Under the pieces are notes generated by a model. That model ran no database searches and was not told the DNA's origin. It saw only the letters and a list, made by a program, of their open reading frames with translations. 37,510 bases of DNA. It comes from Paludibacteraceae bacterium. GTDB lineage: Bacteria; Bacteroidota; Bacteroidia; Bacteroidales; Paludibacteraceae. The DNA lies in the NCBI GenBank assembly GCA_017630395.1, contig JAGBVI010000045.1, forward strand, positions 1 to 37,510, in the 5' to 3' direction. Positions 1 to 37,510 of this stretch are shown here, piece by piece; position 1 is the first letter of the stretch, and every line of letters begins with the position of its first letter. Made by a program: the position numbers and the translations under genes.

Positions 1-182
1 AAAGTTTATCAATCTGCGATTTACACTTTTTAAATTTTAAACGGTGAATTTATAGAACTCACCTTAAACCTATTTTTATTCTCCTTTTTTGATAATAGTC
101 CACTATTTTCTGCAAAAGAAGACTAAAAATAGATTTAAAACTCTCTCTCAAATATGCTCGAAATACAATTTAAACAACTTCT
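1..182 (-). repeat. MITE-like repeat, copy 1 (cut by window edge)
   Basis: This is the reverse complement of the first ~180 bases of the 396-bp element at 13566-13961. The terminal inverted repeat lies at 163-182 and differs from the 20-mer at 13566 by one base. The copy runs off the left edge of the window, so its other end is not visible. No coding capacity is seen. Confidence 0.9.
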
Positions 183-495
183 TAATGCAAATGGAATCAT
201 ATACACTCTTAGATATTGCATTATTTTGTTGTTAGACTAAGAAGTTATCGGGTTTATCTTGCGGTATATATGCTCTCAGTCATGATCTCTGCATTGCACC
301 GTTCACTTGCGTGTTCCTTTTCACGCCATGGTAAAGCAGAAACAAGTTTCACTTTGCTCATTTGACTTAACGAATAGGTTCATGAATATAATCAATCTTA
401 GTAAAATACACTTCAAAATCATCTCGATCTAATTTTGAGAACTTGCCTTTAAAAAACTCTCTTTCAAGTAGGCTCAAAATAAAATTTAATTACTT
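183..495. other. Intergenic stretch with a diverged repeat end
   Basis: No gene is seen. The last ~60 bases (about 440-497) resemble a decayed terminal part of the same repeat: a CTCTCTTTCAAG-type segment, then GGCTCAAAATAAAATTTAAT and ACTTCTAA, in the same orientation as copy 1. The stop codon of the following gene falls in this repeat-like end. The rest (183-440) has no structure I can name. Confidence 0.45.
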
Positions 496-1473
496 CTAAT
501 TCTTTATATTTTTGGGAATTCGGAAGGATAAAATAATTTCGTGTGTGTTAGGAGGCAATGTGTTGTTACTTCCTACGCCGAATTCGTAAACATATCCTAA
601 TCTGAATATTTTTAGTTCGGCTCCGGCCATTACAGAAAGATAGGAGGGGTTACACTTGTTTATGATATCCGGACGCCAAGAGAAACCACCCCAAATAAAT
701 CGTTGATAAAAGCCCATGATACCTAATTCTGGGAGGTGAACTTTGTTCCTATTCATGTAAGCTAAATTTATGAGCATATCCCATTGAGGATTAAACATTA
801 TTGCTCTTGAAGCGTATGCATATATATGTCTGTCCGAAGCGTAAGATGTAGATTCGCTATTGAGAAGGTGAGTGACAGAAAATCCCAATGTCCAATTTAG
901 AGAGTTGGCTTCAATACCAATGTTAAAGTCGGGCGTCACCACAGTTTCTCGTTCTTTGTAGTTATCCATTTCATCTCTTTCCGTCTCATCAACGAGTGTG
1001 TTGGCCAAAGGATTATAACTACCAATAAATACGCCTCCGGATAACCCCATCGCCAAAACCCATTTATCATTTAAATCTAATTGAAAAGAGTAGGCTGCTT
1101 TTATATCTGTGCTACTATGTCCGATACCGAGTTTATCAAATGATATAGACAACCCAACTCCAGATTTTATCTTTTCAAAATAGTTGCTGGCATTCAATAA
1201 GGTTGATTTGGGAGCATCATCAACCCCCAACCACTGCAATCTGCCCAACAAGAATATATCGACATCAGCAGTATTACCTGTGGCAGCAGGATTAACATTC
1301 ATACGCGAAAATATCTGTTGAGTAAGATGCAAATCTTGCTGTGCTAAAAGGGGATTGGTAGCTGCATTAAAAGTACAAATTATGCAGATTAGGAGAAGTT
1401 TTACTCCGATATCAAAGTTTCGGAAGGAAAGTAAATTTAAACTATTCCCAATATATATATTAAATTTTTTCAT
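496..1473 (-). CDS. PorP/SprF family type IX secretion-associated outer membrane protein
   Basis: This 325-residue protein has a long N-terminal extension with a hydrophobic signal region (about residues 20-45, ending near LLAQQ). It then shows the PorP/SprF hallmark: QDLHLTQ at the mature N-terminus followed by NPAATG, and a beta-rich body with GVGLSISFDKLG and FRLGYVYEFGVG typical of an outer-membrane barrel. PorP/SprF proteins act in the T9SS or in surface display of its cargo, usually beside an OmpA-domain partner. That partner is encoded 5 bases upstream (1479-2849) on the same strand, so the two are surely co-transcribed. The true start may be a later ATG, because the signal peptide begins late. 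A single PorP paralogue cannot be assigned to core secretion or to one adhesin without comparison. Confidence 0.85.
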   Translation of the reverse strand: MKKFNIYIGNSLNLLSFRNFDIGVKLLLICIICTFNAATNPLLAQQDLHLTQQIFSRMNVNPAATGNTADVDIFLLGRLQWLGVDDAPKSTLLNASNYFEKIKSGVGLSISFDKLGIGHSSTDIKAAYSFQLDLNDKWVLAMGLSGGVFIGSYNPLANTLVDETERDEMDNYKERETVVTPDFNIGIEANSLNWTLGFSVTHLLNSESTSYASDRHIYAYASRAIMFNPQWDMLINLAYMNRNKVHLPELGIMGFYQRFIWGGFSWRPDIINKCNPSYLSVMAGAELKIFRLGYVYEFGVGSNNTLPPNTHEIILSFRIPKNIKN

Positions 1474-1478
1474 TCTAC

Positions 1479-2849
1479 CTATTTTTCAATTTTTTCGATT
1501 ATGACACGACGATTGAGTTGATGCTCTTTTTCATTGCGGGCATTAGGAATGGCCAATTCCAATTCGCTACGTCCTACCGTATTTAATCTATTTTCATCCA
1601 CTCCTTTATTGATTAAGATACTTTTTAATTTTTGAGCACGGCGTTCAGATAATTTTTGGTTATACTCAATACTTCCTCGTGTGTCTGTATGTCCTGTTAT
1701 TTTAAAGTTAGCTCCCTTATGATAGTCAATAAAATTCATTATCATTTCTATCTCTTTTTTGTAATCAGCTATAAAATTATCTTGGTCAAAGATAAAGTAT
1801 AGAATACAAACGTTGATGTTCGGAAATTCAATATTTTTAGCATGATTTGAATCTATATTTGATTGATTATCACCATTATTATTAAGAGCATTATCATTAT
1901 TGTTTGCTAGAAGATTATTGTTCTTTTCAGAATTATCGCCAAGGCTGTCCGCATCAATAGAATCTGCTGCAGCAATAATAATCTGTTCAGGATAGTAAAT
2001 GTCTGGATTTCCATCTCTATTAGAAACCAAGAATAGGTACTTGCCATCTCCCACCATGTTGTAGTCGTCCCCATCAGAATTGAATGGTTCTGCTAATAGG
2101 CGAGATTGTTGGGAGGAAAAGTTATGTTTGTAGATATTACTTCCTTTGAGAGAATCTTTTTTGTCAGAAGAGTAGTAAAGAAATTCGTCATGTATAAATG
2201 GATAATTTTCGTTTGAAGCACTATTGATGGAGTCTCCTAAGTTGATAGGCTCATTCCATTCATTCTCATTATCTTCAATCATATCAGAGTACCAGATGTC
2301 TAAATTACCCTTAGTGCCATAATAATTAGAGGCATAGAAGAGTCGTTTCCCATTTTTACTTAAGTGCGGGTTGTACATTACGATGGCATCTTCTTCTGGA
2401 TATCTCCAACTTCTATAGAATAGGGAACTACCTCTCATTGTTACACGACGTTTCCCCATTCCTTTTATTTTTAATTTTTCGGGTTTTCCCCATTGATTAT
2501 TTTCTGTAATTTTTGCTATGTATAATTTCCCCTCGTGAGAAAAAATTATGGAGCCCTTAGAGGTTTGAGTAAATTGCCCTTCGATATTCCAAATGCTCCA
2601 ATCTTTTTTTATTATTGTTGAATCAAAATCCAGCAATGTCTTAAATTGTCCGCAAAAAATCTTATCGGGAGTAGAGTAGGCGAAAGAGTCGGTAAGCAAA
2701 CTTAGCCCATCTTCCTTCTTATTCGTATTTACTTGTGATTTTTCCATTGTATAACCACTCTCATACTTTGTTTCTATTCCGAAAGAAGGAGTGCTAAATC
2801 CAAGAGTCATGGCTATTAGTACAACGTAAAAAATATTTTTTTTTATCAT
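1479..2849 (-). CDS. OmpA-family protein with PD40 beta-propeller repeats (PorE-like)
   Basis: 456 residues. A signal peptide lies at about 1-25. WD40-like PD40 strands follow, with PHLSKNGKRLFYAS near 165-180, SNENYPFIHDEFLYYSSD near 210-230 and YLFLVSNRDGNPDIYY near 270-285. An Asn/Asp-rich linker (about 300-340) leads to a C-terminal OmpA peptidoglycan-binding domain (about 345-456) containing GHTDTRGSIEYNQKLSERRA and NRRVIIEKIE. PD40 plus OmpA is the layout of PorE-like proteins that anchor T9SS machinery to peptidoglycan; PorE itself also has N-terminal TPRs, which I do not see here. It is therefore better called the OmpA partner of the downstream PorP/SprF gene. A TAacTTTG -7 box at 2935-2942 is a likely promoter, giving a leader of about 80 bases. 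Confidence 0.85.
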   Translation of the reverse strand: MIKKNIFYVVLIAMTLGFSTPSFGIETKYESGYTMEKSQVNTNKKEDGLSLLTDSFAYSTPDKIFCGQFKTLLDFDSTIIKKDWSIWNIEGQFTQTSKGSIIFSHEGKLYIAKITENNQWGKPEKLKIKGMGKRRVTMRGSSLFYRSWRYPEEDAIVMYNPHLSKNGKRLFYASNYYGTKGNLDIWYSDMIEDNENEWNEPINLGDSINSASNENYPFIHDEFLYYSSDKKDSLKGSNIYKHNFSSQQSRLLAEPFNSDGDDYNMVGDGKYLFLVSNRDGNPDIYYPEQIIIAAADSIDADSLGDNSEKNNNLLANNNDNALNNNGDNQSNIDSNHAKNIEFPNINVCILYFIFDQDNFIADYKKEIEMIMNFIDYHKGANFKITGHTDTRGSIEYNQKLSERRAQKLKSILINKGVDENRLNTVGRSELELAIPNARNEKEHQLNRRVIIEKIEK

Positions 2850-2934
2850 AAATTGATAGTTCTTTATTTTCTAAACCAATAAAATTTGAATTTATTTTCA
2901 GTGAGGCTAACCCTTAGTTTAATTCAAATTTTTG

Positions 2935-2942
2935 CAAAGTTA
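2935..2942 (-). promoter_or_regulatory. Candidate -7 promoter box for ompA/porP pair
   Basis: Read on the minus strand this is TAACTTTG, an exact match to the Bacteroidetes -7 consensus TAnnTTTG. It lies 86 bases upstream of the start codon at 2849. No clear -33 TTTG is seen, so support rests on the -7 box and position. Confidence 0.4.
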
Positions 2943-2974
2943 CTTCTTTTTTTTGATTGTTCAGAATGATACAC

Positions 2975-3013
2975 AAAAAAATCCGGCTCAAATTATGGAC
3001 CGGATTTTTTTTA
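2975..3013 (-). terminator. Intrinsic terminator of the nuo operon
   Basis: AAAATCCGG and CCGGATTTT pair around a ~17-base loop, with A and T runs on both sides, so it can work in either direction. It lies 17 bases beyond the nuoN stop codon. Confidence 0.85.
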
Positions 3014-3029
3014 TAAACTAATGTAATGG

Positions 3030-4448
3030 TTACATACCAAAAGAGATAGCGATAATTTTATCGTAGATAGGACTAATAAATCCAAGAATAATCATAGCAA
3101 CTGTACAAATGATTAGACCGATTTTTGTCATATTATCGCTATTAAATGTAGGGATAGGATTTTCAGACTTGTTAATAAACATAGCCTTAACCACCCATAA
3201 GTAGTAACACAAAGATATGATTGTATTTAACAATGCTATAAATACTAACAAATATTGACCTTGTTCAGCGGCGGCAGCAAATATAAAGAATTTACTGAAA
3301 AATCCGGCGAACGGAGGGATACCACCTAAAGAGAACATTGCCAACATCATAACAAAAGACAATTTAGGATTTGTGCTATACAAACCATTGTAATCATCCA
3401 TTGTTAGTTTATCTGATTTATTTTCGATAGCCGAAATTACACCAAAAGCAGCCAAGTTGGTGAACAAGTAAATAAATACGTAGTAAACCATTGCAGCCAT
3501 ACCTTGAGGAGTACCTGCAATAACGCCCAACATGATGTAACCGGCTTGAGAAATAGAAGAGAAAGCTAAGAATCTCTTCATATTTTTCTGTCTCAAAGCG
3601 AACAAGTTACCGATTGTAATAGTGATTACAATAATCCACCATAAAAAAGTTTGCCAAGTTCCCGGATAGTTTGCGAAAGCTTTAATCATGATGCATAGTA
3701 GAGCAAAGGCAGCCGCACCTTTTGAAATTACAGACAAGTAGGCTGTAACGGAAGTAGGAGCTCCTTCGTAAGTATCAGCCGTCCACAAGTGGAAAGGAAC
3801 CAAAGAAATCTTAAATCCAATACCGGCAAACATAAAGATAAGAGCCATAATATGCAGAGGTGTACTTTGGAATTTTATCAATATATCTCCGTAGTATAGA
3901 GAACCACAAGCTCCGTACATTAAGGAGATACCAAACAACATTACGGCAGAAGAGAAGGCTGCTGTTAGAATATATTTGGCAGCCGCTTCAGCAGACTCTT
4001 TTTTGTTCTTATTGAAGGCAACCAAGGTAGCCATTGGAATAGAAGCCGTTTCCAATCCGATGTAGAACAATAAGAAATGTTCTGCAGATACCATGAAGTA
4101 CATACCAAGTAGGGTAGAGAGAGTCAAAAAGTAGAACTCACCTACTTGATTTTTATTTTTATTTTCGTTCCAATAAAAAGCAAAAATAAAGACGATTAAA
4201 GTACCAATATTAAGAATATTCTTCACTAAAACGTGAATTTCAGAAGTAACGTACATTCCGGAGAATGCAGAAGCTTCGCCAATATTCCAATGGGTAAACC
4301 CTAAAACGGTATGCACCAAAAACAGCCCCATGGCAAAGAATTGAAAAATTCTTTTGTTCTTTCCAAATAAATCTGCCAATAATAGAGCAACTAAAACCAC
4401 CACCAATGATAGTTCGTGGTTCATTATAATAAAATTGCTATAATCCAT
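3030..4448 (-). CDS. nuoN: NADH-quinone oxidoreductase subunit N
   Basis: 472 residues, almost entirely transmembrane helices, the usual length for NuoN. It is one of the three antiporter-like proton-pumping subunits in the membrane arm of complex I. Visible family features are the helix carrying GLETASIPMA with Glu133, and GFKISLVPFHLWTADTYEGA with Lys213 followed by Lys243. These acidic and basic residues within membrane helices correspond to the proton-channel residues known for this family. It is the last gene of the operon, 33 bases after nuoM, and is followed at once by a strong terminator, as in other Bacteroidetes nuo operons. Confidence 0.96.
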   Translation of the reverse strand: MDYSNFIIMNHELSLVVVLVALLLADLFGKNKRIFQFFAMGLFLVHTVLGFTHWNIGEASAFSGMYVTSEIHVLVKNILNIGTLIVFIFAFYWNENKNKNQVGEFYFLTLSTLLGMYFMVSAEHFLLFYIGLETASIPMATLVAFNKNKKESAEAAAKYILTAAFSSAVMLFGISLMYGACGSLYYGDILIKFQSTPLHIMALIFMFAGIGFKISLVPFHLWTADTYEGAPTSVTAYLSVISKGAAAFALLCIMIKAFANYPGTWQTFLWWIIVITITIGNLFALRQKNMKRFLAFSSISQAGYIMLGVIAGTPQGMAAMVYYVFIYLFTNLAAFGVISAIENKSDKLTMDDYNGLYSTNPKLSFVMMLAMFSLGGIPPFAGFFSKFFIFAAAAEQGQYLLVFIALLNTIISLCYYLWVVKAMFINKSENPIPTFNSDNMTKIGLIICTVAMIILGFISPIYDKIIAISFGM

Positions 4449-4481
4449 ACTTTCTATATTTATGTTCTAAGAACTTTTCAA

Positions 4482-5996
4482 TTAGAATAATTTTACGATA
4501 TTTTCAATTCCACCGGCAATCATATTTGACAACCAAAGAGGAGCCATACCGATAGCAGCTATTGCAAAGATCAAAGTAAATATTGCGATCTTTTCGTACC
4601 ATATAGCATCTGTTAAGGCGGCATGATGCTCGTCTTGTATCGGACCAAACAATATTTTCCCCACCACTCGAAGGATATAGACAGCGGTGATTACGATGGA
4701 AGTACAACCAAGGATAACAAAGACGCGATGGAACATGTCTTCATGTTCAAATGCACCTACAAAAATTGTCATTTCCGCCACAAAACCACTTAATCCAGGT
4801 AATCCCAAAGAAGCCAAACCGGCAATTACGTAGCAAACACAAAGAACCGGCATTACTTTCATTAGACCGCCCATTTCACGAATATCTCTTGTGTGAGTTC
4901 TTCCGTAAATCATACCAATCAAAGCAAAAAATAGTGCAGTCATTAAACCATGAGAAACCATTTGAAGAATAGCACCTGTCATGGCAGTTTTATTCATCAT
5001 TAGGAGAGCAAATAAAACCAAACCGCAGTGACTAACCGAAGAGTATGCATTGATGTATTTTAAGTCGGTCTGTACACACGCGCTATAAGCACCATACACG
5101 ACGCTAATACCGGTCAAAACAATAAATATCCAAGCCAAATCATTTGCAGCATCAGGCATAAGGTACATAGCTACTCTAAAGCAACCATATCCTCCTAATT
5201 TCATCAATACTCCGGCATGCAACATTGAAACAGCCGTTGGAGCAGAAGCGTGACCATCCGGAGACCACGTATGGAAAGGGAACATTGCACCTAAAACTCC
5301 GAACCCTACGAATGTAAGAGGGAAGAAGATATATTGCCAACTGTTATCAGCCCCTTGTTCTGTTAAAGTAGTAACATTTGCCGCAATCTCTTGAATATTG
5401 AACGTTAGGGAGCCACCTTTAGGAACAGAAAGGTAGTAGATTCCAAAAATACCCACCATCAAGAAAGCAGAACCTCCCATCAACATAAGGGTAAGTTTCA
5501 TTGCAGAATACTCTTTCTTGCCACTTCCCCAAAGTCCGATTAAAAGATACATAGGGATAAGCGCAACCTCATAGAATAAGAACATGGTGAACAAATCCAA
5601 CGAGATAAAGAATCCATATACACCAATGGATAATAACAAGAACCATAAGAAGTATTCTTTAGTTTGTTCCTCGATACTATAAGAAACAAAAACTCCAGTA
5701 ATTACAACGATAGACGATAGTAGCAGCATGGCAACTGAAACACCATCTACACCGACTGCGTAGTGAATGTTAAAAGTTTCATACCACAAGATAGAATCTG
5801 TAAACAAAAATTCTGCCATATCACCAGCTTCGCGCGCAGCCAAGTATTCCACTGTCAGGTAAGCCGAAGTAGCCAATAGAGCAAATCCACCTATTGACAT
5901 TACCATACGAATCATACTCTTTTTTTCGCCATCAATGCAGAAAATGATGGCCATCATGATGAGTGGAATAATTACAAATAAAGATAATATATTCAT
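4482..5996 (-). CDS. nuoM: NADH-quinone oxidoreductase subunit M
   Basis: 504 residues with about 14 hydrophobic helices. The family signature FPFHTWSPDGHASAPT, and MLHAGVLMKLGGYG right after it, mark the antiporter-like core. FLFYEVALIPMYLL contains the conserved membrane Glu (residue 143). It is a proton-pumping subunit of complex I, sitting between NuoL and NuoN in the membrane arm, which is also its gene order here. The 18-base gap to nuoL and 33-base gap to nuoN support co-transcription and perhaps translational coupling. No oddities are seen. Confidence 0.97.
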   Translation of the reverse strand: MNILSLFVIIPLIMMAIIFCIDGEKKSMIRMVMSIGGFALLATSAYLTVEYLAAREAGDMAEFLFTDSILWYETFNIHYAVGVDGVSVAMLLLSSIVVITGVFVSYSIEEQTKEYFLWFLLLSIGVYGFFISLDLFTMFLFYEVALIPMYLLIGLWGSGKKEYSAMKLTLMLMGGSAFLMVGIFGIYYLSVPKGGSLTFNIQEIAANVTTLTEQGADNSWQYIFFPLTFVGFGVLGAMFPFHTWSPDGHASAPTAVSMLHAGVLMKLGGYGCFRVAMYLMPDAANDLAWIFIVLTGISVVYGAYSACVQTDLKYINAYSSVSHCGLVLFALLMMNKTAMTGAILQMVSHGLMTALFFALIGMIYGRTHTRDIREMGGLMKVMPVLCVCYVIAGLASLGLPGLSGFVAEMTIFVGAFEHEDMFHRVFVILGCTSIVITAVYILRVVGKILFGPIQDEHHAALTDAIWYEKIAIFTLIFAIAAIGMAPLWLSNMIAGGIENIVKLF

Positions 5997-6014
5997 TGTC
6001 GTACTCTTTTTCGA

Positions 6015-7946
6015 TTATAAATAAATAGTCAATGCGACGATTGATAACACTCCCAATATAAATACCCATGCATATTGCTGAACATTACCACTTTGGAAGG
6101 ATTTAATTTCAAGAGAAGTCTTGTTAGTAATCCAAGAAAGCAAATTCATGAATCCATCTATAATATGTCTGTCGAACCATGCGATAGGATCGCAGATACA
6201 TTTATAAATGATTTTATGCGTAATGAATAGATATATTTCATCAATATAGAATTTGTTGTAAGCATAGTGGTAAGTATTTTTGATACAAGCAACCACTTTA
6301 TCAGGATATTCGGTTTTCTTCTTGTACATAAATGTTGCGATACCGATACCGATAAGAGCCACAATAACGCTTGGAATAGCAATATTCCAATGAATGTGAG
6401 ATTCAAATCCCATTAAGTCTGGTGAGATATATTCTGTGAAAGGGAAGAAACCACTTGTACAAGTATATACAGTAAGCACCATTAGAGGAATCCACATATT
6501 AGCAGGAGACTCATGTGGAGTGTGATGACCATAATCAGGCTCGTTGTACCAGAATATTCTGTAATACAATCTAAACATATAGAAGGCAGTCAAGCCAGCA
6601 ACTAAAGTTTGGCACCAATAAATTACCGGAGAAGCCTCATGAGCAGCCACTAAAATCTCATCTTTAGAGAAGAATCCGGAGAAGATCGGAATACCTGCGA
6701 TAGCCAAACAAGCAATTAAGAAAGCGATATGAGTAATTTTCAAATGTTTTCTCAAGTTACCCATTGCATCCATCTCGTTGCTATGAACAGCATGAATTAC
6801 ACAACCTGCAGCAAGGAACAAAGTAGCTTTGAACATCGCATGAGTGAACAAGTGCCACATAGAAGCGGTGAAACCTAATCCTTCGTTACCCTCGTAACCA
6901 GATACACCCAAAGCAACCATCATGTAGGCGATTTGAGAGATGGTAGAGAAAGCCAAGACCCTTTTGATATCCGTTTGTGTGCAAGCGATAACCGCAGCAA
7001 ACAAACTTGTGAATGCTCCGATGTAGGCAATGATGGTCAGTACATCGTGTGCCTCAAAGAAGTAGATAGGGAACAGGCGAGCCACCAAATAAACACCGGC
7101 AACCACCATTGTAGCCGCGTGGATAAGAGCTGAAGCCGGAGTAGGACCTTCCATTGCGTCTGGCAACCAAATATGGAATGGGAACATAGCCGATTTACCT
7201 GCACCTCCTAAGAAAATCAAAAATACGGCTATCGAAATCACAGACAATCCGCAGAAAGTAACACCTCCCATTGTTTCGCTCACAATTGCTACATGATTAT
7301 TTGTAACCTCTGTCAACGGACCAAAGTCGAATGTTTGCGTGTAGAACGATAGAATCAAAATACCCATTAAGAAGAACATATCTGCAAAACGAGTAACGAT
7401 AAATGCTTTTTTAGCAGCTTTAACAGCGGAAGGTTTTGTATAGTAGAAGCTGATTAACAAGAAGGAAGAAACACCCACAAGCTCCCAAAAGATGTACATT
7501 TGGAAGATGTTTGTAGCAACAACCAGCCCCAACATAGCAAAAGAGAATAAGGAAAGCACCGCATAATATCTTTGGAAACCCTCTTCGCCATGCATATACC
7601 CCATACTATAGACATGTACCATTAGTGATACTGTTGAGATAACGATAAGCATCATAGCCGAAATTGGGTCCAAAAGGAATCCGATACTTATCACTAAATT
7701 TTCAGAAAATCTCAACCATTCAAAGTTAAAAATAACTTCCTTTGCCATTGAACCATCAGCCAATCTGCCCGAACCGAAAAAGTAAGTCAAAGCAATGTAG
7801 TAGCAAACGATAGTTACAATACTAAATGCAGTAGTACCCAAAATTCCGGAGAATTTTGGAGTCATCTTATAGCCAAACAATCCGATGATCATAAACATCA
7901 AGAGTGGTAGGGCTAATACGATAGGTGCTAAATTAGTCAATTCCAT
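6015..7946 (-). CDS. nuoL: NADH-quinone oxidoreductase subunit L
   Basis: 643 residues, the largest antiporter-like subunit. FPFHIWLPDAMEGPTPASAL and the following HAATMVVAGVYLVAR are the NuoL signature, and FWELVGVSSFLLI holds the conserved membrane Glu. The C-terminal ~130 residues (after about 510) contain the charged segment and last helix expected for the lateral arm that clamps NuoM and NuoN. It forms the distal end of the membrane arm and pumps protons. It lies 5 bases after nuoK and 18 before nuoM. The length is normal. Confidence 0.97.
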   Translation of the reverse strand: MELTNLAPIVLALPLLMFMIIGLFGYKMTPKFSGILGTTAFSIVTIVCYYIALTYFFGSGRLADGSMAKEVIFNFEWLRFSENLVISIGFLLDPISAMMLIVISTVSLMVHVYSMGYMHGEEGFQRYYAVLSLFSFAMLGLVVATNIFQMYIFWELVGVSSFLLISFYYTKPSAVKAAKKAFIVTRFADMFFLMGILILSFYTQTFDFGPLTEVTNNHVAIVSETMGGVTFCGLSVISIAVFLIFLGGAGKSAMFPFHIWLPDAMEGPTPASALIHAATMVVAGVYLVARLFPIYFFEAHDVLTIIAYIGAFTSLFAAVIACTQTDIKRVLAFSTISQIAYMMVALGVSGYEGNEGLGFTASMWHLFTHAMFKATLFLAAGCVIHAVHSNEMDAMGNLRKHLKITHIAFLIACLAIAGIPIFSGFFSKDEILVAAHEASPVIYWCQTLVAGLTAFYMFRLYYRIFWYNEPDYGHHTPHESPANMWIPLMVLTVYTCTSGFFPFTEYISPDLMGFESHIHWNIAIPSVIVALIGIGIATFMYKKKTEYPDKVVACIKNTYHYAYNKFYIDEIYLFITHKIIYKCICDPIAWFDRHIIDGFMNLLSWITNKTSLEIKSFQSGNVQQYAWVFILGVLSIVALTIYL

Positions 7947-7951
7947 AACGT

Positions 7952-8263
7952 TTAATTCTTTAATTCGTTAATACTCTTGGTGTCGATGTTTTTCATCTTT
8001 CTATATACGTTGATGATGATTGAGATAGCAACAGCAGTTTCAGCGGCAGCTACAACAATCACGAACAAACTATACATATATCCTTCCAAATGTTCCGGAT
8101 ATACAAAACGATTAAAAGCGACAAAATTGATACTCACAGCGTTCAACATCAATTCGATAGACATTAATATGCTAATCAAATTTTTTCGAACGACAAACCC
8201 ATAAACTCCGATAAAGAAGAGTAGGGTACTAACTATTAGATAATATTCTACGGGAATGCTCAT
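7952..8263 (-). CDS. nuoK: NADH-quinone oxidoreductase subunit K
   Basis: 103 residues with three transmembrane helices, the standard NuoK size. The two membrane-buried glutamates needed for proton movement are visible: Glu37 in SILMSIELMLNAVS and Glu75 in VVAAAETAVAISI. It is homologous to MrpC and sits at the junction between the pump subunits and NuoJ/NuoA. Its start codon overlaps the nuoJ stop by 4 bases, an overlap that normally means translational coupling. Five bases separate it from nuoL. Confidence 0.97.
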   Translation of the reverse strand: MSIPVEYYLIVSTLLFFIGVYGFVVRKNLISILMSIELMLNAVSINFVAFNRFVYPEHLEGYMYSLFVIVVAAAETAVAISIIINVYRKMKNIDTKSINELKN

Positions 8264-8799
8264 TTTTTCTCCTCCTTATGATTTTGTGCGATAACAATGC
8301 TTCCTACAATGCATGCAAGTAATAAAACACTCGCAGCTTCGAACGGAAGAATGTATTGAAATTTTTCGGTACCCATTAAAGTTTGACCGATTTCATTCAT
8401 ATCGATTATTGCTGCAATATCATTACATCTATCAGAATCGGTATGGAATCCGTATTTGTAGATGGTAATTAAACTAATCACTAATCCCGTTAAAGCCGTT
8501 ATTATTCCAAGAGCTCTTTTTGCTCCGCATAGTTGTTCTGTTTCTTCGCCTAAATTCTTAATTAAAAGAATGGCAAAAACAAACAATACAACAATACCTC
8601 CGGCATATACCGAAAGTTGAACTGCAGCCAAGAACTGGTAATTCATTTGCAGGTATAATCCTGCGATGCAGAATAAAACGAAAAACAACGAGGTTGCCGC
8701 GCGAAGCACTTTTTTAGAAGTAACCGTCAATATCCCGAATAGGATGATGGCTGCGGCAAGTATAAAAAATATAATGTTGCTTGCTGTTAATAATTCCAT
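8260..8799 (-). CDS. nuoJ: NADH-quinone oxidoreductase subunit J
   Basis: 179 residues with five predicted membrane helices. The third helix carries the NuoJ-like QLSVYAGGIVVLFVFAILLI segment, whose conserved Tyr-Ala-Gly-Gly/Ala-Ile-Val-Leu motif lies on the flexible helix of the family. It is a membrane-arm subunit of complex I near the quinone site. It overlaps nuoK by 4 bases and follows nuoI after 5 bases, in the canonical I-J-K order. Confidence 0.95.
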   Translation of the reverse strand: MELLTASNIIFFILAAAIILFGILTVTSKKVLRAATSLFFVLFCIAGLYLQMNYQFLAAVQLSVYAGGIVVLFVFAILLIKNLGEETEQLCGAKRALGIITALTGLVISLITIYKYGFHTDSDRCNDIAAIIDMNEIGQTLMGTEKFQYILPFEAASVLLLACIVGSIVIAQNHKEEKK

Positions 8800-8804
8800 A
8801 ACTC

Positions 8805-9284
8805 TTATTCTTTAGATGTTACTGCTTTCTTTTCCTCCACTTTTGAGCCCTCTTTATTTAGTTGAATGCGCATTGCTTCTCTTGTAAATACTGAGTGTTC
8901 AAAATTATTTGTCCATACTATTGCTTTTTGAGGGCAATTCATTGAACATAGTCCACAGAATGTACAACTTGCTAAATCGTAAAAATACTTATCCAAGACT
9001 TTCTTGCTCTTTCCATCTTCTGTTGTTATCTGTTTTGTCTCTATACGAATAGTTCCGTTAGGGCAATTCATTTGACAAATACCACAAGCTGTACATTTAT
9101 GTTCATTCTTTTCGTTATGTGGCATTATCAATTCCCCTCTAAATCTCTCTGCGTAAACCTTTTTGCCTCTATTTTCCGGATATTGCTCCGTTACCTTTGG
9201 TCGGCAAAAATTAAGCATGGTAATGTACATACCCTTCAAAAGGTTTACTATACCATTAAATAAATCTTTAAAATATTGTATCAT
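8805..9284 (-). CDS. nuoI: NADH-quinone oxidoreductase subunit I (2x[4Fe-4S] ferredoxin-type)
   Basis: 159 residues. Two classic CxxCxxCxxxCP motifs are present: Cys64/67/70 with Cys74 (CTACGICQMNCP) and Cys107/110/113 with Cys117 (CTFCGLCSMNCP). These bind the N6a and N6b clusters that pass electrons to NuoB. The N-terminal ~25 residues form the amphipathic membrane-contact helix. In a complex without NuoEFG this subunit is a likely entry point for electrons from ferredoxin or another donor; that is inference. It lies 13 bases after nuoH and 5 before nuoJ. Confidence 0.96.
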   Translation of the reverse strand: MIQYFKDLFNGIVNLLKGMYITMLNFCRPKVTEQYPENRGKKVYAERFRGELIMPHNEKNEHKCTACGICQMNCPNGTIRIETKQITTEDGKSKKVLDKYFYDLASCTFCGLCSMNCPQKAIVWTNNFEHSVFTREAMRIQLNKEGSKVEEKKAVTSKE

Positions 9285-9297
9285 ATAGCTCCCTTTT

Positions 9298-10377
9298 TTA
9301 GAAAATTAGTACCCAAACTGCCATTACGAGCATATTAATTAAACTTATTGGCATTAAAATTTTCCATTCTAATTTAAGTAGTTGATCGATTCTCAATCGT
9401 GGGAATGACCATCTAACCCATAAACTTAAGAAAACCAATGCAAATACTTTTGCGAAGAACCACAACCAAGAAGGAATATAATCCATGATTGAGTTAAATC
9501 CGCTTGCCCATTCTGCATTGATGTGGAATGGTTGCCATCCTCCTAAAAAGATAGTAGTAGCTATTCCTGCAATAATGAACATATTCAAGTACTCAGCTAA
9601 GTAGAAAAATCCAAATTGAATTCCAGAGTACTCTGTATGGTATCCGGCTGTCAATTCAGACTCAGCTTCCGGTAAATCGAACGGACCGCGGTTGGTTTCG
9701 GCATGTCCGGCTATTAAATAGATTACAAAAGCGATAAAAGCAGGGAGAGGAGCCTGGAAGATAAACCAAGCATCAGCTTGCTTTTCTACAATTGTAGATA
9801 ATTGCATTGAACCTGCCAAGATCACCATTGTTAATATAGAGATACTTGCAGATAATTCATAACTTACTAATTGGGCTCCACTACGCATAGCACCAATCAA
9901 GGTATATTTGTTATTACTAGCCCATCCTGCCAATAAAATTCCAACTACACCCAACGAAGATATAGCCAATAAGTAGAAAACACCTACATTGAAGTCAATT
10001 CCTTGTAGTCCTTTTCCGAATGGCAATGCACCGAAAGTACACAGAGAGCCGGTCAATACGATGAATGGAGCCAATTTGAACAAAACATTATCCGTCTTTG
10101 TGATGGCAATAATCTCTTTCAATAAGATCTTTACCATATCGGCTATACTTTGGAAAATTCCAAAAGGTCCAACACGATTAGGTCCGATACGACATTGGAA
10201 GAAGGCACAGACTTTTCGTTCAACGTAGATTAAAACCAATGCCAATACGCAATAAACAGCCAAGAAGGCAACGCCTATCAGCACATACTCTATCAATGAT
10301 ACCAACCAAGCCATTTCCGGCATAGCCGAAGTCAATCCTTCGTGTATCAAATTTACTAATTTATCTAATTCTAACAT
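9298..10377 (-). CDS. nuoH: NADH-quinone oxidoreductase subunit H
   Basis: 359 residues with eight or more membrane helices. Family motifs include [20 protein letters not shown] near residues 53-72, [20 protein letters not shown] near 233-252 and the C-terminal [15 protein letters not shown]. These acidic loops line the quinone chamber and couple electron transfer to proton movement. NuoH anchors the peripheral arm (NuoB/CD/I) to the membrane. It is located 18 bases after nuoCD. No NuoG gene lies between CD and H, where it sits in the 14-gene operons. Confidence 0.97.
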
Positions 10378-10395
10378 GATCTTACTCTTTTGATA

Positions 10396-12024
10396 TTATC
10401 TGTCTGCACAAGGTATTACATAATCGAGAGAAGCTCCAATCATAATCAAATCGGCAATTTTCTCGTTTTTACACAATGGATCCAATGCGGATATTAGAGT
10501 CATACAAGGTGAGCGGAATTTAACGCGATAAGGATTCTTTTCTCCTGTGCTATTGATGTACACTCCAAAGTCTCCACGTGCATTTTCAACTCTTTGATAA
10601 TATTCTCCTGCAGGCAACTTGATGATAGCCGGAGTTTTAGCTTTGAAGTCTCCTTCCGGCAAGTTATTGATAAGTTGTTCGATGATGCGCAATGATTGCT
10701 CAATTTCATCCAAACGAATCAAATAACGATCCAAAGTTCCTCCTTCTGTACGTATAACCTCCTCAAAATCCAACTTGTCATAACCTGCGTATGGCTCGAT
10801 TTTTCTAACATCACATGACCAGCCGGAAGCTCGACCAACCGGTCCGGTTGTACCTAATGCCACTGCCTGTTCTTTTGTAAGGAAACCAATATTTTCCATA
10901 CGACCTCTTGCAATTGGATTGTAAGTAAACAGCGTATGATATTCCTTAATCATTTTACGCATATAAGGAATAAACTCTTTTACTTGGTCAACGAATTTTG
11001 GACTCACGTCGTTAGCAACGCCACCAATAACATTGTATCCTACCATCAAACGACCACCTCCTGTCTCTTCAAAGATATCCATGATTTTCTCACGATCTCT
11101 CATTCCGTAGATAAAGGCGGTGATTGAACCCATATCCATACAAGTACATCCCCAACCGAGTAGGTGAGAAGCAATTCTTGTCAACTCGTCAAATATAACA
11201 CGTACAGCTTGAGCGCGGGCAGGAACTTCCAATCCCATAGCCTTCTCAACGCATAAGCAGAAGGCATGACGATTCATTGTTCCGGACAAATAGTCCAAAC
11301 GTTCTGTCAACTGCAATATTTGAGGGTATGTTTTTGTTTCACACATCTTCTCGATTCCGCGGTGAATATATCCAAAGTTAGGGTCAACTTTGTTGATAAT
11401 TTCTCCGTCTAAAGAGACTCTTAAATGCAACACTCCGTGAGTTGCAGGGTGCTGAGGTCCGATATTGATGACATATTCCTGTTTTCCAAACAAAGGTTTG
11501 CTATTGGCAACCAAATCCCCATCTTTATTGACAGTCAATGTTGGAACATCCTCCATTGCTTCAATCGTTTGATTTTCCAATGGAACAGGATTTAGTTCAG
11601 GGTTAGAGTCATAATCTTTTCTAAAAGGATAACCATTCCAATCTTGACGAAGGAAGATTCTTCTCATATCCGGATGATTGATAAATCGGATGCCGAAGAA
11701 GTCATACACTTCACGTTCATACAAGTTGGCTGATTCCCATATATCACTAACGGTCGGAATGACCGGATTTTCTCTATTATCCGTAGTCGTTTTTAGTACC
11801 ACCATCGCATTTTTGTCCACTGACGATGAAATATGGTAGATAACTCCTAATGAGTCTTTATAATCCATACCTGTCAGATTGATCAAAAAATCGTAACCAT
11901 TTTCAAATAATTTTTTGGCTACATTTTTCAATTGTTCTACCGGAACATTGATGGTAGGGTATTGGCAATCTTCCACTGTAAGTGCCGAATTAACGGATGA
12001 AATTATATCATTAATCTTTTTCAT
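10396..12024 (-). CDS. nuoCD: NADH-quinone oxidoreductase fused subunit C/D
   Basis: 542 residues, a natural NuoC-NuoD fusion. The NuoC part (about 1-150) ends with EREVYDFFGIRFINHPDMRR and then DWNGYPFRKDY, its hallmark. A linker of about 30 residues leads to the NuoD part, which opens with GPQHPATHGVLHLRVSLDGE (about 189-208) and ends with the family terminus IPCADR. Together with NuoB it forms the quinone-reducing site next to cluster N2. The fusion is common in Bacteroidetes and some Proteobacteria. It follows nuoB by only 3 bases. Confidence 0.97.
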   Translation of the reverse strand: MKKINDIISSVNSALTVEDCQYPTINVPVEQLKNVAKKLFENGYDFLINLTGMDYKDSLGVIYHISSSVDKNAMVVLKTTTDNRENPVIPTVSDIWESANLYEREVYDFFGIRFINHPDMRRIFLRQDWNGYPFRKDYDSNPELNPVPLENQTIEAMEDVPTLTVNKDGDLVANSKPLFGKQEYVINIGPQHPATHGVLHLRVSLDGEIINKVDPNFGYIHRGIEKMCETKTYPQILQLTERLDYLSGTMNRHAFCLCVEKAMGLEVPARAQAVRVIFDELTRIASHLLGWGCTCMDMGSITAFIYGMRDREKIMDIFEETGGGRLMVGYNVIGGVANDVSPKFVDQVKEFIPYMRKMIKEYHTLFTYNPIARGRMENIGFLTKEQAVALGTTGPVGRASGWSCDVRKIEPYAGYDKLDFEEVIRTEGGTLDRYLIRLDEIEQSLRIIEQLINNLPEGDFKAKTPAIIKLPAGEYYQRVENARGDFGVYINSTGEKNPYRVKFRSPCMTLISALDPLCKNEKIADLIMIGASLDYVIPCADR

Positions 12025-12027
12025 TTC

Positions 12028-12663
12028 TTACTTGCTTTGAGTTGTGGATGATTCGTCTGATGTCTCTTTCTCCCTATTCGGTTTGTTAGGAAGTTTGAAG
12101 AAATTTTCTACTTTGATTTTTCTTTGTAGTTGCATCATACCATACAGCATAGCATCAGGACGAGGAGGGCATCCCGGTACATAGACATCTACAGGGATAA
12201 TTTGGTCCACACCTTTTACTACATGGTATGAATCAATAAACGGACCACCTGAAATGGCACAACCACCAACTGCAATCACGTACTTCGGTTCAGCCATTTG
12301 GTCATAAAGCCGTTTTAAAACCGGAGCCATTTTATGAACGATTGTTCCTGCTACGAAAATTACGTCGGCTTGACGAGGTGAATTTCGAGTTACCTCCCAT
12401 CCAAAACGAGCAAAGTCTGTTCTGGCAGCACCTACACACATAAATTCAATACCGCAACAACTCGTTGCAAATGTTAGAGGCCAAACAGAATTGGAGCGTC
12501 CCCAATTGATTATATCGTCTAACACCCCAACAACAACGTTTACGCCACCCTGACGAAGTTCTTCAACGTATTTCTCCAAATAAGCATTGTCTTTGAAGTC
12601 CTCCGTTTTCATGTTTTTAATGCTGATATCTTTTACTTCCATTCCAACGCTCCTTTCTTCCAT
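12028..12663 (-). CDS. nuoB: NADH-quinone oxidoreductase subunit B
   Basis: The four ligands of the [4Fe-4S] cluster N2 are visible in the 211-residue reading: tandem Cys69-Cys70 in [22 protein letters not shown], Cys135 in [10 protein letters not shown] and Cys165 in VPGCPPRPD. It passes electrons to quinone together with NuoD. The reading frame overlaps nuoA by 31 bases if the first ATG (12663) is used; an ATG at 12642 (MEVKDISI) would shorten the overlap to 10 bases and is equally plausible. The last ~20 residues are a charged, Ser/Thr-rich tail. Confidence 0.96.
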
Positions 12664-12986
12664 GCATAAACTAAACCAAGAATAAGAATGAATAAGAAGA
12701 ACAACACGCTAATTAATCCCATTGTGCCTAAATTCCTCATGATGGTTGCCCACGGGAAGAGTAGTACTGTTTCCACGTCAAACATCAAAAACAAGATGGC
12801 AAATAGGTAATAGCCGATGCGAAACTGCATCCATGAAGTTCCCCTTGTAGGAATACCGCACTCATACGGCTCTCCTTTTTGGGCATTGTTTGACTTTGGA
12901 GCCAACAACATCCCAATAAGTATTGCTGCAACAACCATGATTATGGCCGTTAACAATACTACAATGAAAATTTCACTTGAACTCAT
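12633..12986 (-). CDS. nuoA: NADH-quinone oxidoreductase subunit A
   Basis: 117 residues with three membrane helices. The loop after helix 1 carries [20 protein letters not shown], and helix 2 has [15 protein letters not shown], the family signature with its conserved Asp and Glu. NuoA is the first gene of the operon and is a membrane-arm subunit near the quinone site. Upstream lies an AT-rich gap in which I found no exact TAnnTTTG box close to the start, so its promoter is undetermined. The terminator at 13096-13131 lies just upstream and would insulate nuoA from the small upstream gene. Confidence 0.96.
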
Positions 12987-13095
12987 TTTTTATGGTTATT
13001 ATTTAATTATTATTTTTTTGTTTCTATTTTTATTCAACGATTTTATAAATAGCTAATTACAACCAATATTTTACTATTTAGTCGCCGAGAAAAAT

Positions 13096-13131
13096 AAAAA
13101 AAAGTTGCACCGATTTTAATTTCGATACAAC
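13096..13131 (-). terminator. Intrinsic terminator after the 26-codon gene
   Basis: On the minus strand GTTGTATCGA pairs with TCGGTGCAAC (10 pairs, two of them G-U) around an 8-base loop, followed directly by a run of eight or nine U. It starts 3 bases after the stop codon of the small gene at 13134-13214 and lies upstream of nuoA. Confidence 0.75.
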
Positions 13132-13133
13132 CT

Positions 13134-13214
13134 CTATTTAATTGATACCTCACCCATTAAACAAGCCAAAATGGATTGCTTTTTCTCTTGCTTATGGCGA
13201 ATATCTATTAACAT
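13134..13214 (-). CDS. Candidate small protein gene (26 codons), function unknown
   Basis: The reading frame encodes MLIDIRHKQEKKQSILA followed by CLMGEVSIK. I do not recognise it. Support for a real gene is its context. A purine-rich AAAAAAGGAAAAGAAAAT segment lies right before the ATG. A promoter pair lies upstream: -33 box at 13272-13276, 19-base spacer, -7-like CAAATTTG at 13245-13252. A strong intrinsic terminator begins 3 bases after the stop codon. The whole transcription unit would be about 140 bases, separate from nuoA. The peptide is charged at the N-terminal half and has no membrane segment. It could also be a leader or a small RNA whose coding is accidental. Confidence 0.4.
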   Translation of the reverse strand: MLIDIRHKQEKKQSILACLMGEVSIK

Positions 13215-13244
13215 ATTTTCTTTTCCTTTTTTCTATTTTTTACG

Positions 13245-13276
13245 CAAATTTGAAAAAGTTATTTGATTCTGCAAAA
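13245..13276 (-). promoter_or_regulatory. Candidate promoter of the 26-codon gene
   Basis: On the minus strand TTTTG (13272-13276) is followed after 19 bases by CAAATTTG (13245-13252), one base off TAnnTTTG. The predicted start of transcription is about 25 bases ahead of the ATG at 13214. Confidence 0.4.
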
Positions 13277-13565
13277 TAAATTCAGCCAATTTTTATAACA
13301 TATTTTGACATTTTGAAAGTTGTGTTGTGTGAATTTATCTGATTTTTTTTTAAATTATTTTCAAAATGTGTGAATATTAATTATTAGAGTGTTAAAATGA
13401 TAGTAAAATTACTTGTTAACCTCTTTTTTTGATTATTTAAAGTTTTTTTCAACAACCAGATTTTAAAGTGTGAGTATAAGAAACTGTTTAAATTTTATTA
13501 TTAAATTGTTTCTGAGTTTTATAAAGTACTATTTCAAACAATAAAAATATTGATTAAAATGTCTA
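13277..13565. other. AT-rich intergenic stretch, nothing recognised
   Basis: Very AT-rich sequence between the small upstream gene and repeat copy 2. No reading frame, strong hairpin or convincing promoter was seen. Confidence 0.5.
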
Positions 13566-13961
13566 AGAAGTTGTTTAAATTTTATTTCGAGCATATTTGA
13601 GAAAGATTTTTAAATCTATTTTTAATCTTCTTTTGCAGAAAATAGTGGACTATTATCAAAAAAGGAGAATAAAAATAGGTTTAAGGTGAGTACTATAAAT
13701 TCACCGTTTAAAATTTAAAAAGTGTAAATCGCAGATTGATAAACTTTTCGGTAATTTTTGATTTCTTTTGGCAAATTGCTGCATGTCAGTCTGTCATAGT
13801 GCTTGCACTGCTTCCTTCTTTCGCACAGCAATTTACTCGAAATAAATTCAAAAATTCCACGAAATGAATTTATAGAACCCACCTAAAAGAATCTCAAAGA
13901 TGCCGAAAATAAGAGAGTGAAACTCTAAAATAATTTTTTTAATAAAATTTAAACAACTTCT
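13566..13961 (+). repeat. MITE-like repeat, copy 2 (full length, 396 bp)
   Basis: The left end AGAAGTTGTTTAAATTTTAT (13566-13585) and the right end (13942-13961) are perfect 20-base inverted repeats. Inside, a second inverted pair of AGGTGAGTACTATAAATTC type lies near 13683-13702 and 13865-13884. No open reading frame is present, so it cannot encode its own transposase. Homologous copies are at 1-182, 24011-24405, 36685-36832 and from 37375. No clear target-site duplication is visible. Confidence 0.92.
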
Positions 13962-14100
13962 AAGTCTCTAATATCAAAACCTAGTATATCAACATCAATA
14001 TAACGGATTACATTTTTATCATATAGATGTAGTAAAACCGAATAAAATAGCAGCTATGCAAAAGAATTGATGTATTTGGTGAAATTTAAACTCAATCAAA

Positions 14101-14132
14101 TTTAGAGAAGTAGAGTTTTTATTGTATCTTTG
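14101..14132 (+). promoter_or_regulatory. Candidate promoter of the aspartokinase gene
   Basis: TATCTTTG at 14125-14132 matches TAnnTTTG exactly, with TTTA at 14101-14104 in the -33 position after a 20-base spacer. The gene starts 28 bases after the -7 box. Confidence 0.6.
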
Positions 14133-14160
14133 TGTCGCAAATTGTAAATAATATAATAAG

Positions 14161-15543
14161 ATGTTAACTGTTGAGAAAATTGGAGGAACCTCCATGTCGC
14201 AGTTCAAGGATGTCTTGAACAATATCATTATTGGTAATAGAAGTGGTGCAGATTTGTACAATCGCATTTTTGTTGTTTCTGCATATAATAACGTGACTAA
14301 CTGGTTGCTTGAGCATAAAAAGACCGGTGCTCCCGGTATTTATGTTAAATTCTTAAACGATGAGAATTATGCAGAAGCATTGGATGAGTTGTGTTTGAAA
14401 TTAATCGCTTTGAACCGCAATTATGAGGAGATCAAGTTAGATCAAAAAGTGGCGGATGAGTTTATTATTAATCGTATTGAAAAGGCTAAAAACTATCTTC
14501 GTGCTATGCATAGTGTTGTTGCATCAGGATATGTAGATCGTAACGACCTTTATTTAGCGGCTCGTGAAATTCTTTCTTCAATAGGTGAGGCTCATTCTGC
14601 ATTTAATTCTGTAAATATCATCAAAAATAATGGTATAGATGCTACTTTTATAGATTTATGTGGATTTGATGATTCAGAAGCTCTTACTATTGATGAGCGA
14701 ATTCACAAAGCTTTCCAAGGAGTTGACTTTTCTAAAACTTTGTGCGTCGCTACCGGTTATACTAAAGGTATAGAAGGCATTATGAGGGCTTTTGATAGAG
14801 GATATTCTGAGGTTACTTTTTCTAAAATTGCGGTTGATGTTAAGGCGAATGAAGCTGTAATTCATAAAGAGTTTCATCTCTCTTCTGCAGATCCTAATTT
14901 GGTGGGAGCAGCTAACTCTATTCCGGTTGGATTTACCAACTTTATGGTGGCAGACCAGTTAGCTGATGTGGGTATGGAGGCAATTCACCCCAAAGCTTCC
15001 AAGCCATTGGAATTAGCGGGCATTAATATTCGCATCAAAAATACTTTTGAACCTGAACATCCTGGTACTTTGATTTCTAAAGATTATGTGGCTAAAGAAT
15101 CGAGAATTGAAATTGTTTCGGGTACAGATAAAGTTTTAGCGGTTGAAGTTCACGATCCTATGATGGTGGGTGAAGTTGGGTTTGACTTAAGAATCATGAA
15201 GGTGTTTGAAAAGCATGGTGTAAGTTATATTTTGAAATCTACTAATGCTAATAGTATTACCATGGTTATTTGGGATAAGCCTAAATCTGCTGGTTTAATT
15301 AAGGAGTTAAAGAATGTCTTCTATCAAGTGACTGTTAAAGAGGTTGCATTGGTTTGTTGTATGGGTACTAACATTGCTCATCCGGGATTCTTGTATAAGG
15401 CTGCAAAAGCTTTGTGTGATAATCATATCAATATTGAGTGTTTTGCTCAATCTTTACGTCAAGTTAATATGCAATTTGTAATTTGCAGAGAAGGGTATTC
15501 TGATGCTATTAAAGCTCTTAATAGTGCTCTTTGTATCGAATAG
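14161..15543 (+). CDS. Aspartate kinase, ectoine-type (Ask_Ect-like) subfamily
   Basis: 460 residues. It phosphorylates L-aspartate to aspartyl-4-phosphate, the first step toward lysine, threonine, methionine and, in some bacteria, ectoine. It opens with VEKIGGTSMSQF, the aspartokinase ATP/aspartate motif in the variant typical of Ask_Ect enzymes. Other segments match that subfamily as I remember it: VSAYNNVTNWLLEHKKTGAPG near 40-60, SLGEAHSAFN-like SIGEAHSAFN near 142, RGYSEVTFSKIAV and KEFHLSSADPNLVG near 220-250, and FEPEHPGTLISKDYV near 298. Two ACT-type regulatory regions follow (about 325-400 and 400-460), ending in RQVNMQFVI. It is a lone gene with its own promoter; no ectABC genes are in view. 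It probably serves general amino-acid synthesis. Confidence 0.88.
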   Translation: MLTVEKIGGTSMSQFKDVLNNIIIGNRSGADLYNRIFVVSAYNNVTNWLLEHKKTGAPGIYVKFLNDENYAEALDELCLKLIALNRNYEEIKLDQKVADEFIINRIEKAKNYLRAMHSVVASGYVDRNDLYLAAREILSSIGEAHSAFNSVNIIKNNGIDATFIDLCGFDDSEALTIDERIHKAFQGVDFSKTLCVATGYTKGIEGIMRAFDRGYSEVTFSKIAVDVKANEAVIHKEFHLSSADPNLVGAANSIPVGFTNFMVADQLADVGMEAIHPKASKPLELAGINIRIKNTFEPEHPGTLISKDYVAKESRIEIVSGTDKVLAVEVHDPMMVGEVGFDLRIMKVFEKHGVSYILKSTNANSITMVIWDKPKSAGLIKELKNVFYQVTVKEVALVCCMGTNIAHPGFLYKAAKALCDNHINIECFAQSLRQVNMQFVICREGYSDAIKALNSALCIE

Positions 15544-15650
15544 TCTTAGGCTTTGTAAAACTTAATTTTTGATGTTGAAAATTTTATAGAATTCATCTTT
15601 GGATTAAGTTGATTAATTATTTTTCTATTGTTGGAAAACCGTATATATTA

Positions 15651-15697
15651 GGCTACTTTTGAATTGTATTTTTTTAAGTACGAAATCAAAAGTAGCC
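15651..15697. terminator. Bidirectional terminator between aspartokinase and sod genes
   Basis: GGCTACTTTTGA (15651-15662) and TCAAAAGTAGCC (15686-15697) are perfect 12-base inverted repeats around a 23-base loop, followed by a T-rich stretch. It lies between two converging genes. Confidence 0.7.
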
Positions 15698-15719
15698 TTT
15701 ATATTTTATTCTACTTTTA

Positions 15720-16313
15720 TCAATTGGTTATGTAGCGTTTTTCTACGATTCGCCAATCTACGATATTCCATAAACTGCTAAGATGTTTCTTGCGATCGTT
15801 TTGATAATCGAGATAATAGGCGTGCTCCCATACGTCAAATGTTAACAATGGTATTTTCCCATCTGTCAATGGTGAGTCTCCATTTTTTGTTTGCAGAATC
15901 TCAAGAAATCCATCTTTGTTTTGGCATAGCCATACCCATCCTGAACCAAACAGTGAGACCCCTTGAGCTACAAACGTTTCTTGGAAAGCTTCTATTGTTT
16001 CCCATTGGTCGCAAATTGCTTTGTAAAGTGCAGAATCAGGTGATGGCCCATTCCCTCCTTTCGGTGAAAAAGAGAAGAAGTAGAAGTTGTGATTCCATAC
16101 TTGAGCTGCGTTGTTGTATAGAGCTCCTTCGGCATTCAGTAGGATGTCTGTCATTGTGTGATAATTGCTATACTTTTCGTCCTCCAACAATTTATTTGTA
16201 TTGTTAATGTAGGTTTGAAGGTGTTTCCCGTGATGAAACTTTAATGTTTTTGCTGAGATATAAGGTTCCAGTGCATTGGGAGAGTAGGGTAGATCCGTTA
16301 ATGTTATCTTCAT
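15720..16313 (-). CDS. sodB: Superoxide dismutase, Fe-type (Fe/Mn family)
   Basis: 197 residues, the usual length. It converts superoxide to oxygen and hydrogen peroxide in the cytoplasm, a key defence for an anaerobe. The metal ligands are His27 (in KFHHGKH), His75 (in QVWNHNFY), Asp160 and His164 (in FDVWEHAYY). Gln71 in NNAAQVWNH is the second-sphere glutamine position typical of iron enzymes, whereas Mn enzymes usually have a Gly there and Gln elsewhere. Some Bacteroidetes homologues work with either metal, so cambialistic use cannot be excluded. It is transcribed alone, converging with the aspartokinase gene. Confidence 0.95.
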   Translation of the reverse strand: MKITLTDLPYSPNALEPYISAKTLKFHHGKHLQTYINNTNKLLEDEKYSNYHTMTDILLNAEGALYNNAAQVWNHNFYFFSFSPKGGNGPSPDSALYKAICDQWETIEAFQETFVAQGVSLFGSGWVWLCQNKDGFLEILQTKNGDSPLTDGKIPLLTFDVWEHAYYLDYQNDRKKHLSSLWNIVDWRIVEKRYITN

Positions 16314-16473
16314 ATTTATATATTTATTATGGTTTCATTTAATATAACATCATTTCTTTCCAATTGTTTATTATAAAATTGTTTCTTCTACATAGGGTTA
16401 TAAAGATTAGTAGATGAGGTGTTTTTTTTAGGGGGATATATAACCTATATGATTATCTATTAATGACTACACT

Positions 16474-16518
16474 AAAAAAAAATCGGGTGTACTACAATTA
16501 GTACACCCGATTTTTTTT
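16474..16518 (-). terminator. Intrinsic terminator of tonB
   Basis: Perfect inverted repeat TCGGGTGTACT / AGTACACCCGA (16483-16493 and 16500-16510) with A8-9 and T8 on its two sides. It lies 22 bases after the tonB stop codon and would stop transcription in both directions. Confidence 0.9.
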
Positions 16519-16540
16519 ATTTTGAGAGATTAACTCTTTC

Positions 16541-17221
16541 TTATTTAAATTTAAACATTACAGGAAGAGTAAATCTTGAACGTACAGTTTTACCACGTTG
16601 TTCTGCAGGAACCCATTTAGGCATCTTTTTTACAACGCGGATGGCCTCTTCGTCTAGGATAGGATCCACACCGCGAGTAACCTTAACGTCTTGGATTGAA
16701 CCATCTCTATTTACAACGAATTGAACGAACACGCGCCCTTGTACATTGTTGTCAATTGCAATTTGAGGGTAAACCAACTCTTTTCTCAAGAACTCCATTA
16801 ATTTTGCGTTACCGCCAGGGAAACTTGCCATTTTTTCAACCACTTGGAAGATTTCCTCTTCTGCTTCCTCTTCTTCTTGAACATCCATTGGAGTAAATTC
16901 AATAGCCTCTTCTGTTGATTGTTCTTGAATATCAACTGTAGTAGTTGTTTCAACCTCATCACTTACCACTTTCAACACTTGTTGTACCACCTCTTTAGGT
17001 TTTTCAATCTTTTCAGGAGGAGTCTCGATTTGAGTGGTTTGAGGAATAATCAAATCCTCACTTTGATTAATGAATGTGTCTTCAACTTCATGGACTGTTA
17101 CCTCTGTGTTTGTCCATTCAAAACAAATGTAAGTGAATCCGAATGCAAGAACGAATCCAATCAAAATAAACATTGAACGTTTATTTTCTAAGTCTGCCTT
17201 AGGAGATTTTTTTATTTCCAT
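16541..17221 (-). CDS. tonB: TonB family energy-transducing protein
   Basis: 226 residues. There is one N-terminal membrane anchor (about residues 18-34, FILIGFVLAFGFTYICF), a Glu/Thr/Pro-rich periplasmic linker with an acidic run (EEEEAEEE near 116-123), and a C-terminal TonB domain (about 130-226). The domain starts with FPGGNAKLMEFL and contains YPQIA, GRVFVQFVVNRDGSIQDVKV and ending VMFKFK. The protein carries energy from the inner-membrane ExbBD motor to TonB-dependent outer-membrane receptors such as SusC-type transporters. No exbB or exbD is adjacent. A -7-like TACATTTG box lies 50 bases upstream (17271-17278), and a strong terminator follows, so it is a single-gene unit. Confidence 0.93.
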   Translation of the reverse strand: MEIKKSPKADLENKRSMFILIGFVLAFGFTYICFEWTNTEVTVHEVEDTFINQSEDLIIPQTTQIETPPEKIEKPKEVVQQVLKVVSDEVETTTTVDIQEQSTEEAIEFTPMDVQEEEEAEEEIFQVVEKMASFPGGNAKLMEFLRKELVYPQIAIDNNVQGRVFVQFVVNRDGSIQDVKVTRGVDPILDEEAIRVVKKMPKWVPAEQRGKTVRSRFTLPVMFKFK

Positions 17222-17270
17222 CTCTTAATGATATTTTTGAATAATTATACTTTTACTTGTTTTCTGAACG

Positions 17271-17278
17271 CAAATGTA
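17271..17278 (-). promoter_or_regulatory. Candidate -7 promoter box of tonB
   Basis: TACATTTG on the minus strand matches TAnnTTTG exactly, 50 bases upstream of the tonB start codon. The -33 box is not clear. Confidence 0.5.
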
Positions 17279-17636
17279 ACATAAAATTTTTGAAGTTGCT
17301 TGTATTTTTCTCTTTTTTTTCTTTCTATAAACAATAATTTCTTATTTCAATTGTATCAATCAATTTGAAAATATTGTTTAAGAATCTGTTTTAGTTTTTA
17401 TTTATGTTGTTTTAGACAATTTGGCAGGTATTGTAAATACTTAAATTAAAGCAATATAATAAGAAAACGTGTTCGCACCTTAGGTACGAACACGCACTTA
17501 TACTATCTGTAATTACGCTTTTTTTATTTTAAACAGTGAATTTATAGAACTTACCTAAAATTAATATAAGCATAAATTGAGGTAATGATGAATATTTAGT
17601 ATTTATTCATTCAAAAATGAATTTATAGAATCCTCT
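17279..17636. other. Intergenic stretch with repeat fragments
   Basis: No gene is seen. About 17519-17558 resembles an internal part of the MITE-like repeat (compare positions 31-66), including AACAGTGAATTTATAGAACT. A second GAATTTATAGAA lies at about 17620-17631, right before the stop codon of the next gene. The strong hairpin at 17468-17494 is listed separately. The rest is AT-rich and featureless. Confidence 0.5.
17459..17494 (-). terminator. Probable terminator of the rimM-to-M49 transcript
   Basis: CGTGTTCGCACC and GGTACGAACACG (17468-17479 and 17483-17494) form a 12-base stem with one mismatch and a 3-base loop. On the minus strand it is followed by TTTTCTTATTA. It lies about 140 bases past the M49 peptidase stop codon. 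Confidence 0.55.
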
Positions 17637-19682
17637 TTAATTCAAAGCGGGTAGGTGAGAGTGATTTTTACTATATCTTAGCATTTGTTCAACAAAGTTT
17701 TCATCGTAAGAAACCACCACATCAACCAATTTGTCTCCATCATAAATCGGTTTGTAAATTGGATTTACAAAACCTTTGTATGGAGCTAAATTTAAGCGGG
17801 CGTATCGATCTTTAATCTCCTTATGTAAATTTTGATCCACTTTTACCGCATACTTTTCAACTAACTCTTTTGCAGCTTCAAAATCTCCTTCTGATTTGAT
17901 TCGTTGGATTTCTGCTAATAAATTTCCTATTAGTTCTCTCATCTTCTTGTAATCATTTATTACAACAAATGACTTTCCGTCTCTTTCTTTGATTTCTACA
18001 ACCTTATCATTTTCACCTTTTTCAAAGACCCAGCGTGCAATCAATTGTCTGTTTCTCATGTGAGATTCTTCTATGTTGTTTCCCAATTCAATTCTTGTTA
18101 GTTGAGTCATCAAACCATTCATCATATATTTGTAATACTCAGCCTTATAAGCATCTTCATTGGGTAAGAGTCCTAATTCTACCATTTTTTTGTCTGCGGC
18201 ATAGTAGAGTCCGAATAAATCAGCGCGAGCCTCTTCTATGGTTGCACCATATGCACGGAGTGCGTCTTGACTAACCCCGGGGAGTAATTTTCCGGAACCA
18301 TGTCCTAAGCATTCATGTAAGTCGGTATGCAAATTATCAGCTTGAAAGCCATATTTTTCGATTAACTCTTTTTCTGTATCACTCCAAACAAACTCGTCAG
18401 AAAATCCATTGCCCAAACTTGCTTTGTCGTATGCATCTGTAATATTTTCAATTGTTACAGATTTTGAACCATGCATTTGGCGAATCCAGTTAGCGTTAGG
18501 AAGGTTGATGCCGATTGGGGTAGCAGGATGACAGTCTCCTCCCAACATAGCAGCTGTAATTACTTTGGCGGAAACACCTTGTACAGTCTCTTTTTTAAAG
18601 CGAGAATCTACCGGAGAGTTATCCTCGAACCATTGAGCGTTTTGACTGATGATTTCTGTTCTTTTTGTGGCTTCTAAATCTTTGAAATTTACTACGGATT
18701 CCCAACTCGCTTTCAGACCTAACGGATCTCCATAGGTTTCAATGAACCCATTTATGAAGTCGATTCTTGAGTCTAAATCCTTTACCCATAATATACTATA
18801 TTCATCGAAGGTCAACAAGTCTCCGCTTTCGTAGTAGTCTATTAAAGAGTTGATAACACGTTGTTGTTCTTCATTTTCTGCCACTTTAGATGCTTTTTCC
18901 AACCAATATACTATCTTTTGGATTGCATCACTGTACATTCCTCCAATTTTCCATATTTTCTCAACCAGATTTCCATTCTCTTTCATCAATTTGCTATTCA
19001 GCCCCCAAGAGATTGGCATAGGGTCATTAGGGTCTTTTTTGCTATTATAGTATTGATCCACTTCTGCTTCACTGACACCTTCATAATAGTTGTTGGCTGA
19101 ATTTTTTACCAAGTCGATATCCTCATTTTGATTTACTCGTTTTGCATAAAGAGTAGAGTCGAAAATTACAGGTTTTATAGCTGCAATCAATTTTTCCACA
19201 CTATTATCGTATGCTTGAATGGGTAATGTGTTTGAAGGAAGTGAGCGAACCGTTGTTTCGAAGAAGTTTTCTGAAAATTCAGGTGTAAACTTATCGGTAG
19301 CATAATGATGGTGAATACCATTAGAAAACCAGACTCTTTTCAGATAACATTCCAATGCCAAAAACTCTTTATCATTCCTATCTCCTTTATAATTTTCATA
19401 AATGGCTTCTAATGTTTTTCGAATAGATAGGTTGTATTTGTTGTTTTGGTCATACAAAATATCTCGCCCTTCTAATGCAGCCTGAGAAAGATAGTAGATA
19501 AGTTCCTTTTGTTTTAGACTTAAATCTTCAAATCCGGGAACTTTATATCGTAATACTTCTACATCGGCAAAGCGATCTACTGAATAGACAAAATTGTCTG
19601 CTTTAGGAGTTGCAATCTCCTTTTCTGAGCAGCAGTTTAGTGTTAAGATTGACATAGTTGCTATAATTATTTTATGTTTCAT
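17637..19682 (-). CDS. M49 family metallopeptidase (dipeptidyl-peptidase III-like), lipoprotein
   Basis: 681 residues from the chosen ATG at 19682. It contains the M49 zinc motif HECLGH (residues 456-461, in DLHECLGHGSGKLLPG) and the downstream EEARADLFGLYY, which supplies the third zinc ligand. M49 enzymes remove dipeptides from peptide N-termini. The start gives MKHKIIIATMSILTLNCC, a short lipoprotein signal with a Cys at 17 or 18, so the protein is probably membrane-anchored, facing the periplasm or outside. The frame stays open upstream to 19757, but that part would overlap the preceding gene and lacks a signal, so the internal start is preferred. It lies 7 bases after the upstream gene and is the last gene of a five-gene run. 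Confidence 0.92.
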   Translation of the reverse strand: MKHKIIIATMSILTLNCCSEKEIATPKADNFVYSVDRFADVEVLRYKVPGFEDLSLKQKELIYYLSQAALEGRDILYDQNNKYNLSIRKTLEAIYENYKGDRNDKEFLALECYLKRVWFSNGIHHHYATDKFTPEFSENFFETTVRSLPSNTLPIQAYDNSVEKLIAAIKPVIFDSTLYAKRVNQNEDIDLVKNSANNYYEGVSEAEVDQYYNSKKDPNDPMPISWGLNSKLMKENGNLVEKIWKIGGMYSDAIQKIVYWLEKASKVAENEEQQRVINSLIDYYESGDLLTFDEYSILWVKDLDSRIDFINGFIETYGDPLGLKASWESVVNFKDLEATKRTEIISQNAQWFEDNSPVDSRFKKETVQGVSAKVITAAMLGGDCHPATPIGINLPNANWIRQMHGSKSVTIENITDAYDKASLGNGFSDEFVWSDTEKELIEKYGFQADNLHTDLHECLGHGSGKLLPGVSQDALRAYGATIEEARADLFGLYYAADKKMVELGLLPNEDAYKAEYYKYMMNGLMTQLTRIELGNNIEESHMRNRQLIARWVFEKGENDKVVEIKERDGKSFVVINDYKKMRELIGNLLAEIQRIKSEGDFEAAKELVEKYAVKVDQNLHKEIKDRYARLNLAPYKGFVNPIYKPIYDGDKLVDVVVSYDENFVEQMLRYSKNHSHLPALN

Positions 19683-19689
19683 GTTTTTA

Positions 19690-20622
19690 TTATTTGTTTC
19701 GTGCATCAATATTTTCCTCAAATTTCCACCCCTCTTTTTTTTCGATTCGATAGGCATCGTAAGTAAAATCAGGTCCGTAATAAGCTTTTATTCCTTGATA
19801 CATTGGCTCAATTGGAATTAAGTGATCGAATATTATTAAGGTGTTTGTGTCATTAATGTTTAGAGTTACTTTCCCCTCTGAGGTGTACTCTAATACAATT
19901 CGAGAGAACTTTTTGTTTCCTGTTTCAAACAAAGGTTTCCCCAAGTAAGAAACCCGTCCGTTTCTGTCAAAAAAGATGGGTTCGATAACTTTGAAGTCGG
20001 TAGAAGCATCATTTCCAGACCAACCTAAGGCTAAATAATATTCCTCTTTCCGTTGTTTAATTTTTACTACTTTATAGTAAAGAGCACCATACCAATTAGT
20101 AGGCGGAATGTTTTTGCTCTGCATTGGAACGTAGGGAGTTTCTCTTATTTTTAGTGGGGTAGTTATTACCTTTTTTTTCTCTTTTTTTTGAATAAATCCT
20201 GCGAAAGCAAAACTTTTATCTTGAAGAGGAAATCCCCAAGTGTAAATTTTTACTTTCCCATCATCGGAAATCACTTTTCCAATATTAGGTAGTTCGTTAT
20301 ACGGGTCGTCAAAAGATTCAGGGTGGGATAAAATTCCCGAAAATAGGGCAATACACTCTTTGTTAATTCTTAGTTTTATGCTATCCGGTTGATTTTGTTT
20401 AAGTGTATCAAACTTACAAGACAATTGAAAAAGAATCTCGTCTGAAGATTTTGCATTTATTTTCAAAGGGATAATCAACAATATAAAAAAAGAGCCTAAC
20501 AATAGAAGTTGTCTCCCTTTTTTTTGATGTAAATTAGAACGAAAACTTACCATCAAGAGGTCGGAATATAACTTTGCGATCTTTTGAATTCGTACGAAAT
20601 ATATGTAACTCTTCGTGTTCAT
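19690..20622 (-). CDS. Conserved-looking exported protein of unknown function
   Basis: I do not recognise a named family. From the first ATG it has 310 residues. The more likely start is the ATG at 20553, giving about 287 residues and a clean signal peptide (basic NLHQKKGRQ, then LLLLGSFFILLIIPLKINA). The mature part has no membrane helix. It looks beta-rich, with WYGALYYKVVKIKQRKEEYY, LALGWSGNDASTDFKVIEP and IFFDRNGRVSYLGKPLF. It probably resides in the periplasm or on the surface. It sits between an RluA-type gene (34 bases upstream) and an M49 peptidase gene (7 bases downstream from its end), all on the minus strand, so it is probably in their operon. A TAAATTTA box at 20630-20637 could be an internal promoter and would fit the later start. 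Confidence 0.7.
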   Translation of the reverse strand: MNTKSYIYFVRIQKIAKLYSDLLMVSFRSNLHQKKGRQLLLLGSFFILLIIPLKINAKSSDEILFQLSCKFDTLKQNQPDSIKLRINKECIALFSGILSHPESFDDPYNELPNIGKVISDDGKVKIYTWGFPLQDKSFAFAGFIQKKEKKKVITTPLKIRETPYVPMQSKNIPPTNWYGALYYKVVKIKQRKEEYYLALGWSGNDASTDFKVIEPIFFDRNGRVSYLGKPLFETGNKKFSRIVLEYTSEGKVTLNINDTNTLIIFDHLIPIEPMYQGIKAYYGPDFTYDAYRIEKKEGWKFEENIDARNK

Positions 20623-20656
20623 TAGTCCGTAAATTTACATTGAAACGATAATTTTT

Positions 20657-21349
20657 CTAATTTGTTGTGTTTCCAAATTGTTGTTCAAACTCTTTCCAAA
20701 GATTATCTTTATTCGGAACAGTTGCCACTAATTCAATATTTTCTTTTGAAACGGGGTGTGTAAATTGTAGGGATCTTGCATGCAGACTGATGCCACCATC
20801 CTTATTACTTCTTGGAAATCCATATTTTAAATCACCTTTTATTGGGCAACCGATATGAGCCAATTGAGCCCTTATTTGGTGATGTCTTCCGGTTTGTAAA
20901 TCAATTTCCAATAGATAATAATTATCAGACCTACCGATTAATTTCAGAGATAAAGTTGATAATTTAGCCCCATTTTTAGGATTATTGTAAACGTATGTCT
21001 TATTTTGTTTTTCGTTTCTTAGAAGGTAGTGTGTTAATGTCATTTCCTCTTCAGGAGGTCTATTTTTTACGATAGCCCAATACTTTTTTGTTAGATTGTG
21101 ACTTCTAAACATTTCGTTCAGTCTTTCTAATGCTTTAGATGTTTTGGCAAATAAAACCAATCCGCTTACCGGTCTGTCTAACCGATGAGTAACGCCCACG
21201 AAGACATTTCCGGGTTTTGCATATTTTACCTTGATAAATTCTTTTACCAATTCGGATAATGGTTTATCACCGGTTTTGTCACCCTGTACAATCTCCGAGC
21301 AAGTTTTATTTACTGCAATAAGATGATTATCTTCGTATATGACCTCCAT
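20657..21349 (-). CDS. RluA-family RNA pseudouridine synthase
   Basis: 230 residues. It isomerises uridine to pseudouridine in rRNA or tRNA. The catalytic motif is VTHRLDRPVSGLVLFAKT with Asp58 as nucleophile. LTKKYWAIVKN and the later QTGRHHQIRAQLAHIGCPIKGD are further hallmarks of the RluA superfamily. There is no N-terminal S4 domain and the protein is short, as in the TruC/RluA-like small members, so the exact target base cannot be named. It lies 62 bases after rlmB in the same direction, in a group of RNA-modification genes. Confidence 0.9.
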   Translation of the reverse strand: MEVIYEDNHLIAVNKTCSEIVQGDKTGDKPLSELVKEFIKVKYAKPGNVFVGVTHRLDRPVSGLVLFAKTSKALERLNEMFRSHNLTKKYWAIVKNRPPEEEMTLTHYLLRNEKQNKTYVYNNPKNGAKLSTLSLKLIGRSDNYYLLEIDLQTGRHHQIRAQLAHIGCPIKGDLKYGFPRSNKDGGISLHARSLQFTHPVSKENIELVATVPNKDNLWKEFEQQFGNTTN

Positions 21350-21411
21350 ATTTTACTCTTTATTCAATATTCATGTCATTACATTGAATGCTTATGAGAC
21401 AGTAATCAAAA

Positions 21412-22158
21412 TTAAACTTGTGACATTCGTTGTCTTACACCTTCGTAAATCATTATTCCTGCAGCTACAGAAACATTTAGGGAGGATATATTCCCTTTGA
21501 TTGGGATGGACACCATTTCGTCGCATAAACGAAGAATTTCCGGTGAAACTCCTTTATCTTCAGCTCCCATAACGATTGCAACCGGGTCATAAAGGTTAGC
21601 TTCTGTATAGTTTTTGTTGCCTTTTTCACTTGCAACAACAATTCTTATTCCGCATTGTTTTAAGAATTTTATAGCAGAAACCAAATTGCTTTCTTTGCAG
21701 ACCGGCAATGTATGTAATGCACCTGCAGAAGTTTTAACTGCATCAGCATTAACACTAGCCCCACCTTTAACAGGAATTACTATTGCATCAACACCACCAC
21801 ATTCGCAAGTACGTGCGATGGCTCCAAAGTTTCTTACATCAGTAACCCCATCTAAAACGACGAAAAAAGGAGTTTTTCCCTCTTCATATAACGTTGGAAC
21901 TATATCTGAAACCAATTGATAGGTTGTTTGACTTACAAATGCAATGGCTCCTTGATGATTTTTATGGGTGTAGCGATTAAGGCGTTCTATGGGTACTCGT
22001 TGCACCTGGATGTGACTAAAACCTTTTATTGCATTAAATAATTCTTTGGCCAACTCACTTTGCATATCATTCTTCAGAATGATTTTGTCTATTTGTTTAT
22101 CCGATTTTATGGCCTCAATGATGGCGCGAATGCCAAATATCATCTCATTTTCTTTCAT
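21412..22158 (-). CDS. rlmB: 23S rRNA (guanosine-2'-O-)-methyltransferase RlmB / TrmH family
   Basis: 248 residues. The N-terminal substrate-binding domain (1-85) starts with IFGIRAIIEAI and has HKNHQGAIAFVS. The C-terminal SPOUT (trefoil-knot) domain shows motif 1 LDGVTDVRNFGAIARTCECG (about 100-119), motif 2 IVMGAEDKGVSPEIL (about 196-210) and motif 3 SIPIKGNISSLNVSVAAGI (about 217-235). The enzyme methylates a ribose in 23S rRNA; the RlmB assignment over other TrmH paralogues rests on the N-terminal domain. It is 10 bases after rimM, so both are probably read from one transcript. Confidence 0.92.
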   Translation of the reverse strand: MKENEMIFGIRAIIEAIKSDKQIDKIILKNDMQSELAKELFNAIKGFSHIQVQRVPIERLNRYTHKNHQGAIAFVSQTTYQLVSDIVPTLYEEGKTPFFVVLDGVTDVRNFGAIARTCECGGVDAIVIPVKGGASVNADAVKTSAGALHTLPVCKESNLVSAIKFLKQCGIRIVVASEKGNKNYTEANLYDPVAIVMGAEDKGVSPEILRLCDEMVSIPIKGNISSLNVSVAAGIMIYEGVRQRMSQV

Positions 22159-22168
22159 GCCTTTTATG

Positions 22169-22696
22169 TTAAAGTAAAAGTAAGCCTTCCGGCAAACTCA
22201 TTATTATTTTTTTTCTTTGTTCGTCAATATCAACAACAAAATCATCTGACGCAGGAATAATCAACTCGTTTTTATTCTTATCATGTAACAAGAATAGAAC
22301 ATTTTCTGTTGTATCATCAATGTCAACAACCTCGCCAATGAATTGCTCTTCTTCAGTAAAAATTGAAAAACCTATAAAGTAACTGTTACCTTCCAACTCT
22401 GATGCGTCTATTCCCCCCGTAAGGAATTTTTTATGGATGTAAATATCTCTTTTGATTAATTCTTTAGCATCCATTTCATTTTCTATCCCTTTTAAGGAAA
22501 ATAGGTATGTGTTCTCATTTTTATATCGATACTCTTCAATAAAAAATGGAATGAATATACCATCCGTTTCGGCTACTATATAGGGAGTTTCACACTCTTC
22601 GAATAGCTCAGAATTTACGTTGATCTCTAATTCGCCATTCAATCCATGCGATTTAGTGATTTTACCAATATGTACTAATTCTTCCCTTGCTATCAT
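22169..22696 (-). CDS. rimM: Ribosome maturation factor RimM
   Basis: 175 residues, normal for RimM. The N-terminal domain opens with LVHIGKITKSHGLNGELEI, the family signature of the reductase/translation-like barrel, and contains LKGIENEMDAKEL. The PRC-barrel domain (about 95-175) starts near SYFIGFSIFTEEE and includes VVDIDDTTENVLFLL and ELIIPASDDFVVDID. RimM assists 30S head assembly by binding protein S19 and 16S rRNA. It is the first gene of the run rimM-rlmB-rluA-like-unknown-M49. A TAaaTTTG -7 box on the minus strand (22719-22726) is a possible promoter. Confidence 0.93.
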   Translation of the reverse strand: MIAREELVHIGKITKSHGLNGELEINVNSELFEECETPYIVAETDGIFIPFFIEEYRYKNENTYLFSLKGIENEMDAKELIKRDIYIHKKFLTGGIDASELEGNSYFIGFSIFTEEEQFIGEVVDIDDTTENVLFLLHDKNKNELIIPASDDFVVDIDEQRKKIIMSLPEGLLLL

Positions 22697-22718
22697 AATT
22701 TATGATTGGTTTATTTTG

Positions 22719-22726
22719 CAAATTTA
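22719..22726 (-). promoter_or_regulatory. Candidate -7 promoter box of rimM
   Basis: TAAATTTG on the minus strand matches TAnnTTTG, 23 bases upstream of the rimM start codon. A TTTG lies 12 bases further upstream, closer than usual, so the -33 box is uncertain. Confidence 0.4.
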
Positions 22727-22936
22727 GTTTCTTTTAATCAAAATATGAAATTTTAGAGCTGAATAGATGGTTTATTCTTTAAATTTATAGGGTAAGTTTA
22801 AGCGAAATATTACCTAAATTATTTTCTTTCGTGAGGTTATAGGTCTATTTCAATTTCAATGTTTACAGAAAATGTTTTTTTTGATATTTTTTTATTTTTA
22901 AAGATATATTTTTGTGGTTTATTCTATTTTTAATAT

Positions 22937-23061
22937 TATATTTGCAAAATCAATGATGAAGATTGTTGATTTAAAGTGTAATAATGGTTTTTTGGTAATG
23001 AACTTTAATTATGAAAATCTACTGTTTTGGGAAGAACTTAGGTTCTTCTCAAAATTTTTTT
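22937..23061 (+). ncRNA. Candidate small transcript with promoter and terminator
   Basis: A -7 box TATATTTG (22937-22944), with TTTG at 22911-22914, is followed by about 115 bases. These end in a perfect-looking terminator: TTTTGGGAAGAAC (23025-23037) pairs with GTTCTTCTCAAAA (23042-23054) over 13 pairs with one G-U, then seven T. A 39-codon frame (22953-23072, MMKIVDLKCNNG at its start) overlaps it, but its end runs past the U tract, so a non-coding RNA is at least as likely as a peptide gene. No family is recognised. Confidence 0.4.
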
Positions 23062-23179
23062 ATAATCCCTAAATTTAATAACTTCAAAAGTTTTTGAAAT
23101 AAATTTTAGCCCACACTTTTCTCAATAGTTTTTTCTATAATATTTGAGTTATGTCCTTTTTTTTGAGTTATATTCTAAA

Positions 23180-23208
23180 TTTGAAATAATCATTTATCCT
23201 TACATTTG
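23180..23208 (+). promoter_or_regulatory. Candidate promoter in the gene-poor stretch
   Basis: TTTG (23180-23183), a 17-base spacer, then TACATTTG (23201-23208): both boxes match the Bacteroidetes consensus. It could drive the short frame at 23278-23370. Confidence 0.4.
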
Positions 23209-23277
23209 TTAGCACTTGGTCTGATACATCTTAGTAAATTATACAATATGAATTGAATAATAAATGAATAGTAGGGT

Positions 23278-23370
23278 ATGGTTAATATTATTGAGAAGGT
23301 GTATTTAGGCAATTTTGTACTGTTGAATCTAACTTTGTTTGTCAAAGTTGGGATTGTTATTTTCTTTTGA
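23278..23370 (+). CDS. Possible 30-codon hydrophobic peptide
   Basis: The frame begins MVNIIEKVYLGNF and ends in a hydrophobic stretch (LLNLTLFVKVGIVIFF), which looks like a short membrane segment. A two-box promoter lies about 70 bases upstream (23180-23208). I do not recognise the peptide. In so AT-rich a stretch short frames of this kind arise by chance, so confidence is low. Confidence 0.2.
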   Translation: MVNIIEKVYLGNFVLLNLTLFVKVGIVIFF

Positions 23371-23484
23371 AAAAATTATATAGAGTAGTTGCAAATGTTA
23401 CGTTATTCGATGAAATGGGATGATTTTGAATTTAATTTCCATATGAATAGATTTTTATTCCATGCTTACAGTGAATTTTTAGTT

Positions 23485-23492
23485 TACTTTTG
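23485..23492 (+). promoter_or_regulatory. -7 box upstream of RNA module A
   Basis: TACTTTTG matches TAnnTTTG. It lies 100 bases before the TCACA element of module A. The same TTACTTTTG string lies 106 bases before TCACA of module B, so the spacing is nearly conserved. Confidence 0.5.
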
Positions 23493-23562
23493 CTTTGCAA
23501 TGATGGAAGAAATTGTTTTCTATTCTATCGTTCTTTAATTAGTGTAATAAAAAGAAGGATTA

Positions 23563-23687
23563 TTTATTCTTTGTAAAGAAATAAAATAAAATCACATCAG
23601 AAGACTTTTAGAAAACCACAAAGGGGCATGATATCTGTGAAGCCATCTTGTTCCCAAAAAAAGGAAGCCTCAAAACTTCCTTTTTTT
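23563..23687 (+). ncRNA. Structured RNA module A (novel family, pseudoknot)
   Basis: Module A has a 5' hairpin (about 23563-23590), then TCACA (23592-23596), an A-rich connector, and a variable stem at 23623-23655 (GGGGCATGAT pairing with ATCTTGTTCCC, imperfect). The loop of that stem holds CTGTGAAGCC with TGTGA (23636-23640), complementary to TCACA. An intrinsic terminator follows (GGAAG/CTTCC flanked by A7 and T7, 23656-23687). The 50 bases 23573-23622 are identical to 24569-24618 in module B. No known RNA class is recognised. Confidence 0.55.
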
Positions 23688-23842
23688 ATTTCTCTATCAT
23701 CTTCTTTTTTGGTGATACTGGTCATCTATAAAAGAATGTAGTGAAGATCTTTGAAGACTATTTTGTTAGGGTTATTTTTTTTAAATGAGAGGTTGAAAGT
23801 AACAATATTAAGAATTGCTCTAACAAAAATGTAATAATAGTA

Positions 23843-23925
23843 ATAAAATATAGAATCACAGCAGAAGACTTAAATAATACACTAAGGTAAGATAGCTGTG
23901 AGTTTCTTTTGCTTTCATTTTTTTT
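23843..23925 (+). ncRNA. Structured RNA module C (diverged copy)
   Basis: A diverged relative of modules A and B. TCACAGC (23856-23862) is followed by AGAAGACTT, a variable stem (AAGGTAAGA with TCTTTTGCTTT), and a loop with GCTGTGA (23895-23901), here a 7-base match to TCACAGC. A run of eight T (23918-23925) ends it. The 5' hairpin is not obvious. It may be a decayed or a divergent functional copy. Confidence 0.4.
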
Positions 23926-24010
23926 ATTAATATGGCTGTCTAACTTAAGCAAATAGCTCTTTAAAGGAACTTGACCATATCAGTTTAACTTCTATTAAAT
24001 AGATATTCTT

Positions 24011-24405
24011 AGAAGTTGTTTAAATTTTATTTCGTGCATATTTGAGAGAGATTTTTAAATCTATTTTTAGTCTTCTTTTGCAGAAAATAGGGGACTATTA
24101 TCAAAAAAGGAGAATAAAAATAGGTTTAAGGTGAGTACTATAAATTCACTGTTTAAAATTTAAAAAGTGTAAATCGCAGATTGATAAACTTTTCGGTAAT
24201 TTTTGATTTCTTTCGGCAATTTGCTGCTTGTCAGTCGGTCACAGTGCTCGCACTGCTCCGTTCTTTCGCACGGCAATTTACTCGAAATAAATTCAAAAAT
24301 TCCACGAAATGAATTTATAGAACCCACCTAAAAGAATCTCAAAGATGCCGAAAATAAGAGAGTGAAACTCTAATTTTTTTTTTTAATAAAATTTAAACAG
24401 CTTCT
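24011..24405 (+). repeat. MITE-like repeat, copy 3 (full length, 395 bp)
   Basis: It matches copy 2 almost base for base. The left terminal repeat is AGAAGTTGTTTAAATTTTAT (24011-24030); the right end (24386-24405) has one mismatch. It carries scattered substitutions and no reading frame. It sits between RNA modules C and B. Confidence 0.92.
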
Positions 24406-24474
24406 TATAGTTTGTTTGCTATTTTATTACATTATAATGGTAATTTTTTCCATGTTAAAAATGATTTGTATTCT

Positions 24475-24482
24475 TACTTTTG
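24475..24482 (+). promoter_or_regulatory. -7 box upstream of RNA module B
   Basis: TACTTTTG, the same box as upstream of module A and at nearly the same distance (106 bases to TCACA). This supports a shared transcription-unit layout. Confidence 0.5.
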
Positions 24483-24557
24483 TTGTACTGATTCTTAAGG
24501 AGATGAGTCTTTATTCAGTTTTGATTTATAAATGATATAAAATAATGAAGAGTAAAT

Positions 24558-24686
24558 TTTTATTCTTCGTAAAGAAATAAAATAAAATCACATCAGAAGA
24601 CTTTTAGAAAACCACAAAACAGGACAGCTGTGAAGCCTTCCTGTTTTAACAACAAAAATGGAGGTGTTTTTGCCTCCTTTTTTTTT
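24558..24686 (+). ncRNA. Structured RNA module B (novel family, pseudoknot)
   Basis: It has a 5' hairpin of TTTTATTCTT type, then the 50-base block identical to module A (24569-24618) with TCACA at 24588-24592. The stem AAAACAGGA (24616-24624) pairs perfectly with TCCTGTTTT (24639-24647). Its loop contains CTGTGAAGCC with TGTGA at 24629-24633. An intrinsic terminator follows (GGAGG/CCTCC plus nine T, 24660-24686). The stem sequence differs from module A while pairing is kept, which is evidence for a functional fold. Confidence 0.55.
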
Positions 24687-24687
24687 A

Positions 24688-25032
24688 GATCAAAGTGCAA
24701 GCGACCCCTATGGATGGATCGTCATCAGATTATAGACTCGACAACAATAACACTGTTCTCCAATCTTATTTTGAAAGGCACCGGGCGTCAGAGACAGACA
24801 AGAAAAAAGGCAGTATAAAGTTGCATACGGTCATACACGCCAATGAAGGTACCATCAAAATCCAAATTTGATTCACTCTGATTGCGAATCTGTTATTGAT
24901 GGTTCAGCAAAAACGACTGACTCGCCCGTGGTGTTTCTCCGGATTGGCGAATACGGCGTGGATAACGCTGATGAATTATGTTGATTTCTACAGTCTGTTT
25001 AATAATTCGGAAAAGATTGGGAAATTACGGTG
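24688..25032 (+). pseudogene. IS4-family transposase remnant
   Basis: Translation in shifting frames gives IIDSTTITLFSNLILKGTG, then after a frameshift KKKGSIKLHTVIHANEG, then IQI-stop-FTLIANLLLMVQQ and RPWCFSGLANTAWITLMNYV. These are recognisable parts of a Bacteroidetes IS4-type DDE transposase, with the DST motif carrying a catalytic Asp. The middle of the protein is deleted, there is at least one frameshift, and one Trp codon has apparently become TGA. The N-terminus is missing: the fragment begins right after the T tract of RNA module B. It is clearly non-functional. No terminal inverted repeats were found. Confidence 0.8.
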
Positions 25033-25184
25033 ATTTTAGACAAAAGTACCTCCTCAACCAACTCTTTTCTAAAGGGGGGGCTTGGAATAAAAAAAAGAAA
25101 TCTCATCCACTAAAAATAAGCGTTTGAGACCCCTTTTTAGGTTTTACCGTAACTAATAAAATAATTATGGTTCTATTGAAATAG
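25033..25184. other. Intergenic stretch after the IS4 remnant
   Basis: No gene. It contains a G7 run at about 25074-25080 and a weak TCTCA/TTGAGA inverted repeat near 25103-25132. It may include the decayed end of the insertion sequence. Confidence 0.4.
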
Positions 25185-25224
25185 AAAGGTTGGAAGGAGT
25201 ATTGTAAAACCTTCCAACCTTTTT
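25185..25224 (-). terminator. Intrinsic terminator of the xylanase gene
   Basis: AAAGGTTGGAAGG (25185-25197) and CCTTCCAACCTTT (25210-25222) form a perfect 13-base stem around a 12-base loop, next to T/A runs. It lies 9 bases past the xylanase stop codon. Confidence 0.9.
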
Positions 25225-25232
25225 AAGATGGA

Positions 25233-27254
25233 TTAATCATTTACCACAACCAATTGGTTCAAGCCATTTTCGCAACGAACCAAGTAGACTCCCTTCTTGA
25301 GGGATTCTTTCAACGCCGATATATTTCCATTATCAATGTACGCAGAAGTAATCAAAGACCCTTGTAGAGAGTAAACTTTGCAAATTCCGGAGAAGTTTGA
25401 AATAGCGTCAACCTCTTTCACACCAGTTTCTTCAGAGGTAGTGGTTGAAGTGAACACAAGTTTGTCGATGTTACAGTATGCGTTGGTGATAGTCAGGCGG
25501 AGGATATGTTCTCCCTCAGTCAAATTAAATTCTCCGAGTTCGATTTCCTCGAAAACGTCCCAAACATTGTCTCCTGTTTGAGGAACTGATACTTTTTCAA
25601 CCAACGCTTTTCCATCCATGTCGAGTTTGAATCCTGAACCCTCCAATCCAGAGGCAGCGAATGCAGAAAGTTTATATTCACCGCTCTTTTTGACATTGAC
25701 GGTATATTCAAGCCATTCGTCTGCCGCAGTATAACCGATTGCATAGTTATCGCCTCCGGTCACAATGTCGACACCACCATCTTGAATTTTAGCATCACCT
25801 TCATTTTCGCTGTCACTATCTTGGTAAACCTCGCCTTCGCAACCTTTGTCGAATGCTTCAACCTCGATTGTTCCAGGAATTGCTGCAGGCTCTCCGTTGA
25901 ATGGAGCACGTGCTTCGCATACGAAGAATTCAGTTGAACATTCAACAGTGTTGCCGCTCTTGTCATAAGCAACGACCTTGATTGTATGGAAACCTGATTC
26001 TGTTGGAGTATACTCCCATACATAAGGTTCGACATACTTATTGACAAGCAAGCTGTCTCCGTCGAATATGTCAATATGGTCTATATCTCCTTCAAATTTT
26101 GCAGAAGCGGTGATTGTGACTGTTTCTCCAAATTTTATAGTTTTGGATGACAAGTTCACAGTTGCTGATGGCCCACCACAATATGGGCTTTTTGCATTTA
26201 TAGCCGCATCAGTTGCCATATAGCTCTTAAGCCACTTCATACCGCTACGATCAGCTCCCGAGCTTGTTACCAAACCTGTGTTATCTCTCCAAGTTGCTCC
26301 ATTCACAAATCCCCAGATTGTGATACCTGCTACGTAATCAGCCTCCCACATTGGCTTGAAGGTATTCTTCATGATTGTTTCATAAGTGTTATCATCACCC
26401 TGTGAAATATCATACTCAGTGATGTAGCATAGCAATTCTTTGCCCCCTTTCTGAGTGATGCTATTGTGAATCTCCTTCAAAGTGTTGCCAAAGTTTGTGA
26501 TTTGATTGTTTTTGTAATAGTCATCCAAATCGTGACTCTGGTGTCCATAAGCATCAATTGGTGCGCCTTGCTGTACCAAAGAGGCTACAAGGTCAATAAA
26601 ATCATTTTTTTGCCAAGTGAAAGTGTTGTAATCATTATAGATCAACACCGCATTAGGGAATCTCTTACGAGCCATTCTGAATGCCTCGGCAATCCACTTA
26701 TAGTCATATGGATTGGTACTGTTGCCTAATGCCTGACTCAAAAGTTTCTTGAAATCAGCACATGAGTGACCATTTTCTGTCCCTTCAGCATGTCCTCTTA
26801 TCGCCTCATTGACAACATCGATCATTGACAAATCAGGATATTTGATAGCGACAGCATCCATCCAATATTCCACCTGCTGCTTCAATTCAGAAGCAGAGCA
26901 ATTTGCCAAACATGAAGGCCATTGACTAGTCCAAAGAAGACAGTGGAATTTGAACAATACACCGTTCTCCTTACACCATTTGTAATGAGCGTCCGAATTT
27001 TTCCAGTTCCATTTCTGGACACCCTCCTGAGCGCTGCTCACCTTACAATTAACGATAGATCCCCACTTGGATTCATTCTCACAAGTGAGCTGATCCCACA
27101 ATGCCTCATACCTCAGACCTCCAACATTAGGTTGAATTTGTCCGCGTGTGGTGATATTACCCAAAAACTTACATGGGTTTTGATTTAGTTGTGCGAAACA
27201 CGCAACACTGAAAGAAAATAGGAGAACTCCTATTGCCAGTAACCGTTTTTTCAT
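25233..27254 (-). CDS. GH10 endo-1,4-beta-xylanase with Ig-like, CBM6-type and T9SS sorting domains
   Basis: 673 residues, a secreted modular enzyme that cuts the xylan backbone. Signal peptide 1-21 (ends CFAQ). The GH10 barrel spans about 28-350: the acid/base Glu150 lies in DVVNEA and the nucleophile Glu280 in YITEYDIS; HCLLWTSQWP and WGFVNGATWRDN are further GH10 motifs. An Ig-like domain (about 362-450) follows, then a carbohydrate-binding module resembling CBM6 (about 470-602, with IGYTAADEWLEYTVNV and GEYKLSAFAASG). A C-terminal tail (about 612-673, VYSLQGSLI, LKKGVYLVR) resembles a type A T9SS sorting signal. It is transcribed alone with its own terminator. Codon use looks somewhat less AT-rich than neighbouring genes, and the flanks are a dead IS and a broken gene, so transfer is possible. 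Confidence 0.93.
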   Translation of the reverse strand: MKKRLLAIGVLLFSFSVACFAQLNQNPCKFLGNITTRGQIQPNVGGLRYEALWDQLTCENESKWGSIVNCKVSSAQEGVQKWNWKNSDAHYKWCKENGVLFKFHCLLWTSQWPSCLANCSASELKQQVEYWMDAVAIKYPDLSMIDVVNEAIRGHAEGTENGHSCADFKKLLSQALGNSTNPYDYKWIAEAFRMARKRFPNAVLIYNDYNTFTWQKNDFIDLVASLVQQGAPIDAYGHQSHDLDDYYKNNQITNFGNTLKEIHNSITQKGGKELLCYITEYDISQGDDNTYETIMKNTFKPMWEADYVAGITIWGFVNGATWRDNTGLVTSSGADRSGMKWLKSYMATDAAINAKSPYCGGPSATVNLSSKTIKFGETVTITASAKFEGDIDHIDIFDGDSLLVNKYVEPYVWEYTPTESGFHTIKVVAYDKSGNTVECSTEFFVCEARAPFNGEPAAIPGTIEVEAFDKGCEGEVYQDSDSENEGDAKIQDGGVDIVTGGDNYAIGYTAADEWLEYTVNVKKSGEYKLSAFAASGLEGSGFKLDMDGKALVEKVSVPQTGDNVWDVFEEIELGEFNLTEGEHILRLTITNAYCNIDKLVFTSTTTSEETGVKEVDAISNFSGICKVYSLQGSLITSAYIDNGNISALKESLKKGVYLVRCENGLNQLVVVND

Positions 27255-27350
27255 GATCTTATTATTGATTTTAATTTATAATTATGGTTTCTCTTCAAAT
27301 TGCAATGATACGATAATTTTTTTAAATTAAGGGGGATTTGAGAGAAAAAA

Positions 27351-27530
27351 ATGCTAATAAATGGCAAGAAAACTTGTGAAGTGCTCAAAAACGTTAGAAA
27401 ATTGATTGCGGAAGCCAACGGGATTCCGTTCACACTGCCTAATGCAGTTTTTAAGTAGAATGCGCAGGTACGTGTCTTAACTGCGAGCGTGAGCGTCAGA
27501 ACATCGAGGCTCAATTGTGCAAAAAAGAAG
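27351..27530 (+). pseudogene. Broken 5' part of the OmpA-domain gene (Cys-motif region)
   Basis: From ATG 27351 the frame reads MLINGKKTCEVLKNVRKLIA then EANGIPFTLPN before a stop at 27456. A different frame reads VECAGTCLNCERERQNIEAQ from about 27454. The first frame resumes after the A6 run at 27521-27526. This matches the known Bacteroidales layout MLINGKKTC...CxGTCPxCExE, a Cys-rich N-terminal module joined to a membrane or lipoprotein region. At least three lesions are needed: a shift near 27441, a TAA within CSF-stop-VEC, and one extra base in the A run. Confidence 0.7.
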
Positions 27531-28034
27531 AAGGCGGCTGGCAACGTGCTGAAAATTATTGGAGTGGCGGCTGGTGGGACTGCTATGGTAGCTTGTCAGG
27601 AGGCTAATGCGCAGGAAAATGTAGAAGATATTACTGCAGTGCAACAAAAGTTTGAATGGGACTATAGTTTTGGTTTTTTTGGCGTAGCTCCTCGACCTGA
27701 GGATATTGCTCAATGGGATGAGATGGCAGAATTTGTTTCTCTTTTCCCGAATGACACGTTTTTAGTTGTTGGTCATACTGATGGCCGAGGCAGTCTGAGT
27801 TACAATGAAAAACTATCTCAGAAAAGGGCGGAATATATTCGTAGTCTGTTAGTCGAAAGTGGTGCAGACCCTGATAAAGTAATTCCGGTTGGTGCGGCTT
27901 ATACTGAGCCTCGAATTCCAGACGCACAAACAGAACTAGAACATGAGCAGAACCGCCGCGTTACCTTAGAATTCTATTCTAAAGAGAGGGAAAAGGAGTT
28001 GCGAGATAAAGTAAAAAAGGAATTTGAAAAGTAA
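27489..28034 (+). CDS. OmpA C-terminal domain protein (5' end disrupted)
   Basis: The intact part of the frame, 181 residues if read from GTG 27489. A hydrophobic segment VLKIIGVAAGGTAMVACQEA (residues about 20-39) may be a signal or lipoprotein signal with a Cys. It is followed by an OmpA-like peptidoglycan-binding domain (about 65-165) with VVGHTDGRGSLSYNEKLSQK and HEQNRRVTLEFY, and a charged coiled tail. Residues before about 15 come from the wrong frame of a broken upstream region (27351-27530), so this start is unlikely to be native. The gene diverges from the xylanase gene. Either the protein is lost or it is made from an internal start. A role in anchoring to the cell wall follows from the domain only. 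Confidence 0.7.
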   Translation: MSVRTSRLNCAKKKKAAGNVLKIIGVAAGGTAMVACQEANAQENVEDITAVQQKFEWDYSFGFFGVAPRPEDIAQWDEMAEFVSLFPNDTFLVVGHTDGRGSLSYNEKLSQKRAEYIRSLLVESGADPDKVIPVGAAYTEPRIPDAQTELEHEQNRRVTLEFYSKEREKELRDKVKKEFEK

Positions 28035-28161
28035 GTTTAATCGCTGTTCGTATAGAGTTGGAATAATCGGTAAACCTTAAGTTTTAGAATTGTGAAGTTT
28101 TTAGATTGTTTGGAGTTTATATATTAATCGGCAACCTTTACAGTCTAAAAGAAAAAATCAT

Positions 28162-28169
28162 TATATTTG
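28162..28169 (+). promoter_or_regulatory. Candidate -7 promoter box upstream of the R-M gene
   Basis: TATATTTG matches TAnnTTTG, with CTTTA 21 bases upstream. Transcription from here would give a ~290-base leader containing the two hairpins at 28257-28398. Confidence 0.45.
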
Positions 28170-28232
28170 CACCAGAATATATCAAAAACGAAAGTTTTTT
28201 ATGATTTGATTTAAAGTAACATATTAGTAATT

Positions 28233-28462
28233 ATAGCGTTTGCTATTTATTCGAGACATTCTGAAAGTTTGGCGATTTGAAGAAGCAAGTCATAGAATAA
28301 GTTCAGTGAACGTCTGCGCTTTGCGTGGACCGAACTTATTTGACTTGCAGGTTACGCCAAACACCTCAGAATGCGATAAGTGGAGTCCACGCTTGTCGTA
28401 TATGGAGGAGTTTGACGTAATACTGCTGTCATCGGTAAGTTGCTGACGCTGCAAATAGCGTA
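28233..28462 (+). promoter_or_regulatory. Long structured leader / palindromic element before the R-M gene
   Basis: A ~117-base imperfect hairpin spans 28257-28373, with four paired blocks: CATTCTGA/TCAGAATG, GTTTGGCG/CGCCAAAC, GCAAGTCA/TGACTTGC and GAATAAGTTC/GAACTTATT. A second hairpin (CGATAAG/CTTGTCG plus TGGA/TCCA, 28374-28398) follows. AAATAGC near 28453 can also pair with GCTATTT at 28242. It ends 8 bases before the R-M start codon. It may be a regulatory leader or an inserted palindromic repeat. Confidence 0.5.
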
Positions 28463-28469
28463 CGTGACG

Positions 28470-31400
28470 ATGATAACGAAAGATAATTTTCAGAAAGTTC
28501 TTGAAATCTTAGGATTTGAAGAAAATAATGATGTCTATTCCAAGACATTTCCTCAAAAGGAAGGATGTACAATAGGCGTAGATTTTAAGAATAAACAATT
28601 GTTCTATCCCGAAGAATTAGGTTTCAAAATTAATGATCGAACAACTTGCAATTTTGAACATCCCGAAAATTTCGTGGTTTTTGAGTGCGTCTATCGCCTT
28701 TTTGAAAAGGGTTATCGTCCGGAACATATAGAACTTGAAAAACGTTGGAATCTTGGACATGACGCAAAAGGCGGCAAAGCCGACATTTGCGTTTATGACA
28801 AAGATGGCAAGAATATGTTGCTTATTATCGAATGTAAGACAGCAGGCAGCGAACATTTAAAAGCTTTGAAACAATTAAAAGAAGATGGAGGGCAATTGTT
28901 TTCTTACTGGCAACAAGAACGCTCTTCTAAATGGCTTTCGCTTTATGCTTCTGATTTCAAAGATGAAGTTTTATCATTTGAAAATTATATCATTGACTGT
29001 TCTGATGATGAGAATGTAAAGAAACAATTTGCAAATGATAAATCTATTCGTTTGTTTGAAAATGCACAGACGGTAAAAGATTTATTTGAAGTTTGGGACG
29101 AAACTTATGACAAACTTATTCATGAAAAGGGTGTAATCTTTGGCGAAGATTCGCAAGCGTACCAAATCGGAGTACCGCCGCTTAGAAAAAAACGTTTGGA
29201 AGATTTTAAGTCAGAGGATAAAATCGTAAATCGTTTTGAGGAAATTTTACGTCATAACAACGTTAGTGACAAAGAAAATGCGTTCAATCGTCTTGTTGCA
29301 CTTTTTATCTGTAAATTGGTGGATGAAATGCAAAAGTCAGATGATGACATTGTTGAATTTCAATATAAAGTAGGCACAGATTCATACGAAAGTCTGCAAG
29401 ACAGACTGCAACGTCTGCATAAAGAAGGAATGGAAAAATTCATGGGCGAAGAGATTTATTATGTGTCAGACGACTATGCCGAAAATCTTTTTGCACAAAA
29501 ACTAAACGATAACAGGCGGAGAGCTGCAATTGAAGATTTAAGAAATACAATAAGGATTCTAAAATTCTATAGCAATAACGATTTTGCTTTTAAGGATGTG
29601 CATAATGAGGAACTGTTTTTTCAAAATGGAAAGATATTGGTAGAAGTTGTTCAACTATTCCAAAAATACAGAATTGTATATCCGTCAAAACATCAATTCC
29701 TTGGTGACTTGTTTGAGCAACTACTCAATAAAGGATTTAAGCAAAATGAAGGACAATTTTTCACTCCAATGCCTATTACACGCTTTATATGGGACTGTCT
29801 TCCATTGGATAAAATTGTGCGAAAGAAAGATAACTTTGTTTTTCCGAAAGTTATTGACTATGCTTGTGGAGCAGGTCACTTTCTCACTGAGGCTGTAGAA
29901 GCTATAAACAGCTATTTTATTGCTAATGGCAATATTGATGCAATTCGTGAAAATATGTGGTGTGAACATCATATTTTCGGAATAGAAAAAGATTATCGTC
30001 TTGCAAGAGTTGCAAAAGTTTCCCTCTATATGAATGGGGCTGGACAAGGGAAAATAAAATTTGGCGATGGTCTGGAACAGTATACCGATGAACAAATAAC
30101 TAATTCGTCATTCGATATTCTTGTTGCAAATCCACCCTATTCGGTCAGCGGTTTTAAAGGACATCTAAAACTTAAAAACAACAGTTTTGAGCTTTTAGAG
30201 AGAAACCTGATAAGCAATGACGGAAGCGAAATAGAAACGCTTTTTGTTGAACGCATTGCACAACTATTAAAACCAAAAGGAATTGCGGCGGTGGTTTTGC
30301 CTTCGTCAATTTTAAGCAATGACAGTAACAGTTATATGTGCGCACGCGAAATCATTTTGCAATTTTTCCATCTTAGAGCTGTGGCACAATTCGGAAGCAA
30401 AACTTTTGGTGCAACAGGCACTAATACGGTTGTTCTCTACCTCGAAAAATTTAACGAACCACCGAAGCGAAGAGAAATTGTAAAAGATGTCGTCAATGCA
30501 ATTCTTTCAGGAAAATTTTCTGAGGAGTGGGATGATAAGGAAGTCTTTCAGAAATACATTAAGAAAATCAATGTGACGGAAGATTTGTACAAGTCGTTTG
30601 CAACGGAAACCGCAACGAAAAAAGAACTTGAAGGGAACGAATATTTTGCACAATACATAGCATGGTTTGATAACCTCACAGAGGTTCAAAACAAACGTAA
30701 AAGCAACAAGTTCAAAAAAAGTTCTGAAGAAGAACAAAAGAAAGAAATTAAAGAGTTCTTTTTCAAGAAAGTTAAGGAAGTTGAGTCCGAAAAACTGATA
30801 TATTTTACATTGGTGCATGACCAAATCACATTGACTATTACAGCACCAGCCGACAATGCAGAACAGAAAAAGTTCTTGGGATATGATTGGAGCAACAGAA
30901 AAGGCGCTGAGGGAATACAAATCAGTCATACGGGTGGATTGCTATATAATGATACAGACCGTTATGCGACTGACACCATTGCGGCGGCAGTTCGCTTTGC
31001 GTTCGATAATAAGCAGATAGAACTGCCAGAACCACAAAACAAATATTGCGCTTACATCAATACGCATGACATGATTGATTTCAGTCGTACAAGTTTCAAC
31101 AAGGCAATAAAACTTACTGCGGATAAAAAGATTGAGATTAAGAGTAAGTGGCCGTTGGTGAAATTTGAATCAATTGTTTCCTTAATTGAAACAGGTTCAA
31201 GGCCAACAGGTGGAGTAGGATCTATTAGTGAGGGTGTTTTGTCTTTAGGAGGTGAACATATTGACAACACATCTGGATATATAAATCTAACTTCGCCCAA
31301 ATTTGTTTCATTTGATTATTACAATAAATCAACACGGGGAAAACTAAAAAAATCTGATTTGCTGATATGTAAAGATGGAGCATTAACAGGTAAAGTTGCT

Positions 31401-32252
31401 ATTGTAAGGGATGAACTTGATGGCAAAGAGGCAATGATAAATGAACATGTTTTCATTATTCGTTGTAAAGAAAAACTTACACAATTTTATTTGTTTGAGT
31501 TTTTATATTCTGTTATAGGACAAAATATTCTAAAAGCGAATATTACAGGTTCTGCTCAAGGAGGATTAAACAGCACAAATCTAAAAGCAATCAAAATCCC
31601 CCTTCCTCCTCTTGATATTCAGCAGCAAGTCGTTTCCGAGTGTGAAAAGGTTGATGAGGAATATAACAATAGTCGAATGACGATTGAGGAGTATAAGAGG
31701 AAGATTGCGGAGGTCTTTGAACGTTTGGAAGTTATAAGTAAATCGGGGGGGGTGAAAATCAATAAGTTAGCTCAGATAATTAAGCTTTCAAGTGGTAAGA
31801 TGTTATCTAATAAAAATAGAATTAAAGGCACTATTCCTGTTTACGGTGGTAATGGAATAACTGGTTATCACAACGAAGGATTTATACATACACCGACAAT
31901 AGTAATTGGAAGAGTGGGTGAATATTGTGGAAGTGTTCATCTTACAGAATCTGAAGCATGGATAACTGATAATGCACTATATGCGACAAATTATTTGTTA
32001 GATATAAATAAGAAATTTCTCTTTTATGTCCTCAAGCAATCTAATCTTAATCAGTATGCGAACAGAACAGGTCAGCCCAATATTTCTCAAGCTACTATTG
32101 CAAATGTTAAAATTCCTTATCCTAATATAGAAGAGCAAAACAATATCGTTTCCGAAATAGAATCTTACGAATCAAAAATAGCCGAAGCCAAAGCAGTAAT
32201 GGCAGGATGTGCAGAACGTAAGAAAAAGATATTGGAGAAGTGGTTGAGATGA
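28470..32252 (+). CDS. Single-chain restriction-modification-specificity enzyme (type IIG-like / type I-like fusion)
   Basis: 1260 residues from ATG 28470; a TTG at 28440 in the same frame is less likely. Domains in order: a PD-(D/E)xK nuclease domain (KADICVYD with Asp105, LIIECKTAG with Glu121 and Lys123); a helical linker; an N6-adenine methyltransferase of the HsdM type with EGQFFTP (about 427-433), SAM motif DYACGAGHFL (463-472) and catalytic NPPY (554-557); then two HsdS-like target-recognition domains, the first from about 894 (KWPLVKFESIVSLIETGSRP), the second from about 1094 (VKINKLAQIIKLSSGKMLS), each with a coiled-coil spacer. One protein could thus methylate and cut at a bipartite site. 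A G8 tract (31745-31752) lies exactly between the two recognition domains and makes phase variation likely. It is preceded by a structured leader and followed by a Uma2-like gene. Confidence 0.9.
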   Translation: MITKDNFQKVLEILGFEENNDVYSKTFPQKEGCTIGVDFKNKQLFYPEELGFKINDRTTCNFEHPENFVVFECVYRLFEKGYRPEHIELEKRWNLGHDAKGGKADICVYDKDGKNMLLIIECKTAGSEHLKALKQLKEDGGQLFSYWQQERSSKWLSLYASDFKDEVLSFENYIIDCSDDENVKKQFANDKSIRLFENAQTVKDLFEVWDETYDKLIHEKGVIFGEDSQAYQIGVPPLRKKRLEDFKSEDKIVNRFEEILRHNNVSDKENAFNRLVALFICKLVDEMQKSDDDIVEFQYKVGTDSYESLQDRLQRLHKEGMEKFMGEEIYYVSDDYAENLFAQKLNDNRRRAAIEDLRNTIRILKFYSNNDFAFKDVHNEELFFQNGKILVEVVQLFQKYRIVYPSKHQFLGDLFEQLLNKGFKQNEGQFFTPMPITRFIWDCLPLDKIVRKKDNFVFPKVIDYACGAGHFLTEAVEAINSYFIANGNIDAIRENMWCEHHIFGIEKDYRLARVAKVSLYMNGAGQGKIKFGDGLEQYTDEQITNSSFDILVANPPYSVSGFKGHLKLKNNSFELLERNLISNDGSEIETLFVERIAQLLKPKGIAAVVLPSSILSNDSNSYMCAREIILQFFHLRAVAQFGSKTFGATGTNTVVLYLEKFNEPPKRREIVKDVVNAILSGKFSEEWDDKEVFQKYIKKINVTEDLYKSFATETATKKELEGNEYFAQYIAWFDNLTEVQNKRKSNKFKKSSEEEQKKEIKEFFFKKVKEVESEKLIYFTLVHDQITLTITAPADNAEQKKFLGYDWSNRKGAEGIQISHTGGLLYNDTDRYATDTIAAAVRFAFDNKQIELPEPQNKYCAYINTHDMIDFSRTSFNKAIKLTADKKIEIKSKWPLVKFESIVSLIETGSRPTGGVGSISEGVLSLGGEHIDNTSGYINLTSPKFVSFDYYNKSTRGKLKKSDLLICKDGALTGKVAIVRDELDGKEAMINEHVFIIRCKEKLTQFYLFEFLYSVIGQNILKANITGSAQGGLNSTNLKAIKIPLPPLDIQQQVVSECEKVDEEYNNSRMTIEEYKRKIAEVFERLEVISKSGGVKINKLAQIIKLSSGKMLSNKNRIKGTIPVYGGNGITGYHNEGFIHTPTIVIGRVGEYCGSVHLTESEAWITDNALYATNYLLDINKKFLFYVLKQSNLNQYANRTGQPNISQATIANVKIPYPNIEEQNNIVSEIESYESKIAEAKAVMAGCAERKKKILEKWLR
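31745..31752 (+). repeat. G8 homopolymer tract in the R-M gene
   Basis: Eight consecutive G in the codons for SGGV, just before the second target-recognition domain. In the present length the frame is open. One base gained or lost would end the protein after the first recognition domain. Confidence 0.85.
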
Positions 32253-32284
32253 ATTAATTTTGCTTTGACAGAAAAAATTAGGAT

Positions 32285-32791
32285 ATGAAAAAACGGATTG
32301 AGGATTTCACTTACACAGAAGAGGAGTTGCACAGGATAGCACTTGTAACCGACAGAGATTATATCGAAGGACTTGGTATGGCAAGCAACAATACCTATAC
32401 TCACCAAGTGATACAAACCGATATAGTTCAAAATTATCTTGTGAAATTTGGGCGCAGGGACATCTTGACGGAGACAAAACTATCTGACGAGATAAAGATT
32501 ACGCCAGATATTTCAATTTGGGAAAGAATTGAGCGAAAAGGAAAGGAGCTTACACCAATCAATGTCCTTTTGACCATTGAAATCACCCACAACATTCGCA
32601 ACGACCGATATTCGGAAAGGAATGTCTATGCTTCGTTCAAATGCTTTCCATCGTTGCAAGAGTCCTTTATCTACAATTATGACAAGGACGTTTGGGTACG
32701 CTACCGTCGCGCAAACAAAGGAGTAGAAAAAGAGGCTGGAAAAGATTTTTCAAGACTGTTAGGATGTTATTTGCATACGTTGCAGAAATAG
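32285..32791 (+). CDS. Uma2-like (DUF820) putative PD-(D/E)xK endonuclease
   Basis: 168 residues. The pattern ITPDISIWE (Asp75), then VLLTIEITHN (Glu99) followed by RYSERNVYASF with basic residues, fits the Uma2/DUF820 nuclease fold, whose members have PDV...EVxSPS and a downstream Lys/Tyr. The N-terminal half (YTEEELHRIAL, NTYTHQVIQTDI) is also compatible with the family. The biological role of these proteins is mostly unknown; many lie in mobile regions. It starts 32 bases after the R-M gene on the same strand and may be co-transcribed. I cannot say whether it assists the R-M enzyme or is independent. Confidence 0.65.
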   Translation: MKKRIEDFTYTEEELHRIALVTDRDYIEGLGMASNNTYTHQVIQTDIVQNYLVKFGRRDILTETKLSDEIKITPDISIWERIERKGKELTPINVLLTIEITHNIRNDRYSERNVYASFKCFPSLQESFIYNYDKDVWVRYRRANKGVEKEAGKDFSRLLGCYLHTLQK

Positions 32792-32891
32792 CGCTAATGT
32801 TTAAAATCGTCTCTTGTAAACAAGAAGAAAGGAGATCTTCTCTCTTTATGATGCATCTAAAACTTCAGTTTAGGAGGGCATAAAGACAACA

Positions 32892-32924
32892 AGAAAGGCT
32901 GTGTCAATCCGACACAGCCTTTCT
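32892..32924 (-). terminator. Terminator of the PFOR gene
   Basis: AGAAAGGCTGTGTC and GACACAGCCTTTCT form a perfect 14-base stem with a 5-base loop. It lies between converging genes, 26 bases past the PFOR stop codon. The U tract on the minus side is short and mixed. Confidence 0.75.
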
Positions 32925-32949
32925 ATATATAACATCAGATGATAATTGA

Positions 32950-35900
32950 TTAATACTCCATCTTAGTCATACGAACGTAGCTTTGGTAACGTTTCTTAGC
33001 CATCTCTTCAGAGGCATCAAACAACTCTTGAGCTTCGTTAGGATATTGTTTCATTACAGAAGCGTAACGAACTTCACCCTTCAAGAAGTCTTGGAATTTA
33101 GAGTAGTCAGGCTCTTTAGAGTCTAAGATAAACGGATTCTTGCCCTCTTCTTCCAAAGCAGGGTTGAATCTCCATAAGTGCCAGTAACCACATTCAACAG
33201 CCTTCGCCTCTTCAGCTTGAGCTTTACCCATACCGGCTTTCAAACCATGGTTAATACATGGAGCATAAGCGATAATCAAAGACGGACCTGGATAAGCTTC
33301 AGCCTCACGAATAGCTTTCAAGCATTGAGTTTGGTCTGCACCCATTGCGATTTGAGCTACATAAACATAACCGTATGTAGTTGCAATCATACCAAGGTCT
33401 TTTTTGCGAACTCTCTTACCTGATGCGGCAAATTTAGCGATAGCACCAAGTGGAGTAGCCTTAGAAGATTGACCACCTGTATTAGAATAAACCTCAGTAT
33501 CAAGAACCAAGATGTTAACATCTTTACCGGACGCAATCACGTGATCCAAACCACCATATCCGATATCATAAGAAGCACCATCACCACCGATAATCCATTG
33601 AGAACGTTTGATTAGGTAACCTTCCAATTCAACCAATTGTTTGCAGTGGTTACATTTATCTTTACCGGCTTCGATAACAGGAATAATTTTCTCTGCCAAT
33701 TCTTTTGTTTTGTCTGCATTATCTTTATTCTCAATCCAAGCTGCGAACAATTCTTTAGCCTCAGCAGGAGTGCAATCTGCTGCAATAGCCTCAGTCATTA
33801 CGCGTTCGATACGTTCGCGCATCTTTTCGTTAGCCAATTGCATACCCAAACCAAACTCACAGAAATCTTCGAACAAAGAGTTAGCCCAAGCAGGACCTTG
33901 TCCTTTTTCGTTTGTTGTATAAGGAGTTGACGGAATTGAACCAGAATAGATAGAAGAACATCCTGTTGCATTAGCAACAATTTCGCGATCTCCATACAAT
34001 TGAGTAATCAATTTAACGTAAGGAGTTTCACCACAACCAGAGCATGCGCCAGAGAACTCAAACAATGGAGTTGCAAATTGTGAATTTTTAGGGTTAGAAG
34101 TGATGTCCACCAAATTTTGTTTGCTAGATACCTTTTTAACAGCATATTCCCAATTGTTAGCTTCCAACTTAGCTGCATCAGATTCAGGATCGAAAGGAAC
34201 CATCTTAAGAGCCAATTTGTAATCACCTTCAGCTTTAGGATTACCAGGACATACATCCACACAGTTACCACAACCCAAGCAGTCCATTACACCTACTTGC
34301 ATACGGAACTTCATACCCTTCATAGCTGCAGGAGCTTTCATCTCTATCATCTCTCCATTCATACCCTTAGCCTCTTCGTCGGTCATAACGATAGGACGGA
34401 TACAAGCGTGAGGACAAACAAAAGCACACTTGTTACATTGGATACAGTTGTCTGCATTCCAAACAGGAACAAATGCAGATACACCACGTTTTTCGTAAGC
34501 AGCAGTACCGGCATACCATGTACCATCTTCAATATCTTTAAATGCAGATACTGGAAGCAAGTCTCCATCTTGAGCGTTGATAGGACGAACAACCTTATTG
34601 ATGAATTCAGGGTCGTTGTTAGCCGGAGCAGCATCAGCAGCCAAGTTAGCCCATGCAGCATCGATTGCCAATTCTTTGTATTCGCCACCACGGTCAACAG
34701 CAGAGTAGTTCTTGTTTACCACATCTTCACCTTTCTTACCATATGACTTAACGATGAATTTCTTCATTTGCTCGATAGCCAAATCAACAGGAATTACGCC
34801 TGTGATACGGAAGAATGCTGATTGAAGGATAGTGTTTGTACGATTTCCTAAACCAATCTCTTGAGCAATCTTAGTAGCGTTGATATAATAAACTTTGATG
34901 TTGTTTTTAGCAAAGTAAGCTTTTACCTTGTTAGGCAAGTTTTTAGCCAACTCTTCACCTTCCCAAATAGTATTTAACAAGAAAGTACCATTCTTTTGAA
35001 GACCGCGAGTTACATCGTACATATTCAAGTAAGCTTGAACGTGACAAGCAACAAAGTTAGGAGTATTCACCAAGTAAGTAGAGCGAATTGGGTTATCACC
35101 AAAACGTAAGTGAGAACAAGTGAAACCTCCGGACTTTTTAGAGTCGTATGAGAAGTAAGCCTGACAATGTTTGTTTGTGTTGTCACCGATGATTTTAACA
35201 GAGTTTTTGTTAGCTCCCACAGTACCATCAGCACCCAAACCATAGAATTTTGCTTCAAACATACCTTCGCCACCAACAGCAACTTCTTCTTTTTGAGGAA
35301 GAGAAGTGAAAGTAACATCATCAACGATACCAATAGTAAAGTGATTTTTAGGAGTATTCAAAGACATGTTTTCGTAAACAGAAAGGATTTGAGCCGGGGT
35401 AGTATCTTTAGAACCCAAACCATAACGACCTCCAACGATAACAGGGGCATTTTTCTCTTCGAAATAAGCGTCGCGAACATCCAAATACAAAGGCTCTCCG
35501 GTTGCTCCTGGTTCTTTAGTTCTATCAAGAACAGTAACAACTTTTGCGCTCTTTGGAACAGCAGCCAACAAGTGTTTTGCAGAGAATGGACGATACAAGT
35601 GTACAGCCACCATACCCACTTTTTCACCTTTTGCAGCTAAGAAGTCGATTACTTCGCGAATACACTCAGTTACAGAACCCATTGCGATGATTACGCGGTC
35701 TGCGTCCGGTGCTCCATAATAATCAAACAAACCATATTTACGACCGGTGATTTTAGAAATCTCGTTCATATATTCTTCAACGATTTCCGGAACAGCATCG
35801 TACATAGCGTTGCAAGATTCACGATGAGTGAAGAATGTATCTGGATTTTCAGCCATACCTCGCATTACAGGCTTGTTTGGATTTAAAGCTCTGTTACGGA

Positions 35901-36513
35901 ATTCAGCCAACATTTTTTGGTCGATAAGTGGAGCCAAATCTTCGTTCTCCAACTTTTCGATTTTTTGAATCTCGTGAGAAGTACGGAATCCGTCAAAGAA
36001 GTTCAAGAATGGAACTTGAGATTTGATTGTTGCCAAGTGAGCTACACCGGCCAAATCCATAACCTCTTGTACAGAACCCTCTGCCAACATAGCAAAACCG
36101 GTTTGACGGCATGCGTAAACGTCTTGGTGATCTCCAAAAATACATAGTGCATGAGATGCCAATGTACGTGCAGATACGTGGAATACTGCCGGCATTTTTT
36201 CTGCTGCAATCTTGTACATGTTAGGGATCATCAATAGTAATCCTTGAGATGCAGTGTAAGTAGAAGTCAAGGCTCCTGCTTGAATTGCTCCGTGTACAGC
36301 TCCTGCAGCTCCTGCTTCAGATTGCATTTCTGTTACAGATACAGTTTCGCCGAAGATGTTTTTACGACCTTGGGCTGCCCATTCATCTACGTGTTCTGCC
36401 ATTGTTGATGATGGCGTAATAGGGTAGATGCAAGCACATTCGCTGAACATATAGGAAATATGTGCAGCTGCTTCATTTCCATCACAAGTGATGAATTTTT
36501 TTTCTTTAGCCAT
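32950..36513 (-). CDS. nifJ: Pyruvate:ferredoxin (flavodoxin) oxidoreductase, single-chain
   Basis: 1187 residues, the usual length of homodimeric PFOR. It oxidises pyruvate with CoA to acetyl-CoA and CO2 and reduces ferredoxin or flavodoxin. Domain I opens with CDGNEAAAHISYMFSECACI and YPITPSSTMAE. The ferredoxin-like domain has CIQCNKCAFVCPHACIRP and CLGCGNCVDVCPGNPKAEGD (two [4Fe-4S] sites, about residues 690-770). The C-terminal thiamine-diphosphate domain has CSGCGETPYVKL, then GDGASYDIGYGGLDHV and VYSNTGGQSSKATP. A further Cys pair (CNHCKQL) precedes the TPP-binding Gly-Asp-Gly. It is a single-gene unit with -7 boxes at 36643-36650 and 36597-36604 and a strong terminator. It indicates anaerobic central metabolism. 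Confidence 0.97.
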   Translation of the reverse strand: MAKEKKFITCDGNEAAAHISYMFSECACIYPITPSSTMAEHVDEWAAQGRKNIFGETVSVTEMQSEAGAAGAVHGAIQAGALTSTYTASQGLLLMIPNMYKIAAEKMPAVFHVSARTLASHALCIFGDHQDVYACRQTGFAMLAEGSVQEVMDLAGVAHLATIKSQVPFLNFFDGFRTSHEIQKIEKLENEDLAPLIDQKMLAEFRNRALNPNKPVMRGMAENPDTFFTHRESCNAMYDAVPEIVEEYMNEISKITGRKYGLFDYYGAPDADRVIIAMGSVTECIREVIDFLAAKGEKVGMVAVHLYRPFSAKHLLAAVPKSAKVVTVLDRTKEPGATGEPLYLDVRDAYFEEKNAPVIVGGRYGLGSKDTTPAQILSVYENMSLNTPKNHFTIGIVDDVTFTSLPQKEEVAVGGEGMFEAKFYGLGADGTVGANKNSVKIIGDNTNKHCQAYFSYDSKKSGGFTCSHLRFGDNPIRSTYLVNTPNFVACHVQAYLNMYDVTRGLQKNGTFLLNTIWEGEELAKNLPNKVKAYFAKNNIKVYYINATKIAQEIGLGNRTNTILQSAFFRITGVIPVDLAIEQMKKFIVKSYGKKGEDVVNKNYSAVDRGGEYKELAIDAAWANLAADAAPANNDPEFINKVVRPINAQDGDLLPVSAFKDIEDGTWYAGTAAYEKRGVSAFVPVWNADNCIQCNKCAFVCPHACIRPIVMTDEEAKGMNGEMIEMKAPAAMKGMKFRMQVGVMDCLGCGNCVDVCPGNPKAEGDYKLALKMVPFDPESDAAKLEANNWEYAVKKVSSKQNLVDITSNPKNSQFATPLFEFSGACSGCGETPYVKLITQLYGDREIVANATGCSSIYSGSIPSTPYTTNEKGQGPAWANSLFEDFCEFGLGMQLANEKMRERIERVMTEAIAADCTPAEAKELFAAWIENKDNADKTKELAEKIIPVIEAGKDKCNHCKQLVELEGYLIKRSQWIIGGDGASYDIGYGGLDHVIASGKDVNILVLDTEVYSNTGGQSSKATPLGAIAKFAASGKRVRKKDLGMIATTYGYVYVAQIAMGADQTQCLKAIREAEAYPGPSLIIAYAPCINHGLKAGMGKAQAEEAKAVECGYWHLWRFNPALEEEGKNPFILDSKEPDYSKFQDFLKGEVRYASVMKQYPNEAQELFDASEEMAKKRYQSYVRMTKMEY

Positions 36514-36596
36514 AATTTAATATAATTAAACAATAAAATTTTACTCTCTATTGAGGTTTATCTATTTGATTATTAGTTATTTTTAATGCTTATTAC

Positions 36597-36650
36597 CAAA
36601 TTTAACCTCGTGTTTTTTGTTTAAACTCTTATATTCAATCAGCAAAGTTA
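36597..36650 (-). promoter_or_regulatory. Candidate promoter region of the PFOR gene
   Basis: Two exact TAnnTTTG boxes on the minus strand: TAACTTTG (36643-36650) and TAAATTTG (36597-36604). They lie 130 and 84 bases ahead of the start codon. Neither has a perfect -33 box, so which one is used is open. Confidence 0.5.
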
Positions 36651-36684
36651 AAATTTTTTTGGTAATTTCCCAATCCTTTTTTTT

Positions 36685-36832
36685 AGAAGTTGTTTAAATT
36701 TTATTTCGAGCCTATTTGAGAGAGATTTTTAAATTTATTTTTATTATTTTTTGCCGTTAATAGTGCACTATTATTAAATAAAGAATAATAAAAATAGTTT
36801 AAAGGTGAGGTCTATAAATTTACCGTTTTAAG
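36685..36832 (+). repeat. MITE-like repeat, copy 4 (right part lost)
   Basis: It begins with the intact 20-base end AGAAGTTGTTTAAATTTTAT and follows the family for about 148 bases, with more substitutions than other copies. It stops after TTTACCGTTTTAA. The right ~245 bases are missing. Confidence 0.85.
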
Positions 36833-36836
36833 TAGA

Positions 36837-36983
36837 GTAATTATTGAGAAACCGGAACTTACTGAACGTTATATGCAAAGAAGTATATTTGATAGGTTAA
36901 AAAATGGTATAAATATCAATGAAATTTGGTTGTTGAATAAGAATGGTGATATTTCTCTTTTATATAAAAAAACGGACGGTTAG
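36837..36983 (+). other. Possible coding remnant joined to repeat copy 4
   Basis: Directly after the truncated repeat a 48-codon frame reads VIIEKPELTERYMQRSIFDR and continues through EIWLLNKNGDISLLYKKTDG to a stop at 36981. It has protein-like composition but no ATG before codon 13 (36873) and no recognised family. It may be the 3' end of a gene cut by the repeat, or a chance frame. Its end overlaps the candidate small RNA on the other strand. Confidence 0.25.
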
Positions 36984-37037
36984 GGAAACTCCTAACCCCC
37001 GCTATCAACGAATCGGTAGTCATTAGCTACGGAATCG
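36966..37037 (-). ncRNA. Candidate ~70-base small RNA with promoter and terminator
   Basis: On the minus strand a promoter (TTG at 37071-37073, 19-base spacer, TATTTTTG at 37044-37051) precedes two hairpins. The first is imperfect: AACGATTCCGTAG pairing with CTACCGATTCGTT. The second is GGTTAGG/CCTAACC (36978-36997), followed 5 bases later by seven U (36966-36972). All parts of a short transcription unit are present. A short frame from ATG 37025 also exists, so a tiny peptide is possible. Confidence 0.4.
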
Positions 37038-37043
37038 TTAATG

Positions 37044-37073
37044 CAAAAATACAAATATTTTTGGATGTTGCAA
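37044..37073 (-). promoter_or_regulatory. Promoter of the candidate small RNA
   Basis: TATTTTTG (37044-37051) matches TAnnTTTG, and TTG (37071-37073) lies 19 bases upstream on the minus strand. Transcription would begin near 37037, after the end of the small membrane-protein gene. Confidence 0.45.
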
Positions 37074-37083
37074 GGATTTTTAT

Positions 37084-37254
37084 TTATTTACCAAACAATC
37101 CTTTTAGGCCGATATAGGCAAGACTCAAGACGTTTGCGGTTGTAGTGGCAAGTAAGACGTTTAAAACGGACGGAGAAAGGTATAAAACAGTAGCACCAAC
37201 AAGAATGAGGATAATAAGAACCATACCTAACCAAATAGAGGAAGTCCAAACCAT
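37084..37254 (-). CDS. Small membrane protein of unknown function (56 codons)
   Basis: The frame begins MVWTSSIWLGMVLIILILVG and ends LSLAYIGLKGLFGK before TAA. It has one strong membrane helix (residues about 8-27) and a second hydrophobic stretch (about 30-52), so it is probably a small inner-membrane protein. I do not recognise a named family. It stands alone, with the candidate small RNA starting 30 bases past its stop codon and repeat copy 5 upstream. The overlapping frame at 37088-37348 has an unlikely, Cys/Tyr-rich composition in this part and looks like a shadow of this gene. Confidence 0.6.
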   Translation of the reverse strand: MVWTSSIWLGMVLIILILVGATVLYLSPSVLNVLLATTTANVLSLAYIGLKGLFGK

Positions 37255-37374
37255 CTTTATCCAAAATTCTAACAGACAAATTTTTGGAACTATTTTTGAT
37301 TATTCCATCCTTTTTATATATTTTTGTCTGAATATACTTTTTGAACATTTTTGAAGAGTAGGTTGAGGTAATTT

Positions 37375-37510
37375 AGAAGTTGTTTAAATTTTATTTCGAG
37401 CATATTTGAGAGAGATTTTTAAATCTATTTTTAGTCTTCTTTTGCAGAAAATAGTGGACTATTATCAAAAAAGGAGAATAAAAATAGGTTAAAAAGAATC
37501 TCAAAGATGC
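37375..37510 (+). repeat. MITE-like repeat, copy 5 (internal-deletion form, cut by window edge)
   Basis: It starts with the intact 20-base terminal repeat and matches copy 2 for about 115 bases to AAAAATAGGTT. It then jumps to AAAAGAATCTCAAAGATGC, which in copy 2 lies about 200 bases further on (13884-13903). The middle is therefore deleted while both subterminal parts are kept. The right end is outside the window. Confidence 0.88.

Follow-up and report, generated by a model that had tools for sequence, protein, structure and literature searches.

We describe here, from the genome of an uncultured bacterium that presumably belongs to the Bacteroidales, a set of repeated intergenic modules that, with moderate confidence, we interpret as a paralogous family of independently transcribed, trans-acting, base-pairing sRNAs of approximately 175-200 nt. 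The repetition of these modules, their conservation, the covariation of one of their stems (stem II), and their promoter-like and terminator-like signals were established by computation. The family is new and very narrowly distributed, and it is of a kind that is already known in related bacteria.

Organization of the modules

The window, i.e. the whole stretch of 37,510 nucleotides that was analyzed, is one entire contig (C25) of the host genome, which amounts to 3.57 Mb in 128 contigs and is 99.8% complete. The intergenic region containing the modules is flanked by rimM (start at 22696, minus strand) and by a gene for a glycosyl hydrolase of family 10 (25233-27254, minus strand). The first-pass annotation had placed three modules, A, B, and C, in the window and had reported a run of 50 identical bases, with TCACA inside it, in A and B, and all of this was confirmed. 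A pattern search of the host genome yielded a fourth copy with the exact core, D, on contig C92, where it sits 3' of a gene for an S13 peptidase in the same orientation. When B was searched against its own genome with blastn, A was matched with an E-value of 5.6e-27 and D with 3.0e-12, while the next match had 0.06; therefore, the similarity among A, B, and D is far above chance. The features of the modules in the window are as follows.

23421..23482, plus strand: promoter-upstream element of A, 35/62 identities with B and 33/62 with D against a background of about 20
23485..23492, plus strand: TAnnTTTG -7 box of A (TACTTTTG), from the sequence, the motif being that given in the excerpts of PMC7366714
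23554..23572, plus strand: stem I hairpin of A, fold z-score -1.5
23592..23619, plus strand: 28-nt core of A (TCACA...CCAC), identical in B and D, 0/28 changes relative to the sister species
23623..23654, plus strand: stem II of A with a GUGA loop at 23637-23640, 11/14 positions paired, fold z-score -1.0
23656..23690, plus strand: intrinsic terminator of A, a terminator-like hairpin (23656-23687, 12-pair stem) followed by a T tract
23856..23883, plus strand: diverged core of C, within a covariance model match at 23842-23916 of 79.3 bits, C itself being in the model
23884..23925, plus strand: stem II of C with a GUGA loop at 23898-23901 and a T8 tract, 12/14 positions paired, fold z-score -0.4
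24411..24472, plus strand: promoter-upstream element of B, similar to those of A and D at a fixed distance, the B-D likeness being weak
24475..24482, plus strand: TAnnTTTG -7 box of B (TACTTTTG), from the sequence
24547..24568, plus strand: stem I hairpin of B, fold z-score -6.1
24588..24615, plus strand: 28-nt core of B, 0/28 changes relative to the sister species
24616..24647, plus strand: stem II of B with a GUGA loop at 24630-24633, 12/14 positions paired, fold z-score -4.1
24660..24686, plus strand: intrinsic terminator of B, a terminator-like hairpin (24660-24677, 7-pair stem) followed by a T tract

The elements follow one another in the order of upstream element, box, variable leader, stem I (in A, B, and D; not in C), A-rich linker, core, stem II, and terminator or T tract.

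The three copies had been described as lying in otherwise gene-free DNA; the copies themselves stand, but a repeated element of about 400 bp between C and B had been overlooked. This element, present at 24005-24405 and also at 1-182 and 13562-13961, has inverted ends (GAAGYTGTTTAAATTTTATT) and looks like a MITE. It was located, whole or in part, at no fewer than 40 sites of the host genome (40 out of 412 initial candidates were scored), it occurs in the sister species too, and many host contigs, including the window, start or stop inside it. A broken transposase remnant, assigned to a family by eye only, abuts the T tract of B (24690-25060); in the sister species, about 290 bp holding the end of an apparent sorting-tail protein separate B from this remnant. 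Another transposase-like remnant lies shortly past D (9819-10160 of that locus, minus strand) and, judged by eye, apparently belongs to a different element; its 113-codon frame had no Pfam match, and part of the stretch has many occurrences in the sister species.

Two further observations concern the surroundings of the modules. A single frame of 1270 codons (28440-32252, plus strand) combines the domains HSDR_N_2, N6_Mtase, and Methylase_S and has the appearance of a restriction-modification fusion enzyme. On the other side, a consensus-like promoter (TTTG, 22 bases, TATATTTG) in the stretch 22906-23072 (plus strand) precedes a frame of 38 codons that starts at 22956 (MKIVDLKC...) and at its end runs into a terminator-like hairpin (23024-23055); the stretch is near-identical in the sister species, where the frame end is shifted, and relatives of it with a meaningful E-value were not found at 13 further rimM loci from the genus. 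ARAGORN found neither tRNA nor tmRNA genes in the window.

Conservation of the core and covariation of stem II

The sister species carries A, B, and C in the matching place beside rimM, and D is absent from it, the matching site having a shorter intergenic region. The 28-nt core is identical in A, B, and D, and between the host and the sister species it has 0/28 changes in both A and B. The corresponding numbers were 86/414 upstream of A, 6/36 in stem II of A, 10/143 in the spacer between A and C, 4/85 in the core and stem of C, and 22/410 in the approximately 400-bp repeated element. B is nearly unchanged as a whole, as are the 61 bases before it (1/61 changed), and therefore B alone cannot single out the core.

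Seven copies (A, B, C, and D, and A, B, and C of the sister species) provided six distinct stem II sequences, since B of the sister species has the same stem II as B. It had been noted that the stems of A and B differ in sequence and nevertheless pair, with CTGTGAAGCC in both loops, and this proved correct. Over the six distinct sequences, 75 of the 84 cells pair, and when the lower ten positions of A, B, C, and D were considered, the native combination of arms paired at 37/40 cells and was the best of the 24 arm permutations, a value that was reached by 0 of 20000 arm shuffles. With all six sequences, 4 of the 720 arm permutations equaled the native one, and these were taken to be swaps among the identical arms A/A2 and C/C2. 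The stem II arms thus covary over all copies, as the first-pass annotation had asked to be checked, although the fold z-scores of stem II were mixed (B, -4.1; D, -6.0; A of the sister species, -2.4; A, -1.0; C, -0.4). Together with the unchanged core of A and B and the promoter-like and terminator-like signals of A, B, and D, the covarying arms support the proposal of a structured RNA that is present in several copies and has stems under selection.

These results also bear on the question of whether the copies are degenerate duplicates, or passengers of mobile DNA, that have no function at present. The transposase remnants just past B and D, which were read in translation, the repeated element between C and B, and the narrow distribution are what such an origin could produce. 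However, the core of A remained unchanged while its flanks changed by 7-20%, stem II covaries, the copies have no common outer ends, and the remnants near B and D look, by eye, like different elements, so that we regard this explanation as quite unlikely.

The loop of stem II is a GNRA tetraloop in 7/7 copies, GUGA in six of them and GAGA in D. Openness is predicted to be higher in the core (0.62-0.73) than over the transcript as a whole (0.43-0.45), but that of the core is not beyond that of shuffled cores in the same place, as 8 to 26 of 100 shuffles were equally open.

The proposed pseudoknot and a possible peptide

A conserved pseudoknot between TCACA in the core and TGTGA in the loop of stem II had been proposed, with an RNA antitoxin or a processed guide among the suggested roles. 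Such pairing is possible in 28/30 cells over the six distinct sequences and, when the loop cost is ignored, the pseudoknot gains 3.7 kcal/mol for a loss of 2.4 kcal/mol in the hairpin of A, B, and A2. Nevertheless, the pairing shows zero covariation, it is broken without compensation in two of the six distinct sequences, D (TGAGA) and C of the sister species (TCACT), and in D only 0.7 kcal/mol would be gained for 2.4 lost, the loop cost again being ignored. The 7-base extended pairing described for C fared no better, since TCACT interrupts it in C of the sister species. We therefore rejected the pseudoknot as a conserved feature on the basis of the uncompensated breaks, the absence of covariation, and the energy balance in D. 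The GNRA tetraloop accounts for the constant loop with fewer assumptions, and a passing TCACA/TGTGA pairing may occur in A and B.

The roles that had been attached to the pseudoknot are also poorly matched by the arrangement of the copies. Type III RNA antitoxins are tandem pseudoknot repeats located directly before a toxin gene. The modules are dispersed single units with one core each, and the neighboring genes that were identified are rimM, the GH10 gene, the S13 peptidase gene, and a GH8 gene, in addition to the transposase remnants; no intact toxin-like gene was seen beside the copies. A 17-mer of the core, with up to 3 mismatches allowed, recurs at 31 places, which are dispersed among many contigs without making up an array. 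With the pseudoknot itself unsupported, nothing seen here favors a type III antitoxin, and we consider an RNA acting as an antitoxin or a processed guide through the TCACA/TGTGA pairing to be very improbable.

Even less probable is a short peptide gene, to which we give hardly any weight. The core can be read as K-I-T-S-E-D-F-stop, D has an in-frame ATG (MKYKITSEDF), and C has a related open stretch. This reading was rejected on the grounds that a stop lies three codons earlier in A and B, which have no in-frame ATG, GTG, or TTG, and that the identity among A, B, and D runs on past the stop codon.

Promoter-like and terminator-like signals

A TAnnTTTG box of the sigma-ABfr type is present in A, B, and D. 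In the host, this motif is enriched in the sense direction upstream of genes, with 161 sense occurrences in 380 upstream regions compared with 87 antisense occurrences and 65 for a reversed control. The same box had been reported approximately 100 bases ahead of TCACA in A and B, and indeed TACTTTTG was located 107 bases ahead of it in A and 113 bases in B. The core starts 89-113 bases past the -7 box and the second hairpin stands before the terminator, the transcript ends being predicted. In the stretch of C that was examined, there was no TAnnTTTG and no promoter-upstream element, and C is probably a diverged copy without its own promoter. The first 45-63 bases predicted to be transcribed were no more alike among the copies than shuffled sequences.

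Upstream of the box, A, B, and D have in common an element that is ungapped and at an equal distance from the -7 box. Identities over its 62 positions were 35 for A-B, 33 for A-D, and 30 for B-D, compared with a mean of about 20 over 718 AT-rich TAnnTTTG sites in a genome sample; the respective values were reached by 2, 4, and 7 of these 718 sites, which include the modules, and B-D is thus the weakest pair. Local alignment of the elements gave scores that were reached by 0 of 2000 shuffles for A-D, 49 for A-B, and 1212 for B-D. When the host and sister genomes were searched with a profile of the element, its own five rows scored 50-58 bits and the next best site 18.2 bits, so that no strong site was found in either genome besides those of the five profile modules, and nine weaker loci had no core match. 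Weak full-length matches on contig C13 of the host (84752-84818, minus strand, 14.7 bits), where a large FG-GAP-like gene follows on the same strand, and on contig C15 of the sister species (23719-23786, 14.0 bits) are probably due to chance.

At the other end, the modules had been said to finish in a terminator or a T8 tract, and terminator-like hairpins were found in A and B and a T8 tract in C. The region 23000-25240 has 5 terminator-like sites, compared with 1.1 (sd 1.2) in shuffled sequences.

Distribution of the family

With the covariance model (R1), the seven copies scored 77-99 bits; five of these (A, B, C, D, and A of the sister species) are the model's own rows, and B and C of the sister species are nearly the same as its rows. 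All other matches seen had 39.0 bits or less. Among 16 genomes of the genus, strong matches were limited to the host and the sister species, the best score elsewhere being 28.6 bits, and the same was true among 358 genomes of the family, which gave two weak matches of 37.5 and 34.3 bits. In 393 genomes of the order, which were sampled evenly from a larger set, the highest score apart from those of the host was 33.1 bits. The first-pass annotation had looked to many homologues for support, and a single further species was found.

The best outside match falls within an open reading frame on a contig of Tenacibaculum (the frame reads KITAEDF), and the family matches of 37.5 and 34.3 bits have the look of terminator hairpins and were judged to be chance, although for one of these two, which has a hairpin-linker-hairpin layout and, on the opposite strand to its terminator, CAGAAGACT, there is a small probability that it is genuine. 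Six weak matches from the genus and family, whose alignments were inspected, likewise look like terminators or chance. The order genomes gave 31 non-own matches at E-values up to 0.01 (28-33 bits), of which 10 were inspected as alignments; one of 31.5 bits, which has AAATCACA.CAGAA and CTGTGAAG and broken stem pairs, was judged to be chance.

Other collections were searched as well. One pattern matched 19 stretches in a contig collection, and the only one that scored as the real copies do presumably comes from the sister species. Viral contigs contained at least 119 stretches with a short pattern, the best score among the 80 listed loci being 27.0 bits, and 0 matches to two longer patterns; phages had no match for B, and plasmids had one 29-base match for A. 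When 13 further rimM loci from the genus were scanned for motifs on the strand matching that in the window, one CTATGAAG only and no core came to light; the contig ends within 0.5 kb upstream at 3 of these 13 loci, and the species concerned are distant, as their RimM proteins are only 43-49% identical. Comparison with Rfam, which had been suggested as a check, revealed no existing family: there were no matches at the gathering threshold in the window or at two loci of the sister species, and around the modules and D nothing rose above chance level. In the open-access literature, we recognized no paper describing this RNA family.

Potential targets and partners

The target scans covered approximately one third of the host genome. 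Duplexes of -12 kcal/mol or better were predicted at 73 of 646 starts, compared with 58.8 (sd 10.7) for shuffled cores, and 4 of 40 shuffles reached the observed number; furthermore, windows in the middle of genes outscored the starts (150 windows of the same genes versus 73 starts). Exact complements of 7-9 bases of the core at 932 starts were fewer than for shuffles. Near-matches to the first half of the core were located at 17 places, 4 of which are the modules themselves, with 4 antisense to a gene and 0 within 50 bases of a start. Since these searches gave no enrichment, base pairing at mRNA starts is something that we infer.

A protein partner was also considered. The same sRNA genes could produce RNAs whose core and GNRA hairpin bind and titrate a protein rather than pair with mRNAs, with the copy number setting the dose. 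The invariant 28-nt core, the GNRA loop in 7/7 copies, and the lack of target enrichment in start regions are all consistent with this, but there is no candidate protein: the search for RNA-binding proteins, which covered RRM_1, found no RRM_1 protein in the 99.8% complete host genome, the same search being positive for a Bacteroides and one other of the 14 control genomes. Titration of a protein is, in our judgment, unlikely. Because the target tests gave no support and the openness of the core was within the range of the shuffles, our confidence in a family of base-pairing sRNAs is no more than moderate, and protein binding is its main rival.

Comparison with known sRNAs

Multi-copy sRNAs of Bacteroidota are known mainly from Bacteroides, with an RRM protein as partner. 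According to the excerpts of PMC11697453, the FopS sRNAs of B. thetaiotaomicron are paralogous sRNAs of about 65-70 nt, with a 5' seed and 14 copies, that are bound by the RRM protein RbpB and have been deposited in Rfam. Like FopS as presented there, the modules are several paralogous intergenic units per genome with TAnnTTTG-type promoters, an intrinsic terminator, and a conserved single-stranded stretch, which is predicted in our case. In contrast to FopS as described in those excerpts, the modules have a predicted length of about 175-200 nt, four copies, and a core in the middle of the RNA between two hairpins, and no RRM_1 protein was found in the host genome. GibS of B. thetaiotaomicron is, in the excerpts of PMC7366714, a single gene with a 5' seed, a PM2 promoter, and known targets. 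The modules are similar to it, as far as it is described there, in having a long unstructured conserved region in addition to hairpins and a terminator, and they differ from it in the mid-RNA position of the core, the TAnnTTTG promoter, the multiple copies, and the lack of targets found. A six-member sRNA family of B. thetaiotaomicron adjoins transposases or invertases (excerpts of PMC11697453). The modules, which were compared with this family by its description only, resemble it as paralogous sRNAs near transposase sequence, whereas only remnants were seen, near B and D, and these apparently belong, by eye, to different elements. There is no demonstrated sequence relation of FopS or GibS to the modules, which have no Rfam match, the presence of FopS in the searched copy of Rfam being unconfirmed.

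Proposed mode of action

Under the explanation that we favor, a paralogous family of base-pairing sRNAs, transcription of A, B, and D would each begin at a TAnnTTTG promoter with a common upstream element and stop at an intrinsic terminator. In these RNAs, stem I and the GNRA-capped stem II would flank the A-rich linker and the constant 28-nt core, and the hairpins would give stability. The core would be the working surface, most likely an extended seed that pairs in trans with other RNAs in the manner of GibS and FopS, whose conserved unpaired seeds block translation starts according to the excerpts of PMC7366714 and PMC11697453. Transcription, trans action, and base pairing of the modules are thus what we infer.

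The promoter-upstream element common to A, B, and D predicts that these copies are switched on together. One could go further and propose a lineage-specific sRNA regulon, with a common control site upstream of the promoters, an invariant core between hairpins, no RRM protein, and a partner other than an mRNA start, but to this more specific proposal we assign a low probability. If the favored explanation is true, a family with no demonstrated relation to the sRNAs of Bacteroides, in a host with no detected RRM_1 protein, would suggest repeated origins of such systems, and A, B, and D would provide a compact case for finding out how sRNAs of Bacteroidota work without an RRM partner.
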